DNA of 64,000 nucleotides. It comes from Pseudoalteromonas marina (GTDB lineage Bacteria > Pseudomonadota > Gammaproteobacteria > Enterobacterales > Alteromonadaceae). Below, piece after piece: positions 1 to 64,000 of the stretch (position 1 is its first letter; every line of letters starts with the position of its first letter). The DNA lies in NCBI RefSeq assembly GCF_000238335.3, contig NZ_AHCB03000005.1:1488001-1552000 (forward strand), read 5' to 3'. Position numbers and translations under genes: made by a program. Under the pieces are notes generated by a model, which was not told where the DNA came from, made no database searches, and saw nothing but the letters and a program-made list of their open reading frames with translations.

Positions 1-234
1 ATTGTGAAAGCGTGGAAGGCTGACCGGTATGGAAACCTGGTATTTAGACATACCGCAATGAACTTTAACCCAATGGCTGCAACAGCAGGAAAAATTACTG
101 TGGCAGAAGTGGAAGAAATCGTCGAGCCGGGTGAACTTGAACCAAGCCAAATCCACACCCCTGGTATTTATGTAAATCGCGTGATTAAAGGTAACTTTGA
201 AAAACGCATTGAACGTGTAACAACACGAGATTGA
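1..234 (+). CDS. scoA: 3-oxoacid CoA-transferase subunit A, C-terminal part (gene cut by window start)
   Basis: The reading frame is already open at base 1 and ends with TGA at 232-234, so only the last 77 codons are present. The tail carries the family's features (WKADRYGNLVFR, NFNPMAATAGK, VEEIVEPGELEP, IHTPGIYVNRV). The enzyme moves CoA from succinyl-CoA to acetoacetate in ketone-body, leucine or short-chain fatty acid breakdown and works as an A/B heteromer in the cytoplasm. The B subunit follows 14 bases later, so the two form an operon. The atoD/scoA choice rests on the C-terminus alone, so exact substrate preference is not settled. Confidence 0.9.
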   Translation: MVKAWKADRYGNLVFRHTAMNFNPMAATAGKITVAEVEEIVEPGELEPSQIHTPGIYVNRVIKGNFEKRIERVTTRD

Positions 235-248
235 GCAGGAGCAAAGTA

Positions 249-905
249 ATGGCATTATCACGTGAACAAGTTGCAATGCGCGTTGCGCAAGAACTACAAG
301 ATGGTTACTACGTTAATTTGGGCATAGGAATTCCGACACTCGTCGCAAACTATGTACCTGATGATATTGAAGTTATGCTACAGTCAGAAAATGGCCTATT
401 AGGTATGGGGCAATACCCAACTAAAGCTGAGCTTGATGCTGATATGATTAACGCGGGTAAAGAAACCGTGACAGCAGCCACAGGTGCTGCCATATTTAAT
501 AGTGCAGATAGTTTTGCCATGATACGGGGTGGTCATGTAGACTTAACAGTTCTTGGTGCTTTTGAAGTTGACCAGAACGGTAACATCGCGTCATGGATGA
601 TCCCCAAAAAGCTTATTAAAGGCATGGGCGGCGCAATGGACTTAGTTGCTGGCGCAAAAAATATAATTGTTACAATGACCCATGCCAGTAAGCATGGTGA
701 ATCTAAGCTTCTTGAAGCATGTAGTTTACCGCTTACCGGTGTAAATTGCGTAAAGAAAATAGTAACAGATTTAGCCGTTTTAGAAGTTAAAGACGGCGCA
801 TTTCATTTAATAGAGCGTGCACCTGGTGTATCTGTAGATGAAATTATTAGCAAAACAGCAGGTAAATTACTTGTTGACGGTGAAGTACCAGAAATGGTTT
901 TATAA
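249..905 (+). CDS. scoB: 3-oxoacid CoA-transferase subunit B
   Basis: A 218-residue protein. The ATG at 249 is preferred over an upstream in-frame TTG at 231 because AGGAG (near 237-241) sits correctly in front of it and the family starts MALSREQ-like. The SENGLLGMG segment near residue 50 holds the glutamate that forms the covalent CoA thioester in this family, and GIGIPTLVANY lies near the N-terminus. It partners the A subunit just upstream. An intrinsic terminator follows at 975-1000, so the operon ends here. Full family length with no missing motif. Confidence 0.95.
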   Translation: MALSREQVAMRVAQELQDGYYVNLGIGIPTLVANYVPDDIEVMLQSENGLLGMGQYPTKAELDADMINAGKETVTAATGAAIFNSADSFAMIRGGHVDLTVLGAFEVDQNGNIASWMIPKKLIKGMGGAMDLVAGAKNIIVTMTHASKHGESKLLEACSLPLTGVNCVKKIVTDLAVLEVKDGAFHLIERAPGVSVDEIISKTAGKLLVDGEVPEMVL

Positions 906-974
906 GATTATTATATAGTTAACTTTACCCTGTACCGACCTCATTCCCAGTGCCAATGGCGCTGAGTTACCCAA

Positions 975-1000
975 AATCCCTCGTAAGAGGGATTTTTTTT
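975..1000 (+). terminator. intrinsic terminator after scoB
   Basis: The arms ATCCCTC and GAGGGAT enclose a GTAA loop and are followed by a run of eight T. Confidence 0.85.
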
Positions 1001-1140
1001 GCTATCAATACTATTTTTATGGTTAATTAATACACGCTTAATAAATTATTATCTATAATAGATGCATAAATACTGTGTTATTTAGCTAGAGCTATTGCAC
1101 TAATTTGTTGTTATGATGCACCAAAATTGTGAAGCTGCCC

Positions 1141-1165
1141 TATCAATAAAATTAAGTTATTGATA
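1141..1165. promoter_or_regulatory. candidate operator: 9-bp inverted repeat upstream of the LysR gene
   Basis: TATCAATAA and TTATTGATA pair perfectly around a 7-base spacer, 70 bases before the LysR start codon. LysR proteins usually bind AT-rich dyads with T-N11-A spacing and control their own genes, so this is a plausible autoregulatory site. It could also be a chance dyad in AT-rich DNA. Confidence 0.35.
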
Positions 1166-1235
1166 GTATTGAATAATAACATTTGGATCGATATTTGCCT
1201 GTACAGGTAATCTAAACATTTAAACACTGGAAAAC

Positions 1236-2117
1236 ATGCAAACTCCTATTCGTGGTCTTCGTTCTTTTTGCTTTGCAGCAAGAAGCCTAAGTTTTAAGCA
1301 TGCAGCCAATGAGCTGTACTTAACACCGTCGGCGGTAAGCCACCAAATAAAACAACTAGAAGAACAACTTGGTATAGAGCTTTTTCATCGTAAAACACGT
1401 TCGATTAGCCTAACTACGGCTGGAAAAAACTTTTTTGATGCGATCTCCCCTATCATTACTATGTTAGAAGGTACCATTAATGAGTTTAGTCAATTACAAC
1501 AAAACACAAATATCACGATTACTTTACCCGAGTTTTTTGCCAGTGAATTGCTGATGCCGAAATTAAGCGAATGGACCACTCAGCATCCTAATATTAATTT
1601 GCAAATGGACACGCTTAAAACACGTAAAGAACTTACCCGCCATAGTGATTTGTCTATTGTGCTTTCGTCAAGTAAGCCAACTGAGGGCGCAGTCACTGAG
1701 CTATTTAATTTAGAATACATTCCTGCATGTAATAAAAAATTACTTGAACAGTGGAAAAACAACGATTTACAAGCACTGAACCAAGTACCACTAATTTTAC
1801 ACAAAGCACGCCCTTGGGCATGGCACCAGTGGGCTGAAAAAGTGGGCATAGATGATTTTTCGCCTACGCAAATTATTCAGATAGATAGTATGTTTGGTGT
1901 TGCACGTGCCGCACAGCAAGGTATGGGGATTGCACTTATTCCTCTACCTATAAGCCAAAGCTGGTTAGACGAGCAATGGTTATATAAATTGTTTGAACAG
2001 CCATTAACGACTAAAGATAAATATTATTTGGTTCAACACGACTCAAATGTAGCCAACCACCCTCTAGATCTGTTTGCTAAATGGGTAGTTGATACTTTTA
2101 GAAAAACCCAAGAATAA
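1236..2117 (+). CDS. LysR-family transcriptional regulator
   Basis: A 293-residue protein of normal LysR length. The N-terminal winged helix-turn-helix (about residues 5-65) reads FCFAARSLSFKHAANELYLTPSAVSHQIKQLEEQLG, the GcvA/AmpR-like form of the LysR signature. Residues about 90-290 form the periplasmic-binding-like effector domain. The start is the only ATG ahead of the HTH. The gene stands alone between two terminators, so its target is not clear from context. The scoAB operon upstream on the same strand is one possibility, but LysR regulators more often act on divergent genes and none is present here. The effector is unknown. Confidence 0.9.
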   Translation: MQTPIRGLRSFCFAARSLSFKHAANELYLTPSAVSHQIKQLEEQLGIELFHRKTRSISLTTAGKNFFDAISPIITMLEGTINEFSQLQQNTNITITLPEFFASELLMPKLSEWTTQHPNINLQMDTLKTRKELTRHSDLSIVLSSSKPTEGAVTELFNLEYIPACNKKLLEQWKNNDLQALNQVPLILHKARPWAWHQWAEKVGIDDFSPTQIIQIDSMFGVARAAQQGMGIALIPLPISQSWLDEQWLYKLFEQPLTTKDKYYLVQHDSNVANHPLDLFAKWVVDTFRKTQE

Positions 2118-2185
2118 TGATTTTAGTTCACACTTAGTTAATTTATTTACTGTATAAACCACAAAAAATTCACATTAAATTAATG

Positions 2186-2224
2186 TAAAAGCCAACTTAT
2201 TATCAATGAGTTGGCTTTTTTGTT
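2186..2224 (+). terminator. intrinsic terminator after the LysR gene
   Basis: AAAAGCCAACT and AGTTGGCTTTT pair around an 11-base loop and a T-run follows. The flanking A and T runs would let it work in both directions. Confidence 0.8.
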
Positions 2225-2402
2225 ATTTAATTTTTATGGTTTAAATTTTTTCACTTATCAGTTTTATTTTTATCGTTTGTTTGTATTTAGGAAACAACAT
2301 AAAGTCTATTTAACGAAAACATTTAATAACTAGATGAGTTGTTATTTAAATAACTAAGTTTGAAACCAATTTAGTTTTTATGACTCAAATAAATGTAAAA
2401 AA

Positions 2403-3013
2403 GAATCTTTATATTGTGTGTGAAGATGTTGTCAGTGTGAAAAACAGTTCAAGTTAGGTGGTGACTTAGTTTGGGCTGTTTTTATTCTCTCCAGCAGCCA
2501 CATAATATTAAAATCTGCTTTTAGCAGTAAACGAATCTTTATTGTGTGTGAAGATGTTGTCAGTGTGAAAAGCAGTTCAAGTTAGGTGGTGACTTAGTTT
2601 GGGCTGTTTTTATTCTCTCCAACAGCCACATAATATTAAAATCTGCTTTTGGCAGTAAATGAATCTTTATTGTGTGTGAAGATGTTGTCAGTGTGAAAAG
2701 CAGTTCAAATTAGGTGGTGACTTAGTTTGGGCTGTTTTTATTCTCTCCAACGGCCACATAATATAAAAATCTGCTTTTGGCAGTAAACGAATCTTTATTG
2801 TGTGTGAAGATGTTGTCAGTTTGAAAAGCAGTTCAAGTTAGGTGGTGACTTAGTTTGGGCTGTTTTTATTTTTCAACAAAAGTGAATAATATTAAAATCT
2901 GCTTTTGGCAGTAAATGAATCTTTATTGTGTGTGAAGATGTTGTCAGTTTGAAAAGCAGTTCAAGTTAGGTGGTGACTTAGTTTGGGCTGTTTTTATTTT
3001 TCAACAAAAGTGA
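2403..3013 (+). repeat. five tandem ~128-bp non-coding repeats
   Basis: Copies begin with GAATCTTTAT at 2403, 2533, 2661, 2789 and 2917. Spacing is 130 for the first copy, which has two extra bases (AT), then 128, 128 and 128. The fifth copy is cut after about 97 bases. Copies are over 90% alike by eye. The unit is not a multiple of three and has no open frame, so it does not encode a repeat protein. Each copy holds a 44-base segment that folds into a long hairpin (2440-2483, 2568-2611, 2696-2739, 2824-2867, 2952-2995). Copies 4 and 5 share a changed segment after the hairpin (TTTTCAACAAAAGTGA in place of CTCTCCAACAGCCACA) and a T for G just before it. The array lies between the LysR terminator and a terminator at 3034-3061. 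Confidence 0.97.
2440..2995 (+). ncRNA. candidate tandem structured RNAs: five copies of a 20-bp hairpin
   Basis: Within each repeat, 20 bases starting AAAAGCAGTTC pair without mismatch to 20 bases ending GGGCTGTTTTT around a GGTG tetraloop. Six pairs are G-U in the consensus, which is allowed only in plus-strand RNA; the complementary RNA would have A-C mismatches. The first copy has A for G at stem position 5 and the third has A for G at position 14, and both changes turn a G-U pair into A-U. The 3' arm ends in five T followed by ATT, like an intrinsic terminator. I found no convincing sigma-70 promoter in the unit, so transcription is inferred, not shown. Confidence 0.4.
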
Positions 3014-3033
3014 ACCACTTAGTAAATATTTAT

Positions 3034-3061
3034 AAAGCCCTCAATTAATGAGGGCTTTTTT
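3034..3061 (-). terminator. intrinsic terminator, probably of the msrAB gene
   Basis: AAAGCCCTC and GAGGGCTTT pair around a 7-base loop. The A and T runs on both sides suit termination of msrAB on the minus strand and of any transcript from the repeat array on the plus strand. Confidence 0.8.
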
Positions 3062-3120
3062 GTACTTGTTTCTTTACTAGTCGAAACACCAATTGTAGAC
3101 CGATAGGTTTATATGCGGTA

Positions 3121-4410
3121 TTAGCTATTATCTCGAGGGACAAAGTCTAATACGGTTGCGTTTATACAATATCTATCTTTTCCTCTAGGCCCCTCACCCG
3201 GAAATAAATGCCCCAGGTGAATACCTGTGCTTTTAGACCTTAATTCTATGCGTTGCATGCCCCAACTATTGTCCTCGTGTTCGGTTACACTGTTTTTAAC
3301 AGGGTGCGTAAACGACAGCCAACCTGTACCAGAATTAAAACGATCTCGAGTGTCAAATAAAGCCTCACCACTGAGCTTATCGACAAAGGTGCCATCGGGT
3401 GTGTTTTTAAATATTTTATATTCTTTACAATATGGGCGATCTGTTTTTGCATTAAATGCAACTTTATAAGCTTCACTATCTCCTAATTTAAATGCACCTA
3501 ATGCTTTGTAAAACGTCTCACGGCTTGCGTAGCCTTGGCGACCATATACTTCTTCACCATTTTCTAAAAATAGAATTGTGGGTGTTGCCCATGTCGCTGA
3601 TTTAATGGTTAACCCATCTAATTGATCTGCGTATCTAAATGACAAAGGGATGGTGCCTTTGTAGTCATTTGCCACCTCTTTTTTAAACTTCTCGCAGTAA
3701 GGGCAATAGTCTCGAGAGTCTATTATCACTATTTGTTTACCCACTAATAATGCAGTGTTGTCTTTCGTTTTAACTGGTACTGGTTCGAAAACCACACCAG
3801 TAGAATGATCAGGGCAATAACCATTAGGATTTTTTTGCAAATAATTTTGGTGGTATTCTTCAGCTGCTACAAAGCCCTCAAGTGGCTTGATAACGGTGAC
3901 TATATTTCCATACCCAGCATTGGTTAATAATTGTTGGTATTGCGCTTTAACCTTTAACGCTGTGTCTTTTTGCGCATCGTTGCTCGTTAATATAATAGAT
4001 CGATATTGCGTACCAATGTCATTACCTTGTTTGTTTAACTGAGTAGGGTCGTGACTTTCAAAGTAATTTTTAAGTAACTCTTGCGCAGAAATAATATTGC
4101 TGTTGTAAGTCACTTTCACTACTTCAGCGAAATTGTTTTCGTCAAAGCGGCGTGATTGCTTAGTAATATTTTTGTAAGTAGCCTCAAACCCATTGCCATC
4201 TGCATAACCAGATTCTGCATCAATTACTCCATCTAGCGCTTCATAGCGTTTTTCTGCGCCCCAAAAACACCCCGATCCTAGTACAAGGCTTTCTACATGC
4301 ATACTGGCTGCTACATCGCTTTGTTCGACCTTTTCCATCGATAAAGCAAACGCGCCTGCGCTAAATATAATTGCAGCGCCCGATAAATATAATAAATGCT
4401 GATAATTCAT
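3121..4410 (-). CDS. msrAB: periplasmic methionine sulfoxide reductase fusion, MsrA-thioredoxin-MsrB
   Basis: A 429-residue protein. An N-terminal hydrophobic stretch (residues 6-23) looks like a signal peptide or anchor. MsrA spans about 40-205, with GCFWG at 47-51 (catalytic Cys48) and a likely resolving Cys199 in NGYCPD. A thioredoxin-like domain spans about 215-308 with CPYC at 236-239. MsrB spans about 312-426 with SGTGWLSF, HLGHLFPGEGP and RYCIN (catalytic Cys415). The CxxC zinc motifs of many MsrB proteins are absent; Cys328 in DRPYC may resolve Cys415. The protein would repair both S- and R-methionine sulfoxide in exported proteins, the middle domain passing electrons on. Neisseria PilB has the order thioredoxin-MsrA-MsrB, whereas here the thioredoxin domain is central. 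It stands alone, and GAGG sits 7 bases before the ATG. Confidence 0.92.
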   Translation of the reverse strand: MNYQHLLYLSGAAIIFSAGAFALSMEKVEQSDVAASMHVESLVLGSGCFWGAEKRYEALDGVIDAESGYADGNGFEATYKNITKQSRRFDENNFAEVVKVTYNSNIISAQELLKNYFESHDPTQLNKQGNDIGTQYRSIILTSNDAQKDTALKVKAQYQQLLTNAGYGNIVTVIKPLEGFVAAEEYHQNYLQKNPNGYCPDHSTGVVFEPVPVKTKDNTALLVGKQIVIIDSRDYCPYCEKFKKEVANDYKGTIPLSFRYADQLDGLTIKSATWATPTILFLENGEEVYGRQGYASRETFYKALGAFKLGDSEAYKVAFNAKTDRPYCKEYKIFKNTPDGTFVDKLSGEALFDTRDRFNSGTGWLSFTHPVKNSVTEHEDNSWGMQRIELRSKSTGIHLGHLFPGEGPRGKDRYCINATVLDFVPRDNS

Positions 4411-4655
4411 AATGTACCTCTAAACAAGTCCGTACTAATTAAGACCATTTAAATTTAATTATTATTTCAAACGTCGTGCTTATTTATTACGAGGCTAAAC
4501 ATATAAAGTTTACTTTTAAATCTAATTGACAATAAGATTTAAATTTAAGTGTGTTAACAATTTTGCATAAATGTTCTGTGTTGGTCTCAAGGGTATAAAT
4601 AATTAATTAAATATGTGATAGGTTTGCTTAATGATGTTCGAATTAGGTTTTACTA

Positions 4656-5306
4656 ATGCAAAATCCTCACGTTTACGCTTTATCAAACAATAGCTTATTG
4701 CTTGATGCATCTCACTTAAGCACGAGCGGAACACTCAGTATTCAAAAAAAAATTTGGTCTTTAGCAAATCACTGTAAAAAAGATAATTCATTTATTGATA
4801 TTGTTCCCGCTATGAACTCACTCACTTTATATTTAAAGCAAGATATTGAGTTAGCTAAATGGCTTGAGCAATTACCAGCTATTTGGAATAACATTAAACC
4901 TAATGAGTTCGTAGCTAAACACCACAAAATTAAAACGCATTATAACGGCGCAGACCTAAACTACGTGGCAAACTTTCATAGTTTAAGCATTGATGACGTC
5001 ATTAACCTTCACAGTGAGCCCCAGTACGCTGTTTTATTTTTGGGGTTTCAACCTGGTTTTGCATACTTAAATGGACTAAACAAGCAACTTTTTACACCAA
5101 GACGCTCAGAACCTCGTCTTAAAGTACCTAAAGGGTCTGTCGCTATTGGTGCTGAGCAAACAGCAATTTACCCGGCAGATTCGCCTGGTGGCTGGCATAT
5201 TATTGGCCAAACTGACATACCATTATTTGATGCAACGCAAAAAAGCCCATGCTTAATTCAGCCTGGTGACACGCTCGAATTTATACCTGTATCTGTGGGG
5301 AAATAA
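4656..5306 (+). CDS. pxpB: 5-oxoprolinase subunit PxpB (KipI family)
   Basis: A 216-residue protein with the family core FLGFQPGFAYLNGL, PRLKVPKGSVAIGAEQTAIYPADSPGGWHIIG and a C-terminal PCLIQPGDTLEFIP. In bacteria PxpA, PxpB and PxpC together hydrolyse 5-oxoproline (pyroglutamate) to glutamate using ATP in the cytoplasm. The Bacillus homologue KipI was first described as a kinase inhibitor. pxpC starts 3 bases after the stop, so the two are co-expressed. No pxpA gene lies next to the pair. The ATG at 4656 fits the family length. Confidence 0.92.
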   Translation: MQNPHVYALSNNSLLLDASHLSTSGTLSIQKKIWSLANHCKKDNSFIDIVPAMNSLTLYLKQDIELAKWLEQLPAIWNNIKPNEFVAKHHKIKTHYNGADLNYVANFHSLSIDDVINLHSEPQYAVLFLGFQPGFAYLNGLNKQLFTPRRSEPRLKVPKGSVAIGAEQTAIYPADSPGGWHIIGQTDIPLFDATQKSPCLIQPGDTLEFIPVSVGK

Positions 5307-5309
5307 ATA

Positions 5310-6239
5310 ATGATTAAAGTTATTAAAAGTGGCCCATTACTGAGCATCCAGGATTTTGGACGTAACGGATACCGACATTTAGGCGTTAGCCAGTCTGGCA
5401 GCTTAGACCCTTACGCACAAACCATAGCAAACTGCCTTTTAAATAATGATAAAAACGCCGCTGTTCTTGAGGTAACCGTTGGCTTGTGCGAACTTGCGTT
5501 TGAATGCAACACTGTTATTGCCTTATTTGGTGCTGATTTAAATGCAACACTTGATGAAAAACCGATTTATCCAGGTTGGACATATAATATTAAACAAAAA
5601 CAGGTGCTAAAATTTTCAACCGGCAGAGCAGGATTAAGAGCCTACATTGCCGTTAAAGGAGGGATTCAAAGCCCGGTTGTTATGAACTCTAAAGCAACTG
5701 ACTTAAATGCTTGTTTTGGCGGACTAAATGGCAAATCGCTCATAGCCGGTGACACTATTAAAATAACCCCTTACCAATCAGAATTTACTCAATGCGGTGC
5801 ACTAATGCCGCCAAAACGTAAAATTGTTCGCGTATACCCAAGCCCTCATGCAAAACTTTTCTCAAAACAGATCATTAATGGGTTTACTCAGTCGTCGTTT
5901 AAAGTGAGTCACAATAGTAACCGCATGGGTGTTAGGCTTCAAAGTGATAATTATTCTTTAACCCACTCACACTCATTGCCTTCTCTTGCTGTAAGCCCCG
6001 GAAGTATTCAACTTCCACCAAATGGAGAACCCATTGTTTTGTTAAACGATGCGCAAACAACGGGGGGTTACCCCTTATTAGGCACCGTAATTGAAGCAGA
6101 TTTGCATCAATTTGCGCAATACAGACCACTAGATACAATTGAATTTGAATATGTGACGTTTAAGCAAGCATTACACGCCAAACAAAAGCTCGACGGTCAT
6201 TTAAACCAGTTAAACATTGCACTTAAAAACAAACGTTAA
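5310..6239 (+). CDS. pxpC: 5-oxoprolinase subunit PxpC (KipA/biotin-dependent carboxyltransferase family)
   Basis: A 309-residue protein with the family start IKSGPLLSIQDFGRNGYRHLGVSQSGSLDPYA, then YIAVKGGI near residue 115 and the conserved NRMGVRL and LNDAQTTGGYPLLGTV segments in the second half. It is the partner of PxpB in 5-oxoproline cleavage. It is in the same operon, 3 bases downstream of pxpB. The family is also called AHS2 or the urea amidolyase-related domain, but a lone gene of this size next to pxpB is PxpC. Confidence 0.92.
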   Translation: MIKVIKSGPLLSIQDFGRNGYRHLGVSQSGSLDPYAQTIANCLLNNDKNAAVLEVTVGLCELAFECNTVIALFGADLNATLDEKPIYPGWTYNIKQKQVLKFSTGRAGLRAYIAVKGGIQSPVVMNSKATDLNACFGGLNGKSLIAGDTIKITPYQSEFTQCGALMPPKRKIVRVYPSPHAKLFSKQIINGFTQSSFKVSHNSNRMGVRLQSDNYSLTHSHSLPSLAVSPGSIQLPPNGEPIVLLNDAQTTGGYPLLGTVIEADLHQFAQYRPLDTIEFEYVTFKQALHAKQKLDGHLNQLNIALKNKR

Positions 6240-6559
6240 GCAATAATTAGTTACGTTGAACATTAACTAATTAGCAGTTGCTTATTGCACCACTGTGTTA
6301 CAAAAACGAGCCGTCTGTAAAGCAAGCTCACTTGGATAACTCACTAATAGTACAGAGTTTGAACAATGGAATTGGTGCAAAAATAATCATAGTTACTCCT
6401 TGTTCACTAACAAGGTGCGGTCACTTAAACATTGGTGCATAAATTATTCTTAATTAATTGCAAAAGCTATGTGACTTGAGTAAATATTTCTGATAAAACA
6501 AGGGTTCGCAGTTCAGCAAAGTGGCTGATCTGCACACATAATAGGAATGAGGAGTTACT
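6240..6559. other. non-coding stretch between pxpC and asnB with two short hairpins
   Basis: AATTAGTTA (6245-6253) pairs perfectly with TAACTAATT (6264-6272) just after pxpC, without a T-run. CCTTGTT (6398-6404) pairs with AACAAGG (6409-6415) in the asnB leader. ATTGGTGCA occurs twice (6371-6379 and 6431-6439), 60 bases apart. These are candidates for asnB control, and I could match none of them to a known regulator. No small gene was seen. Confidence 0.5.
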
Positions 6560-8233
6560 ATGTGTTCAATCTTTGGGGTATTAGATATTAAATCTGATCC
6601 CGCTCAATTGCGAACTCAAGCAATTGAAATGTCAAAATTACTACGACACCGAGGCCCAGATTGGTCTGGTGTTTATGCGTCTGAAAAAGCAATTTTAGTT
6701 CACGAACGTCTTGCAATTGTTGGCGTATCTAGTGGTGCGCAACCTTTATACAACCCTGAAAAAACGCATATTTTAGCGGTAAACGGGGAAATATATAATC
6801 ACAAAGAGTTAGCTGCAAACTTAAACACTGATTTTACTTTTCAGACACAGTCTGACTGTGAAGTAATATTAGCGCTGTATAAACAAAAAGGTCCTGAGTT
6901 TTTAGATGACTTAAACGGTATTTTTGCATTTTGCTTATACGATGAAGAAAATGACGCCTACTTAATTGGTCGCGATCACATTGGTATTATACCGCTATAC
7001 ACTGGCCACGACGAGCACGGTAACTTTTATGTTGCATCTGAGCTAAAAGCACTTTCTCCAATTTGTAAACATATTGAAGAATTTCCTCCTGGTCATTACC
7101 TTTACAGTAAAGATGGTGAATTAAAGCCTTATTACAAACGTGATTGGCAAACGTTCGACGCAGTGAAAGATAACAGTGCAGAGTCATCAGATGTGAAAGA
7201 CGCACTAGAGGCAGCCGTTAAACGCCAACTTATGTGTGATGTACCTTACGGTGTATTACTATCTGGCGGATTAGACTCATCGGTTATTTCTGCTATTACA
7301 CAGCGTTTTGCAGCTAAACGTATTGAAGATAACGACGAAAGTGATGCTTGGTGGCCTAAGCTTCACTCGTTTTCAGTGGGTCTTGAAGGTTCACCCGATT
7401 TAGCGGCAGCTCAAAAGGTAGCCGACATGATTGGGACAGTGCACCACCCTATCATTTTTACTATTCAAGAAGGTATTGATGCGCTTCGTGAAGTTATTTA
7501 CCACATAGAAACTTATGATGTAACCACTATTCGTGCATCAACCCCTATGTATTTAATGGCTCGTCAAATTAAAGCCATGGGTATTAAAATGGTTCTTTCT
7601 GGTGAGGGTGCAGATGAATTATTTGGTGGTTACTTATACTTCCATAAAGCGCCAAATGCACAAGAGTTTCATGAAGAGTTAAACCGTAAAGTATCTAAAC
7701 TTCATATGTTTGACTGCCTGCGCGCTAATAAGTCAATGGCCGCATGGGGTGTTGAAGCCCGCGTACCATTCTTAGACAAAGAATTTGTTGATGTTGCTAT
7801 GCGCATCAATCCTGAAGCTAAAATGTGTAAAGAAGGCAAAATTGAAAAGCATATTTTACGTGAAGGCTTTGGTGGCTACCTACCTGATGAAGTTTTATGG
7901 CGCCAAAAAGAACAGTTTTCTGATGGTGTTGGCTACAGCTGGATAGATACATTAAAAGAGTATGTTGAAGAGCAAGTAAGCGATCAAGACCTCGCTAACG
8001 CTAAGTTTAAATACCCTATTAATACCCCTGATTCAAAAGAAGCTTATTACTACCGTGCTATATTTGAGTCGCACTTCCCAGGTGACGCCTCGGCTAAGTG
8101 TGTACCACACGGTAAGTCAGTCGCTTGCTCGACACCAGAAGCACTTGCTTGGGATGAATCATTCCAAAATAATGCGGACCCTTCTGGTCGTGCAGCGGGC
8201 GTACACAACGACGCTTACACAGGTAAAAAATAA
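6560..8233 (+). CDS. asnB: asparagine synthetase B, glutamine-hydrolysing
   Basis: A 557-residue protein. It begins MCSIFG, so Cys2 becomes the N-terminal nucleophile of the class II glutaminase domain (about 1-200) after Met removal; RHRGPDWSG and NGEIYNH follow as expected. The synthetase domain carries the PP-loop SGGLDSS at 235-241 and SGEGADELFGGY. It makes asparagine from aspartate, glutamine and ATP in the cytoplasm. GAGG about 8 bases before the ATG supports the start. The gene stands alone, with a leader of over 300 bases ahead and a strong hairpin behind. The opposing enzyme, asparaginase AnsA, is encoded elsewhere in the window. Confidence 0.97.
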   Translation: MCSIFGVLDIKSDPAQLRTQAIEMSKLLRHRGPDWSGVYASEKAILVHERLAIVGVSSGAQPLYNPEKTHILAVNGEIYNHKELAANLNTDFTFQTQSDCEVILALYKQKGPEFLDDLNGIFAFCLYDEENDAYLIGRDHIGIIPLYTGHDEHGNFYVASELKALSPICKHIEEFPPGHYLYSKDGELKPYYKRDWQTFDAVKDNSAESSDVKDALEAAVKRQLMCDVPYGVLLSGGLDSSVISAITQRFAAKRIEDNDESDAWWPKLHSFSVGLEGSPDLAAAQKVADMIGTVHHPIIFTIQEGIDALREVIYHIETYDVTTIRASTPMYLMARQIKAMGIKMVLSGEGADELFGGYLYFHKAPNAQEFHEELNRKVSKLHMFDCLRANKSMAAWGVEARVPFLDKEFVDVAMRINPEAKMCKEGKIEKHILREGFGGYLPDEVLWRQKEQFSDGVGYSWIDTLKEYVEEQVSDQDLANAKFKYPINTPDSKEAYYYRAIFESHFPGDASAKCVPHGKSVACSTPEALAWDESFQNNADPSGRAAGVHNDAYTGKK

Positions 8234-8242
8234 GCACTAACG

Positions 8243-8273
8243 TATACACTGCATAAGTTTTATGCAGTGTATA
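8243..8273. terminator. strong hairpin after asnB, possible terminator without T-run
   Basis: TATACACTGCATAA pairs over all 14 bases with its reverse complement around a 3-base loop, 9 bases after the asnB stop codon. No T-run follows on either strand, so it may protect the mRNA 3' end instead of ending transcription. Confidence 0.5.
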
Positions 8274-8609
8274 AACTTCCACCACCCCGTTAGGTTCATT
8301 TCCTTCTTCAACTTACTAGACTGCTTGGTCTATAAATAATTACTTTAATTATAGTTTAAGTTCTAAGCTTATAGTTTTTATCTACCTACTATTATTTTTT
8401 TAAATAGCTATTTTTATGGCTAACATTACCCTTAAAACACGCTATTTTAACTATTTGTTACTTTTATCGTTTATGTAGCTGCGTATCATCTGTAAGATAG
8501 AAAAATAAATAGTTAGTCTTCAAATTATTTTTTATTCTCAGTATATAGACTAATGTATTTAATGGGCGGCTGGATAACCAGTTATTTATAATTACAAAAG
8601 AGGTATTGC
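8274..8609. other. non-coding stretch ahead of the BCCT transporter gene
   Basis: AT-rich DNA with no open frame. It contains a small dyad (CTGG-ATAA-CCAG, 8570-8581) shortly before the transporter start and presumably its promoter, which I could not place with confidence. Confidence 0.5.
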
Positions 8610-10190
8610 ATGAAGGAAAATCATGACAAATATAGTATTGATAATACAGATTACACCGTAGGACAGGATAACGTCCAAAAGTGGGGGTTTGATATTCATA
8701 ACCCTGTTTTTGGGATTAGTGCGGGTCTTATTATTTTATTTTTAGTTGCCTTACTTGTCACCGAGCCACAAACAGCTAAAACTGCACTCGATACTATTAA
8801 ATTCGATATTATTAATAACTTTGATGCGCTATTTATGTGGGCTGCTAACTTTTTCGTCGTTTTCTGTTTAGCGCTTATTGTATCTCCATACGGAAATATA
8901 CGCTTGGGAGGAATTGAAGCTAAACCCTCTCATACTCGCCTTTCATGGCTTGCAATGTTATTTGCCGCTGGTATGGGTATTGGCCTTATGTTTTGGGGTG
9001 TAGCAGAACCCGTCGCTTATTATACTGGCTGGTACGAAACACCACTGAACGTTGCAGCAAACACACCAGAAGCTGCAAAATTAGCCATGGGCGCAACCAT
9101 GTTCCACTGGGGTCTTCATCCGTGGGCAATTTATGCAGTGGTTAGTTTATCTCTGGCTTTTTTTGCTTACAATAAGGGGCTCCCGCTTTCAATCCGTTCG
9201 ATTTTTTATCCGATTTTAGGTGATAAAGCGTGGGGATGGCCGGGACATATTATTGATATTTTAGCTGTTTTGGCTACCTTATTTGGATTAGCAACTTCGT
9301 TAGGTTTAGGTGCGCAGCAAGCCTCAGCGGGGATAAACCATGTATTTGGTTTAGAAGGCGGTATTGGCTCACAAATTTTAGTTATTGTAGGGGTTACTTT
9401 ATTAGCCGTTATATCCGTTGTTCGCGGTATTGATGGCGGTGTAAAGCTATTAAGTAATATAAACATGCTGATAGCGTTTGTATTACTGTTGTTTGTTTGC
9501 CTAGTTGGATTTGCTGTAGCTATGGGGAATGTTCCAAATACAGTAATGGGGTATGTAGAAAACATTATTCCTTTGAGTAACCCACACGGCCGTGAAGACG
9601 AAACATGGATGCACGGTTGGACTGTATTTTACTGGGCATGGTGGATTTCGTGGTCACCGTTTGTTGGTATGTTTATAGCCCGTGTTTCACGCGGACGCAC
9701 TATTCGTGAATTCTTAATCGCTGTATTACTTATTCCAACTTTAGTAACGGTATTGTGGATGTCTATCTACGGTGGTATTGCAATTGATCAAATTATCAAT
9801 GGTGTTGGCGCGCTTGGGCTTAATGGCTTAACTGAAGTCCCTTTAGCAATGTTTCACATGCTGGATGAACTGCCGCTTTCAAATATATTATCGTTTATTG
9901 CGATTGTTCTTGTACTTGTGTTTTTTATTACCTCGTCAGACTCTGGGTCGTTAGTAATCGATTCTATTACAGCCGGTGGTAAGATTGACGCTCCCGTTCC
10001 CCAGCGTATATTTTGGGCTACGGTTGAGGGCGCCATTGCTGCTGCGCTACTTTGGATTGGCGGAACACAAGCCATTGAAGCTTTACAAGCGGGTGCTGTG
10101 TCAACAGGTTTACCATTTACGTTTGTGCTTTTACTTATGTGTGTGAGCTTATTATTAGGTTTAAGAACTGAGCCTCGCCCAGTTAAGTAA
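8610..10190 (+). CDS. BCCT-family betaine/choline/carnitine-type transporter
   Basis: A 526-residue inner-membrane protein with about 12 hydrophobic segments. The sodium-coupled BCCT signature GMGIGLMFWGVAEP lies near residues 118-132, and the family motif WAWWISWSPFVGMFIARVSRG lies in the second half, where the betaine-binding tryptophans are. These transporters take up compatible solutes such as glycine betaine, often for osmoprotection in seawater. The GMGIG form suggests sodium symport, as in BetP, not the exchange seen in CaiT. The C-terminus is short and lacks the long regulatory tail of BetP. Substrate cannot be told from sequence alone. An AGAGG ribosome site precedes the ATG. Confidence 0.93.
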   Translation: MKENHDKYSIDNTDYTVGQDNVQKWGFDIHNPVFGISAGLIILFLVALLVTEPQTAKTALDTIKFDIINNFDALFMWAANFFVVFCLALIVSPYGNIRLGGIEAKPSHTRLSWLAMLFAAGMGIGLMFWGVAEPVAYYTGWYETPLNVAANTPEAAKLAMGATMFHWGLHPWAIYAVVSLSLAFFAYNKGLPLSIRSIFYPILGDKAWGWPGHIIDILAVLATLFGLATSLGLGAQQASAGINHVFGLEGGIGSQILVIVGVTLLAVISVVRGIDGGVKLLSNINMLIAFVLLLFVCLVGFAVAMGNVPNTVMGYVENIIPLSNPHGREDETWMHGWTVFYWAWWISWSPFVGMFIARVSRGRTIREFLIAVLLIPTLVTVLWMSIYGGIAIDQIINGVGALGLNGLTEVPLAMFHMLDELPLSNILSFIAIVLVLVFFITSSDSGSLVIDSITAGGKIDAPVPQRIFWATVEGAIAAALLWIGGTQAIEALQAGAVSTGLPFTFVLLLMCVSLLLGLRTEPRPVK

Positions 10191-10205
10191 TAAATTAACA
10201 ACAAT

Positions 10206-10236
10206 AAAAAACGCCGCATTTTTGCGGCGTTTTTAT
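10206..10236. terminator. bidirectional terminator between the BCCT and exonuclease genes
   Basis: ACGCCGCA and TGCGGCGT pair around TTTT with A and T runs on the two sides. It lies between two convergent genes and serves both. Confidence 0.9.
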
Positions 10237-10246
10237 TTATATATGT

Positions 10247-10951
10247 TCAGCTCCATATAGTGCACAACGGTGTTTCTTCTGTGTAATGATGGCGCAATTG
10301 AGCTTGTAAAAGCTCAGCGGTTGCAAGCGCATCGGTTAACGCATGATGCCCTTCATAAGCAGGTAGAGAATAACGTTTACGACAGTCATTTAGCCTTAGC
10401 GATCCCAGTTTAGTGTTAAATAGCAGCCCTATTAAGCCTTGTTTTGCTTTGAGGGCTCTTCGCTCAAGTTCCATGGTATCTACAACCATAAACTCAATAT
10501 GCTCTTTTAATCGCAATAATAAGGCACTATTAAAAAAGCCACGTTCTATTGCCGCATAGTGAACAACAATCACCTTAGAACGCAAAGCATCAAGTAAAGG
10601 GGCTATAATGTTGTCAAAGTCAGGCGCGTTATCAACATCGTTATGAGTAATACCGTGGATCACAATAGATGATTCACTTAGGTTTCGTCTTGGCTGAACC
10701 ACCCAATGTTTACTCTGTTTACAGTATATTCGCGCTAATGTGAATGGCACTAACCCCACACTCACAATATCATCTGTTTTACTATTAAGCCCAGTTGTTT
10801 CAAAATCTAATGCAACAAAAGGAATGTCTTTTACAGAAGCGCTAGCATCACTAAATGTAGATAAATAAAACTCTTTTAGTAAGTTGTTTTGCGCATCATC
10901 GGCAAGCTGAGCATAACGTGTATTCCAGTTTTTAACTTCTTTGAAAAACAT
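10247..10951 (-). CDS. 3'-5' exonuclease, DnaQ/PolC-like DEDDh family
   Basis: A 234-residue protein with an exonuclease domain from about 45 to 225. Motif I is FVALDFETTGLN, motif II includes VIHGITHNDV and VHYAAIERGFF, and motif III is HHALTDALATAELL with the His and Asp of the DEDDh type. It would degrade single-stranded DNA or RNA ends from the 3' side in the cytoplasm. It is not the replicative epsilon subunit, being preceded by a different N-terminal stretch. It starts 3 bases after the DUF294 signalling gene, so the two are co-transcribed; this pairing recurs in gammaproteobacteria, often near acetate genes. The biological substrate is unknown. Confidence 0.88.
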   Translation of the reverse strand: MFFKEVKNWNTRYAQLADDAQNNLLKEFYLSTFSDASASVKDIPFVALDFETTGLNSKTDDIVSVGLVPFTLARIYCKQSKHWVVQPRRNLSESSIVIHGITHNDVDNAPDFDNIIAPLLDALRSKVIVVHYAAIERGFFNSALLLRLKEHIEFMVVDTMELERRALKAKQGLIGLLFNTKLGSLRLNDCRKRYSLPAYEGHHALTDALATAELLQAQLRHHYTEETPLCTIWS

Positions 10952-10954
10952 AGA

Positions 10955-12850
10955 TTATTTCACACCCGAGTGTGCGGTATAACAAAATTTAAGGTAATTT
11001 TGCGCCTTATCTAGAATAGCAAAAGCATCTTTTAAATGACGCTGTTCAAATGGAGAAAGTAGATGCGGATCAAGATTATTGTCGGGTACTTCACCCTGCT
11101 CAATTTGCCATGCCTGATGACGTATACGGGTCATCGAAATGTACTCTAACGCATCACGTAAGTCTTGCGCTTTGCCTGCAGGCAAAACATTGGCTTCTAT
11201 AATATCTTCTAGGCGATCAAATGAATTTTGCTTACGAGATCCAATGGCAAGTGCATGGACGCGAACAACATCACTTAATGGCGCTGTGCCACGTCGTTTT
11301 AAATTCATAGATTTTTGATGCTGCCCATTGTGTTCTAGAACAAACCCTTTAAAAAAACCAAGTGGAGGTGTTCTATTACGAGCATTTGCTGCCATATTTG
11401 CTAGAAACAGTCTGTTATTTGCACTGTGTTTAGCAATATATGTTTTTAACTCATTAGCCCATTTTGTTTTACCCCACACACCGTCTAAATCAAAAAATAT
11501 AGAACTGTTAAGTAAAGCCTGTGGTTTGGGTTCAGCAATCCATTGGGCAAATTGCTCAAACCATTGGTCCTGTGTTTTTCGCCACTTCTTGAATGACGCC
11601 ATAATTTCACCGTCGCAATAGCTATAGCCACATTGAGCTAATCCATCACAAACAAAGTCACTCAAATTTTGAAAATAAGCATTATGTTTTTCGTCGTCAT
11701 AGCTATTATCTAATATAAGTGCATTGTCTTGATCGGTAACAATAAGCTGCTCATCTCTAGCCATTGAGCCTAATGCAATAAAGCAGTAGGGTACTGGCGG
11801 CGGGCCGAATTTTTCTTCTGCGAGTATTAGCAACCGTTGTTTAAATGTACGACCAATGACAGCCATTGCAGTACCAACCATATGAGAGTTTGCGTCTTCA
11901 TTTACCATGCGCACAAATACACGGGGAAGCTGATTTGCGTAGTGAGCTAAGTCTTCAACAGACTGCTGAGCCAATATACCACGCACCAACAATAAGCTAC
12001 TTTGCGATTCATAACGTAGAATATCTGACAGTGATATAACACCTATTGGACGTTTTTTTTGTACCACAGGAAGATGATGTAAATTATCTCTGAGCATGGC
12101 TAGCACGGCTTCAAAAATATAGTCATTTTGATCAAGTAGCACTAGGTTAGTTGACATAATAACGTGTGCGGGCGTGTTGTACTCAAGCCCCTGCGCAACA
12201 ACTTTAGTACGTAAATCTTTATCAGTTATTATACCAACGACTTGCCCGTCATCTTCTTGAGGGTCGTTATTAATAGGCTTATTAACGTCGGTCACTAGCA
12301 CTGACGAAACCGACTCATCGGTCATGAGCTGTGCAATATTTTTTACTGTTTCAGTTGCATCGACTGTAACAACGTCTCGGTGAAGTAACGATTTTACCTT
12401 TGCAGTCGTTAAATCGTTGCTATCGGCTTGCTCAACAATTGCTTGATGCAAACGCACATTACCATCGGTTTCAAAATAATCTGCAAAGACTTCAAATTCA
12501 TTACAATACTGCAAAAATATGTCAACGTTTATACAATACACTAACGTGTCTTCAAGCGCTGTAGCCGGAAAACGTACTTTGCGATTCATCAACAAGCCCA
12601 TTTGCCCAAATATTCCCGCAGTGGCCAAACGGTTATAGAGCTCGCCATCACGGCGATACATTTCAACAGCGCCACTTCTTATGATGTACAAATCGGCTAT
12701 GTCTTGGCCGTATTGTAAAATATCGGTATTAGCCCTGAAGTAACTGACTTCGACTTGTTTAGCAAGTTCATCTAATGCTTTTTGAGGAAGATCATCAAAA
12801 GGAGGGTGTTGTGATAAAAATTGCGCTATTTCAATTTGTTCGCTTTGCAT
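10955..12850 (-). CDS. cyclic nucleotide-binding/CBS/DUF294 nucleotidyltransferase-like signalling protein
   Basis: A 631-residue cytoplasmic protein. Domains in order are a cNMP-binding domain (about 10-135), two CBS motifs (about 145-290; DVVTVDATETVKNIAQLM and HHLPVVQKKRPIGVISLSDIL), a DUF294 nucleotidyltransferase-like domain with GSMARDEQLIVTDQDNALI near 365, and a DUF294 C-terminal domain to the end. The G-S-x8-T-D-x-D layout resembles PII-uridylyltransferase active sites, but no target is known. It is the first gene of a pair with the exonuclease. In related bacteria such pairs lie beside acs and actP; here the neighbours are a BCCT transporter and an efflux pump. Confidence 0.88.
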   Translation of the reverse strand: MQSEQIEIAQFLSQHPPFDDLPQKALDELAKQVEVSYFRANTDILQYGQDIADLYIIRSGAVEMYRRDGELYNRLATAGIFGQMGLLMNRKVRFPATALEDTLVYCINVDIFLQYCNEFEVFADYFETDGNVRLHQAIVEQADSNDLTTAKVKSLLHRDVVTVDATETVKNIAQLMTDESVSSVLVTDVNKPINNDPQEDDGQVVGIITDKDLRTKVVAQGLEYNTPAHVIMSTNLVLLDQNDYIFEAVLAMLRDNLHHLPVVQKKRPIGVISLSDILRYESQSSLLLVRGILAQQSVEDLAHYANQLPRVFVRMVNEDANSHMVGTAMAVIGRTFKQRLLILAEEKFGPPPVPYCFIALGSMARDEQLIVTDQDNALILDNSYDDEKHNAYFQNLSDFVCDGLAQCGYSYCDGEIMASFKKWRKTQDQWFEQFAQWIAEPKPQALLNSSIFFDLDGVWGKTKWANELKTYIAKHSANNRLFLANMAANARNRTPPLGFFKGFVLEHNGQHQKSMNLKRRGTAPLSDVVRVHALAIGSRKQNSFDRLEDIIEANVLPAGKAQDLRDALEYISMTRIRHQAWQIEQGEVPDNNLDPHLLSPFEQRHLKDAFAILDKAQNYLKFCYTAHSGVK

Positions 12851-12886
12851 TATAGATCCCTACTGATTTCCAATAATGCAATTGTG

Positions 12887-12929
12887 GGCCTAATTAACCG
12901 TTTTTTAAAGAAAAAAGATTAATTAGGCC
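12887..12929 (-). promoter_or_regulatory. nested hairpin between the RND pump and DUF294 genes
   Basis: GGCCTAATTAA (12887-12897) pairs with TTAATTAGGCC (12919-12929), and inside it six T pair with six A around AAAG. It lies 9 bases after the pump's stop codon and 36 before the next start. No T-run follows the outer stem on the minus strand, so it may be a processing or attenuation site. Confidence 0.5.
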
Positions 12930-12938
12930 ACTAAAGGT

Positions 12939-15900
12939 TTATTCTGTTTGTTCAAGCTCTTGGGCCAGCTGTTTAGTTTCATCCCCTCTTGGCTTAGTGA
13001 AACGTGCAAGTCCTAAATAGATGACTGGTGTTAAGTATAAAGTAAATAAAACAGCAAGTGAAAGACCACCAAATACAACCCAACCTATTGCATTACGTGC
13101 TTCAGCACCCGCCCCGCTTGATAAAATTAATGGCAGTGCACCAAGTAACGTAGAAACGAGTGTCATGGTGATTGGACGTAATCTTACCAGCGCAGCCTCT
13201 TCAACAGCCTCACGAACTGATAAGCCTTGGTCTCGAAGTTGATCTGCAAATTCGACTAATAAAATGGCATTTTTCGCAATTAGACCAATGAGCATCACTA
13301 GACCAATTTGCGAATAAATATTAAGAGACGTATTTGTTAAATAAAGCGCTAAAATAGCAGAGGTAATACCAAATGGAACTGTTAGCATTACCACTATCGC
13401 ACTGTTTACACTTTCAAATTGAGCTGCTAATACCAGTAATACAATTAGAAAAGCCAACACGTAAGTTAAAAGTACTTCGTTTGCTGTTTCTTCAAAGGTC
13501 AGCGCTTCACCTTTAAACGCAAGGGTAATACCTTGAGGCAACGATTGCTGAGACAAATTGCGAATTTGATCGACTATATCGGCAATCGTCATACCATCCG
13601 GTAGTTCCATATCTAATTCAATAGCACGACGCTGTGCATGACGCTCAAGCTCAGCGGCTACTCCTTCTTCACTAATATTAGCTAAGCTACTAATAGGCAC
13701 TAACCTCCCTTGCGAACTTGCCACATAGAGGTTTGCTAAATCACTTGGGTCTTGAATAACTTGGTTTTGTACTTGCAGCATGATGGGTATTGATTGGTCG
13801 CCAATGTTGAGATCAGCAACATCATCCCCATTGATGGCAGCACGGAGTGTAATTGAGATATCACTTAGCGATACACCCAACTCTTCGGCTCTTCGCCTAT
13901 CAATATTTACACGTAATTGTGGCTGTGATGGCTGATAAGAGACTCTTACTGGCGCAGTACCCGGGATTGCGTTTTCAATTTGCTTTGCAAAATCTTGTGC
14001 AGCAACAAAAATTTGTTGGTAATCTTGGCCTAATAAAGCGATTTCTATACCGCCACCTTGACCTCTAAGATTTAAACTATTAGAACCGGATGCACGACCA
14101 GCTGCTCCTGGGATTTCACCTAATGGTCCGCGAATTTTATTAATGATTTCTTGCTGGCTAAATTGACGGTCGTCCCAATGCTTTAGTGGTACTGTAATAA
14201 AAACAATATTTGGATCCCATTGCCCAACAACTGTATAAATAGATTCTATTTCACCACTTTCTACAAAAGGTAACAAAATATCTTCCATTTGCATTGCTTG
14301 CCTGTCCATAAAATTCAACCCAACACCGTCTGGGCCTCTGGCAAATATACGAATTTTCCCCCTGTCCTCTGTAGGTAATAGTTCGTTATCGAGGTTTAAA
14401 TACAATGCGCCAGAACCAAAGGCTATTAATATACAAGCTATGAGCACAAGCCAAGCGCGGTTCAGAACGCTTTTAATAGTTATGCTATAAAGGCTTACTA
14501 ACTTATTACCTACTTTGGCAAATGGGTGGGTGCTATGTTTTTTAAGTTTTAATTTTGAAGTCAATGCAGGGACAAGTGATAACGCAACAAAACTTGAAAT
14601 AATGACTGCACCTGCAAGCACCCCGCCAAACTCTCTAAATAATCGTCCTGCCGTAGAGGGTAAAAATGCAATAGGGATAAAAACCGCAGCCAATACGGCA
14701 GTCGTTGCAACTACTGCAAAAAATACTTCTCGAGTTCCTATTACTGCTGATGCTCGCCGACCAAGCCCTAGCCCTCTTTGACGTTGTATGTTTTCACTTA
14801 CAACAATTGCATCATCAACTATTAAACCTGTGGCTAAAACCAGTGCTAATAAAGTGAGTATATTAATAGAAAAACCAAGGGCCCAAATAAGTGCAAGAGA
14901 TCCTATAAGCGCAACAGGTATGGCAAACGCAGGCACAAGTGTTGCGCGCCACGAACCTATAAACACCCATAACGTTATTACCACTAACAAAACTGTAAGC
15001 ACTAAGGAGTTTATTACTTCATCAACAGAGCTTCTTATAAATTGAGCATCGTCTGATGTCAGCGTAAATTCGAGTTCAGGGAATCGTTCACGCATGTTGT
15101 CAAGTAACTGTAAAACTTCATCCGATATTTCAATTGTATTTGATTGCGCTTGACGAATAACCTCCATACCGATTACGGGTTTGCCATCTAAACGAACCAT
15201 AGAGCGAGGATCTGCAGGGCCAAAATAGACTGATGCAATATCACCTACTCGCGTATCACCGCTAACAATAATATCTGCTACTTCATTGGGTGTAATAGAA
15301 GTAGCATCGGCTCTGACTATAACTTGTTGGTCACTTGATTTAAGGCTTCCTGCTGGTACATCAAATGGTGCTTCTCGTAAAACATCTGCCACATCAGGAA
15401 TGGTAAGGTTAAAACTACTTAACTTTAATGGATCTAAGCGAACTCGCAAAACACGTTTTCGATCCCCGTTTAACCTGACATCGGCAACACCCGGTATGGT
15501 TAAAAACTGGGGAGCTAAATCGGTTTCAACGCGTTCAGTAAGGGCTTCAAGTGCTAGACTATTACTTGATACAGTGAGCGAAACAACAGCTTCTGCATCA
15601 TTATCGGCCTTGATAATTGCAACACGTTCAACTTCCTCTGGTAATTCTCGTTGTACACGAGCAACAGACTCACGGGTTTCGTTAGCTGCATTATCTAAGT
15701 CTACGCCAGGGCGAAACTCAACAACAATACGTGCATTGCCTTCTTCACTTTGTGCGCGAATTGATTTAACACCACTTACACGGGCTATTGCCCCTTCTAG
15801 TTTACTGGTTACTTCTGTGTCGACCGTTTCTGGAGACCCGCCAGGAAATGAAGCCGAAACAGTTATACGTGGCCTATCAACATCTGGTAATTCTCTGACT

Positions 15901-16019
15901 TCAATTCCTGCAATTGCAGCTAAACCAGCAATTATTATTAGTAGATTCAAAACAACAATGAGCACTGGGCGGCGAATTGCCATTGAGGGTAGGTCTTGCA
16001 TCATAGGGGAATTTTTCAT
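12939..16019 (-). CDS. RND efflux pump inner-membrane transporter (HAE1/AcrB-like)
   Basis: A 1026-residue protein with the 12-helix RND plan: TM1 at about 15-35, a large periplasmic loop, TM2-6 at about 335-495, a second loop, and TM8-12 at about 850-1000. VLATGLIVDDAIVVSEN in TM4 carries the paired aspartates of the proton relay. It would expel hydrophobic compounds by proton antiport as a trimer with an adaptor and an outer-membrane channel. The start, MKNSPMMQDLPSMAIRRPVLIVVLNLL, is typical of the group. The adaptor gene ends 2 bases upstream. No channel gene is present, so it presumably uses a TolC-like protein from elsewhere. Substrates cannot be inferred. Confidence 0.95.
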   Translation of the reverse strand: MKNSPMMQDLPSMAIRRPVLIVVLNLLIIIAGLAAIAGIEVRELPDVDRPRITVSASFPGGSPETVDTEVTSKLEGAIARVSGVKSIRAQSEEGNARIVVEFRPGVDLDNAANETRESVARVQRELPEEVERVAIIKADNDAEAVVSLTVSSNSLALEALTERVETDLAPQFLTIPGVADVRLNGDRKRVLRVRLDPLKLSSFNLTIPDVADVLREAPFDVPAGSLKSSDQQVIVRADATSITPNEVADIIVSGDTRVGDIASVYFGPADPRSMVRLDGKPVIGMEVIRQAQSNTIEISDEVLQLLDNMRERFPELEFTLTSDDAQFIRSSVDEVINSLVLTVLLVVITLWVFIGSWRATLVPAFAIPVALIGSLALIWALGFSINILTLLALVLATGLIVDDAIVVSENIQRQRGLGLGRRASAVIGTREVFFAVVATTAVLAAVFIPIAFLPSTAGRLFREFGGVLAGAVIISSFVALSLVPALTSKLKLKKHSTHPFAKVGNKLVSLYSITIKSVLNRAWLVLIACILIAFGSGALYLNLDNELLPTEDRGKIRIFARGPDGVGLNFMDRQAMQMEDILLPFVESGEIESIYTVVGQWDPNIVFITVPLKHWDDRQFSQQEIINKIRGPLGEIPGAAGRASGSNSLNLRGQGGGIEIALLGQDYQQIFVAAQDFAKQIENAIPGTAPVRVSYQPSQPQLRVNIDRRRAEELGVSLSDISITLRAAINGDDVADLNIGDQSIPIMLQVQNQVIQDPSDLANLYVASSQGRLVPISSLANISEEGVAAELERHAQRRAIELDMELPDGMTIADIVDQIRNLSQQSLPQGITLAFKGEALTFEETANEVLLTYVLAFLIVLLVLAAQFESVNSAIVVMLTVPFGITSAILALYLTNTSLNIYSQIGLVMLIGLIAKNAILLVEFADQLRDQGLSVREAVEEAALVRLRPITMTLVSTLLGALPLILSSGAGAEARNAIGWVVFGGLSLAVLFTLYLTPVIYLGLARFTKPRGDETKQLAQELEQTE

Positions 16020-16021
16020 TG

Positions 16022-17035
16022 TTATTCCTCTAAATTACTGGGATTAGCAAACGTTAATGTTTGGTTTTCGCGCAAGCGTTGGACGCCTTCAACAACCAAT
16101 ATGTCGTTTTCATTTAAATTGCCTGAAACTAACAATCGCCCAGCTAAGCGTTGCTCTATTTTTACATCTATGCGCTTTGCTTTTTTATCTATACTTTTCC
16201 AAACATAAGGACCTGTTGCTCCCCACATAAGTGCAGCCTCAGGCACAACAGCATATGACTCCCCTTGCATGGTAATATTAATTCGAAAACTCATACCAGG
16301 CATAAACTGCTCATTTGCATTTTCCAGTTTGGCTTTGACACGTAAGGTACGGGTTTGTGGATTTATTCGAGAATCAAGATATGAAACTTGAGCATTAATA
16401 GCTTTTGCGCTTTGCCATGGTGTTACTTCCACAATACCTTTATTTTTTAGTATTGAGACAGCTGACTCGGGGGCGTTAAAATTAATGTACAAACTGCGAG
16501 TATCATCAATTGTTGCAATGGCAGTTTGCTCTGTAATGCGATCCCCTTTTTCTACATCAGTAAGTCCCATCACACCATCAAATGGCGCAAGCACAGTTCT
16601 GTCTTCCAGATCTGTTTTAGCATTAATAAGAGCAACCTCGGCGAGTGCATGCAAAGTTTTAGCATCATCTAAGTCACTTTTAGGAATTGCTCCCTTTTTG
16701 TGACTTTCGCTGAGTCTGTTAAGTGTTCGTTGGGTATCTGCTAAGGTTATTTCTGCTTGTTGAAGAGCTGCTTTTTGTCTGCGAGAGTCAAGCTCGACTA
16801 AAACATCTCCTTCCTTTACGAAGTTACCCGGTTTAAAGTGAACGGCTGTTACTCTATCACCCACTGCAGGAAATAATATAACGGAGTGGATTGCTTCTGC
16901 ATTACCTACAGCTTTAACCTCTTCTTTTGTACGTTCCGTTGTAACTTTTTGTACCATTACATTTGCACTAGATGCTGCTGTGCTAAAAATGAATAATAAC
17001 AAATAGATATTTAATAGAAGTATGCGCAATTTCAA
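16022..17035 (-). CDS. RND efflux periplasmic adaptor (membrane fusion protein)
   Basis: A 337-residue protein with an N-terminal signal peptide (about 1-23, ending TAASSA). The barrel-sandwich/lipoyl half-motifs VTAVHFKPGNFVKEGDVLVELDSR and RTVLAPFDGVMGLTDVEKGDRI flank a short alpha-hairpin of about 60 residues (QAEITLADTQRTLNRL...). No lipobox cysteine is seen. It bridges the inner-membrane pump encoded 2 bases downstream to an outer-membrane channel. The hairpin is shorter than in AcrA, fitting the VexH/MexH-like class of small adaptors. Operon order adaptor-pump is standard. Confidence 0.93.
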   Translation of the reverse strand: MKLRILLLNIYLLLFIFSTAASSANVMVQKVTTERTKEEVKAVGNAEAIHSVILFPAVGDRVTAVHFKPGNFVKEGDVLVELDSRRQKAALQQAEITLADTQRTLNRLSESHKKGAIPKSDLDDAKTLHALAEVALINAKTDLEDRTVLAPFDGVMGLTDVEKGDRITEQTAIATIDDTRSLYINFNAPESAVSILKNKGIVEVTPWQSAKAINAQVSYLDSRINPQTRTLRVKAKLENANEQFMPGMSFRINITMQGESYAVVPEAALMWGATGPYVWKSIDKKAKRIDVKIEQRLAGRLLVSGNLNENDILVVEGVQRLRENQTLTFANPSNLEE

Positions 17036-17156
17036 AGAACCACCTTATAAACCATTTTGCTGACCACTATACGCAGTGTAACAAAAGTGTGATCAAAATT
17101 AGCCTGTGTTAACGCTGAACACTCAACTATGCAAGATGAATAACAAATTTTAGCCA

Positions 17157-17184
17157 AAAAAAAGAGCCGTAAAGCTCTTTTTTA
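17157..17184 (-). terminator. intrinsic terminator after trhO
   Basis: AAAAAGAGC and GCTCTTTTT pair around a 6-base loop with long A and T runs. It lies 22 bases past the trhO stop. Confidence 0.85.
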
Positions 17185-17206
17185 TTAAGTACATTTTAAA
17201 GATGAC

Positions 17207-18214
17207 TTACTTACCACGTTGAGCATCTTTTTGTGCTTTTTTAGCCTCTTTGCGTTGTTGAAGAACGGTCTGTGCTTCGTTACCTATATGTCCTTCACCA
17301 CGAGCCTGTGCGAGCTCAATTTGTTTTTGGCGCTCTGCAAAACGGGCTCGCTGCTCATCAGTTACCTTATCAATACAATGATGACATGAAACACCCTCTA
17401 AATATTCAGGCTTTTGTTTTTCTTGTTCAGTTATAGGCATACGACACGCATGACATTGATCGTAAGAACCTTTCTGTAGGTCATGATCAACAGCAACGCG
17501 ATTATCAAATACAAAACACTCGCCTTCCCACATGGTTTCTTCTTTTGGCACTTCTTCTAAGTATTTAAGAATACCACCTTCTAAGTGATAAACTTCATCA
17601 AAGCCTTGCTCTTTCATGTAAGCTGTTGATTTTTCACATCGAATACCACCTGTACAAAACATAGCAACTTTTTTATGTTTTTCAGGATCAAGGTTTTCTT
17701 TTGCCCATTGAGGGAACTCACGAAACGTTGTTGTATTTGGATCAACGGCATTTTGAAATGTGCCAATTTCAATTTCGTAATCGTTACGCGTATCAATAAG
17801 TACAACCTCGGGGTCAGAAATTAATGCATTCCAGTCTTGAGGTTTAACATAGCTTCCCACTACTTTAAGAGGATCAATTCCCTCTACGCCCATTGTTACG
17901 ATTTCTTTTTTTAGTTTTACTTTTGTGCGGTAAAACGGACATTCGTCATCGTAGGATTCTTTAGTAACAATGTTTTTTAAATTTGGCTGTTCATCTAACC
18001 ATGCAAGGAGGTTATCAATGCCCGCTCGTTTTGAAGAAACAGTACCATTAATTCCTTCTGCAGCTAAGAGTAATGTGCCTCGCACTTCGTTTTTTTCCAT
18101 AACCTCTAGTAGAGGTTTACGTAATGCTTCAAATTCAGGTAGGCCTACAAATTTGTATAAAGCGCACACTACAAAGTGTTCGCTGGTAAGATCATCTTTA
18201 TGAACAGCTGTCAT
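17207..18214 (-). CDS. trhO: tRNA uridine 5-hydroxylase (oxygen-dependent), rhodanese family
   Basis: A 335-residue protein of the YceA/TrhO family. It has an N-terminal acylphosphatase-like domain (about 10-105; [11 protein letters not shown]), a rhodanese domain (about 125-225) with active-site Cys187 in [11 protein letters not shown], and a C-terminal part with paired cysteines ([16 protein letters not shown]) and a lysine-rich tail. TrhO uses oxygen to form 5-hydroxyuridine at position 34 of certain tRNAs, the first step to 5-methoxy- or carboxymethoxyuridine. It is a single gene, divergent from the helicase gene. Confidence 0.93.
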
Positions 18215-18238
18215 TTTATTTCCTATTTTGCCTTATTA

Positions 18239-18250
18239 GCCAATATTGGC
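18239..18250. promoter_or_regulatory. 12-bp perfect palindrome between divergent trhO and helicase genes
   Basis: GCCAATATTGGC is self-complementary and lies 25 bases upstream of trhO. It could be an operator for either gene, but a chance match is possible. Confidence 0.25.
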
Positions 18251-18367
18251 GTTTACCGAATCGTAAATCCGGCGCATATGGGGCGCGTATTTTACGCTTT
18301 TTTAGATTAATTGCAAAAAATAGCACCATACTTTGCTTTTTGCTGTCGGGATAAGCCATGTGTACGC

Positions 18368-18373
18368 TATAAT
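18368..18373 (+). promoter_or_regulatory. -10 box ahead of the DEAD-box helicase gene
   Basis: A perfect TATAAT. It lies inside an upstream extension of the helicase frame and so argues for the later TTG start. No clear -35 box at normal spacing was found. Confidence 0.45.
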
Positions 18374-18412
18374 GCAGCAATTAATTTAAGTTGCACATTG
18401 GAGAACATTACA

Positions 18413-19735
18413 TTGCACTTTACTGATCTTGGGATTGATACTCGCCTTGAAACACAATTAGCACATCAAGGGATCACCCAGCCCACAGACATTCAAGCAC
18501 ATGCAGTGCCTACCGCACTTGCAGGGCATGACATTTTCGCTCAGTCAAAGACTGGGTCGGGCAAAACCTTGGCGTTTTTATTACCTGCAGTACAACGGGT
18601 TATGAAACAAAAAGCACTCAGTAAACGCGATCCACGTGTACTTATTGTTGCCCCTACACGCGAATTAGCCACACAAGTATTTACGCAGCTGCGTTTGTTA
18701 ATAGCGGGCACGGCGATTAAAGCTGTAAAAGTATTAGGTGGTGAAAACTTTAATGACCAAATTAAAGCATTAAGGAACGACCCACAGTTTGTAGTAGCAA
18801 CACCCGGTCGTTTGGCCGATCATGTTACCAAACGCTCGTTACAATTAAGTGGTTTAGAACTGCTAATTTTTGATGAAGCAGACCGTATTTTAGATCTGGG
18901 CTTTACTGAACAACTAAAGTTAATTAACGACGAAGCCAATCACCGTCTTCGCCAAACATTATTGTTTTCAGCAACCCTAGACCACGCTCAAGTAGATGCT
19001 CTTTCGCGTAATTTATTAAAAAAACCAAAACAGATCACGCTTAGTGCTGCAAATGAACAGCACAGCGATATAACACAAACACTCTACTTAGCCGACCATC
19101 TAGATCACAAAGAAGCGTTATTAGCACACTTTTTAAAGCAAGACGAAGTTGGCCAATGCATAATATTTACTGCCACCCGGGCAGATACAAGTCGTTTGAG
19201 CGAAGAACTAAACAACAAAGGATTTAAATCAGTCGCACTAGCGGGTGATTTAACACAAAGCAAACGCTTAGACATTATGGACTCGTTTAGCAGAGAAAAC
19301 TTTAAAATATTAATTACCACTGATGTCGCATCCCGTGGTTTAGATTTGTTAAGCGTAACGCATGTAATTAACTTTGATTTACCAAAACATGCAGAAGAAT
19401 ATGTACACAGAATAGGTAGAACTGGACGTGCTGGTTTTAAAGGTACCGCTATTTCGTTAGTAGGCCCTAAAGATTGGGCTAGTTATTTAGCAATTAAATC
19501 TTTTTTAAACGATGAGCTTAAATTTGCAACTATTGACGGGCTTAAAGCTAAATTTAAGGGGATAAAAGAGAAAAAACCTGCTGCAACTGTTAAAGCTAAA
19601 AAAGTAACGCAGGTTAAAAAGCCACAAATTAAACGTAAAGCAAAACCTAAAAAACCAGCGGCCCCCATTAAAGCCCCTATGAATATCGATGGCGATTCAC
19701 CAATGCGCCGTAAAAAAAAGCCTGAGCAGGAATAA
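18413..19735 (+). CDS. DEAD-box ATP-dependent RNA helicase
   Basis: A 440-residue protein. It starts at TTG 18413, giving MHFTDLGIDTRLETQL: GGAGA lies 8 bases ahead, a TATAAT lies just upstream, and the family starts this way. The in-frame ATG at 18311 would add 34 unlike residues. Motifs in order are the Q motif (GITQPTDIQ), Walker A SKTGSGKT, PTRELA, TPGR, DEAD, SAT, and HRIGRTGR. The tail (about 395-440) is rich in Lys, Pro and Ala, typical of RNA-contacting extensions in RhlE-like helicases. It unwinds RNA duplexes in ribosome assembly or decay. cvfB follows 2 bases later and is also an RNA-binding protein. Confidence 0.93.
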   Translation: MHFTDLGIDTRLETQLAHQGITQPTDIQAHAVPTALAGHDIFAQSKTGSGKTLAFLLPAVQRVMKQKALSKRDPRVLIVAPTRELATQVFTQLRLLIAGTAIKAVKVLGGENFNDQIKALRNDPQFVVATPGRLADHVTKRSLQLSGLELLIFDEADRILDLGFTEQLKLINDEANHRLRQTLLFSATLDHAQVDALSRNLLKKPKQITLSAANEQHSDITQTLYLADHLDHKEALLAHFLKQDEVGQCIIFTATRADTSRLSEELNNKGFKSVALAGDLTQSKRLDIMDSFSRENFKILITTDVASRGLDLLSVTHVINFDLPKHAEEYVHRIGRTGRAGFKGTAISLVGPKDWASYLAIKSFLNDELKFATIDGLKAKFKGIKEKKPAATVKAKKVTQVKKPQIKRKAKPKKPAAPIKAPMNIDGDSPMRRKKKPEQE

Positions 19736-19737
19736 TT

Positions 19738-20574
19738 ATGAGTTACCTTGGAACAACACAAACCCTATTTGTAAAAGAAGTGAGTAATGAAGGCGCTTAC
19801 TTGGACGGTCATGATTTAGGTGAAGTTTTTTTACCAAAAAACGAAATCAGAGATGAACTTGAAGCTGGTGACAGCATTAGCGTATTTATATATTTAGATA
19901 ATGCTAATTTACCAACGGCGACTGTTAAAAAGCCACATGCTCAAGTAGGTGAATACGCCCTTTTACGTGTTAAGGAAATAAATAGTATTGGTGCATTTTT
20001 AGACTGGGGATTAGAAAAAGATGTATTAGCCCCATTTAATGAACAAAAGCCACGTATGCAAGAGGGGCATTCTTATCTTGTTCGTTTGTATCTTGATAAT
20101 GCGAGTCAACGCATTTGTGCTTCAACTAACTTTAATCGCTTTTTATCAAAGGATGAGCCTGAATACACACACCTACAAGAGGTTGATTTGATTGTTGCTG
20201 GTAAAACAGATATTGGCTACAAGGTGCTTATAGAAGAGTCTCACTTTGGTGTTGTATTTTACAATATGGTATTCAAAAACTTATTTGTAGGGCAAAAGCT
20301 TAAAGGCTTTGTTCAAAAAGTACGAGAAGACGGAAAAATTGATGTTGTACTCGAAAAACCAGGCATGGGTAAAGTAAGCGAGCTTGGCGATAAAATAATG
20401 GAAAAGCTTAAAAACGAAGGCGGCATACTCGCCATTGGCGATAAATCTGATCCTGAACTTATTAAAAAAGTATTTTCAACAAGTAAAGCTAACTATAAAA
20501 AAGCAATTGGTGGATTATTTAAGCAAGAGCTTATTGAGATAGAAGCGAAATCTATTCGCTTAAAATCTAAATAA
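19738..20574 (+). CDS. cvfB: S1-like RNA-binding protein, CvfB family
   Basis: A 278-residue protein with consecutive S1-like OB-fold domains (about 1-65, 65-135 and 140-215) and a C-terminal winged helix (about 220-278, including KKVFSTSKANYKKAIGGLFKQELIEI). LLRVKEINSIGAFLDWGLEKDVLAPFNEQ is the family hallmark. In Staphylococcus CvfB binds RNA and affects virulence regulators; its role in gammaproteobacteria is poorly known. It starts 2 bases after the helicase stop and is therefore translated with it, suggesting joint work on structured RNA. Confidence 0.92.
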   Translation: MSYLGTTQTLFVKEVSNEGAYLDGHDLGEVFLPKNEIRDELEAGDSISVFIYLDNANLPTATVKKPHAQVGEYALLRVKEINSIGAFLDWGLEKDVLAPFNEQKPRMQEGHSYLVRLYLDNASQRICASTNFNRFLSKDEPEYTHLQEVDLIVAGKTDIGYKVLIEESHFGVVFYNMVFKNLFVGQKLKGFVQKVREDGKIDVVLEKPGMGKVSELGDKIMEKLKNEGGILAIGDKSDPELIKKVFSTSKANYKKAIGGLFKQELIEIEAKSIRLKSK

Positions 20575-20611
20575 TTTTATAGCGCTCATGATATCTTTAT
20601 ATTGTGAGTGC

Positions 20612-20986
20612 TTACCCTAAAATATACTTATAAGGCAATGTACACTGTGTATACTCTCTTGAGTAATTAAGTACTTCCCTTTCTGATTCTAAGTTTTGCG
20701 GCGCTAATCTAAAAACCTTTATTTCACACTCCAATTTCTTTTCATCATGATGAGATAAACAATCACTGACAGTGATATCTTGAGCATTTAACGCGTCAGA
20801 ATTTCTGTAGCAAAGATGGTGAGCATAATCCTTCATCGTTTTTTTAAAATCAAACATGTCTACAGGATAAGCTGATATAACGTCTGTTACTGTTGTAACG
20901 CCATCATAAGCCTTACTAGAAAATACATGTTTGTTAACTGAAAAGCCTGCAATGATAATCAACACTGAACCAAATAATAGCTTCAA
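20612..20986 (-). CDS. hypothetical small secreted or membrane-anchored protein
   Basis: A 124-residue protein I do not recognise. Residues 1-16 are hydrophobic (MKLLFGSVLIIIAGFS), like a signal peptide or anchor. The rest is polar with four cysteines (in HLCYR, SDCLSH, LECEIK and TQCTL) that could form two disulfides in the periplasm. It is a single gene with its own start; the cvfB gene converges on it and pyrF lies behind it. A short dyad (20581-20612) separates it from cvfB. Confidence 0.6.
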   Translation of the reverse strand: MKLLFGSVLIIIAGFSVNKHVFSSKAYDGVTTVTDVISAYPVDMFDFKKTMKDYAHHLCYRNSDALNAQDITVSDCLSHHDEKKLECEIKVFRLAPQNLESEREVLNYSREYTQCTLPYKYILG

Positions 20987-21078
20987 AATAAACCCCTTAC
21001 ATCATTTTGATATTATAAATGTAACACAAATTACACATAACGTAAGGGGTTTAGTACTTATTTGCTGTTTTTTGTAAA

Positions 21079-21783
21079 TTATTTTATAGATTCATTAACA
21101 TCTTGCAGTACTTTTACTGGATTTGCTGCTTTAGTAATCGGTCTGCCTACAACTAGATAATCACTGCCAGCTTCAATTGCTTGTTTTGGAGTCATTATTC
21201 TTTTTTGATCGCCTGCTTCACTGCCTTCAGGGCGAATACCTGGGGTAACTAATTTAAAATGCTCACCAAGTTCAGCCTTTAAAACATTCGCTTCTTGAGC
21301 AGAACAAACAACACCATCAAGGCCTGCTTCCTTAGCTAGTTTTGCAAGGTATATTACCTGCTCCTGTGGTGATTTGTTTATACCTAAGCGTTTTAATTCT
21401 GGTTCATCCATACTTGTTAACACAGTTACAGCAATAAGAATTGGTGCTCTATCTCCAAATTCTTCTAAAGCAAGTTTTGCTTTGTGCATCATTTCATAAC
21501 CGCCTGACGCATGAACATTTACCATCCAAACGCCCATTTTTGCAGCAGCTGTAACTGCCTTTGCAACTGTATTAGGAATATCATGAAACTTTAAATCTAA
21601 AAATACATCAAAACCAAGTTTAATTAACTCTTTTACAAATTCAGGGCCAAAGTAAGTAAACATTTCTTTGCCTACTTTTAATCGACAAGTATCGGGCGAA
21701 AGCTGTTTTACAAATGCTAATGCTGTTTCTTGATCGTCGTAGTCTAAAGCGATAAGCACTTTTTTTGAATTTTCGAAAGACAT
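21079..21783 (-). CDS. pyrF: orotidine 5'-phosphate decarboxylase
   Basis: A 234-residue protein. The catalytic D-x-K-x-x-D motif is in [12 protein letters not shown] near residue 62, and the phosphate-binding TPGIRPEG and YLVVGRPIT segments lie toward the C-terminus. It converts OMP to UMP, the last step of de novo pyrimidine synthesis, as a cytoplasmic TIM-barrel dimer. It is the last gene of the lapAB-pyrF arrangement common in gammaproteobacteria, though a 163-base gap separates it from lapB, so it may have its own promoter. Confidence 0.97.
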
Positions 21784-21946
21784 AGTTATCCTAATCTATA
21801 GCAGTAAAGAGTTTTTATATATTCAACTTAGTTATCAAGGCGAACTTACACAAAGTGAGTAAGGAGGTTTAATTAGTATATAGATGCTAGTTAAACTTCT
21901 AGTCGAATTTGTAAGGGCATTACAATAATTAAGTATTTAGGGGTTA

Positions 21947-23083
21947 TTAAAATCCGTCTAAACCTCTACTTGGGACAATGGTTTCCCAATGTTTACAAGA
22001 AGGGCAATTCCAATAAATAGTATAACTTGTGAAGCCACAATGCTGGCATTGAAAATCAGGCTTAGTAGCAATATATGACGTTACAAGGCTATCAATTTCA
22101 TTAAGTACTTCTTTTGTATTTTTATTTTGGTCACCCATTAGCTGCAGTAAAAAACTAAACCCCCTGATCGTTGGTTGTCTTTTTAAACTGTCAGTTAAAA
22201 AATCGAAAGCTTGTTTTGTATGACCTTGCTCTAAAAGAGCTTGGCAATGTTTTATTTTTATAAGAACACCACCCTTCTCTAGTAAATCGTTTACTAACTC
22301 ATGAAATTGATGCGTTAAATTTAGTTGCTCATAACTATGCGCCAGATCATCAATGAATAAGGGGGCAAACAAAGTAAACTGGCAAATAAGTTCACGCCAA
22401 TAGTATATCGCTTTAACATAATCTTCTTTAGAAAAAGCGATAACACCTAGCTCATACAAAGGCCGAACGGCTTTGTAGTTTAGGCTAATTGCTTTTCGCA
22501 TAATTTGAGGAGTACTGTCACTAAGGGCAGACTCACAATAAAAATTCGCGATAGCCTTAAATTGTTGCTCTTTAGAGAATAATTCGCTGTGAGATTCAAA
22601 CATATTAATGCCTTTATCCCACTCACGAGTTTGCGAGTATAAGGTAATAATAGGATCGAGAGCTTCTACATGGCCGGCCTTGACCAACCAAACCAAATGC
22701 TCTTCTGCACCATCTAGCAATCCAGCCATTATATAATCTTCGGCTAATTCTAAGCGACTAGTAGCGGCTTGCTGCTCACTCAAACTTGGGTGTTTTAGGA
22801 GCAGTTCATGGATTTTGATTGCGCGGTCTAATTCGCCTCGGCGACGAAACATAGTGGCAAGTGTAGAGTAATGTTCAACTGAATCCGCTGCAACCTCTAG
22901 TAAATTTATTAAGTGTTCTAAACCTTGATCTTCTTCACGGTCTAATAGAAACTTAAGCCCTTTACTGTATTCAGAAGTTATTTGACGATTAAGTTGGTGA
23001 GCATGATTTTTAGCACTGTTTTTACCCATAATCCAACCGTAGCCGGCTGCAACAGGTAGTAGTAAAAACAAAAGCTCAATCAT
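21947..23083 (-). CDS. lapB: lipopolysaccharide assembly protein LapB (YciM)
   Basis: A 378-residue protein with an N-terminal membrane anchor (about 1-20), a chain of tetratricopeptide repeats (about 35-340), and a C-terminal rubredoxin-type metal site with two CxxC pairs (CQHCGF and CPSCKHW). In E. coli LapB controls LPS output by helping FtsH degrade LpxC. It starts 2 bases after lapA, its usual partner. Length is close to the E. coli protein (389). Confidence 0.95.
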   Translation of the reverse strand: MIELLFLLLPVAAGYGWIMGKNSAKNHAHQLNRQITSEYSKGLKFLLDREEDQGLEHLINLLEVAADSVEHYSTLATMFRRRGELDRAIKIHELLLKHPSLSEQQAATSRLELAEDYIMAGLLDGAEEHLVWLVKAGHVEALDPIITLYSQTREWDKGINMFESHSELFSKEQQFKAIANFYCESALSDSTPQIMRKAISLNYKAVRPLYELGVIAFSKEDYVKAIYYWRELICQFTLFAPLFIDDLAHSYEQLNLTHQFHELVNDLLEKGGVLIKIKHCQALLEQGHTKQAFDFLTDSLKRQPTIRGFSFLLQLMGDQNKNTKEVLNEIDSLVTSYIATKPDFQCQHCGFTSYTIYWNCPSCKHWETIVPSRGLDGF

Positions 23084-23085
23084 AA

Positions 23086-23367
23086 TTAGGTGTCTTTATT
23101 AACGTCAAGCTTGTTTTTATTTTTCTCAGGCGCTAACTGTTTTTTCAAACGGTAATTTTGCCACTTTAATTGAGAGAATAGCTTAAAGCTTATAAAACAA
23201 CCTATTAGAACACCTAACAAAAAGCAGATACTTATTATTACAGCTAAAGGCAGAGTATTACTGGCTATAATATAATTTACTTGTACTAACTGCGGGTTTT
23301 GTGACCCTAATACAAATGCGCTAATTAGGCACAGCGCTACCAGAATAAATTTCAATACCTTGAACAA
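23086..23367 (-). CDS. lapA: lipopolysaccharide assembly protein LapA
   Basis: A 93-residue inner-membrane protein of the DUF1049 family with two hydrophobic helices (about 5-22 and 40-64) and a basic coiled tail. NPQLVQVNYI after the first helix is typical. It is encoded between ihfB and lapB, the conserved order, and its product works with LapB in LPS assembly. The ATG is followed directly by the first helix, as expected. Confidence 0.92.
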   Translation of the reverse strand: MFKVLKFILVALCLISAFVLGSQNPQLVQVNYIIASNTLPLAVIISICFLLGVLIGCFISFKLFSQLKWQNYRLKKQLAPEKNKNKLDVNKDT

Positions 23368-23388
23368 GTAACTACTCCGTTATATTAA

Positions 23389-23676
23389 CTAGGCAATGCT
23401 CGCATTTACGCGGTCGCGTAATTCTTTACCTGGTTTAAAATGAGGTACGTGCTTTCCATCTAACTCTACTGTATCGCCAGTTTTAGGGTTACGACCTGTG
23501 CGAGGAGCGCGGAAATGCAAAGAGAAACTACCAAATCCTCTGATCTCTATTCGATCTGAAGAAGATAATGAACCGGCCATTTGTTCTAGAATTTCTTTTA
23601 CAGCATTTTCAACATCTTTCACTGGAACGTGTGCGTGTTGTTCCGCAAGTGTTTCTATCAATTCTGACTTAGTCAT
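23389..23676 (-). CDS. ihfB: integration host factor beta subunit
   Basis: A 95-residue DNA-bending protein. It has [11 protein letters not shown] at the start, the beta-arm region [25 protein letters not shown], and [15 protein letters not shown] near the end, all matching IhfB. With IhfA it bends DNA sharply in transcription, replication and recombination. It lies downstream of rpsA, as in E. coli. Confidence 0.97.
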
Positions 23677-23702
23677 AGCGTTTCCTTAATAAAAAGATAT
23701 AG

Positions 23703-23722
23703 GAAGGGCAAAAGTGCCCTCC
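23703..23722 (-). promoter_or_regulatory. hairpin between rpsA and ihfB
   Basis: AGGGCA and TGCCCT pair around AAAG, with a further GG/CC pairing outside one mismatch. No long T-run follows. It may protect the rpsA mRNA end or lower read-through into ihfB. Confidence 0.45.
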
Positions 23723-23743
23723 CAACTAAAAACTAATTATTTA

Positions 23744-25411
23744 TTAGTCTTTTTGTGCATTTGCGAAAGCAGCTGCCATTGCGTTTTCAAACACTGGCTC
23801 TTCTTTCTTAAGCTTCTCTAGTACTTCTTTCTCTTCTGCTTCGAAAAGAGCTTTAACAGATAAGCTTAAAGTGCGGTTCTTACGATCAACACCAACGTAT
23901 TTAACTTCAACTTCGTCGCCTACAGAAACAACAGTAGTTGCGTCTTCAACGCGCTCTTGAGCGATATCAGCTACACGGATGTAACCTTCAACGCCTTCGA
24001 TAAGTTCAACAGTTGCGCCTTTCGCATCAACTTCAGTCACTTTACCTTTAACAATAGCACCTTTTTTGTTTGCATCAAGGTAGTTATTGAACGGGTCAGC
24101 TTCGATTTGCTTAACACCTAGAGAGATACGTTCACGCTCTGGGTCAACTTGCAATACGATAGCAGTGATTTCGTCGCCTTTCTTGAATTCACGTACAGCT
24201 TCTTCGCCAGGTGTGTTCCAAGAAATATCTGAAAGGTGTACAAGACCGTCAATACCACCGTCAAGACCGATAAAGATACCGAAGTCAGTGATTGATTTGA
24301 TCTTACCAGTAACTTGGTCGCCTTTGTTTTGTAGACGAGCAAATTCCTGCCAAGGATTAGCAATACATTGCTTAAGACCTAGAGAAATACGACGACGTTC
24401 TTCGTCGATTTCAAGAACCATAACTTCAACTGTGTCACCTAGTGAAACAACTTTTGAAGGGTGGATGTTCTTGTTAGTCCAATCCATTTCAGAAACGTGT
24501 ACTAGACCTTCAACGCCTTCTTCGATTTCTACGAAGCAACCGTAATCAGTAAGGTTAGTTACACGACCAGAAAGTTTAGAACCTTCTGGGTAACGACCAG
24601 CGATAGCTGCCCATGGATCTTCACCAAGCTGTTTAAGGCCTAGAGATACACGAGTTTTATCTTTGTCGAATTTAAGAACTTTAACTGCGATTTCGTCACC
24701 AACATTAACGATTTCTGAAGGGTGCTTAACACGCTTCCACGCCATGTCAGTAATGTGTAGTAGACCATCAACACCACCAAGGTCAACGAACGCACCGTAG
24801 TCAGTAAGGTTCTTAACGATACCTTTAACTTCTTGACCTTCAACAAGGTTAGCAAGAAGCTCTTCACGTTCTTGTGAGTTTTCTGATTCGATAACTGCAC
24901 GACGTGAAACAACAACGTTGTTACGTTTTTGATCAAGCTTGATTACTTTAAATTCAAGCTCTTTGCCTTCAAGGTGAGTTGTGTCACGTACTGGACGAAC
25001 ATCAACAAGTGAACCAGGTAGGAAAGCACGGATTGAATCAACTTCAACAGTGAAACCGCCTTTAACTTTACCGTTGATAACACCAGTAACAGTCTCTTGC
25101 TCTTCACAAGCTTTCTCAAGACGGATCCACGCTTCGTGACGCTTCGCTTTCTCACGAGAAAGGATAGTTTCACCGAAACCGTCTTCGATTGCATCTAGTG
25201 CAACATCTACTTCGTCGCCAACAGCAACTTCTAGTTCACCAGCAGCATTTTTGAACTGCTCTGCAGGGATAGCACTTTCTGATTTAAGACCAGCATCTAC
25301 AAGTACAATGTTGTTCTCAATTGAGATTACTGTACCTTTAACAATAGAGCCTTGCTCTGCTTCAAAACCCTTTAAGCTTTCTTCAAATAACTGCGCAAAA
25401 TTTTCTGACAT
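23744..25411 (-). CDS. rpsA: 30S ribosomal protein S1
   Basis: A 555-residue protein (E. coli 557) with six S1 domains. The ATG at 25411 gives [15 protein letters not shown]; a longer frame to 25459 adds 16 unlike residues and is rejected. S1 binds mRNA on the 30S subunit and aids initiation at weakly defined starts. The sequence ahead of the start has no strong Shine-Dalgarno match, in line with the known structured, autoregulated rpsA leader of E. coli. Codon use looks strongly biased, as in highly expressed genes. Confidence 0.98.
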
Positions 25412-25506
25412 ACGAATATACGTCTCATATATTAATACCAATAAGCAACCATGCTGCATGGGGTTGTTAAAATAGCACTGGCATCCTGCTGGTGCATAAA
25501 ATGTGT

Positions 25507-26217
25507 TTAACTTCGTTTAGGAAGTTTACCTTCAGAAATAGCTGCATCTAAAAAAGTAATAACTTTATCAAACACTTGCTGTGCATTTAGCTCGCTAGTA
25601 TCGAGTTCAATTGCATCTTCTGCAGGCACAAGCGGTGCGACGGCGCGATTCATATCACGGTCATCACGAGCTTGAATGTCCTCTAATAGACCACTTAGTG
25701 TAACATCAAGCCCACGCTCATTCAACTCAACAAAGCGTCTACGAGCACGCTCTTGTGCGCTCGCTGTCAAATAGATTTTTAATGGCGCATCTGGGAATAC
25801 AACAGTACCCATATCACGGCCGTCTGCTATCAAACCATTTTCGGTTCTAAAAGCGCGTTGACGCCTTAATAGCGCTTCACGAACACGAGGAAGAGCTGCT
25901 ACTTTTGATGCAGCTGCGCCCACTTCTTCATTACGAATAGTGGTTGTTACGTCCTCTCCCTCTAGAATAACTTTTCCAGCATTAGTTTGGCTATCTACCA
26001 AAAACTGCACGTCTAAATTTGCAGCCAGTGGTACAAGTGCCTCTTCGTTATCTAATGCGATTTGGTGATGAAGTGCTGCAAGGGATAAAACGCGGTAAAT
26101 TGCACCACTATCCAATACATCCCAACCCAACTTATCGGCTAACAAACGACAAACAGTTCCCTTACCAGAACCACTTGGGCCATCAACGGTGATCACGGGC
26201 ATTAATAACGCCTGCAT
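25507..26217 (-). CDS. cmk: cytidylate kinase
   Basis: A 236-residue protein with the P-loop GPSGSGKGT near residue 14 and the substrate-binding [15 protein letters not shown] segment. It phosphorylates CMP and dCMP. The ATG at 26217 is preceded by a perfect AGGAGG six bases away, which settles the start over a second ATG five codons later. It lies between aroA and rpsA in the conserved gammaproteobacterial order. Confidence 0.97.
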
Positions 26218-26323
26218 TTAAACCTCCTGCAATGCACACCTAAATAAACCGCGACATTATACGTCAGTTATTAAAATATATCTGCTATTAGTGTGTAACT
26301 TTTTATAAATAGTTATAAAAAGC

Positions 26324-27601
26324 CTATTCACTCACTGATGCTAATACATTGAAAAACGTAGGAAATGTTTTATAGGTACACTTAGGGTCATTGATTGTTA
26401 TAGGCTTTCCGCCCACTGCAACCATGGCAAAACACATCGCAATCCGGTGATCATCGTAAGTATCAATAGCGACATCGTTAAATGTTAATGGCGGAGTTAT
26501 TTCAATAAAATCCTCCCCCTCAACAACTTTTGCACCTACTTTACGAAGTTCTGTACTCATAGCGTAAAGACGGTCTGTTTCTTTTACACGCCAATTATAA
26601 ATATTACGAATAGCTGTGGGACCTTTAGCAAATAAAGCAACGGTAGCCAACGTCATTGCAGCATCTGGAATGGCATTGGCGTCTATGTCGACCCCTTTTA
26701 ACTCGCCTTTCCTCACAACTAAACGTTCATCGTACCAATCGATTTGTGCACCGACTTGTTCCATCACCTTCGCAAAGCCAATATCACCCTGAACCGATTT
26801 AGCACCCACACCTTTAATTTCAATCTCGCCACCAGCAATGGCTGCGGCTGCAACAAAATAAGAAGCCGATGATGCGTCACCTTCAACCATTATGCGTTCA
26901 GGTGATTTATACTGTTGGCCACCTTTTACTTTAAATAGTGAATAGTCTGAATGTTCAACGGTAATACCAAAACGCGCCATAACCCCTAAAGTAATATCAA
27001 TATAAGGCTTAGAGACCAATGTGCCTTTAATTGTAATTTGCGTATCACCACTGAATAATGGAGCTGCCATTAATAAAGCGGTTAAGAATTGACTTGAAAT
27101 ACTGCCATCAATTTCAACTTCGCCACCATTAATTTGCCCACCAACAATTTTAAGCGGTGGGTAGTCTTTGTGCTTTGTATAGGTAATATCACCACCAAGG
27201 GCTTGAAGCGCATCAACTAAGTGCCCTATTGGGCGCTCTTCCATGCGTGGCTCACCGACTAACTCATATTCACCTTTAACAGCAGCTAAAACAGCTGTTA
27301 ACGGACGATATGCTGTACCCGCATTACCTAAAAATAAAGGTTCATTAGGTTTTTTGAACTCACCACCAACACCATGAACAGTTGCAACTGTTCGGTCTTC
27401 ATTAAGTGTTACTGTTACACCTAAAAGCTCTAATGCTCCCAACATGTGACGAATATCATCACTATCGAGTAAGTTCTCTACAACGGTTGTTCCGCTAGCC
27501 AGAGCAGCCAGCAATAAAATACGATTAGATAAACTTTTTGATCCAGGCAATGTCACAGAGCCGTTAACACGCGATATTGGTTCTAAACGAAGTTGCTCCA
27601 T
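26324..27601 (-). CDS. aroA: 3-phosphoshikimate 1-carboxyvinyltransferase (EPSP synthase)
   Basis: A 425-residue protein with [16 protein letters not shown] near residue 20, [18 protein letters not shown] near 90 and [22 protein letters not shown] sequence near 385. It joins PEP to shikimate-3-phosphate in chorismate synthesis. The [13 protein letters not shown] form (NAGTA, then R-P) is the class I, glyphosate-sensitive type. Its ATG overlaps the serC stop by one base (TAATG), so the two are translationally coupled. Confidence 0.97.
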
Positions 27602-28683
27602 TAGCTATTCTCCTTCGCAAAAGCTGCCATGAAATCAACAAGCGCTTGTACGCCTTCAAGTGGCATTGCGTTATAAATACTTGCGCGCATACCGCCTACT
27701 ATTCTGTGCCCTTCAAGCGCTAATAAACCAGCTTCTTTAGATTGTGATACAAACTTTTCATTTAAGCTTTCGTCATTAAGCCAAAATGGGACGTTCATAC
27801 GTGAGCGGCAATGCTTGGCTACTTTATTTGAATAAAAAGGAGACTCATCAATAAAATTATAAAGAAGTTCAGCCTTAGCGATATTCTGAGCTTCCATTGC
27901 TTTTACACCACCTTGTGCTTCTAACCATTCAAACACTTCTGCAGCTAAGTACCATGCAAATGTGGGTGGTGTATTAAACATACTGCCCTGCTTCGCTTCG
28001 AGTGCATAATCTAAAATACCAGGCTTAGCTAAACCTTCACGCTCAAGTAATGTTTTGCGCACAATAACGATAGCGATACCTGATGGACCGATATTTTTTT
28101 GCGCACCAGCGTAAATTAAATCAAATTTATCTACATCAATTTCGCGCGATAAAATTGTTGACGACATATCAGCAACAATTGGTGCCGTTGGGTGACTTGG
28201 TACCTCAAAAATTTCTAAACCATCTACGGTTTCGTTCGGACAATAATGAATATATGAGGCATCTGCAGGTAAAACCCAATCAGCTACATTTTTAATTGAG
28301 AATTTTCCATCTGCATCGTTACGTACATCAACACTGGTTGTTGAAGTAAACTTGTTAGCTTCGTCTGTCGCGCTTTTAGACCACACACCATTTTCGCAGT
28401 AGATAGCTTTTTTATCTGCTTGATGAAGATTGAGGGGCACTGCACTAAACTGACCGCGACCACCACCATGCATAAATAAAACTTCAAATTCATCACTAAT
28501 ATTCATTAAGCGTCTTAAGCTTGCTTCACATTTTGCAGTTAATGCCAAAAATTCTTTACTACGGTGGCTAATTTCCATTACAGAAACGCCCATGTCTTGC
28601 CAATCTAAGAATTCTTTTTGTGCTTTTTGCATTACCGCTTGCGGAAGCATAGCCGGCCCTGCACAAAAATTATATTTACTCAT
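27601..28683 (-). CDS. serC: phosphoserine aminotransferase
   Basis: A 360-residue PLP enzyme that begins [14 protein letters not shown]; the PLP lysine lies in [13 protein letters not shown] near residue 197. It makes phosphoserine for serine and takes part in pyridoxal phosphate synthesis. It sits downstream of gyrA after a terminator and overlaps aroA by one base, the classic serC-aroA mixed-function operon. Confidence 0.97.
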
Positions 28684-28763
28684 TACCTTTGCCTCATTCC
28701 AGTAATTTATACACTCAACATGAAAATATTAAATCCACGCTGTATTAATTTTTTTCAACAACA

Positions 28764-28792
28764 TTAAAAAAAGCGGCCAAGGCCGCTTTTTC
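28764..28792 (-). terminator. intrinsic terminator after gyrA
   Basis: AAAAAGCGGCC and GGCCGCTTTTT pair around two bases, nine bases beyond the gyrA stop. Confidence 0.9.
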
Positions 28793-28800
28793 AATCTCAA

Positions 28801-31500
28801 TTATTCTGAAGGAGGATTATCATCCACGACTTCATCTATAACTGTATCAACTGTTTCAACGTCTTCAGTATTGATTAAGTCACTTTCTGTAACTTCAATT
28901 TCTTCTATACGTTGTAAACCAACTACTTGCTCTTCGTCAATAGTTCTGATCAAAATAACACCTTGTGTGTTACGACCAACCGTTGAAACTTCGTTCACAC
29001 GAGTACGCACTAACGTTCCGCGATTTGAAATAAGCATTATTTCGTCGTTGTCATCAACTTGAACAGCACCTACTACAGCACCATTACGCTCACTCACCTT
29101 AATTGATACAACACCTTGTGTTGCACGACTCTTAGATGGGTAATCTTCAAGTTGAGTCCGTTTACCATAACCATTTTCAGTTACAGTCAATATTGCGCCA
29201 TCAGTTTTTGGCACGATGAGCGATACAACACGTTGCTCGTCGGTCATTTTAATACCGCGTACACCCGTTGCCGTTCTGCCCATTGGACGAACACCCTTGA
29301 AACGAATTTCTGGGTTACCTTCTTCGTCTAATACTGGGTTTCCATTTTCATCAACAACAGCAGATTCTTCAGCTTCTTTAAAGCGAACAACCTTACCCGC
29401 ATCGGTAAACAACATTATTTCGTTGGTACCGTCAGTAATATCAACACCAATTAAGCTATCACCCTCATTTAGGTTAACGGCAATAATACCGCTAGCACGT
29501 TGACGGCTGTAGGCTGTTAATGGTGTTTTCTTCACTGTACCAAATGCTGTTGCCATAAAGATGTATTTATCTTCTTCGTACTCACGTACTGGCAATATAG
29601 CGGTAATACGTTCGTCAGCCTCTAAAGGTAATAAGTTTACAATTGGCTTACCGCGTGCTGCACGACTTGCTAGTGGTAATTGATATACTTTTAGCCAATA
29701 TAAACGCCCTGCTGTAGAGAAACATAAAATAGTATCATGCGTGTTTGCAACTAAAAGACGTTCAATAAAATCCTCGTCTTTCATTTTTGTTGCAGATTTA
29801 CCTTTACCACCACGACGCTGCGCTTCGTAATCAGATAACGCCTGATACTTAACATAACCTTCGTGAGAAAGCGTAACAACTACGTTTTCTTCAGTTATTA
29901 GGTCTTCAAGGCTGATATCATGCGCGGCTGCATTGATTTCAGTGCGGCGCTCATCACCATATTGCGCCTTAATTTCAACTAACTCGTCACGAATTACTTC
30001 CATTAAGCGCTCTGGGCTTGCCAGTATGTGTAACAGTTCAGCAATTAAATCAAGCAGTGTTTGGTATTCACTTAAGATTTTTTCGTGCTCAAGACCTGTT
30101 AGCTTGTGTAATCGTAAGTCAAGAATCGCTTGAGCTTGTTGCTCAGAAATAAAGTATTGGCCGTCGCGTATACCTAAATCATCAGCTAACCAATCTGGGC
30201 GAGCAACGTTAGCCTCACCTGCTTTTTCAAGCATTGCTTTAACATTACCTAATTCCCACGAACGTGCAGTTAACGCAATTTTTGCCTCTGCTGGTGTTGG
30301 AGACTTACGAATAAGTTCAATAATTGGGTCAATGTTGGCAAGTGCAATTGCTAGACCTTCTAGCATGTGTGCACGGTCGCGCGCTTTACGTAAATCAAAT
30401 ACTGTACGACGAGTTACTACTTCACGACGGTGAATGATAAACTCTTCAAGCATTTCTTTTAAATTAAAACACTTAGGCTGGTTATTGATGAGTGCAACCA
30501 TGTTCATACCAAACACTGTTTGTAACTGTGTTTGTGCATATAGGTTGTTTAGAATCACTTCACCTACGTCACCACGTTTTATCTCAATAACGATACGCAT
30601 ACCGTCTTTATCTGATTCATCACGTAGTGCACTAATGCCTTCAATTTTTTTATCTTTAACAAGCTCCGCTATTTTTTCAATTAAGCGCGCTTTGTTAACT
30701 TGATAAGGGATTTCATGAACAATAATTGTTTCACGACCCGTTTTTTCGTCTGTTTCGATGTCAGCACGTGCACGCATGTACACTTTGCCACGACCCGTTT
30801 GATACGCTTGTTCAATCCCTTTTTTACCGTTAATGATTGCGGCTGTAGGGAAATCTGGACCAGGAATGTAATCCATTAACTCAGTTATGGTTAAATCTGG
30901 ATTAACAATTAATGCTAAACAACCATTGATAACTTCAGTTAAGTTATGTGGTGGGATGTTTGTCGCCATACCTACGGCAATACCAGAAGAACCATTTACA
31001 AGTAAATTAGGTACCTTCGTTGGTAAAACGTCAGGAATTTGCTCTGTGCCATCGTAGTTAGGAACGAAATCAACCGTTTCTTTCTCAAGATCCGCTAATA
31101 ACTCATGAGACATTTTAGCCATACGTACTTCGGTGTAACGCATAGCAGCAGCTGAATCACCATCAACAGAACCAAAGTTACCCTGGCCGTCTACAAGCAT
31201 ATAACGAAGTGAGAATGGCTGTGCCATACGAACTATCGTGTCATAAACTGCGCTATCGCCGTGTGGGTGGTATTTACCGATTACATCACCGACAACACGT
31301 GCCGACTTTTTGTAAGGCTTGTTCCAATCATTACTAAGCTCGTTCATTGCAAACAAAACGCGGCGGTGAACTGGCTTTAAGCCATCACGTACGTCTGGTA
31401 ATGCACGTCCTACAATTACACTCATTGCGTAATCTAAGTAGGAGTTTTTTAACTCGTCTTCAATATTGACTGGCAGAATTTCATTGGCGAGATCAGTCAT
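28801..31500 (-). CDS. gyrA: DNA gyrase subunit A
   Basis: An 899-residue protein with the catalytic Tyr122 in AAAMRYTE and the quinolone-resistance region intact as wild type (Ser83, Asp87 in [13 protein letters not shown]). The C-terminal beta-pinwheel includes the GyrA box QRRGGKGK. A Glu/Asp-rich tail of about 35 residues ends the protein and is somewhat longer than in E. coli (875 residues in total). With GyrB it introduces negative supercoils using ATP. It is divergent from ubiG. Confidence 0.98.
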
Positions 31501-31620
31501 TTGATATCACATTCCTTCAGTAGCAGCTCTTAATAACCCAGTATTAGGTTTTAAAGAGTATTGTTATTATTACTAACAGACATGCTATCACAATTAATTT
31601 TAATTTACAGGCGCAAAACT

Positions 31621-31650
31621 TTGCGATTTATCAATTTAGGCCTATATAAT
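31621..31650 (+). promoter_or_regulatory. sigma-70 promoter candidate for ubiG
   Basis: TTGCGA at 31621-31626 and a perfect TATAAT at 31645-31650, 18 bases apart. The predicted transcript start is about 20 bases before the ubiG ATG. Confidence 0.6.
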
Positions 31651-31677
31651 GGCCTCAGATTGACGAGGAAGTATTTT

Positions 31678-32388
31678 ATGACCGAACATCAAAATGTAGA
31701 TCACGCAGAAATAGCAAAGTTTGAAGCCATCGCAGAGCGTTGGTGGGATTTAGAGGGTGAGTTTAAACCTCTTCACGAAATTAATCCGTTACGCCTAGAT
31801 TTTATTGCAAATAAAACGCAAGGTTTATTTGATAAAGAAACACTCGATGTTGGCTGTGGTGGGGGTATTTTAAGCCAAAGTATGGCACGTATGGGGGCAA
31901 AGGTAACAGGTATTGATATGGGACAAGAGCCTTTGACTGTCGCTAAATTACACAGCCTAGAAACGGGTGTTAATGTAGATTACATAAAAATACCCGCAGA
32001 ACAGTTTGCTGAAGAACACCCTGAACGATTTGACGTTGTTACCTGTATGGAAATGCTCGAACACGTTCCAGACCCTGCTTCAATTATTCACGCCGTTGCC
32101 AAACTTGCAAAACCTGGCGCTGATGTTTTTTTCTCTACCCTCAATAAAACACCGAAAGCTTACTTGTACGCGATTGTAGGTGCTGAAAAACTATTAAAAA
32201 TGGTTCCTGAGGGAACTCACGATCACAAAAAGTTTATTAAACCGGCGCAGCTAATTGCGTGGGCCGAGCAAGCGGGCTTAAAAGTACGTGCAAGCTCAGG
32301 ACTTTCGTATAACCCCTTCTCTAAACAATACACACTTAATAATGATGTTAGTGTTAATTATATCCTTCATTTTGAGAAGTTGGTGTAA
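31678..32388 (+). CDS. ubiG: 3-demethylubiquinol/2-polyprenyl-6-hydroxyphenol O-methyltransferase
   Basis: A 236-residue SAM methyltransferase. The ATG at 31678, behind GAGGAA, gives [24 protein letters not shown], the family start. The longer upstream frame overlaps the promoter and is rejected. Motif I is [15 protein letters not shown]. UbiG does both O-methylations of ubiquinone synthesis on the inner face of the membrane. Its stop overlaps the gph start by one base. The gyrA-ubiG divergent layout is common in gammaproteobacteria. Confidence 0.97.
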
Positions 32389-33068
32389 TGATGAGCGCAG
32401 GTTCATCATTAGAACTTTATCAATATGATGCGTTTTTGTTTGATTTAGACGGCACCTTACTCGACACAGCTGACGATTTAGGCGCTGCACTTAATAGTGT
32501 ACTACGAGCAAATCAAATTGCCGAAGTAACAAGCGAAATATATCGCCCAGCGGCTTCTAATGGTGCGGCAGCTTTATTGGAAGCGGGTTTTAAAGAATTG
32601 TGGCCCTCTCTTGCACAAGCACAGTTGATAAAACAATTGGTCGATAGCTATGCCCAAAACATTGCGAAATACACCCAATGCTTTGCCGGTATTGAACCAC
32701 TACTGATCTCACTTGATCACAAAAAGATCAAATGGGGGATCATGACAAACAAGCCTGGGTTTTTAACTGAGCCGCTTGTCGCTGCGATTCCCGCTTTAAA
32801 AAATGCGGCAGTTGTTATTAGCGGTGATACGCTTGAAGAAGCCAAACCTTCTCCTCTACCTTTACTTCATTGCGCAAAACTAATGGACGTAATACCAGCT
32901 CGCTGTTTATACATAGGTGATGCCGAGCGAGACATACAAGCTGGTAAAGCAGCAGGTATGCCTACAGCTACTGCTCTGTGGGGGTACATTCCAAGCGATA
33001 CAGAAGCACTTACTTGGAAAGCTGATTTTAACTGGCGTAGCCCTATTGACGCATTTAACCATATATAG
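32388..33068 (+). CDS. gph: phosphoglycolate phosphatase, HAD family
   Basis: A 226-residue HAD hydrolase. Motif I is FLFDLDGTLLDTADDL near residue 17, motif II is MTNKPG, and the late acidic motif is YIGDAERDIQAGKAAG. Gph removes 2-phosphoglycolate formed in DNA repair; the family can be loose in substrate use, and ubiG-linked genes of this type are sometimes called MupP-like. The ATG at 32388 overlaps the ubiG stop (TAATG); a second ATG one codon later is equally possible. Confidence 0.85.
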   Translation: MMSAGSSLELYQYDAFLFDLDGTLLDTADDLGAALNSVLRANQIAEVTSEIYRPAASNGAAALLEAGFKELWPSLAQAQLIKQLVDSYAQNIAKYTQCFAGIEPLLISLDHKKIKWGIMTNKPGFLTEPLVAAIPALKNAAVVISGDTLEEAKPSPLPLLHCAKLMDVIPARCLYIGDAERDIQAGKAAGMPTATALWGYIPSDTEALTWKADFNWRSPIDAFNHI

Positions 33069-33086
33069 TGCCCATTTTAGATATAA

Positions 33087-33102
33087 ACACTATATATTGT
33101 GA
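33087..33102. promoter_or_regulatory. NrdR-box-like site far upstream of nrdA
   Basis: ACACTATATATTGTGA fits the NrdR consensus (acaCwAtATaTwGtgt) at every position but the last. It lies about 220 bases upstream of the paired boxes, just after gph, and has no partner box at 31 bp. Confidence 0.5.
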
Positions 33103-33262
33103 TTGTGTTAGTTTTTACGCAAAGCTTGATGATAAAAAAAGCAGCCGAAATTTATTTTCAAAATGTGTAAATTTAGTCGATCCTGAGTTGATTTTTAAAA
33201 ATTTCAACTTCAATGAATGATCAAAGGTTAATGCCTACTAACACAAATACGTTATCCCAACG

Positions 33263-33271
33263 TTATCCACA
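33263..33271 (+). promoter_or_regulatory. DnaA box upstream of nrdA
   Basis: TTATCCACA is a perfect consensus DnaA box. DnaA boxes regulate nrdAB in E. coli, where two lie upstream of the promoter, so the site is likely functional. Confidence 0.65.
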
Positions 33272-33308
33272 AATAGGGGCAATTATGCCCCTTGCAAATC
33301 AACTCAGA

Positions 33309-33324
33309 CCACACTATCTTGTGA
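33309..33324. promoter_or_regulatory. NrdR box 1 of nrdA
   Basis: CCACACTATCTTGTGA matches the NrdR consensus at about 12 of 16 positions and starts exactly 31 bp before the second box, the three-turn spacing NrdR needs. Confidence 0.65.
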
Positions 33325-33339
33325 TCTCTAAATTGAACA

Positions 33340-33355
33340 ACACCAGATATTGTGG
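33340..33355. promoter_or_regulatory. NrdR box 2 of nrdA
   Basis: ACACCAGATATTGTGG matches the NrdR consensus at about 13 of 16 positions. Together with box 1 it forms the usual tandem operator. Confidence 0.65.
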
Positions 33356-33480
33356 CCAAATGTTATTCAATTAAATTTACCTCATTGGGTAAAACTTATA
33401 AAAAATGAGCACTACTTCTCTTTTTGAGACGTACAACTTTGGTCAAAAATACATTATCCCCAAGGAATACAGGCAAAGCT

Positions 33481-35763
33481 ATGAACCAACAGTTATCTGT
33501 AAGCAAACGTGACGGGCGCAAAGAGCCTCTTGATCTTGATAAGATCCATCGCGTTATAGAATGGGCCGCCGAAGGTTTAAATAACGTTTCGGTTTCACAG
33601 GTTGAATTAAAGTCACATATTCAATTTTATGATGGTATTCGTACAAAAGATATTCACGAAACGATTATCAAAGCGGCTGCCGATCAGATTTCTAAAGAAT
33701 CACCTGACTACCAGTATCTTGCTGCGCGTTTAGCTGTATTCCACTTACGTAAAAAAGCATACGGTCAATTCGAGCCTCCACGTTTATTTGATCACGTAAC
33801 AAAAATGGTGAGTGATAAACGTTACGATGCTCACTTACTTGCTGATTATACAGAGCAAGAATTTGACGAATTAGATGAATACCTTGACCACTCACGCGAT
33901 CTTAATTTTAGTTACGCTGCAGTTAAGCAATTAGAAGGTAAATACCTAGTTCAAAACCGTGTAACGGGTGAAATTTATGAAAGCGCACAGTTTTTATATA
34001 TTTTAGTGGCTGCAAGCTTATTTGCAGATTACCCACGAGAAACACGAGTTTCATACATAAAACGTTTTTACGACGCGGTATCCTTATTTAAAATTTCATT
34101 GCCTACGCCAATCATGGCTGGTGTACGTACGCCTACTCGTCAATTTAGCTCTTGCGTACTTATTGAATGTGGCGACAGCCTTGATTCAATCAATGCAACA
34201 TCGTCAGCTATTGTAAAATACGTTTCTCAGCGTGCTGGTATCGGTATTAATGCTGGTCGTATCCGTGCATTAGGAAGCCATATTCGTAATGGCGAAGCAT
34301 ACCACACTGGTTGTATCCCTTTTTACAAGCACTTTCAAACAGCTGTTAAGAGTTGTTCGCAAGGTGGTGTTCGCGGCGGCGCAGCAACCCTATTCTACCC
34401 GCTATGGCATTTAGAAGTAGAGAACCTTTTAGTTCTTAAAAATAACCGTGGTGTTGATGACAACCGTGTTCGTCATTTAGATTACGGCGTACAATTTAAT
34501 AAGTTAATGTATTCTCGTTTGATTAAAGACGATTACATCACGTTATTTAGTCCATCAGACGTGCCAGGTCTTTACGATGCGTTTTTTGAAGATCAAGACG
34601 AATTTGATGCCTTATATGTTAAATACGAACAAGACGAGTCTATTCGTAAAAAGCGTATTAAAGCCATTGAATTGTTCTCTGTGTTTGCACAAGAACGTGC
34701 AAGTACTGGCCGCATATACTTACAGAATGTAGATCACTGTAATACACATAGCCCGTTTATAGCGAAAGTTGCGCCAATACGTCAGTCTAACTTGTGTTTA
34801 GAAATTGCATTACCGACTAAACCACTTAACAACGTTAACGACGAAGAAGGCGAAATTGCATTATGTACATTGTCTGCTTTCAACCTAGGTGCGCTTGAGT
34901 CTCTAGATGAACTAGAAGAGCTTGCGGAGCTAGCAGTACGTGCACTCGATAACTTACTCGACTTCCAAGACTACCCAGTACCAGCTGCCAAAAACGCAAC
35001 GATGGGACGTCGTACGTTAGGAATAGGCGTAATCAACTATGCCTACTACTTAGCTAAAAATGGTAAGCGTTATTCAGACGGCAGTGCAAATGCACTCACA
35101 CATAAAACATTCGAAGCTATTCAATACTACTTAATGAAAGCGTCAAACGAGCTTGCAAAAGAACGTGGTGCATGTCCTAAGTTTAACGAAACAACGTATT
35201 CTCAAGGTATTATGCCTACAGATACGTATAAAACAGACTTAGATAAAATTTGTGATGAGCCACTGCACCTTGATTGGGATACACTGCGTAAAAGCATACA
35301 AGAACACGGTATGCGTAACTCAACACTAAGCGCATTAATGCCATCAGAAACGTCATCGCAAATCTCGAACGCAACAAATGGTATCGAGCCACCACGCGGT
35401 CACATTAGTGTTAAAGCAAGTAAAGATGGTATTTTAAAACAAGTTGTACCTGAGTACGAACGTTTGAAAGACAACTATGAGTTACTTTGGGACATACCTT
35501 CTAATGATGGTTACTTACAGCTTGTCGGTATCATGCAAAAATTTGTTGACCAAACTATTTCTGCAAACACAAATTATGATCCAAATAAATTTGAAGGCGG
35601 TAAAGTACCTATGAAAGTCTTATTAAAAGACTTACTTAGCGCCTACAAATTGGGGGTCAAAACTCTTTATTACCATAATACCCGTGATGGCGCATCTGAT
35701 GCACAAGACGACACTCCAGAAGTGGAAGATGACGATTGTGCAGGCGGCGCGTGTAAAATATAG
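33481..35763 (+). CDS. nrdA: ribonucleoside-diphosphate reductase class Ia, alpha subunit
   Basis: A 760-residue protein (E. coli 761). The ATG at 33481 gives MNQQLSVSKRDGRKEPLDLDKIHRVIEWAAEGL, the N-terminal ATP-cone that senses ATP/dATP; the longer frame from 33424 is rejected because its first 19 residues are unlike the family. SSCVLIECGDSLDSI holds an active-site Cys, NLCLEIALPT holds the NxCxE catalytic residues, and the tail ends CAGGACKI with the redox pair Cys753/Cys758. It reduces NDPs to dNDPs with NrdB. It is the first gene of nrdA-nrdB-yfaE. Confidence 0.98.
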   Translation: MNQQLSVSKRDGRKEPLDLDKIHRVIEWAAEGLNNVSVSQVELKSHIQFYDGIRTKDIHETIIKAAADQISKESPDYQYLAARLAVFHLRKKAYGQFEPPRLFDHVTKMVSDKRYDAHLLADYTEQEFDELDEYLDHSRDLNFSYAAVKQLEGKYLVQNRVTGEIYESAQFLYILVAASLFADYPRETRVSYIKRFYDAVSLFKISLPTPIMAGVRTPTRQFSSCVLIECGDSLDSINATSSAIVKYVSQRAGIGINAGRIRALGSHIRNGEAYHTGCIPFYKHFQTAVKSCSQGGVRGGAATLFYPLWHLEVENLLVLKNNRGVDDNRVRHLDYGVQFNKLMYSRLIKDDYITLFSPSDVPGLYDAFFEDQDEFDALYVKYEQDESIRKKRIKAIELFSVFAQERASTGRIYLQNVDHCNTHSPFIAKVAPIRQSNLCLEIALPTKPLNNVNDEEGEIALCTLSAFNLGALESLDELEELAELAVRALDNLLDFQDYPVPAAKNATMGRRTLGIGVINYAYYLAKNGKRYSDGSANALTHKTFEAIQYYLMKASNELAKERGACPKFNETTYSQGIMPTDTYKTDLDKICDEPLHLDWDTLRKSIQEHGMRNSTLSALMPSETSSQISNATNGIEPPRGHISVKASKDGILKQVVPEYERLKDNYELLWDIPSNDGYLQLVGIMQKFVDQTISANTNYDPNKFEGGKVPMKVLLKDLLSAYKLGVKTLYYHNTRDGASDAQDDTPEVEDDDCAGGACKI

Positions 35764-35780
35764 TCGTTAATTTTATCTTA

Positions 35781-35799
35781 AGCGGGCATGCAGCCCGCT
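35781..35799 (+). promoter_or_regulatory. hairpin between nrdA and nrdB
   Basis: AGCGGGC and GCCCGCT pair perfectly around five bases, followed by TTTG. It may partly terminate or stabilise the mRNA and so set the NrdA:NrdB ratio. Confidence 0.5.
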
Positions 35800-35828
35800 T
35801 TGTTCTGATAGTTTTTTGAGTGATAAAC

Positions 35829-36959
35829 ATGTCTTATACTACTTTTAGTCGTAATCATAATAACCAAATGCAAGAGCCAATGTTTTTTGGCCAGACCGTT
35901 AACGTATCGCGTTACGATCAACAAAAATATCCTATTTTTGAAAAGTTAATTGAAAAGCAACTGTCTTTCTTTTGGCGACCAGAAGAAGTAGATGTGAGTA
36001 AAGACCGTTTAGATTTTCAGGCACTACCAGAGCATGAAAAGCACATATTTTTAAGTAACTTAAAATATCAAACACTGCTTGATAGTGTACAAGGCCGCTC
36101 TCCTAACGTTGCGCTACTACCTATCGTGTCTATCCCAGAACTTGAAACCTGGATAGAAACGTGGGCATTTAGTGAAACAATTCACAGCCGTTCATACACC
36201 CACATTATTCGTAACGTAACACAATCACCAGAGCTTATCTTTGATGACATCGTTAGCAACGATAAAATTAGCGAGCGCGCTGATGCAGTAACAACTTATT
36301 ACGATGATTTAATTAACTCTGTTTCACTTTACAACCTTTACGGTGAAGGCAAGCATGAAATCAACGGTAAAACAGTTGTTGTAAACTTATTCGAGCTAAA
36401 AAAGAAACTTTACCTCGCTATGATGTCGGTAAACATTCTTGAAGCAATTCGTTTTTATGTCAGCTTTGCTTGTTCATTTGCATTTGCTGAGCGTGAACTT
36501 ATGGAAGGTAACGCTAAGATAATTAAACTAATTGCACGTGACGAAGCACTTCATCTTTCGGGTACACAGCATATTTTAAATATCATGCAAGACGGTAAAG
36601 ACGATCCAGAAATGGCAATCGTTGCAGCTCAATGTCGCGATGAAGCAATTAAAATGTTTGTACAAGCTGCTGAGCAAGAGAAAGAATGGGCAGAGTACCT
36701 ATTCAAAGATGGCTCTATGATTGGCTTAAACAAGCATATTTTATGTCAGTATGTTGAATATATTACTAACGCACGTATGACTGCTATTGGTTTGCCAGCC
36801 CAATTTGAAAACAACAGTAACCCTATCCCATGGATCAACTCATGGTTAGTGTCTGATAATGTTCAGGTTGCGCCACAAGAGGCAGAAATTAGTTCATACC
36901 TTGTAGGTCAAATAGATTCACAAGTTGATGCAGCTGAATTTGGTGATTTTGACTTATAA
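35829..36959 (+). CDS. nrdB: ribonucleoside-diphosphate reductase class Ia, beta subunit
   Basis: A 376-residue protein, the same length as in E. coli. The ATG at 35829 gives [22 protein letters not shown]. The radical tyrosine lies in [15 protein letters not shown] (residue 123 counting Met, equal to E. coli Tyr122), and iron ligands include Asp85 in TLLDS and the E/H pair in [13 protein letters not shown]. It houses the diferric-tyrosyl radical that starts catalysis in NrdA. Its stop overlaps the yfaE start by one base. Confidence 0.98.
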
Positions 36960-37231
36960 TGAATAACGAAACGACTGCAAGTGTTACACTTGCAGAAAAC
37001 AGCCAGCGCATTGAATATAGCCCTGGCTGCCCTTCTCTTTTACACTGCTTAGAATCTCAAAAAATAGACGTTGCTTATCAATGTCGTGAAGGCTACTGCG
37101 GTGCTTGCAGAGCAACTTTAGTATCTGGCAATGTTAAATATAATGAAGAGCCACTCGCGTTTGTTCGTGATGGTGAAATACTTTTATGCTGTAGCAAGCC
37201 AAACGGCAATATAAGTATTAATCTAAAATAA
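36959..37231 (+). CDS. yfaE: 2Fe-2S ferredoxin for NrdB cofactor maintenance
   Basis: A 90-residue plant-type ferredoxin. The cluster cysteines lie in CREGYCGACRATL (C-x4-C-x2-C), and a fourth in ILLCCSKP. In E. coli YfaE delivers electrons to rebuild the NrdB diferric-tyrosyl cofactor. It is translationally coupled to nrdB through TAATG, which supports that role. Confidence 0.93.
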   Translation: MNNETTASVTLAENSQRIEYSPGCPSLLHCLESQKIDVAYQCREGYCGACRATLVSGNVKYNEEPLAFVRDGEILLCCSKPNGNISINLK

Positions 37232-37258
37232 TTAATAGCTTTATAGCAGCACCCATCT

Positions 37259-37863
37259 TTACTGGGCATTATAATGTTTATTAGTAAAACGATAATGACC
37301 AGTAATCTTATAATCAAATAGCATTTCGCTTATTTCTGGTCCTCGCCCTATATTATGTACAATTTGAACATTCTCGGCGCTGCTTAAAGCTTCCGTAACA
37401 ACCATGCCTATATGGGGTAAGTTACCGGGTAACATCCAAGTAACTATATCACCAACTTTATAATCACGTGAGTTACTTGAAATAGTTAACTCTGTGCCTT
37501 GACGCTTAAAAAATACTTGAAGGTTAGGTACACGCCTGTGGTCGATATTTTTATCTGGTTTTTTAAACCCCAAATTCGCTCAGACGGATACATCACAAAA
37601 TTTGCTCGAATATCTTCATGTACTCTTTGTTGTAAATCCACACCCAATTGGCGGTAAGCGCGAATAATAACATCGGTACACACACCAATATTACTTGGTA
37701 CATCACCACCGGGATAGGTCATTGAATAATAACTGCCGTCATAAGTAATATTGTGTGTTGTTCTTTCAATCAGAGCTGCGGATATTTGCTGATTGAAAGA
37801 GTTAGCAAACGAACAAAAAGGTAAAAACGTAAATAAATATAAACCGTATTTAAACATAATCAC
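37259..37863 (-). pseudogene. DUF1287 (YijF-like) protein gene broken by a -1 frame change at A6
   Basis: Two overlapping frames together make one ~200-residue DUF1287 protein. The first (37863 to 37486) has a signal peptide (about 1-20, ending CSFA), then ERTTHNITYDGSYYSMTYPGGDVPSNIGVCTDVIIRAYRQLGVDLQQRVHEDI and YPSERIWGLK. The family continues KPDKNIDHRRVPNLQVFF, but this lies in the -1 frame, which runs to 37259 (GDIVTWMLPGNLPHIGMVV, VHNIGRG). The switch is at six A (plus-strand T 37559-37564). In the zero frame the codons are TTA AAA AAC, an A AAA AAC slippery heptamer, and a -1 slip there joins the halves exactly. A single lost A (mutation or base-call error) explains it equally well. 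Without a slip the first frame gives a 125-residue truncated product. Confidence 0.8.
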
Positions 37864-37894
37864 CCTTTAAAAACGCTATACGCCAAAGCTTTAA

Positions 37895-38323
37895 TTAGCC
37901 TTCTTCTTCAACAAGTGACTCTAACAAGTCATGAATCTCTGCTTTAAGTTCTTTGTCTTCTATTTTATTTGCACTGACTTTGGCACTTTGAAGATTTTTA
38001 ATTGCCTCTTCTTTTTGGCCCATCTCAAGTTGTAGTGTCGCCATAGAAAAAGCAACCGACGACATATGGTCTTTATTATTAATAGCAATAGATTTTGCTA
38101 GTGCCTTCTCGTAGGTAGTAATCGCATCTTCTAACTCCTCTGTAAAATCAGCCAGTGTTTCCCACTGAACAGGATGATCTTTAGAGGTATCTTCGTTTTC
38201 TTCACAAATTGCTTTTAGTTTAGAAAAAAGTAACTCAAAGCGTTTGCGATCATTTTTATTCGCCGCACTCATTAATTCTTCAGCCAAATCATGTACCGCT
38301 TTGTATACTTTTGTATTCATCAT
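37895..38323 (-). CDS. tetratricopeptide-like hypothetical protein
   Basis: A 142-residue, acidic, all-helical soluble protein without signal peptide. Residues about 55-135 look like two or three TPR helix pairs (DAITTYEKALAKSIAINNKDHMSSVAFSMATLQLEMGQKEEAIKNLQSAKVSANKI). It is probably a cytoplasmic protein-binding scaffold. Two adjacent ATG codons start the frame (38323 and 38320) and I cannot choose between them. It is a single gene; no functional link to its neighbours is evident. Confidence 0.75.
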   Translation of the reverse strand: MMNTKVYKAVHDLAEELMSAANKNDRKRFELLFSKLKAICEENEDTSKDHPVQWETLADFTEELEDAITTYEKALAKSIAINNKDHMSSVAFSMATLQLEMGQKEEAIKNLQSAKVSANKIEDKELKAEIHDLLESLVEEEG

Positions 38324-38682
38324 TACGTATCACCCCTAATGTATTTATGCTTAAAATAGCAAAATATAAATCTAAATGGCTCATTAAATATGCCTTTAGG
38401 CCGATCATACAACATTAAAGTATATAGCAAACGATTTAACTACAGGGGCAGTAGTTAAAAATGTATTTTTGATGAGGTTTAACTATTTTATAGGTAGTAA
38501 AACCCTCTAAAAGACTTAACTATTGTGGATTTGTAAATATCAGAACGAAAAAGAATATTTGGTAAGCTCTTTCAGGCTATAAACTTAAATGCTTAGGGTT
38601 AATAAAAAAATAATAATTTCAAACAATTTAACACGAGCTGTTAAACTAATAATTGTAAAAATTATATAAAGATGAATAAATC
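38324..38682. other. structured non-coding stretch ahead of the YkgJ-family gene
   Basis: No open frame. TTTAACTAC (38435-38443) pairs perfectly with GTAGTTAAA (38451-38459) around AGGGGCA. A second imperfect hairpin (38474-38506) pairs GAGGTTT with AAACCCTC and ACTA with TAGT. TTAACTA recurs at 38436, 38479 and 38516, with TAGTTAA inverted at 38452. It may be a leader, a small RNA or an operator cluster. I recognise no known family. Confidence 0.45.
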
Positions 38683-39069
38683 ATGAAAGAGTGTAACCAG
38701 TGTGGTAAGTGCTGTACCAAATATGGTGGTGGTGACCTCGATGTATCATCAGAAGAAATTGAAATGTGGGCGCTCTTTAATCCCGAAATTTATCAATATG
38801 TACAAAACAATAAAATTTGGTTTGATCCGAACACGGGTGATAAATTAAATAACTGCCCTTTTTTAGCAGTTGAACCTAAAAAAGATGAAGGTGTTCGCGA
38901 TAAATTCATATGTAATATTTACCTAGACCGACCTGAAGATTGCCGCCAATACCCTAGCCTAATAGCCGAAATGCTACGTGACGAATGTGAAATGCTAGAG
39001 CCTACTGACTTAAAAAACCAAACACGAGCACAATACAAGCTTGATGTACTAATGATTGATAGCAGATAA
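38683..39069 (+). CDS. YkgJ-family cysteine cluster protein
   Basis: A 128-residue protein with the family metal-binding cysteines: CNQCGKCCTKYGGG at the N-terminus, NNCPFL near residue 67, and FICNIYLDRPEDCRQYP near 90. Such proteins probably bind zinc or an iron-sulfur cluster; function is unknown. Length is normal. It lies 140 bases ahead of a zinc receptor gene on the same strand, but two Zur-type sites lie between them, so the receptor has its own promoter. Confidence 0.85.
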   Translation: MKECNQCGKCCTKYGGGDLDVSSEEIEMWALFNPEIYQYVQNNKIWFDPNTGDKLNNCPFLAVEPKKDEGVRDKFICNIYLDRPEDCRQYPSLIAEMLRDECEMLEPTDLKNQTRAQYKLDVLMIDSR

Positions 39070-39126
39070 AATACCAACTAGCCTGAGTGATTTATCATCA
39101 TTTTTAGTTAATTAACCGCAAACACA

Positions 39127-39145
39127 AAAGTTATAGTATAACATT
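39127..39145. promoter_or_regulatory. Zur box 1 upstream of the zinc receptor
   Basis: The core GTTATAGTATAAC (39130-39142) is a perfect dyad about a central base and matches the gammaproteobacterial Zur consensus (GTTATAwTATAAC) apart from that base. Confidence 0.7.
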
Positions 39146-39167
39146 GTTGATTCACAAATTACGAACT

Positions 39168-39180
39168 GTTATATTATATC
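39168..39180. promoter_or_regulatory. Zur box 2 upstream of the zinc receptor
   Basis: GTTATATTATATC matches the Zur consensus at 12 of 13 positions. It lies 38 bp from the first box and 29 bases before the receptor start codon. Confidence 0.65.
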
Positions 39181-39209
39181 ACAACATGTAATCACCAAAT
39201 AATTTACCA

Positions 39210-41603
39210 ATGACAAAGTTAACATTAATTTCTTCTGCCATATTATCGGTTTTATGCACCCAATCCGCCTTAGCTGCAACAATAACAGGTAAGGTAATAA
39301 ACGATAAAAATCAACCTATTGAAAACGCTTCCATTCATGTTCATGGAAAAAATCAAACTATAAAAAGTAATGAGCTTGGCGAATTCTCAATTGAAATTGA
39401 CGCTAACAGCCAACTTCATATCAGTAAAGACAACTACGTAGATTCAAGAATAACGGTGACTGAATCGTCAAACAATGTCACGGTTTCACTTTTACCAACC
39501 TCGGTTGAAACCGTTGTGGTTTATGCATCTGCGCTACACAAAAGCAGCTTAGAAATGATTTCACCTGTAAGCGTTCTGTCGGGTGATGAGTTAAGAAATA
39601 AATCTAAACCAACACTTGGCGAAACACTAAAAGGTTTACCTGGTGTTAATGCAAGCTACTTTGGCCCTGTATCCTCAAGCCCTATTATTCGAGGTTTAGA
39701 TGGTCCTCGCGTTAAAATCACCCAAAACGGATTAGATGCTAGTGATGCATCGCGCATTGGACCAGACCATGCAACCTCAAGCGACAGCTTAGCAGCTGAA
39801 CAAATTGAAGTACTTCGTGGACCAAGTACGCTGTTGTATGGCTCAGGTGCAATTGGTGGTGTGGTAAATGTGGTTGATAACCGTATTCCAACGAGCAATT
39901 TAGATGATTTAACTGGCGCCGCTGAGTACAGCCATGACACGGTTTCTAACTCAAATACCGTCGCCGCAAAACTAGAAACAGGAAATGACGGATTTAACTT
40001 TCATTTTGATGGGACTAAACGCAGTGGCGATGACTATGAAACGCCTACATTTACAGTAACTGACGTAGATGGCGACGTTGAAACTGAAAACACAGTAGAA
40101 AACACGTTTATTGATAGCGAAACACTAAATTTTGGTACTAGCTACGTTGGCGAGCACCTTACTGTCGGATTTTCTTACGGTAGTATAGAAACTGACTATG
40201 GAATACCTGGACATGAACATCATCATGAGCATGATCACGAAGGTGAAACTGAAGAAGAACATGCAGAACATGAGGGTGAAGAAGAAGGCGAAGAAGCTGT
40301 TTTTGCACAGCTAGAGCAAGACCGTTGGCAAGGCTTAATCAGCTATGCGCTTCACAATAACTGGATAGAGACAATCAACCTACGTATAGGTTATACAGAC
40401 TATTCACACAGTGAAATTGAAGATGGTGAAATTGGTACCACGTTCACTAATAAAACTACCGAAGCGCGTTTAAACGTAGAACATAAGTTCGCGGACTGGC
40501 ATGGTATGTTAGGCTATCATTACAGCAATTCTGACTACGACGCAATTGGTGATGAAGCATTTACTCCAGCAAGTATAACAACCTCAAATGCACTTTATGT
40601 GTTAGAAGAACGCGTGTTTGGTGATGTTACTTTAGAGCTTGGTGCTCGTATTGAAGATTACAAAATTGAAAGTAATATATCTTCAGCTGAGCATCATCAT
40701 GACCATGATGAAGAATTTGAAGAATTTGAAGAAGAACATGAAGAAGAGATAATTGCCTACAGTGAAAGCTTTACTAACGTAAGTGCATCTGCAGGGGCTA
40801 TTTGGCAATATACGCCAGGACAAAGTTTAGCACTGAGCCTATCTCATTCTGAGCGTGCGCCGCTTTCTGCTGAGCTGTTATCTAATGGCCTACACATTGC
40901 TACAGGTACTTACGAACTTGGCTTAGGTTACCACATCGAAGATAACGAAGCCCACTTTGAACCTGAGGACATCAAACAAGAAAAATCAACTAACCTTGAT
41001 TTAAGCTTTAGACGCTTTAGTGGAGATTTTGGTTACACTGTAAACTTTTTCTATAACGATATTAAAAATTTCTATTTCCAAGAAAATACGGGCTTAGTTT
41101 ACGATGAAGAAGAGGGTTTAGAATCAGCTGTTGGTGCACACGACGATGTAGTAGCTGTTTACCAATTTAAAAGCAAAGATGCAGAGCTCTATGGATTTGA
41201 GTTCGATGCACACTACCAAATTACACCAAACACAATGGTTAAAGTATTTGGTGACTCTACCCGCGCTAAACTTAAAAGTGATGAAGGCAACTTGCCGCGT
41301 ATACCTGCAAATAAGTTAGGCTCTGAGTTACAGTATGATTTAGGTAAATTGCAACTAACGTTAACTGGCACACATTACTTCGATCAAAATGATATCACTG
41401 CGTTTGAAAGCCGAACGGATGGTTATACTTTATTTGATGCTCAAGCTAACTACCAATTAGGGTTAGGTGCTGTTGATGCTCAATTTTATATAAATGTTGA
41501 TAACCTGACTGATGAGCTTGGGTTTGTTCATACCTCATTTATAAAAGATAAAGCCCCTCTTCCAGGTAGAAATATTCGCTTGGGTGTTCGCGGCTACTTT
41601 TAA
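39210..41603 (+). CDS. TonB-dependent outer-membrane receptor, probably for zinc (ZnuD-like)
   Basis: A 797-residue protein. It has a signal peptide (about 1-22, ending ALA), a carboxypeptidase-regulatory-like domain (about 24-92), a TonB-box-like ETVVVYAS near 100, a plug domain (about 115-235; IRGLDGPRVKI, LRGPSTLLYGSGAIGGVVNVV) and a beta-barrel ending in RLGVRGYF with terminal Phe. Two extracellular loops are very rich in His, Glu and Asp (about 335-362 and 493-515), as in zinc receptors such as ZnuD. Two Zur-type boxes upstream fit zinc-starvation control. It would import zinc across the outer membrane with TonB energy. Copper or nickel uptake cannot be excluded from sequence alone. Confidence 0.9.
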   Translation: MTKLTLISSAILSVLCTQSALAATITGKVINDKNQPIENASIHVHGKNQTIKSNELGEFSIEIDANSQLHISKDNYVDSRITVTESSNNVTVSLLPTSVETVVVYASALHKSSLEMISPVSVLSGDELRNKSKPTLGETLKGLPGVNASYFGPVSSSPIIRGLDGPRVKITQNGLDASDASRIGPDHATSSDSLAAEQIEVLRGPSTLLYGSGAIGGVVNVVDNRIPTSNLDDLTGAAEYSHDTVSNSNTVAAKLETGNDGFNFHFDGTKRSGDDYETPTFTVTDVDGDVETENTVENTFIDSETLNFGTSYVGEHLTVGFSYGSIETDYGIPGHEHHHEHDHEGETEEEHAEHEGEEEGEEAVFAQLEQDRWQGLISYALHNNWIETINLRIGYTDYSHSEIEDGEIGTTFTNKTTEARLNVEHKFADWHGMLGYHYSNSDYDAIGDEAFTPASITTSNALYVLEERVFGDVTLELGARIEDYKIESNISSAEHHHDHDEEFEEFEEEHEEEIIAYSESFTNVSASAGAIWQYTPGQSLALSLSHSERAPLSAELLSNGLHIATGTYELGLGYHIEDNEAHFEPEDIKQEKSTNLDLSFRRFSGDFGYTVNFFYNDIKNFYFQENTGLVYDEEEGLESAVGAHDDVVAVYQFKSKDAELYGFEFDAHYQITPNTMVKVFGDSTRAKLKSDEGNLPRIPANKLGSELQYDLGKLQLTLTGTHYFDQNDITAFESRTDGYTLFDAQANYQLGLGAVDAQFYINVDNLTDELGFVHTSFIKDKAPLPGRNIRLGVRGYF

Positions 41604-41656
41604 TCATTAAAAGCTATGCTTTGACATTAAAGTGTTTAATTAATAACTCCCTTTTG

Positions 41657-41684
41657 AAACCGCATTTTTAAATGCGGTTTTTTT
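41657..41684 (+). terminator. intrinsic terminator after the zinc receptor gene
   Basis: AAACCGCATT and AATGCGGTTT pair around a short loop, with seven T at the end. Confidence 0.9.
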
Positions 41685-41701
41685 AATGACTTGCTTTGTA
41701 A

Positions 41702-41743
41702 TTGGCGTTTGGCGTTTGGCGTTTGGCGTTTGGCGTTTGGCGT
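41702..41743. repeat. microsatellite, 7-bp unit x 6
   Basis: Six perfect copies of TTGGCGT, between the terminators of two convergent genes. No coding sequence is affected. Confidence 0.98.
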
Positions 41744-41807
41744 TAATCATTTTAAAAGTGACTGTTCGTATTGCCTGACAATAATTAAAGGTAATTTTTA
41801 ATAGGCA

Positions 41808-41843
41808 CAAAAAAACCGCGCTATAAGTAAGCGCGGTTTTTTA
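41808..41843 (-). terminator. intrinsic terminator after fklB
   Basis: AAACCGCGC and GCGCGGTTT pair around an 8-base loop with A and T runs on both sides. Confidence 0.88.
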
Positions 41844-41862
41844 ACTAACTTAATAATGACTA

Positions 41863-42483
41863 TTAAGAAAGGATTTCGTGTAGCTCAACGTCAAATACAA
41901 GCGTTGAGAAAGGTGCAATTGCAGCACCTGCACCACGTTCACCATAAGCTAGCTCATGAGGAACGTAAATACGCCATTTAGTGCCTACTGGCATCATTTG
42001 TAACGCTTCAGTCCAACCTTTGATCACGCCACCTACTGGGAATTCAGCTGGTTGACCGCGCTCGTAAGAGCTATCAAATACTGTACCGTTAATTAATGTA
42101 CCGTGGTAATCAACACGTACTGTAGACTCAGCAGTTGGCTTTTCGCCTTCACCTGTTGCTAATACTTCATATTGAAGACCAGACTCAGTAACAGTGATTT
42201 CAGGACGTTTTGCGTTTTCTTCTAAGAATGCAATACCTTCAGCAGAAAGTACTTTTGACTCTTCTTCACGACGAGCTTGAATCTCTTCGTTAACTTTTTC
42301 AAATGCAGCTTGGATCTCTGGGATCTCAACTTGAAAAGCGCTACCTGCGTACGCATCTTTCATGCCTTCAAACACTGAATTTAGGTTTAAGCCTTCAAAA
42401 GGATTAGACTTAAGTTGCTCACCCATTTGTAAGCCAATACCGTAACTTGCTTTTTCAGCATCTGTAGTAAAATTATCTGACAT
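41863..42483 (-). CDS. fklB: FKBP-type peptidyl-prolyl isomerase FklB
   Basis: A 206-residue protein, the same length as E. coli FklB. The N-terminal dimerisation region (about 1-95) holds KASYGIGLQMGEQL. The FKBP domain (about 105-206) holds VRVDYHGTLINGTVFDSSYERGQPAEFPVGGVIKGWTEAL and YGERGAGAAIAPFSTLVFDVEL. It has no signal peptide, so it is cytoplasmic. It speeds cis-trans isomerisation at proline and acts as a chaperone. It has its own terminator. Confidence 0.95.
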   Translation of the reverse strand: MSDNFTTDAEKASYGIGLQMGEQLKSNPFEGLNLNSVFEGMKDAYAGSAFQVEIPEIQAAFEKVNEEIQARREEESKVLSAEGIAFLEENAKRPEITVTESGLQYEVLATGEGEKPTAESTVRVDYHGTLINGTVFDSSYERGQPAEFPVGGVIKGWTEALQMMPVGTKWRIYVPHELAYGERGAGAAIAPFSTLVFDVELHEILS

Positions 42484-42552
42484 AATGTGTTTTTCACGTT
42501 TTGTTAGTTAAAAGACATGAGTATGCTATCACAAAATAACGCACGTTTGGTG

Positions 42553-42939
42553 CTAGTTTTTATTGAGTTTTACCTTTAACAGACCAACAATAAAGCAACT
42601 AAGTATCAAACTGAATAAAAATCCAGCAAGCAATGAAAAAGTTAATAAACTAGCGGTGCCGCCAATAATAATTGGTACAGCGACTAATCCAACTACACCA
42701 ATAAATACTGAGGCAACTAGGGGCCATTTTGTATCGTACTTAGTAATTAAGTGGGCCACTAAAATATTAAAACCTACACCATATGCAAACGCTGTAATTA
42801 ATGGGTGTTCTGGTTGTGCATCGGCTGCCATTTTAATTAGTACGCTCATGCCGCTTTGGTAACAGTAACCAAACACGGTCCATAAAAGAATGTGTTTTAA
42901 AAGCTGTGCACTCATAGGAATAGTTGCGTTGTCTGTCAT
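42553..42939 (-). CDS. hypothetical inner-membrane protein
   Basis: A 128-residue protein with about four hydrophobic helices (about 15-35, 48-65, 72-93 and 95-122) and a short basic tail. I do not recognise the family. The ATG at 42939 follows the tRNA-Ser terminator by about 20 bases, and a second ATG eight codons later is possible. It lies upstream of fklB on the same strand with a 69-base gap, so they could be expressed together. Confidence 0.65.
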   Translation of the reverse strand: MTDNATIPMSAQLLKHILLWTVFGYCYQSGMSVLIKMAADAQPEHPLITAFAYGVGFNILVAHLITKYDTKWPLVASVFIGVVGLVAVPIIIGGTASLLTFSLLAGFLFSLILSCFIVGLLKVKLNKN

Positions 42940-42958
42940 TTATCAAACCCCAGATAGC

Positions 42959-42985
42959 AAAAAACCGCCATAAGGCGGTTTTTTA
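42959..42985 (-). terminator. intrinsic terminator after tRNA-Ser
   Basis: AAAAACCGCC and GGCGGTTTTT pair around ATAA, six bases after the tRNA 3' end. Confidence 0.9.
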
Positions 42986-42990
42986 AATAA

Positions 42991-43081
42991 TGGTGGAGAG
43001 ATAGGGATTTGAACCCTAGATAGGCTACAAACCTATGCCGGTTTTCAAGACCGGTGCATTCGACCACTCTGCCATCTCTCC
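42991..43081 (-). tRNA. tRNA-Ser, anticodon TGA
   Basis: A 91-base gene with encoded CCA. The acceptor stem is GGAGAGA/TCTCTCC, the anticodon stem CCGGT/ACCGG encloses CTTGAAA (anticodon TGA, reading UCA), and the long variable arm pairs ATAGG with CCTAT as in class II serine tRNAs. The T arm is TAGGG-TTCAAAT-CCCTA. The base before CCA is A; most bacterial serine tRNAs have G there. Confidence 0.97.
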
Positions 43082-43206
43082 GTACGGCGCGAATAATATG
43101 GGTTATCGAGATATTTGTAAAGCTTTAAATGTAAAAAAATAAAATTTAATCTAATAGCGTAAAAAACTATCACTTATTCATTTAAAGATTTTAAAAATAG
43201 CGGTTA

Positions 43207-43584
43207 CTAGTAATACTGTTTAGGCCTACGCGCAATCCAAGAACACACTAAGCAAACCAATAAGCTCAATGAGAAAAAAGTAACCCCTTGAAAAATTAAA
43301 TCAAAACGGTTTAAATCGTCACTTGGCACAATGACAAACATAAAAGTAGGCAGAATACTTAACATAAGCACATAACAACACACTTTAAATGCGCGTCCAA
43401 AATCAAATCGTTTAGATTGTTGCATCCACCAAGTAAGTAATACCAATACACTGACAGCTGAACCGGCAATAAAAGGGGCTGCATTTGTACTCATTGCTAC
43501 ATATAACGTAACAAACGCACCTAAAAGGCCCCAAATTGACCAAGCGAGCCAGTTTTCTTTTTCACGTAAAAATAAATTTCCCAT
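43207..43584 (-). CDS. hypothetical four-helix membrane protein
   Basis: A 125-residue protein with hydrophobic segments at about 13-30, 36-52, 66-84 and 95-115, and a basic C-terminus (SWIARRPKQYY). I do not recognise the family. It is a single gene behind tRNA-Ser, with AAGAC as a weak ribosome site before the ATG at 43584. No link to a pathway can be seen. Confidence 0.6.
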   Translation of the reverse strand: MGNLFLREKENWLAWSIWGLLGAFVTLYVAMSTNAAPFIAGSAVSVLVLLTWWMQQSKRFDFGRAFKVCCYVLMLSILPTFMFVIVPSDDLNRFDLIFQGVTFFSLSLLVCLVCSWIARRPKQYY

Positions 43585-43790
43585 AATTTAAGTCTTCTTT
43601 ATCGTTATTATTTTGAGACTCTCCATACATTATCAAAAAACAACCGATTAAAAAACAATCTGCAGAAGAATTATCAAGTTATTTAGCATCCATGCCCTTC
43701 TTGCAGTTTCTCACTGACAATAATAATCAGCGGTTAAAATTTACACTCTATTATAAGTGACCCTATATGTATGTAAAAGTTCACACTTAT

Positions 43791-44339
43791 TTATAAATCC
43801 GTAAAATAAGCTTCTGGCTTATGCCTTGGTGACTTTTTACAATCGACGGCAGGTGTACCTATATACAAGTAACCCACAATTTCATCTAACTCGTTTAAAT
43901 TAAGCGCTAGCTTAACCGCATTACTTTGTGCAAAATAACCCGTGCGCCAAATACCCCCTAACCCTTGTGCAAATGCGGCTTGTTGCATTGCAAGTACGCT
44001 ACACCCTGCGCTTTGCACTTGCTCGATACGAGGAACTTTAGGATGTTGTTGATATTTAGCAATGGCGATGATGATCATTGGAGCACGAAGCGGTAATTCT
44101 TTAGCTCGGTTTATAACTTTATCTTCTTGTTGCTCTGCCACAGCACTCTCGTGGTAAATCGACCCTAACTTTTCACGCGCTTGCCCTTCAACAACAATAA
44201 ATTGCCATGGCGCTATGCAACCATGATCGGGGACACGAAGTGCAGCTTGTTTAATAATATTAAGCTGCTCAATTGATGGGCCTGGCTCTGTTAGTTTTGA
44301 GTCGGATTGGCGAGTTAATAAAAGCTCAATAGCGTCCAT
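43791..44339 (-). CDS. ydjA: nitroreductase-family flavoprotein YdjA
   Basis: A 182-residue protein matching E. coli YdjA (183) along its length: MDAIELLLTRQSDSKLTEPGPS at the start, RVPDHGCIAPWQFIVVEGQAR for FMN binding, SAGCSVLAMQQAAFAQGLGGIWRTG in the middle and VGYLYIGTP near the end. It is a minimal FMN nitroreductase whose natural substrate is unknown. In E. coli ydjA lies close to sppA-ansA, which are also nearby here. Confidence 0.9.
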   Translation of the reverse strand: MDAIELLLTRQSDSKLTEPGPSIEQLNIIKQAALRVPDHGCIAPWQFIVVEGQAREKLGSIYHESAVAEQQEDKVINRAKELPLRAPMIIIAIAKYQQHPKVPRIEQVQSAGCSVLAMQQAAFAQGLGGIWRTGYFAQSNAVKLALNLNELDEIVGYLYIGTPAVDCKKSPRHKPEAYFTDL

Positions 44340-44403
44340 AATTATTTCTCGATATTTAAAACGCTAGGGTAACATTTTAAGTCTGTGTTGATAAATATTG
44401 AAA

Positions 44404-44440
44404 TAAAAACGCCAGCAAAAAATAATTTTTGCTGGCGTAT
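44404..44440 (-). terminator. intrinsic terminator after the DoxX gene
   Basis: ACGCCAGCAAAAA (44409-44421) pairs over 13 bases with its complement (44426-44438). On the minus strand the hairpin is followed by TTTTATTT. Confidence 0.85.
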
Positions 44441-44457
44441 ATAAACTCACGTTAAAT

Positions 44458-45141
44458 TTACTCTTTAAAGACACTTCTTCTTAGCCAATAGTCAACGCTT
44501 ACAAAACGCCCACCACCAGTGAAAAATAAACTCAGGAGCATAGCGAAATAAATGGCAGCAAATTCTATCCCATTATTTAATATTGAAGGTTTACCTTTTT
44601 CGTACAGGTAATCTACAAATCCATGCTCATCGACTATTGATCGTATTTTGCCAATTCGCTCTTGTACTTCAACTGAGTTTTCAAGACTTTCTTTGGCGCC
44701 CGGTATAGATAACCAATCAAGTACCTGAGCTGCACTCGTATCAGGATTAGTCGGAGCAATTGCAAACCAGCCATTGTGCCAATGTACTGATGTTGCAGCA
44801 ACAACCATAGTAAACATTAGAGGAATACTTACGAAGCGAGTCAATAGACCTAATAATAAAAACCAACCACCCAAAAATTCGCTCCAACCAGCTAAAAATG
44901 CAAGTAAGTCGGGAAAAGGTAAACCTAAGCCCCATTCACTATTTCCAAACCATTGCACAACATCAGGTGATGCTAATAAATTATTGAAAAAGCCAGTAGC
45001 ATCGCCGCTGATGGCGAGCTTATTATAACCCGCGATAATCATCACAGGGGCTAAAATTAATCTAAAAAGTAAAGGAGGTAACCCATCTAAAAATGATAGT
45101 TTACCTATTGCAGCTACATAGAAGCGGGTCAGTGTGTTCAT
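44458..45141 (-). CDS. DoxX-family membrane protein
   Basis: A 227-residue protein with four hydrophobic helices: PLLFRLILAPVMIIAGYNKL near 22-41, LLAFLAGWSEFLGGWFLLLGLLTR near 80-103, FVSIPLMFTMVVAAT near 104-118, and one near 192-210. A soluble loop of about 70 residues sits before the last helix, longer than in small DoxX proteins. Family members have been linked to oxidative stress and thiosulfate or quinol oxidation, but this member's role is unknown. It is a single gene with its own terminator. Confidence 0.85.
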   Translation of the reverse strand: MNTLTRFYVAAIGKLSFLDGLPPLLFRLILAPVMIIAGYNKLAISGDATGFFNNLLASPDVVQWFGNSEWGLGLPFPDLLAFLAGWSEFLGGWFLLLGLLTRFVSIPLMFTMVVAATSVHWHNGWFAIAPTNPDTSAAQVLDWLSIPGAKESLENSVEVQERIGKIRSIVDEHGFVDYLYEKGKPSILNNGIEFAAIYFAMLLSLFFTGGGRFVSVDYWLRRSVFKE

Positions 45142-45230
45142 GCGTATCCTGTGTTTAATGTTTATTTAGTTATAGACTATAAACAACCAAGACCGCATGA
45201 ATTACTAAACTATTTCAACTTGTCGAAAGG

Positions 45231-47204
45231 TTAAATACTTCTCGCTATTTGAAGGGCTTCAAAAATAGCGCGCTTAGCATCAATTGCAGCAGCGAGTTTA
45301 GCGCCACCAATAACGTGTACTTTAGCGTTTTCAGCATGAGGCTTTACAACTTCATCATTTGAAACTTGACCAATACACGCAATAACAGTGTCGACCGGTA
45401 AAACCTGAGTTTCACCACCAACTGTAATAGTTAAACCCTTGCTATCAAAGCTTTGATACTGACAATCCGCAATTTGTTTTACACCATGCTGCTTAGCTAC
45501 TTGACGATGGATCCAACCTGTTGTTTTTCCAAGTTCACTACCAAATCGGCCAGAGCTTCTTTTTAACATGTACAACTGACGCTCGTCTTTGTGTGGCTTC
45601 GGTTCACATTCAATTCCCCACTGCGTTTTAAACTCATCAATGGTTTGTGATTTATGTTCACTTAAAAATGCCACCATATCAAAACCAATGCCGCCAGCAC
45701 CTAAAATGGCAATAGAGTTGCCTAACTCGACTTCGCCACGAATTACTTCATCGTATGCAAATACGCGTTTGTTATCACTACATTTAATTGACGCCTCACG
45801 TGGGCGAACACCCGTGGCAAATACAATGTCGTCGTACTGTGTCAGCATTGACTCGTTGTATGATGTTTCGAGCTTAACCGCTACATCTAAACGTTCTAGC
45901 TCATTAATAAAGTATGCCAGTGTATGATTAAAGTCTTCTTTGCCAGGTATTTGCATGGCTAAATTAAATTGGCCACCCATTTGCGCTTTTTGGTCAATCA
46001 AAGTGACCTTATGACCTTTTTGAGCCAAATAACAACTTGCGGATAAGCCAGCAGGGCCTGCGCCCACAACAAGTACATTTTTTGAGTTTGTCGCTTTATC
46101 GAGCGGGTAATCAAGTTCAAAAGCCGCTTGAGGATTAACCAAGCAGGTTGCACGTTTATTTTTAAATACATGATCTAAACAGCCTTGGTTACAGCCAATA
46201 CAAATGTTAATTTGTTTTGTTTGATCGTTTTGATATTTATTAAAAAACTCAGGATCAGCTAATAAAGGTCTAGCCATTGATATGAGGTCGGCTTCACCTG
46301 CATTTAAAATGTCATTTGCAATGTCAGGTGTATTAATACGGTTTACTGCAATGACTGGAACGCTAACAACACTTTTTAAGCGCTTAGACGCTTCTTTAAA
46401 GGCTCCTGGTGGAACCATACTAGCAATCGTAGGAACGCGCGCTTCATGCCAGCCAATACCCGTATTAAAAATATCAACCCCGGCTTTTTCAAGCTCAGTG
46501 GCTTGAATAACCACTTCATCAGGAGTGGACCCATCAGGGATTAGATCCATAACTGACAGTCTAAATATAATTAAAAATTTATCAGATACTTTAGCCCTAA
46601 CCGCTTTGACTATTTCAAGCGCTAGGCGCATTCTGTTTTCAAGGCTTCCACCAAATTCGTCTTTGCGTTTGTTAGTGTGTGGCGCCATGAATTCGTTAAT
46701 CAAATAACCTTCAGACCCCATTACCTCAACGCCATCATACCCTGCTTTTTCAGCCATATAAGCAGAGTGTGCAAAGTCTTTAATCGTTTTTTTGATTGAG
46801 CTCAGTGACATTTCTTTAGGCTTGTAGGGATTAATTGGAGCCTGAATTGCACTAGGTGCCTGATTGAAAGGATGATAAGCATAGCGACCCGCATGCAGTA
46901 ACTGTAAACAAATTTTCCCACCATGTTTATGAACAGCGTCTGTGTATGCGCGATGCTTAAAAACATCATAATAACTGTTAAAAGAAGACGATATTGGCGT
47001 TAACTTGCCTCGCAGGTTCGGGCTATAGCCACCGGTAATGAGCATGGCTGTGCCGCCTTTTGCACGGGCTTCATAAAATGCACGTAAACGTTTTCTGTTA
47101 TGCCATCCCTCTTCGAGGCCCGTATGCATTGAGCCCATAACTAATCTGTTTCGTAATTGTGTGTGTTTTAATTGTAGTTGTTGTTCTAACATCTCATGCC
47201 CCAT
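45231..47204 (-). CDS. fadH: 2,4-dienoyl-CoA reductase (NADPH)
   Basis: A protein of about 657 residues. It has an N-terminal old-yellow-enzyme barrel (NRLVMGSMHTGLEEG, GYDGVEVMGSEGYLINEF), a 4Fe-4S motif CIGCNQGCLDHVFKNKRATCLVNP near 340, and a C-terminal FAD/NADPH half (VVGAGPAGLSASCYLAQKGH, AILGAGGIGFDMV). It removes the extra double bond of unsaturated fatty acids so beta-oxidation can go on. I use the ATG at 47204 (MGHEMLEQQLQLKH, aligning with other FadH starts); the ATG at 47192, with GGGG nearer to it, is a real alternative, and a GTG at 47231 is less likely. E. coli FadH has 672 residues. Confidence 0.93.
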   Translation of the reverse strand: MGHEMLEQQLQLKHTQLRNRLVMGSMHTGLEEGWHNRKRLRAFYEARAKGGTAMLITGGYSPNLRGKLTPISSSFNSYYDVFKHRAYTDAVHKHGGKICLQLLHAGRYAYHPFNQAPSAIQAPINPYKPKEMSLSSIKKTIKDFAHSAYMAEKAGYDGVEVMGSEGYLINEFMAPHTNKRKDEFGGSLENRMRLALEIVKAVRAKVSDKFLIIFRLSVMDLIPDGSTPDEVVIQATELEKAGVDIFNTGIGWHEARVPTIASMVPPGAFKEASKRLKSVVSVPVIAVNRINTPDIANDILNAGEADLISMARPLLADPEFFNKYQNDQTKQINICIGCNQGCLDHVFKNKRATCLVNPQAAFELDYPLDKATNSKNVLVVGAGPAGLSASCYLAQKGHKVTLIDQKAQMGGQFNLAMQIPGKEDFNHTLAYFINELERLDVAVKLETSYNESMLTQYDDIVFATGVRPREASIKCSDNKRVFAYDEVIRGEVELGNSIAILGAGGIGFDMVAFLSEHKSQTIDEFKTQWGIECEPKPHKDERQLYMLKRSSGRFGSELGKTTGWIHRQVAKQHGVKQIADCQYQSFDSKGLTITVGGETQVLPVDTVIACIGQVSNDEVVKPHAENAKVHVIGGAKLAAAIDAKRAIFEALQIARSI

Positions 47205-47480
47205 TAACTGGTCTAACCTGTGTAGATTCACTAATTCTGCTTTAATGATAACGAATAAGCAATATTTGCATGTATTTAATTAATACTTAAGACACGCTTA
47301 AAATACGTACTCATCTCAAAATTACTATTTAATGCGAGCGTGTATAGCATAATAAATCCATTGTTTTCGGTAGCTTAAACGTATTTATAAACACTTCGTT
47401 ACGATTTAGCAGTTAAATTTATATTTATTCTAGGATAAGATGAAACAAATGTATTAGCTGTACCAAATTAAGGAGCTATT

Positions 47481-49346
47481 TTGATAGCAAAAATATTCAA
47501 AGGTATTTGGGCTGGAATAAACTTTTCTCGTCGATTAATAATCAACTTTTTGTTTGTACTACTTGTTATTGTATTTATTGCAGGTATATCAAGCGATGAT
47601 GATAAAATTATTGTAGAGGAAGGCTCTGTTCTTAGGTTAAACCTAAATGGCCCATTGGTTGAAGAAAAGTTATATGTAGATCCTATTGAAGCGGCTTTAA
47701 ATGACGCAACATCAGGTAACGACGAACCAAGTGAGATTTTACTCGATGATGTTGTTGAAGTCATAAACGAAGCAGCAAAAGATAGTCGTATCAGTGTACT
47801 ACTTCTTGATTTACAAGAAATGCCTAAAGCGCATTTAAATAAACTTAAACAAATTACCAACGCTATTGAAGGCTTCAAACAGGCTGGCAAAAAAGTAATC
47901 GCTACAGGTTACTACTACACGCAAGCGCAGTATTACATTGCTGCACATGCTGACGAAATAGCGATGCATCCGTATGGAAGCGTAGCTATTGAAGGTTACG
48001 GCATGTACCCACTGTATTTTAAAGACGCACTAGAAAAGCTAGAAGTAACACAGCATATTTTTAGAGTAGGTACATTTAAATCAGCTGTTGAACCCTTTAT
48101 CCGTAACGATATGTCTGATGCGGCTAAAGAAGCAAACCGTGTATGGTTAGGTGCACTTTGGAATGAATATAAGCAAGATGTTTCTGCTGTACGTCCATTC
48201 GATGAGTCAAACTTTGATGAAACTATGGATGTTTACCTAGAAAAAATGCAAGCGGCTAACGGTGATGCTGGTAAATATGCACTCGATAATCAATGGGTTG
48301 ATTCGCTTAAAACAAGTCAGCAAATACGCCAACAATTGATAGATTTAGTGGGTGCGCAAGAAGATGGTAAAACATTTAAACACGTATCGTTTCGTCAATA
48401 CCTGAGCCTGGTTAAACCTCCTGTCGTTTTTGATAACCCAATTACTGAGAAAGTAGCGGTTGTTGTAGCGAGAGGAACAATTGTAGATGGTGAGCGCAGA
48501 GCGGGCGAAATTGGTGGTGACTCTACCGCTGCCCTTCTCCGTAAAGCAAGACTTGATGATAAAGTAAAAGCAGTGGTACTTCGTATTGATTCAGGTGGCG
48601 GTAGTATGTTCGCATCTGAAGTTATTCGCGCAGAGGTATTAGCTCTAAAAGCAGCCGGTAAACCTGTTATCGCATCAATGAGTTCTGTTGCGGCATCTGG
48701 CGGTTACTGGATTGCATCTGCTGCAAACGAAATTTGGGCTGCACCAAGTACGATTACAGGGTCTATTGGTGTATTTGGTACATTTATGACATTTGAAAAT
48801 ACATTATCAAAAATTGGTGTTTATTCTGATGGTGTTGCAACCACCGAAATGGCAGGTTTTTCTGTCACTCGCCCACTTAACGAAAAAATGGCTCAAGTTA
48901 TTCAAATGAGTGTTGAAGAGGCTTACGGTCGATTTTTGAATGTTGTAGCTCAAGCTCGAGGCATGACGCCTGAGGAAGTTGATGCAATTGCGCAAGGTCG
49001 AGTTTGGATTGCTTCTCAAGCACTTGAACTGGGATTAATTGATAAGCTAGGTGATAAGCAAGATGCAATTGATGCTGCAGCCGCCCTTGCTAAGTTAGAA
49101 AACTACGATGTTAAAACAATCACACAAGATTTGAGCCCGCAAGAAAAAATGCTACAAGACATTTTTGGAAGTGCATCAGTGAAATCGATGTTGGGTCTTC
49201 AAACACAAGCACCATCTGTTTTAGCAACACAAGCTAATTTAAACAGCGTCATACAACAACTGAGTAGTGAAGTTGAAAGCCTCAAGGATTATAACGATCC
49301 ACAGGGTGTGTACGCTCGTTGTTTAGAGTGTAAAGTTGCACAATAA
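47481..49346 (+). CDS. sppA: signal peptide peptidase SppA, 67-kDa type
   Basis: A 621-residue protein (E. coli 618). It starts at TTG 47481, backed by AGGAG five bases ahead and by the family N-terminus. A membrane anchor lies at about 20-36, followed by two tandem protease-fold halves. Lys200 in VGTFKSAVEPF and Ser406 in SSVAASGGYW are the catalytic pair, one from each half. As a membrane-anchored tetramer it cuts leftover signal peptides. ansA follows, the conserved pairing, with an intrinsic terminator in between. Confidence 0.95.
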   Translation: MIAKIFKGIWAGINFSRRLIINFLFVLLVIVFIAGISSDDDKIIVEEGSVLRLNLNGPLVEEKLYVDPIEAALNDATSGNDEPSEILLDDVVEVINEAAKDSRISVLLLDLQEMPKAHLNKLKQITNAIEGFKQAGKKVIATGYYYTQAQYYIAAHADEIAMHPYGSVAIEGYGMYPLYFKDALEKLEVTQHIFRVGTFKSAVEPFIRNDMSDAAKEANRVWLGALWNEYKQDVSAVRPFDESNFDETMDVYLEKMQAANGDAGKYALDNQWVDSLKTSQQIRQQLIDLVGAQEDGKTFKHVSFRQYLSLVKPPVVFDNPITEKVAVVVARGTIVDGERRAGEIGGDSTAALLRKARLDDKVKAVVLRIDSGGGSMFASEVIRAEVLALKAAGKPVIASMSSVAASGGYWIASAANEIWAAPSTITGSIGVFGTFMTFENTLSKIGVYSDGVATTEMAGFSVTRPLNEKMAQVIQMSVEEAYGRFLNVVAQARGMTPEEVDAIAQGRVWIASQALELGLIDKLGDKQDAIDAAAALAKLENYDVKTITQDLSPQEKMLQDIFGSASVKSMLGLQTQAPSVLATQANLNSVIQQLSSEVESLKDYNDPQGVYARCLECKVAQ

Positions 49347-49392
49347 AGGTGCGTGATCCACACTCGTTGCTTTATTTACACTAGCGACAGGT

Positions 49393-49398
49393 TATACT
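49393..49398 (+). promoter_or_regulatory. possible -10 box for ansA inside the sppA terminator region
   Basis: TATACT sits 6 bases before the terminator hairpin, with TTGCTT 20 bases further up as a weakly spaced -35. A transcript from it would start inside the hairpin, lack the 5' arm, and so escape termination. Confidence 0.35.
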
Positions 49399-49427
49399 AA
49401 GCCCAGTTTTTTTACTGGGCTTTTTTT
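49399..49427 (+). terminator. intrinsic terminator of sppA abutting the ansA start codon
   Basis: AAGCCCAGT and ACTGGGCTT pair around TTTTT, and the T-run ends directly at the ansA ATG at 49428. No Shine-Dalgarno sequence can fit between them. Confidence 0.85.
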
Positions 49428-50438
49428 ATGAAACGTAAACGCATTTATATCGCTTATACCGGCGGTACCATAGGAATGAAAAAATCAAGTCGGGGTTACA
49501 TTCCCGCAGAAGGTTTCTTAACCGAAACGGTTATGAACAATGCCGAATTTAATCGTGATGAAATGCCCTTATTCGATATTCACGAATACTGTCCACTTAT
49601 TGATTCATCTGACATGTCCCCTGCACACTGGCAACTTATTGCAGATGATATAAAAAGTAAATATCAGCAATACGACGGCTTTGTTGTACTGCATGGTACA
49701 GACACCATGGCCTATACTGCATCCGCACTTTCATTCATGTTTGATAATTTAACTAAACCCGTTATTGTTACCGGATCGCAAATTCCACTTTCTCAACTAC
49801 GATCTGACGGACAGGTTAATTTGTTAAATGCAATGTACTTAGCTGCTAATTACCCAATTGCAGAAGTGAGTCTGTTTTTTAATAACCAGTTATTTAGAGG
49901 TAATAGAGCCACTAAAGCACATGCAGATGGTTTTGATGCCTTTGCTTCACCAAATTTAGAGCCTCTTGCATTATCAGGTATTAATATTCAACTTATTAAA
50001 GGCCAACTAAGTCCTTATGTTGAAAACGAACTTCAAGTAACCACAATAACGCCACAGCCAATTGGCGTACTTTATTTATATCCAGGAATAAGTACCGAGG
50101 TGGTGAAGAGTCTTGTAAACGATAACATTAAAGCTTTAGTGTTATTGAGCTTTGGCGTGGGTAATGCACCTCAGGACGATAAGTTTTTATCTGTGTTAAG
50201 TGAAGCAAGTAATAAAGGAATGATTATTGTTAATTTAACACAATGTCTAAAAGGTCAAGTCAATATGGGCGGTTACGCAACCGGCAACGCATTATTAAAT
50301 ATTGGCGTTATTAGTGGGTATGATATGACTTTAGAAGCCTGCTTAACCAAACTTCATTGCCTATTCAGCCAGAATCTAGAAATCGAGACTATTCGCCACT
50401 TAATGCAAGATAATATGCGTGGTGAATTAACAAGATAA
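49428..50438 (+). CDS. ansA: L-asparaginase I, cytoplasmic
   Basis: A 336-residue protein. The two catalytic threonines lie in IAYTGGTIGMKKS (near residue 13) and LHGTDTMAYTASAL (near 90). It has no signal peptide, so it is the cytoplasmic, low-affinity type I enzyme that hydrolyses asparagine to aspartate and ammonia. The start is fixed by homology (MKRKRIYIAYTGGTIG, compare E. coli MQKKSIYVAYTGGTIG), yet the ATG directly touches the T-run of the sppA terminator and has no ribosome binding site. A terminator follows at about 50460. Confidence 0.95.
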   Translation: MKRKRIYIAYTGGTIGMKKSSRGYIPAEGFLTETVMNNAEFNRDEMPLFDIHEYCPLIDSSDMSPAHWQLIADDIKSKYQQYDGFVVLHGTDTMAYTASALSFMFDNLTKPVIVTGSQIPLSQLRSDGQVNLLNAMYLAANYPIAEVSLFFNNQLFRGNRATKAHADGFDAFASPNLEPLALSGINIQLIKGQLSPYVENELQVTTITPQPIGVLYLYPGISTEVVKSLVNDNIKALVLLSFGVGNAPQDDKFLSVLSEASNKGMIIVNLTQCLKGQVNMGGYATGNALLNIGVISGYDMTLEACLTKLHCLFSQNLEIETIRHLMQDNMRGELTR

Positions 50439-50458
50439 AGAGTTACACATCGCAGAAT

Positions 50459-50490
50459 CAAAAAAGGCACGCTTATAGCGTGCCTTTTTG
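50459..50490. terminator. bidirectional terminator between ansA and gnd
   Basis: AAAAAGGCACGC and GCGTGCCTTTTT pair around TTATA between two convergent genes. Confidence 0.92.
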
Positions 50491-50502
50491 TCTAATAAAG
50501 AA

Positions 50503-51876
50503 TTAACGAACTTTAGCTTCAATCTCAACTAGGTCAGTCAAATGGCAGGTTTCACCACTATGGGTTTTAATGCCATGCTCACCAAAATAATCACGCTGGG
50601 CTTGAACTAGGTGCCCATTACTTGGTGTTGTTAACGTTGCTAAGTAAGTTTGTGTAGAGCTTAATACAGGAAACGCCAAACCAGACATAACAGCTTGTCC
50701 TGTTATCTTACGTAGTGCATTCGCCTCTTTATCGAGTGAATCTATAAATTCGACTCCTTGCGCCACGCTATCTAGATAGTCAGCTCGAATAATACAACCT
50801 GCACGCCAAGTTTGTAATGTTTTCGACAAATCAACTTTCCACTGGTGTGTACGAGATGCGCCTTTAATTAGTGCTAAACCTTGGCGATACGCAAGTAAAC
50901 TAGCAAGTGTAAATGCATCTTTAAGCTCTTCGAGATCAATATCAACGATATTGGTTGATTTTGAAGCGTACGTCATTTCTTGTGCAGCGGTTGTATCGCA
51001 GGCATTGGTTAGGTGTCTGGCTTGAACAGCAGCGACAAGTGATGGTACTGCAATTCCTAACTCTAGCGCGTTTTGTGCAGTCCACAAACCTGTACCTTTA
51101 GCGCCAACTTTATTATCAATAAGGTCGACTAGTGGCTCATTTTTATCATTTTCAAGGGTTAATATGTGGCTAGAGATAGAAAGTAAGTAACTATTTAACT
51201 GCCCTTGTGACCACTCATCAAATATTGCAGCTACTTCTTTTGGAGAACGGTTAGTTCCTGAGCGTAGTAATTGATACATTTCTGCAATGAGTTGCATAAG
51301 TGCATATTCAATGCCGTTGTGAACCATTTTAACAAAGTGTCCACTTGCCGATTGGCCAACACGTGCAAAACAAGAGCTACCATTGTAACTTGCAGCTACT
51401 TTTTCAAACCATGGTTCAATACGTTCCCAGCCACCTTCTGACCCACTGGCCATCATTGCTGGGCCATGGCGGGCACCTTCTGCACCACCTGAAATACCCA
51501 TGGTGGCAAACTCAAATTTATTTTGGTATTTAAGTTTACGCGTAATACCATCTTTATAATTACTGTTACCACAATCAACTATAATATCATCACACTCTAC
51601 GCCTGCGTTTACCAGTTCATTACAAACGGTATCTACTAACTCACCCGCAGGAACAAGTAATAAAATAGAACGAGGTGCTTCTAAACGCCTTACCATGTCT
51701 CCTAAATCAGAAACAATGTGAAGTTTGTCAGCCATGCCTTGAGATTTAGCACAACTTATTAACTCTTCACCCGCATGTGGGTTTTTGTCATAAGCAACAA
51801 GCGTTATCCCCTTTTCTATCAAATTTAGGGCAAGATTTTTCCCCATAACGCCTAACCCGACTAATGCAACTTGCAT
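50503..51876 (-). CDS. gnd: 6-phosphogluconate dehydrogenase, decarboxylating
   Basis: A 457-residue protein, a little shorter than the usual 468-470. The Rossmann start is VALVGLGVMGKNLALNL, the substrate signature is GISGGAEGARHGPAMMASG, the catalytic Lys lies in GHFVKMVHNGIEYALMQ near 180, and the C-terminal arm is RDYFGEHGIKTHSG. It oxidises 6-phosphogluconate to ribulose 5-phosphate with NADP in the pentose phosphate pathway. It is a single gene, divergent from pykA across a 378-base regulatory region. Confidence 0.95.
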   Translation of the reverse strand: MQVALVGLGVMGKNLALNLIEKGITLVAYDKNPHAGEELISCAKSQGMADKLHIVSDLGDMVRRLEAPRSILLLVPAGELVDTVCNELVNAGVECDDIIVDCGNSNYKDGITRKLKYQNKFEFATMGISGGAEGARHGPAMMASGSEGGWERIEPWFEKVAASYNGSSCFARVGQSASGHFVKMVHNGIEYALMQLIAEMYQLLRSGTNRSPKEVAAIFDEWSQGQLNSYLLSISSHILTLENDKNEPLVDLIDNKVGAKGTGLWTAQNALELGIAVPSLVAAVQARHLTNACDTTAAQEMTYASKSTNIVDIDLEELKDAFTLASLLAYRQGLALIKGASRTHQWKVDLSKTLQTWRAGCIIRADYLDSVAQGVEFIDSLDKEANALRKITGQAVMSGLAFPVLSSTQTYLATLTTPSNGHLVQAQRDYFGEHGIKTHSGETCHLTDLVEIEAKVR

Positions 51877-52097
51877 TTAGTGTCCTCCTCGGTAACAACT
51901 ATTTGGTTAGAAAATTCAATGTATTCATTCAATAATACCGCATGCTTTATACGTATACAGTAATAAAATACTAACGATGAGCCAATACAAAGTAATATTT
52001 CACTACAGGTATAAAAGCCTCGCAATTATATCAAATATCATCGAGCAAAGGGTGACTAAAAGCAAAGCAAATTAAAATTATGATCATTGACGCATTT

Positions 52098-52111
52098 TGA
52101 CACCGGTGTCA
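52098..52111. promoter_or_regulatory. candidate operator, 14-bp perfect palindrome
   Basis: TGACACCGGTGTCA is a perfect dyad with central CG, the form typical of LacI-family operators. A half-like TGATGACA follows 5 bases later. It lies about 145 bases before pykA and 220 before gnd, suiting a carbon-metabolism regulator. The regulator is not identified. Confidence 0.5.
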
Positions 52112-52174
52112 TAATGATGACACAATAGTTTTGTATAAAATAGTGGCAATTCTTTTAGCTTTGCCTACAACTAA

Positions 52175-52200
52175 AGATATAGCTTTATAAAGCTATATCT
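52175..52200 (+). promoter_or_regulatory. 26-bp perfect palindrome in the pykA leader
   Basis: The half AGATATAGCTTTA is followed directly by its exact reverse complement. In RNA it would form a stem of about 11 bp with a tight loop, 54 bases before the pykA start. No T-run follows. Confidence 0.6.
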
Positions 52201-52254
52201 ATCGTAAACAAAATAACCGTCAACCTGCTTTCACCAAGCACACAGGAGAAATTG

Positions 52255-53691
52255 ATGCTAAGACGCACAAAAATAGTCGCTACCCTTGGGCCCGCTACCG
52301 ATAGAGATAACAACTTAGAAAAAATTATTCGCGCAGGCGCAAACGTAGTACGTTTAAACTTCTCACACGGTGTGGCTCAAGATCATAAAGACCGTGCACA
52401 AGCAGTTCGTGATATTGCAAAACGATTGAACAAACATATTGCTATCCTTGCCGACCTTCAAGGTCCTAAAATCCGTGTATCAACGTTCAAAGAAGGCAAA
52501 GTAACCCTAGAAGTGGGTGCTAAGTTTATCCTTGATGCAAAAATGGAAAAAGGGCAAGGCGATATAAGCGCTGTAGGTATCGATTATAAAGAGCTTCCAC
52601 AAGACGTATCTCCTAACGATTTACTTCTTTTAAATGATGGTTTAATTCAACTTACAGTTGATAAAGTAGTTGATCATCTAGTTCACTGTACCGTTACAGT
52701 GGGAGGTGTTTTATCAAATAATAAAGGGATTAACCGTTTGGGCGGTGGATTAACTGCCCCTGCGTTTACTGATAAAGACAAAGAAGATTTAATCACAGCA
52801 GCAGAAATCGATGTAGATTATATTGCGGTATCTTTCCCACGTAGTGGTGATGATATGCGTTACGTTCGTTCTTTAGCTGAAGCAGCTGGCTCTAAAGCGC
52901 AACTTCTTGCAAAAATTGAACGTGCTGAAGCTGTAGAAACGCAAGAAGCGATTGACGACATTGTACTTGCTTCAGATGCTGTTATGGTTGCGCGTGGTGA
53001 CTTAGGTGTAGAAATTGGCGATGCTGCGTTAATGGGCAAGCAAAAGCTTATTATTCGTCGTGCTCGTTCATTGAACCGTACTGTTGTTACAGCAACGCAA
53101 ATGATGGAATCGATGATCGATAACCCAATGCCAACACGTGCTGAAGTAATGGATGTTGCAAACGCAGTGCTTGATGGAACCGACGCTGTAATGCTTTCTG
53201 CAGAAACCGCAGCGGGTGATTACCCTGAAGAAACTGTAGCGACTATGGCGCGAGTTTGTTTGGGTGCTGAGTCACAAAAAGAAACACACGTATCTAAGCA
53301 CCGTTTAGACAGCCGTTTTTCTAATAATGCAGAATCAATTGCTTTATCAGCTATGTATGCGGCAAACCATTTAGACTCTGTTAAAGCTATTGTAACGCTT
53401 ACTGAATCAGGTAGCACAGCAAAATTAATGTCACGTATTAGTTCGGGTTTACCAATCTATTCACTATCTCGTCATGCTAGTACGCTTGGTCAAACCGCAC
53501 TTTATCGTGGTGTTTACCCTGTGTTTTTTGATTCAACACAAACAGAAAAAGATGCAATGGTTAAAGCAGCTTTAGATACGCTTGTTGCCCAAGGATCATT
53601 AGCGTCAGGTGATACTGTGATTTTAACGCATGGTGATTCAATGGAAACGGTTGGCGCAACAAATACAATGAAAATTGTTACTGTTGAGTAA
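52255..53691 (+). CDS. pykA: pyruvate kinase, PykA type
   Basis: A 478-residue protein (E. coli PykA 480). The ATG at 52255, behind AGGAGA, is preferred over the TTG codon before it. [17 protein letters not shown] at the start, [25 protein letters not shown] with the catalytic Lys/Glu, [10 protein letters not shown] and [33 protein letters not shown] all fit type II pyruvate kinase. It makes pyruvate and ATP from PEP and ADP. The type is usually AMP-activated. A terminator follows. Confidence 0.97.
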
Positions 53692-53702
53692 TTAACGCTT
53701 TA

Positions 53703-53733
53703 AAAAAAATGCGAGCTTAGCTCGCATTTTTTA
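53703..53733. terminator. bidirectional terminator after pykA
   Basis: AAAAAATGCGAGC and GCTCGCATTTTTT pair around TTA. It lies between two convergent genes. Confidence 0.92.
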
Positions 53734-53748
53734 TTTCTAACTATAATT

Positions 53749-54573
53749 TTAGCTCGCTAATGCTGCTTTTACTTTATCTCGGTAACTTCGGCTTACTTTT
53801 AATTCTTGTCCATTTTCTAAAACAAGTAAATACTCGCCACTAACCTGTGTTACTAATTTACTGATTTGTTTTGTATTTACAATTGCGCTGCGATGAACCC
53901 TAACAAATAAATGAGGGTCGAGCTCTTGCTCAAGTTCTTTCATTGTTTTACGTAATATATGTGTTTGTCCATCTTGGCAATGTAAACACATATAATCACC
54001 TGCTGCATCAACCCATTGAATGGTTGCTGCTGGAACACGAATAATTTCGCCCTGCTCTTTTACTGCCAACGACTCTGGGTAACGTTTATCAGCTAAAGTA
54101 TCACCGGTTGCCAGCTTTTTGAGAATTTCTTCACAGTTATTTCCGGTAATGCCAGCTACAAAACTCGCGAGTTTTTTCTTATGGGCGTTGTCTTGTTGCG
54201 TTTTTAAATAGGTATGCACTTTTTCTACCGCCTGTTTTAGTCTGTTATCATCAACGGGTTTTAAAATGTAATCCAATGCATGAATTTCAAATGCTTTTAC
54301 TGCAAATTGATCAAATGCGGTAACAAACACGATTGCAGGTAGTACTTTAGTGCTTTCACTTAACGCGCGAGCAACTTCAAAACCATTCATGCCTGGCATT
54401 TGAATATCTAAAAATACTAAATCTATTTTTTCGTTTTTACACGTCTGTATTGCATCCGCACCCGAACTGCATAATTTAATAACTTCAATATCATCAAATT
54501 CTGAAAGTCTTACATCTAAACCTTTGCGCGCTAATGGTTCATCATCAACAATAAGCGTTCTGATTTTCATCAT
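53749..54573 (-). CDS. LytTR-family response regulator
   Basis: A 274-residue protein with a receiver domain (about 1-125; phospho-acceptor Asp56 in LVFLDIQMPG, Lys in DYILKPVDD) and a C-terminal LytTR DNA-binding domain (about 170-272; RVHRSAIVNTKQISKL). Its ATG overlaps the kinase gene's stop by four bases (ATGA), so the pair is coupled. Related systems in gammaproteobacteria include YehT and YpdB, which sense pyruvate or other nutrients. The pykA gene is convergent here, but a link is only speculative. Confidence 0.93.
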   Translation of the reverse strand: MMKIRTLIVDDEPLARKGLDVRLSEFDDIEVIKLCSSGADAIQTCKNEKIDLVFLDIQMPGMNGFEVARALSESTKVLPAIVFVTAFDQFAVKAFEIHALDYILKPVDDNRLKQAVEKVHTYLKTQQDNAHKKKLASFVAGITGNNCEEILKKLATGDTLADKRYPESLAVKEQGEIIRVPAATIQWVDAAGDYMCLHCQDGQTHILRKTMKELEQELDPHLFVRVHRSAIVNTKQISKLVTQVSGEYLLVLENGQELKVSRSYRDKVKAALAS

Positions 54574-55643
54574 TTCTTCACAGCCTTCTCAAACGGCACT
54601 CGCAGATTAACTTTTAATCCACTTGGCGTATTATGTGATAATACAAACGAATAATTATTTTCGTAGAGCGTTTTTAATCTATCTTTGGTATTTGCAATGC
54701 CAACACCTTGTGCGTTAACAAGCTTGCCATTTTCTAATTCTGTGCCAGGCCCGTTATCTCCCACTTCAAGGAGTAATTCGTTAGCAAACACTTGGGCTTT
54801 GATATCAATTACACCACCTTCAGATAAGTGGGCAATCGCATATTTAATTGCGTTCTCAATAATAGGTTGCAATATAAGACTAGGCACAAGCGCTTGTTTT
54901 GCTTGTTCACTTACGTCTATGTTTACCTTTAAACGTTCATCAAAACGTACTCTCTCAATATCAAGGTATAGCTTTAATGCATGTAACTCTTGCTCAAGTG
55001 GTACTTTTTTTATGGGATCGGTATTTAATGTGTATCTTAAAAAGTCACTTAATTTAGAGACCATTAAGTTAGCATCTTTATTTTCTTTTACCAAAACTAA
55101 TGTTGAAATGGCATTTAGCGTATTAAATAAAAAATGCGGGTTAAGCTGATACCTAAGCATTTTTAATTGGGCTTCGTGGGCCATTGTAGTGGCTTTTAAT
55201 GCTTTTTGACGTTCACTTTGCAATAGCTGATAATATTTGACGCCAAAGTACAAACCACTCCAACACAAAATAATGTAAACAGAATCTAATCCTTGTTGCA
55301 GGTAATAAAACCACTCTTCTGGCCTGTAACCATGGCGATATATTTCCCATAGATTAAATTTTTGTACAACAGCCCATAATGTACCCGTTACATAAGATGC
55401 CCCAAACACCACTAACATCAGCACTATAGGTGAAGCATTCCAAACTGTACGGTAAATATAGCGAAGAGGTACTGTCATAAGACAGCCAGCATAAGCATTT
55501 AATAATATAACGAATACGTAAATATCACGCATTTCAAATACTTTAGAACCAATGTAATTGACAAGCGCATACCCTATCCAGCCTGCAATCTGCAAAAGCC
55601 AAAAAAAGCGCTGACGGTTATCAATTAAAGATTGCCAATTCAA
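54570..55643 (-). CDS. LytS/YehU-type sensor histidine kinase
   Basis: A 357-residue protein with four or so N-terminal membrane helices (about 12-135) and little periplasmic sequence, so it likely senses a signal in or at the membrane. The kinase part has the His_kinase-family phospho-acceptor His170 in LRYQLNPHFLFNTLNAIS, then the ATPase N box LQPIIENAIKYAI and the G box VGDNGPG. It phosphorylates the LytTR regulator encoded with a 4-base overlap. The signal is unknown. Confidence 0.93.
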   Translation of the reverse strand: MNWQSLIDNRQRFFWLLQIAGWIGYALVNYIGSKVFEMRDIYVFVILLNAYAGCLMTVPLRYIYRTVWNASPIVLMLVVFGASYVTGTLWAVVQKFNLWEIYRHGYRPEEWFYYLQQGLDSVYIILCWSGLYFGVKYYQLLQSERQKALKATTMAHEAQLKMLRYQLNPHFLFNTLNAISTLVLVKENKDANLMVSKLSDFLRYTLNTDPIKKVPLEQELHALKLYLDIERVRFDERLKVNIDVSEQAKQALVPSLILQPIIENAIKYAIAHLSEGGVIDIKAQVFANELLLEVGDNGPGTELENGKLVNAQGVGIANTKDRLKTLYENNYSFVLSHNTPSGLKVNLRVPFEKAVKK

Positions 55644-55832
55644 AACTTACACTGTCTCCAAAATAGTAACTACTTTAAAATCTACTCTTAGCTTGTATTT
55701 ATTAATAACTAATTAATTTTATAATTCAACTAATTCATATCATCGCCTATTATATAGATTTACGAGGCTGTTTAGCACTACCGCCTATCTTAGTTTTTAA
55801 TACAATCAACGCAAACTCTACTCACACGCAAT

Positions 55833-55863
55833 AAAAAAGCGAAAGGTGTTACCCTTTCGCTTT
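55833..55863 (-). terminator. intrinsic terminator of the SulP gene
   Basis: AAAGCGAAAGG and CCTTTCGCTTT pair around six bases; on the minus strand TTTTTTATT follows. It lies 73 bases after the SulP stop codon with the microsatellite in between. Confidence 0.88.
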
Positions 55864-55927
55864 CGTTGATACGTTGATACGTTGATACGTTGATACGTTG
55901 ATACGTTGATACGTTGATACGTTGATA
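55864..55927. repeat. microsatellite, 8-bp unit x 8
   Basis: Eight perfect copies of CGTTGATA. They lie between the SulP stop codon and its terminator, so they are transcribed as TATCAACG in the 3' untranslated end. Confidence 0.98.
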
Positions 55928-55935
55928 GTTAGTAT

Positions 55936-57492
55936 TTAAGCTAGCTTATCTGACGCAACTTTATAAGTAGGATCTTCTATTACATTGACCTCAACTAAAT
56001 CACGCGCTTTGTGCAGTAACTGAGTACAGTCTTTACTTAAATGACGCAAATGAAGCTGTTTACCTGCTTTAGTATATTTATCAGCTAATGCGTCAATAGC
56101 CTCTATTGCACTGTGATCTGATACACGGCTATGTTTAAACTCTACAATAACGTTCTCTGGGTCATTTTTAACATCAAATAATTCAGAAAAGTTTTTAACT
56201 GAACCAAAAAATAATGGCCCATGTAACTCATATACTTTTGAGCCTTCTTCATCAATGTAGTTAGTTGTGTAAATATGCTTAGCATGTTGCCATGCAAAAA
56301 CAAGTGCAGACACAATTACACCTACACACACTGCAATCGCTAAATCGGTAATCACCGTTACACCTGAAACCAACACGATTACAAAGGCATCTGACAATGG
56401 AACGCGCTTCATCATTTTAAAACTTGCCCATTCAAATGTACCAAGCACAACCATAAACATAACCCCAACAAGTGCGGCAAGTGGGATCATTTCAATTAAA
56501 CTTGAGGCAAAAATGATAAATGCAAGCAACATTAGTGCTGCACTGATACCTGATAAACGTGAACGACCGCCAGAATTAATATTAATCATTGATTGGCCAA
56601 TCATTGCACAACCACCCATTGCACCAAAAAAGCCACACGTTATATTTGCAGCGCCTTGGCCAATACACTCTTTGTTACTGTGACCACGGGTTTCAGTAAT
56701 TTCATCAATTAAGCTAAGCGTTAATAATGACTCTATCAGGCCGATAGCAGCAAGTATCAGTGCATAAGGGAAGATAATTTGCAGCGTATCTAAATTAAAT
56801 GGCACCATAGGAATATGGAACTCTGGCAACCCACCTGCGATTGTTGCCGCTTCGTCACCTGTCATCCCTTTTAAAAAATCTAATACGGTATGTGCTTCAA
56901 GGTCTAAACCAATCACTAAGCCAGTTACCGTTACAATCGCAACCAAAGACGAAGGAATAGCCGTTGTTAACTTAGGAAGGAAATGAATAATTCCCATAGT
57001 TAGCGCAACCAGCCCTAGCATAATAAACAATGGTTCACCCGTCATCCATTGCTGACCGCCCATACCGTCAGGTACTTTAAACTGACCTAACTGGGCTAAA
57101 AATATAACAATAGCTAAGCCGTTTACAAACCCTAGCATTACAGGATGTGGTACCATTCGAATAAACTTACCGAGCTTGAATATTCCCGCGAGTATTTGCA
57201 AAATACCCATCAACAGCACGGTTGCAAAGAGATACTCAACACCATGATCAAGTACTAAACTTACCATAACAACCGCTAAAGCACCGGTAGCACCTGAAAT
57301 CATACCAGGGCGGCCGCCAAATATAGCCGTAATTAAACCTACGATAAACGCGGCATATAGACCAACTAAAGGTTCTACATTTGCTACAAAGGCAAACGCA
57401 ACAGCTTCTGGCACTAAGGCTAACGCCACAGTTAAACCAGATAGAATATCGTTTTTAGCAGAGCTTGGCGCCCTACTGAGTAAGTTAAACAT
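55936..57492 (-). CDS. SulP-family inorganic anion transporter with STAS domain
   Basis: A 518-residue protein. The ATG at 57492 gives [37 protein letters not shown] and is preceded by GAGG; the frame upstream to 57555 covers a terminator and is rejected. The transmembrane part (about 20-400) has 12 or more helices, and the cytoplasmic STAS domain (about 425-515) has [23 protein letters not shown]. SulP members carry sulfate, bicarbonate or dicarboxylates; the substrate cannot be fixed here, and a BicA-like bicarbonate carrier is possible. It is a single gene downstream of an Lrp regulator. Confidence 0.92.
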
Positions 57493-57515
57493 TGAGATCC
57501 TCAGGTGTATTTTGG

Positions 57516-57553
57516 GTATAAAAAAAGCGCTAAATTCTAGCAAATTAGCGCTC
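57516..57553 (-). terminator. intrinsic terminator of the Lrp gene, overlapping a possible SulP promoter
   Basis: AGCGCTAA and TTAGCGCT pair around about 11 bases, and on the minus strand seven T follow. In the same stretch TTGCTA and TATACC are 17 bases apart and could be the SulP promoter. Confidence 0.75.
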
Positions 57554-57605
57554 ATTTAACAATTACATTGTCTTTTAAACTAAATAGCTCTATAAAGTTA
57601 TCCGT

Positions 57606-58064
57606 TTACAAAGGAAGAGAAGTGCTTCGTTTTACACATGTCATTGTTACATTTGAATGCACTTCCTGTACATATTCCAAACTTAATAAATTATCTCTGA
57701 CAAAATGTTCGTAACCCTCTATACCTTGTGAAATTATGCGTAACATAAAATCCATGGTACCAGCCATTGTATAACACTCAGTTACTTCATCATAACTCAT
57801 GATTAGTTTTTCAAACTCAGCCAGATTTTTTTTTCCATGGTTAGATAAACGCACATGTGCGTATACCAGCATATCAAAGCCTAGTTTCTTTTCATCTAAC
57901 AATGCCACTTTGCTTTTTATATAGCCGTCTTGCTCAAGTTTAGCAATTCGACGCCAACAAGGTGATTGAGATAAGCCGACTTTATCTGCTATTTCAGCAG
58001 TTGATAGACTTGCGTCTTGTTGCAAAAGTGCCAAAATTTGGCGATCTACGTGATTTAGAGACAT
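57606..58064 (-). CDS. Lrp/AsnC-family transcriptional regulator
   Basis: A 152-residue protein with an N-terminal helix-turn-helix (about 1-60; HVDRQILALLQQDASLSTAEIADKVGLSQSPCWRRIAKLEQDGYI) and a C-terminal RAM/ligand domain (about 65-145; YAHVRLSNHG, ECYTMAGTMDFMLRI). Such proteins form octamers that respond to amino acids. It is a single gene with its own terminator. No amino acid gene is adjacent, and the SulP gene just downstream is the closest candidate target. Confidence 0.93.
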   Translation of the reverse strand: MSLNHVDRQILALLQQDASLSTAEIADKVGLSQSPCWRRIAKLEQDGYIKSKVALLDEKKLGFDMLVYAHVRLSNHGKKNLAEFEKLIMSYDEVTECYTMAGTMDFMLRIISQGIEGYEHFVRDNLLSLEYVQEVHSNVTMTCVKRSTSLPL

Positions 58065-58179
58065 TTTATTTCTTATTTATCAAATAAACTGGTTAAATTA
58101 TACAACCATTTTTAAAAACAATCTGCTTATTTTTAGTTTTTCTATGTATAAATTATTCATAATTAATACATTTAATTCA

Positions 58180-58821
58180 CTATCCGTACTGCCCACTCAC
58201 AAAAGGGTTCGTTTTAATTTCATGCTCTACTGTTGTTTCACTGCCATGCCCCGACAAAATCGCGGTCTGCGCCGGCAAGGTTAATATATTAGCCTTAATA
58301 GATTCTATAAGTTGTTGACTATTGCCTTGTGGAAAGTCGGTTCGACCCACAGAGCCTTTAAATATAACGTCACCAACAATTACGCATTTATTATCTTGTT
58401 CATAAAATACAATATGTCCTGGCGTATGACCTGGGCAATGCATTACATCGAATTTTAATTTACCTAGGCTCAAAGTATCACCATGCGATAGCCACGCATC
58501 TGGGTAAAAAGGATCAATGGGTGGAAAACCGAACATTTGAGCTTGCATTGGTAAATTATCAAACCAAAAACGTTCATCCTTATGCGGGCCAATAATTTTA
58601 ATATCAAACTGCCTACGAAGCACGTCAGCTGCACCAACATGGTCTAAGTGCCCATGGGTTAACCAAACAGCTTTTAAGGTTAAACTATTACTCGTTAAAG
58701 TAGCTATTATCTTATCGCTGTCACCACCGGGGTCGACAACGATTGCTTCTTGAGTACTTTCGCAAGCTATTATTCTGCAATTTTGTGCAAATGGTGTCAC
58801 TGGTATTGTTATAATTTTCAT
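58180..58821 (-). CDS. gloC: metallo-beta-lactamase-fold hydrolase, type II glyoxalase GloC (YcbL)
   Basis: A 213-residue protein similar to E. coli YcbL (215) throughout. The zinc motif is THGHLDHVGAADVL near residue 55, then HCPGHTPGHIVF, GDVIFKGSVGRTDFPQG and SGHGSETT supply the other metal ligands. It hydrolyses S-lactoylglutathione to lactate and glutathione in methylglyoxal detoxification. It starts 2 bases after the M14 peptidase stop, so the two share an mRNA. Confidence 0.9.
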   Translation of the reverse strand: MKIITIPVTPFAQNCRIIACESTQEAIVVDPGGDSDKIIATLTSNSLTLKAVWLTHGHLDHVGAADVLRRQFDIKIIGPHKDERFWFDNLPMQAQMFGFPPIDPFYPDAWLSHGDTLSLGKLKFDVMHCPGHTPGHIVFYEQDNKCVIVGDVIFKGSVGRTDFPQGNSQQLIESIKANILTLPAQTAILSGHGSETTVEHEIKTNPFVSGQYG

Positions 58822-58823
58822 CG

Positions 58824-60641
58824 CTATATTTCTTTATCTTTTTGTTCTGGTATTGCTATTTCTTCTTCAAACGACATAAGTATTGGATACTTTAAATAAG
58901 CTTGGTCATAAAACGGGCTATGCTCATACAACCAGTTTAAGCGAGCATCAGGATCATTAGCGAATGACTTGTCATTTTTTAGCTTTTTATCAAATGCTAA
59001 TGCAAGTTTTGGATTATCTTTTAACATTTGACGGGCAAACGGGATTAGCGCGTAGTTTTCCATGTATTCTGTTCGTTGAAAAACAGTATTAAACTCACCC
59101 CATGCAAAAAATGAATCCGGTGCCTCTGGGTGCAGCAAATGGACAGCTAATTCTCCTGCCTTTTGTTGAGTTGTCACTTCAAACCAACCGTCTAAATTTA
59201 CATTAATAGCAGACTTATAATCAAAAATAGCCGTTACTCTAAATCGTCCTTCAAACGGTGACTTAGCAAAAGAGTACTTATCTATTTTGGCCTGTTTTAA
59301 TGGTTGTGTATTTTCACCAACTAATTTGTTCACAGACACACCATGAAGCGATAACTTTTCAATTAAATCCGTGTAAACAGGTGGTATAAAAAATGCCTTA
59401 GGCACTTCAACACGCTTTTGTACGTCTTTTTGCCAATATACAGGGAGGTTTGTATATGATTCTTTCTCACCAATATATTGAACTTCTGTTTGACCTGATA
59501 ACGTACTCATTTTTGAGGTATAACGAATACCTTTGAATTCAATTTCAACAGGAGTTTTACTATACCCTCGTTGAACAATAAGCTCTTTTGGCACAAATGC
59601 CTGTTCTTTTTTTACTGCATTAGCTAGTTCATGGCTGTGATTTGATAAGGCATCAATTGCACCATCAATAAATACATAAGTTCCTAATACACGTTGCTTA
59701 TAGGGTTTCAGGGAATGGTTTTCGACTAAAATTGTAGGTAAAGACTTTAAGTCGCCCCAACCATTTGAAAACCGTGGTGTAGCAACCCAACCTGCAAGCC
59801 CTTCTTTAAAGTTTCGCTTGTTCATAACAAATACAAGTGGTCCAGGTATATGGCCTTGCGATGCTAACTTTTCATCTATTACAGGTTTGAAGTATTGGTC
59901 TAGCGCAGCAGATATAGCAGGTGATTCGCTCGCAAAAACCGGGTTATACCCATAGGTGACATCGTATTGATAATCTGCACCGTCAGTAACGTGCACATCA
60001 ACATACAGATTTGGGTTATAGTCATTAATAACCTTCAAAACACTTTTAACTTCGGGTGTATCAAGTTTTGTAAAGTCACGGTTTAAATTTAAATTATTTG
60101 CATTAGTTCTAAAACCCATTTTACTTGGGCCGCGTTGGTTAATACGGTTGAAGTGGCCGCTTCTTTCATGTCCGTCAACGTTTAAAATTGGGATAAACAA
60201 AATATTTACTTTCTTTAAAATATCCCTGCGTTTGCCTGTCGCTATATCGCGTAACAACATAAACATGGCGTCTTTACCGTCAATTTCGCCAGCATGAATT
60301 CCCGCTTGAACAAGCACTGTAGGCTTGGTGCTATTAGCAAGCTGATCTGCATCAAAAAAACCTTGCTCACTCGCTACAACCATTTTAATAGCGCGCTTAC
60401 TACTACTATAACCAATTATTTGCGATTTGAATTGAGTTGGGTTTGCAGCAACTAAACGCTCTACAAAAGCCATTGTGTTTTTGTAGTCAGGAGATATATA
60501 ACCATCTGAAAGTTCAAAATCCGTTGTCAGAGGACCTGCCTGTTGTATCAGCGATAAGCTTTGTCCTTGCCAAGGTAGCAAAGGTGGTAAATGGCTGTCG
60601 TAAGTCATACTTGCAGATAAAAAGAGTAAGCTGGCTAACAT
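58824..60641 (-). CDS. secreted M14-family zinc carboxypeptidase-like protein
   Basis: A 605-residue protein. A short hydrophobic start (MLASLLFLSASMT) suggests export. The M14 domain (about 50-340) has the zinc motif HAGEIDGKD (H-x2-E), then NVDGHERSGHFNRINQRG, the substrate Arg region NLNLNRDF, and VDVHVTDGADY holding the third zinc ligand. The C-terminal 250 residues are of unknown fold. Family members trim C-terminal residues from peptides; marine bacteria carry many for protein scavenging. It is upstream of gloC in one operon, with no evident functional link. Confidence 0.88.
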   Translation of the reverse strand: MLASLLFLSASMTYDSHLPPLLPWQGQSLSLIQQAGPLTTDFELSDGYISPDYKNTMAFVERLVAANPTQFKSQIIGYSSSKRAIKMVVASEQGFFDADQLANSTKPTVLVQAGIHAGEIDGKDAMFMLLRDIATGKRRDILKKVNILFIPILNVDGHERSGHFNRINQRGPSKMGFRTNANNLNLNRDFTKLDTPEVKSVLKVINDYNPNLYVDVHVTDGADYQYDVTYGYNPVFASESPAISAALDQYFKPVIDEKLASQGHIPGPLVFVMNKRNFKEGLAGWVATPRFSNGWGDLKSLPTILVENHSLKPYKQRVLGTYVFIDGAIDALSNHSHELANAVKKEQAFVPKELIVQRGYSKTPVEIEFKGIRYTSKMSTLSGQTEVQYIGEKESYTNLPVYWQKDVQKRVEVPKAFFIPPVYTDLIEKLSLHGVSVNKLVGENTQPLKQAKIDKYSFAKSPFEGRFRVTAIFDYKSAINVNLDGWFEVTTQQKAGELAVHLLHPEAPDSFFAWGEFNTVFQRTEYMENYALIPFARQMLKDNPKLALAFDKKLKNDKSFANDPDARLNWLYEHSPFYDQAYLKYPILMSFEEEIAIPEQKDKEI

Positions 60642-60892
60642 ATTATTCTCAAAAAAACGCTTTAATGGCCAAATTATAACAACTTAACTGATCGTTACGA
60701 AAAAACTGCGGTAGTTCAACAAAAAACACAGCCTAAGGTAAGTTAATAATGGATCAAAAATGCTTTATTAGTATTTCAGCACAATTAGCATCCAATTAAA
60801 TACAGCTGGGTCTTTAAATTAATAACAGCTTATCTTACTCGGGAACTTAGAATAGCTTTTATGTGGTAGGGTTTTCATAGCAAATTTTAGGC

Positions 60893-60922
60893 ACAAAAAA
60901 AGGAGCCAATGGGCTCCTTTTC
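60893..60922 (-). terminator. intrinsic terminator after rplT
   Basis: AAAGGAGCC and GGGCTCCTTT pair around AAT, and T residues follow on the minus strand. It ends the thrS-infC-rpmI-rplT cluster. Confidence 0.85.
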
Positions 60923-60939
60923 AGTTCTTATAAAAAAGC

Positions 60940-61299
60940 TTAAGCGGCTAGGCCTTCTTTAGCTTTTTCTACAAGCGCTGCGAATGCAACTTGGTCGTAA
61001 ACAGCGATATCTGCAAGGATCTTACGATCGATTTCTACAGAAGTCTTCTTAAGACCATTGATAAAACGGCTGTAAGACAGACCATTTTGACGTGAAGCAG
61101 CATTGATACGTGCAATCCATAATTGACGGAAAGTACGTTTCTTCGCACGACGGTCACGATAAGCGTATTGACCCGCTTTAGTAACAGCCTGGAAAGCTAC
61201 GCGGTAAACACGTGAACGTGCTCCGTAGTAACCTTTTGCTTGTTTTAAAACTTTTTTGTGACGTGCACGTGCGACAACGCCGCGTTTAACTCTTGCCAT
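60940..61299 (-). CDS. rplT: 50S ribosomal protein L20
   Basis: A 119-residue basic protein beginning [30 protein letters not shown], with the globular C-terminal half ending KEGLAA. It binds 23S rRNA early in 50S assembly and, in E. coli, represses its own operon by binding the leader of rpmI. It starts 15 bases after the rpmI stop. Confidence 0.98.
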
Positions 61300-61314
61300 T
61301 TCTAAAAACCCCTA

Positions 61315-61515
61315 TTAAGCGAACGGTAACATACGTGAAACTAGACCATGGTCATTTTTATGAACCATCATCTTAGGACGTAGGTGTAACTTACGCTTAG
61401 AAGTTTTCTTAGTCAGAATATGACGAAGATGCGCTTGTTTACGCTTGAAACCGCCAGAAGCAGTCTTTTTGAAACGCTTAGCAGCGCCACTGTGACTTTT
61501 TAGCTTATAAGCCAT
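61315..61515 (-). CDS. rpmI: 50S ribosomal protein L35
   Basis: A 66-residue basic protein beginning [33 protein letters not shown], the full family length. It is co-transcribed with rplT, and its translation is the usual point of L20 control. A GGAG ribosome site lies before the ATG. Confidence 0.98.
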
Positions 61516-61727
61516 TGCAATAACTCCAATTGTATTGCTTTTAAATTAGTAAGCAGGCGTGAGGTATATTTCTATAGCTCCACTTTTAGGCCTAACTTAC
61601 TGCCATGTTCCGGTGAAAGCCCAGCATAAGATGCTGCAACTTTACTTTAAAACCGGTTAACTCAGGTGAATATTTGCATATTGCTTGCAGACCTGAGCTA
61701 AATTCGGTGCGCATTATTACTTAAAAA
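61516..61727 (-). promoter_or_regulatory. structured infC-rpmI leader, candidate L20 autoregulatory site
   Basis: In RNA of the minus strand, CTCAGGT pairs with ACCTGAG (61691-61697 and 61661-61667 on the plus strand). A nested stem is formed by ACCGG/CCGGT (61652-61656 with 61610-61614), AAAG/CTTT and CAGCAT/ATGCTG (61631-61636 with 61622-61627). In E. coli L20 binds a structured region at just this place to repress rpmI-rplT. Match to a specific covariance model was not tested. Confidence 0.45.
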
Positions 61728-62273
61728 TTACTTTTTAGCAATAGGTGCCATCATCATAACCATTTGACGGCCTTCAACGCGATTTGGGAAAGACTCAACG
61801 ACTGCTAAATCTTCTAAATCGCCTTTAACGCGGTTTAATAGTTCGATGCCAATTTCTTGGTGAGCCATTTCACGGCCACGGAAGCGGATGGTAATTTTAG
61901 CTTTATCGCCAGCTTCTAAGAACTTACGTAAGTTACGAAGCTTAACCTGATAATCACCTTCATCCGTACCAGGACGGAATTTGATTTCTTTAATCTGGAT
62001 TTGCTTTTGCTTCTTCTTCTGCTCTTTCAGTTCTTTGCTTTTTTCAAAGATGAACTTACCGTAGTCCATAACCTTACAAACAGGCGGCTCAGCGTTTGGG
62101 CTAATCTCTACAAGATCAACACCCGCTGCATCAGCCATAGCTTGTGCGTCTTTTAATGACTGAATTCCAGCTTGTTCGCCGTCGATGTCGATTAAACGAA
62201 CTTCTTGAGCTGTAATTTCTTCGTTAATACGATTTTTTTGAGCTGTTTGTTGCCCTTTCTTGCCGCCTCTAAT
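61728..62273 (-). CDS. infC: translation initiation factor IF-3, starting at ATT
   Basis: A 181-residue protein (E. coli 180). The start is ATT at 62273, reading (M)[33 protein letters not shown] lies 7 bases ahead, and the in-frame ATG at 62297 would place that Shine-Dalgarno inside the gene. The N domain contains [15 protein letters not shown], and the C domain contains [20 protein letters not shown] and [14 protein letters not shown]-3 keeps the 30S subunit free and proofreads start codons. The AUU start lets it repress its own synthesis, as in E. coli. Confidence 0.95.
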
Positions 62274-62347
62274 GGTACGTTCCTCCAAGAATATCAATAA
62301 TATAAGCGTGTAAATGGCTTTTAGTTACAGCCCTACACGCTCGATTT

Positions 62348-64000
62348 TTACTGTCGATTTTTAATCTCTTCGCTTATTTTAGCTACAAAGTCATCGACAT
62401 TAAATTTACCCAGGTCTTCACCTGTTCGCGTACGAACCGCTACTTCTTGTTGTTCAACTTCTTTGTCGCCAACAACCAGTAAGTAAGGTATACGCTTTAA
62501 TGTATGCTCACGGATTTTAAAGCCAATCTTCTCATTTCTCAAGTCAGCAGCGGCTCTAATTCCAAGTTTATTTAATTTTTGTACAATTTCGTGCACGTAA
62601 TCTGCTTGTTTATCGGTAATATTCATAATTACCACTTGCTTTGGAGCAAGCCACGTTGGGAATAAACCAGCGTATTCTTCAGTTAAAATACCGATAAAGC
62701 GCTCAATTGAGCCTAAAATAGCACGGTGTATCATAACTGGGGTGCGTCGTTCGTTGTTTTCAGCTACATAAGTAGCGCCTAAACGACCCGGAAGTGCAAA
62801 ATCTAGTTGCACTGTACCACATTGCCACGCTCTGTCTAAACAATCGTACAAAGTAAATTCAATTTTAGGTCCGTAAAAGGCACCTTCACCTGGTAGGTAA
62901 TCAAATTCAATGTCGTTTGCCTTAAGTGCATCAGCTAATGCAACCTCTGCTTTGTCCCAAATTTCATCGTCACCGATACGTTTTTCAGGACGCGTAGAAA
63001 GCTTAACTACAATTTTGTCAAAACCGAATGTTTCATAGGTATCATAAACCATCTTAATACACGCTGAAACCTCGTCCATTACTTGCTCTTCTGTACAGAA
63101 CACGTGAGCATCATCTTGTGTAAAGCCACGTACACGCATTAAGCCGTGTAAAGCGCCTGATGGTTCGTTACGGTGACAACAACCAAACTCGGCCATACGC
63201 AGTGGTAAATCACGGTACGATTTTAAACCTTGGTTAAAAATTTGCACGTGACCCGGGCAGTTCATTGGTTTTATAGCGTATTCACGTTTTTCAGACTCTG
63301 TGGTAAACATGGCGTCTGAGTATTTCTCCCAGTGACCAGATTTTTCCCATAAAGAACGGTCCATCATCATTGGACCTTTTACTTCTTCGTAGCTGTACTC
63401 ACGCAGTTTTTCACGAACAAACTCTTCAAGCTCGCGATAAATGCTCCAACCATCGTTATGCCAAAATACCATACCTGGCGCTTCTTCTTGCCAGTGCCAT
63501 AAGTCTAGAGCCTTACCAATACGGCGATGATCACGCTTTTCAGCTTCTTCTAAGCGTTTAAGGTACGCTTTAAGTTGCTTTTTATCACCCCACGCTGTGC
63601 CGTAAATGCGCTGTAACATTTTATTTTCAGAATCACCACGCCAGTACGCACCTGCTACTTTCATTATTTTGAAGTTTTGGCAGAATTTCATGTTAGGTAC
63701 ATGAGGACCACGACACATATCTACGTATTCTTCGTGGTGGTATAATCCTGGGCGATCATCTTTTGCAATGTTCTCGTCCAAAATTTCAATTTTGTATGTT
63801 TCGCCACGCGCTTCAAACGTATCGCGAGCTTCTTGCCAGCTTACTGTTTTTTTCACTACGTCATAGTTTGTTTTTGCAAGTTGCAGCATACGCTTTTCAA
63901 TGGCATCTAAGTCATCTTGTGACAAAGAATGATCTAAATCGATATCGTAGTAAAAGCCGTTATCAATAGTAGGGCCAATGGCCATTTTTGCTTCGGGGAA
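62348..64000 (-). CDS. thrS: threonyl-tRNA synthetase, C-terminal part (5' end outside window)
   Basis: The frame stays open to the last base, so about 550 of roughly 640 residues are present; the N1 domain and part of the editing domain are lost. The editing-domain end contains [15 protein letters not shown], the catalytic core contains [10 protein letters not shown] (zinc Cys) and FRNEPSG-like [26 protein letters not shown], and the anticodon-binding domain covers the last 110 residues. It charges tRNA-Thr. It leads the conserved thrS-infC-rpmI-rplT cluster, 74 bases ahead of infC. Confidence 0.97.

Follow-up and report, generated by a model that had tools for sequence, protein, structure and literature searches.

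A tandem array in Pseudoalteromonas marina consists of putative noncoding RNA units in an arrangement of a known kind, with a promoter common to it and a family of small exported proteins, and at a site which those proteins' genes hold elsewhere. It is a conserved RNA family, seen in one Pseudoalteromonas clade only. The array lies in a 64,000-nucleotide stretch of contig NZ_AHCB03000005.1 (assembly GCF_000238335.3, positions 1,488,001 to 1,552,000, forward strand), which we refer to as the window and whose numbering is used in Table 1 and for all positions without a contig name.

The first-pass annotation of this DNA described five units of ~128 bp, each with a 20-bp stem around a GGUG loop, and both the sequence and Tandem Repeats Finder bear this out, the latter reporting a repeat at 2399-2998 of the window with a period of 128, 4.7 copies and 94% matches. 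As delimited here, the array spans 2402 to ~3020, with a unit 1 of 130 bp followed by units 2, 3 and 4 of 128 bp each. Six G-U pairs are seen in the stems of units 2, 4 and 5, and the two stem substitutions on record (unit 1 position 5 and unit 3 position 14) convert G-U to A-U and keep the pairing. The array structure is a property of the plus-strand RNA, as had been proposed, because fold z-scores are low on the plus strand (−3.3 to −4.1 in five of five units) and not on the minus strand (−0.1 to −1.2 in the three units folded). The units were judged by eye to be noncoding, and a second array of the same unit type is present in the same genome (locus L009). The window holds two further perfect tandem repeats: (TTGGCGT)x6 at 41702-41744, between genes that resemble a TonB-dependent receptor and an FKBP (named from sequence), and (CGTTGATA)x8 at 55864-55927, a possible variable-number repeat flanked by a terminator-like hairpin and by the end of a gene for a SulP-like transporter (minus strand, 55936-57555).

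Table 1 The array and its flanking features, in window coordinates
Feature	Position	Strand	Details
LysR-type regulator gene, upstream neighbour	1236..2117	+	Pfam HTH_1 2.5e-21, LysR_substrate 2.1e-20
Terminator-like hairpin between LysR gene and array	2187..2219	+	Consensus scan
Conserved upstream promoter element, common to TPR-like genes	2246..2280	+	Aligned in 41 arrays
Promoter core	2277..2305	+	TTGTTT 2277-2282, 17-bp spacer, TAAAGT 2300-2305
Unit 1	2402..2531	+	P3 hairpin 2440-2483
Unit 1, SL1	2405-2427	+	
Unit 1, P1	2411-2420 with 2499-2508	+	
Unit 1, invariant GUUGUC	2428-2433	+	
Unit 2	2532..2659	+	P3 hairpin 2568-2611
Unit 3	2660..2787	+	P3 hairpin 2696-2739
Unit 4	2788..2915	+	P3 hairpin 2824-2867
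Unit 5 (last)	2916..3020	+	P3 hairpin 2952-2995
Terminator-like hairpin 3′ of array	3034..3058	+	Consensus scan; would end the transcription unit
msrAB (peptide methionine sulfoxide reductase), convergent neighbour	3121..4410	-	Pfam PMSR, SelR; synteny

Across genomes we collected 46 array loci with 144 delimited units, 112 of them distinct, leaving out five units without a recognised end; 49 of the 112 distinct core units were aligned, whilst the extended internal units numbered 105, with two set aside, and included 94 distinct sequences of which 70 were aligned. The most invariant part of the unit in these alignments is a 5′ segment, UGUGUGUG-AAGAUGUUGUC, and not P3, the long hairpin whose end reads UUUUUAUU and which is variable in sequence with preserved pairing. 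The 5′ end forms a hairpin, SL1, of the type AUCUU(U/A).. loop ..AAGAU, with a stem of varying length and arms that co-vary (AUCUUA...UAAGAU, AUCUUUA...UAAAGAU). Internal units possess in addition a closing helix, P1, between the SL1 loop segment and a 3′ box (CCACGCA.. and variants), the 5′ strand being invariant (UUGUGUG) and the 3′ box variable; P1 and SL1 are mutually exclusive. The presence of this closing helix makes the unit larger than first described.

The outcome that would have counted against the first-pass reading, stem changes disrupting pairing no less often than preserving it, was not seen. In the 70 distinct internal units aligned, pairing is kept by 97.0% of P3 cells, and both sides have changed in 7 of the 19 P3 pairs; the inner seven pairs of P1 are 98.2% paired, all seven varying on the 3′ side only, and its outer three pairs are 72.4% paired. 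The whole structure beats 500 of 500 shuffles in cells paired, in cells changed on both sides and in covariation score (0.314 vs. 0.253 ± 0.005 for shuffles, with no value above 0.119 when slid). Pairs with both-side changes number 8 vs. 5.9 in shuffles, a value reached by 9 of 500, whilst for further pair types there is no excess, the value being reached by 337 of 500 shuffles. Almost all internal units (102 of 105) have a P1 of −7 kcal/mol or lower, vs. 14 of 39 last units, in which it is no commoner than in shuffled spacers (31%); in the window, unit 5 is without a strong P1 partner (−6.5 kcal/mol), and P1 is weakened in unit 4, where the stretch directly 3′ of P3 is the same as in unit 5. 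The minimum-energy fold comprises P1 and P3 in nine of ten representative units; internal units and last units show no difference in the stability of P3. In a loop-swap test, the unit's own 3′ box was the best partner for three units with the variant loop UAAAUGUG, the test being uninformative for the other loop types, in which loops differ little. A stretch able to pair with GUUGUC at 5 or 6 of 6 positions is present in 106 of 106 scored units (four of the 112 distinct core units had no scored motif and two had no GUUGUC); this P2, between GUUGUC and the 5′ arm of P3, was considered as a third conserved helix and dropped, because P3 compensation through G-U preserves it automatically. We also observed that in the last unit of L009 GAUGUUGUC is replaced by GAUAUUAUU and the hairpin is an unrelated one, with a similar unit at locus L040.

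No known RNA family was recognised in the array, in keeping with the first-pass annotation, which could place it in no family. In Rfam 15 the whole window yielded a tRNA only at gathering score, with nothing over the array, and in E-value mode the region 2200-3100 gave 19 matches, all below gathering score. A CRISPR array was rejected, as whole units recur within the array, spacers included, vs. the unique spacers of CRISPR. Integron attC sites have core sites in which RYYYAAC pairs with GTTRRRY, and no such pair 40-140 bp apart occurs in 2312-3060. Type III toxin-antitoxin loci encode ToxI, an RNA of tandem structured repeats followed by a terminator, next to a ToxN-like gene; no toxin-like gene was recognised by eye among the neighbouring ORFs, which downstream comprise msrAB (Pfam-tested) and, by eye, a binding-protein-like gene, hypothetical ORFs and cyo-like genes. 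The Csr sponges of the same genus share with the array a repeated element in one noncoding transcript, and in P. fuliginea the CsrB/RsmZ-type RNAs Pf1, Pf2 and Pf3 are given 25, 21 and 9 GGA motifs in the available portions of two reports (PMC11882849; PMC9927453). A sponge of this type, which would carry many GGA motifs in its hairpin loops, was rejected here, with no GGA in the predicted 749-nt window transcript (2312-3060) and 28 in the 17,013 bases of the 46 array loci (0.16 per 100 nt). No description of these arrays was found in the literature within reach, most subscription journals and all supplements lying beyond it; tandem repeats are mentioned for strain TAC125 as an assembly matter in the accessible part of one paper (PMC6848147).

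A BLAST search with the 81-nt core found the array family in 32 of 108 genomes of the genus. The loci contain one to six units, single-unit arrays included, and these copy numbers are minima because some of the 46 loci are pieces of arrays broken at contig edges. The covariance model (R1, E 0.1) found 36 of 108, the four genomes beyond those of BLAST having single weak matches, and in an order-wide draw it matched 5 of 246 other genomes with one weak match each. An exact pattern occurred in 37 stretches of the genome contigs, 35 from Pseudoalteromonas and two from unrelated MAGs, which we take as chance matches, whilst phage and plasmid records held no match to the array unit. One viral contig (L199) matches the invariant pattern exactly at one place, probably also by chance. 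In a tree of one gene, asnB, from 48 near relatives and two outgroups, all 32 array genomes fall within one clade of 35 (support 96/96). The sister clade of 13 genomes carries no arrays, but possesses genes for what we refer to as TPR-like proteins, with the leader pattern of these genes recognised in 12 of the 13.

The link between the arrays and the TPR-like genes is their promoter. In 41 of 46 array loci a single promoter lies ahead of unit 1 (alignment, by eye), the upstream sequence of the remaining five being too short to align. The aligned promoters are ungapped and consist of a long T-rich element, TTGT, a 17-bp spacer and TAAAGT or a variant, from which a transcript would be expected to start near 2312. 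With up to three mismatches the promoter element has four sites in the window's own genome, and a shorter, looser pattern has five, vs. none for the reversed pattern in either case; a version with too strict a spacer gave no matches. In eight genomes searched, seven contained a total of 24 sites (reversed control, none), of which 7 precede arrays and 17 precede TPR-like genes, one of them truncated, so that the non-array sites lead into TPR-like genes only. The first-pass annotation took the repeats to be small RNA genes or terminator-like elements. Repeated sRNA-like units they are, but the full unit is larger, with the hairpin as its variable, terminator-like end, and one promoter ahead of unit 1 does not plainly make each unit a separate gene. 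At many array and TPR-like promoters (e.g. locus L224) a near-palindrome, TAGACTAAAGTCTA, a possible regulator site, lies upstream of the T-rich element; it is missing from the window's own array promoter.

The genes that follow the shared promoter encode exported proteins of ~135 amino acids (135-166) with weak, sub-threshold TPR matches only, hence the label, and in Pseudoalteromonas they are mostly annotated as hypothetical or orphan proteins. They are present in 32 of 32 array genomes, 30 identified by leader pattern and two by protein; the protein search covered 12 chosen genomes, and the distant genome G054 gave a weak match. The leader motif GGCAACA occurs in 30 genomes, all 30 with arrays, vs. 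GGCAAGA or GGCAATA in 12 sister-clade genomes, none with arrays, a contrast which amounts to one split on the tree. The leader pattern misses some copies: UGUCGGC leaders follow five sister-clade promoters, and GGCAACA is missing from the copies at locus A in two array genomes, G057 and G069. One copy in the window's own genome (L214, G000:C4, 1737821 and below, minus strand) has kept its promoter and leader and is missing the 5′ coding start.

Arrays occur at several sites, chiefly at locus A (atoAD, lysR, array, msrAB), as in the window, and at locus B (nqr, apbE, array and often cyo). Here msrAB serves as a locus marker outside the array, and neighbouring genes other than lysR and msrAB were named from sequence. 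In the sister clade the distance between asnB and the recognised leader is 6.26-6.52 kb in 12 of 12 genomes, and in the four whose examined stretch reached lysR (G003, G004, G019 and G082) TPR-like genes lie between lysR and msrAB. G003 has two of them directly upstream of msrAB, the position of the array in the window, in a lysR-msrAB interval which is longer than that of the window and has other genes inside; by eye, the window's array promoter is similar to the G003 TPR-like promoter before msrAB. G057 and G069 have their array elsewhere and retain a TPR-like gene in the lysR-msrAB interval. The array therefore occupies the place of TPR-like genes at locus A, which it may plausibly have reached by recombination through the promoter common to both.

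The array, the TPR-like genes and the LysR gene also go missing together. A full-length LysR is encoded at locus A in all 29 array genomes with the stretch covered (19 + 10), whilst G017, G048 and G064 fall outside the count owing to contig edges. Three members of the array clade have no array (G006, G035 and G101), at separate places in the tree, and in none of them was a TPR-like protein found at E 1e-5. At locus A, G101 retains LysR fragments only, a deletion remnant; G006 has ~200 bp between atoB and msrAB and no LysR at the site; and in G035 neither LysR nor atoB was found within 4.4 kb upstream of msrAB. The same 3 of 35 genomes would lose both independently with a chance of 1 in 6545, by an arithmetic that ignores the tree. 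As LysR is full-length in 29 of 29 array genomes and damaged or missing at the site in two of the three array-less ones, it is the best candidate regulator, likely an activator of the shared promoter beside which its gene lies, and the joint absence of arrays and TPR-like genes may be a consequence of losing this shared activator. Another candidate for the common regulator, a winged-helix protein encoded next to TPR-like genes in G003, was rejected, with no match in the window's own genome at E 1e-30.

Shared promoter, corresponding sister-clade site and joint absence would place array RNA and TPR-like genes in the same regulon. On this basis we propose, with a confidence that we would set at about even, that the array is a noncoding regulatory RNA, transcribed as multiple units within a LysR-linked regulon with the TPR-like genes, whose mRNAs it tunes in trans. 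The promoter core would direct a transcript of ~750 nt, comprising a leader and five structured units, with P3 as the terminator-like, presumably leaky, end of each unit. Internal units could close on themselves through P1, SL1 loop to 3′ box, to the exclusion of SL1, and partial termination together with cleavage would release RNAs bearing the invariant segment UGUGUGUGAAGAUGUUGUC. Under the likely activation by the adjacent LysR, these RNAs would be made alongside the small exported TPR-like proteins and could act on expression of their presumed target mRNAs, upwards or downwards, either through base pairing or by serving as a leader decoy.

A simpler reading is that arrays and TPR-like genes share a regulator only and are otherwise functionally unrelated, the RNA having other targets. 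We regard this as a substantial possibility, though one that we would not favour. The shared promoter fits it, as does the state of LysR where arrays and TPR-like genes are both missing, and pairing with TPR-like leaders is unexceptional. We compared 16 TPR-like start regions, 12 of them from array genomes, with 49 control starts: the best pairing of a 12-nt probe on the invariant segment with leaders of array genomes is equalled by 8-18% of the control starts, that of longer probes by 10-76%, and a 7-bp match, UGUUGUC:GGCAACA, is possible in many TPR-like leaders with an energy within the control range. Near-perfect antisense targets in the window's own genome were rejected as well, ACAACATCTTCACA with up to two mismatches having 57 matches, array units included, vs. 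51 for the reversed sequence. Yet the array sits at the sister-clade TPR-like site and one unit type is leader-like, which suggests, but does not prove, a closer link than co-regulation.

That leader-like unit type belongs to a second alternative, in which the array is a multi-copy decoy whose units mimic the TPR-like leader hairpin (GUUGUC-loop-GACGAC) and titrate the binding partner of the leader, for example an sRNA, an RNase or another protein. Two of nine comparisons made speak for this: a clade-C unit scores 35 against a TPR-like leader of the window's own genome and 32 against one of G057, values reached by 0 and 1 of 500 shuffles. The common promoter and corresponding site are in its favour, as is the stretch complementary to GUUGUC in all scored units, but wobble-mediated transitions alone can preserve that complementarity, which drops to 5 of 6 positions in 43 of 106 units. 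Units of the window's own genome are unconvincing against its own leader, the B type being matched by 5% of shuffles and the A type by 44%, and UGUCGGC leaders are present in the array-less sister clade too. We consider this reading improbable. Trans tuning of TPR-like mRNAs by a co-regulated RNA has a more specific version, which we put forward tentatively: in one Pseudoalteromonas clade the array may have captured the promoter of a TPR-like gene, one of those it would regulate, and its units may mimic or pair with the remaining TPR-like leaders. This would give a feed-forward control that is co-induced and set by gene dosage, and that would be lost with the protein family and LysR.

Still less probable to us is a separate sRNA gene in each unit, transcribed from near GUGAAGAUG behind an internal −10 (TATAAT, TATATT or TATAAA), SL1 and P1 then not being RNA features. 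A −10-like hexamer does occur at a constant place in many units, and there is precedent for sibling sRNAs in tandem (PMC4211561, in the part available). Against this, no matching −35 is evident in the spacers (by eye, unscored), units 2-5 of the window have TTTATT at the −10 place, the 3′ box preserves RNA pairing, G-U included, with the supposed −10 segment, and the SL1 arms co-vary. A mobile or selfish DNA repeat (MITE, REP-like or integron attC), or a functionless product of slippage, is very hard to credit: tandem homogenisation (mean identity at locus A of 0.959 within an array vs. 0.900 between arrays) would suit it, but not the fixed syntenic sites, the strand-specific pairing, the covariation, the one promoter and the retention of arrays in 32 of 35 clade genomes, nor do the array units have an attC-like core pair (by a simple pattern) or any counterpart in the phage and plasmid records.

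As adjacent homologous, apparently noncoding units with a structure conserved across species, the arrays resemble tandem sibling sRNAs in general. LhrC genes occur in several tandem copies, each with its own promoter; the array has related sRNA-like units in common with them, but a single promoter. LhrC1-5 of Listeria monocytogenes are presented as five related sRNAs of one family (PMC5880928, as far as the accessible text goes). The closest arrangement, also of adjacent related sRNA units, is PrrF1-PrrF2 of Pseudomonas aeruginosa, where transcription from the prrF1 start past an intrinsic terminator gives a longer RNA, PrrH, which includes the spacer, according to the available sections of the same source as above (PMC4211561). 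The likeness is one of arrangement, and unlike PrrF the arrays have up to six units, one conserved promoter which is common to a protein family, and P1 in their internal units.

Gene editing has been reported for laboratory strains of Pseudoalteromonas, in the accessible part of that work (PMC12628799). The array would belong to an undescribed RNA family whose origin can be traced, a regulatory RNA behind a protein family's promoter, and 108 genomes can be read for the copy number, structure and joint absence of such arrays. It raises the question of whether an RNA may originate by taking over the promoter of its own target.
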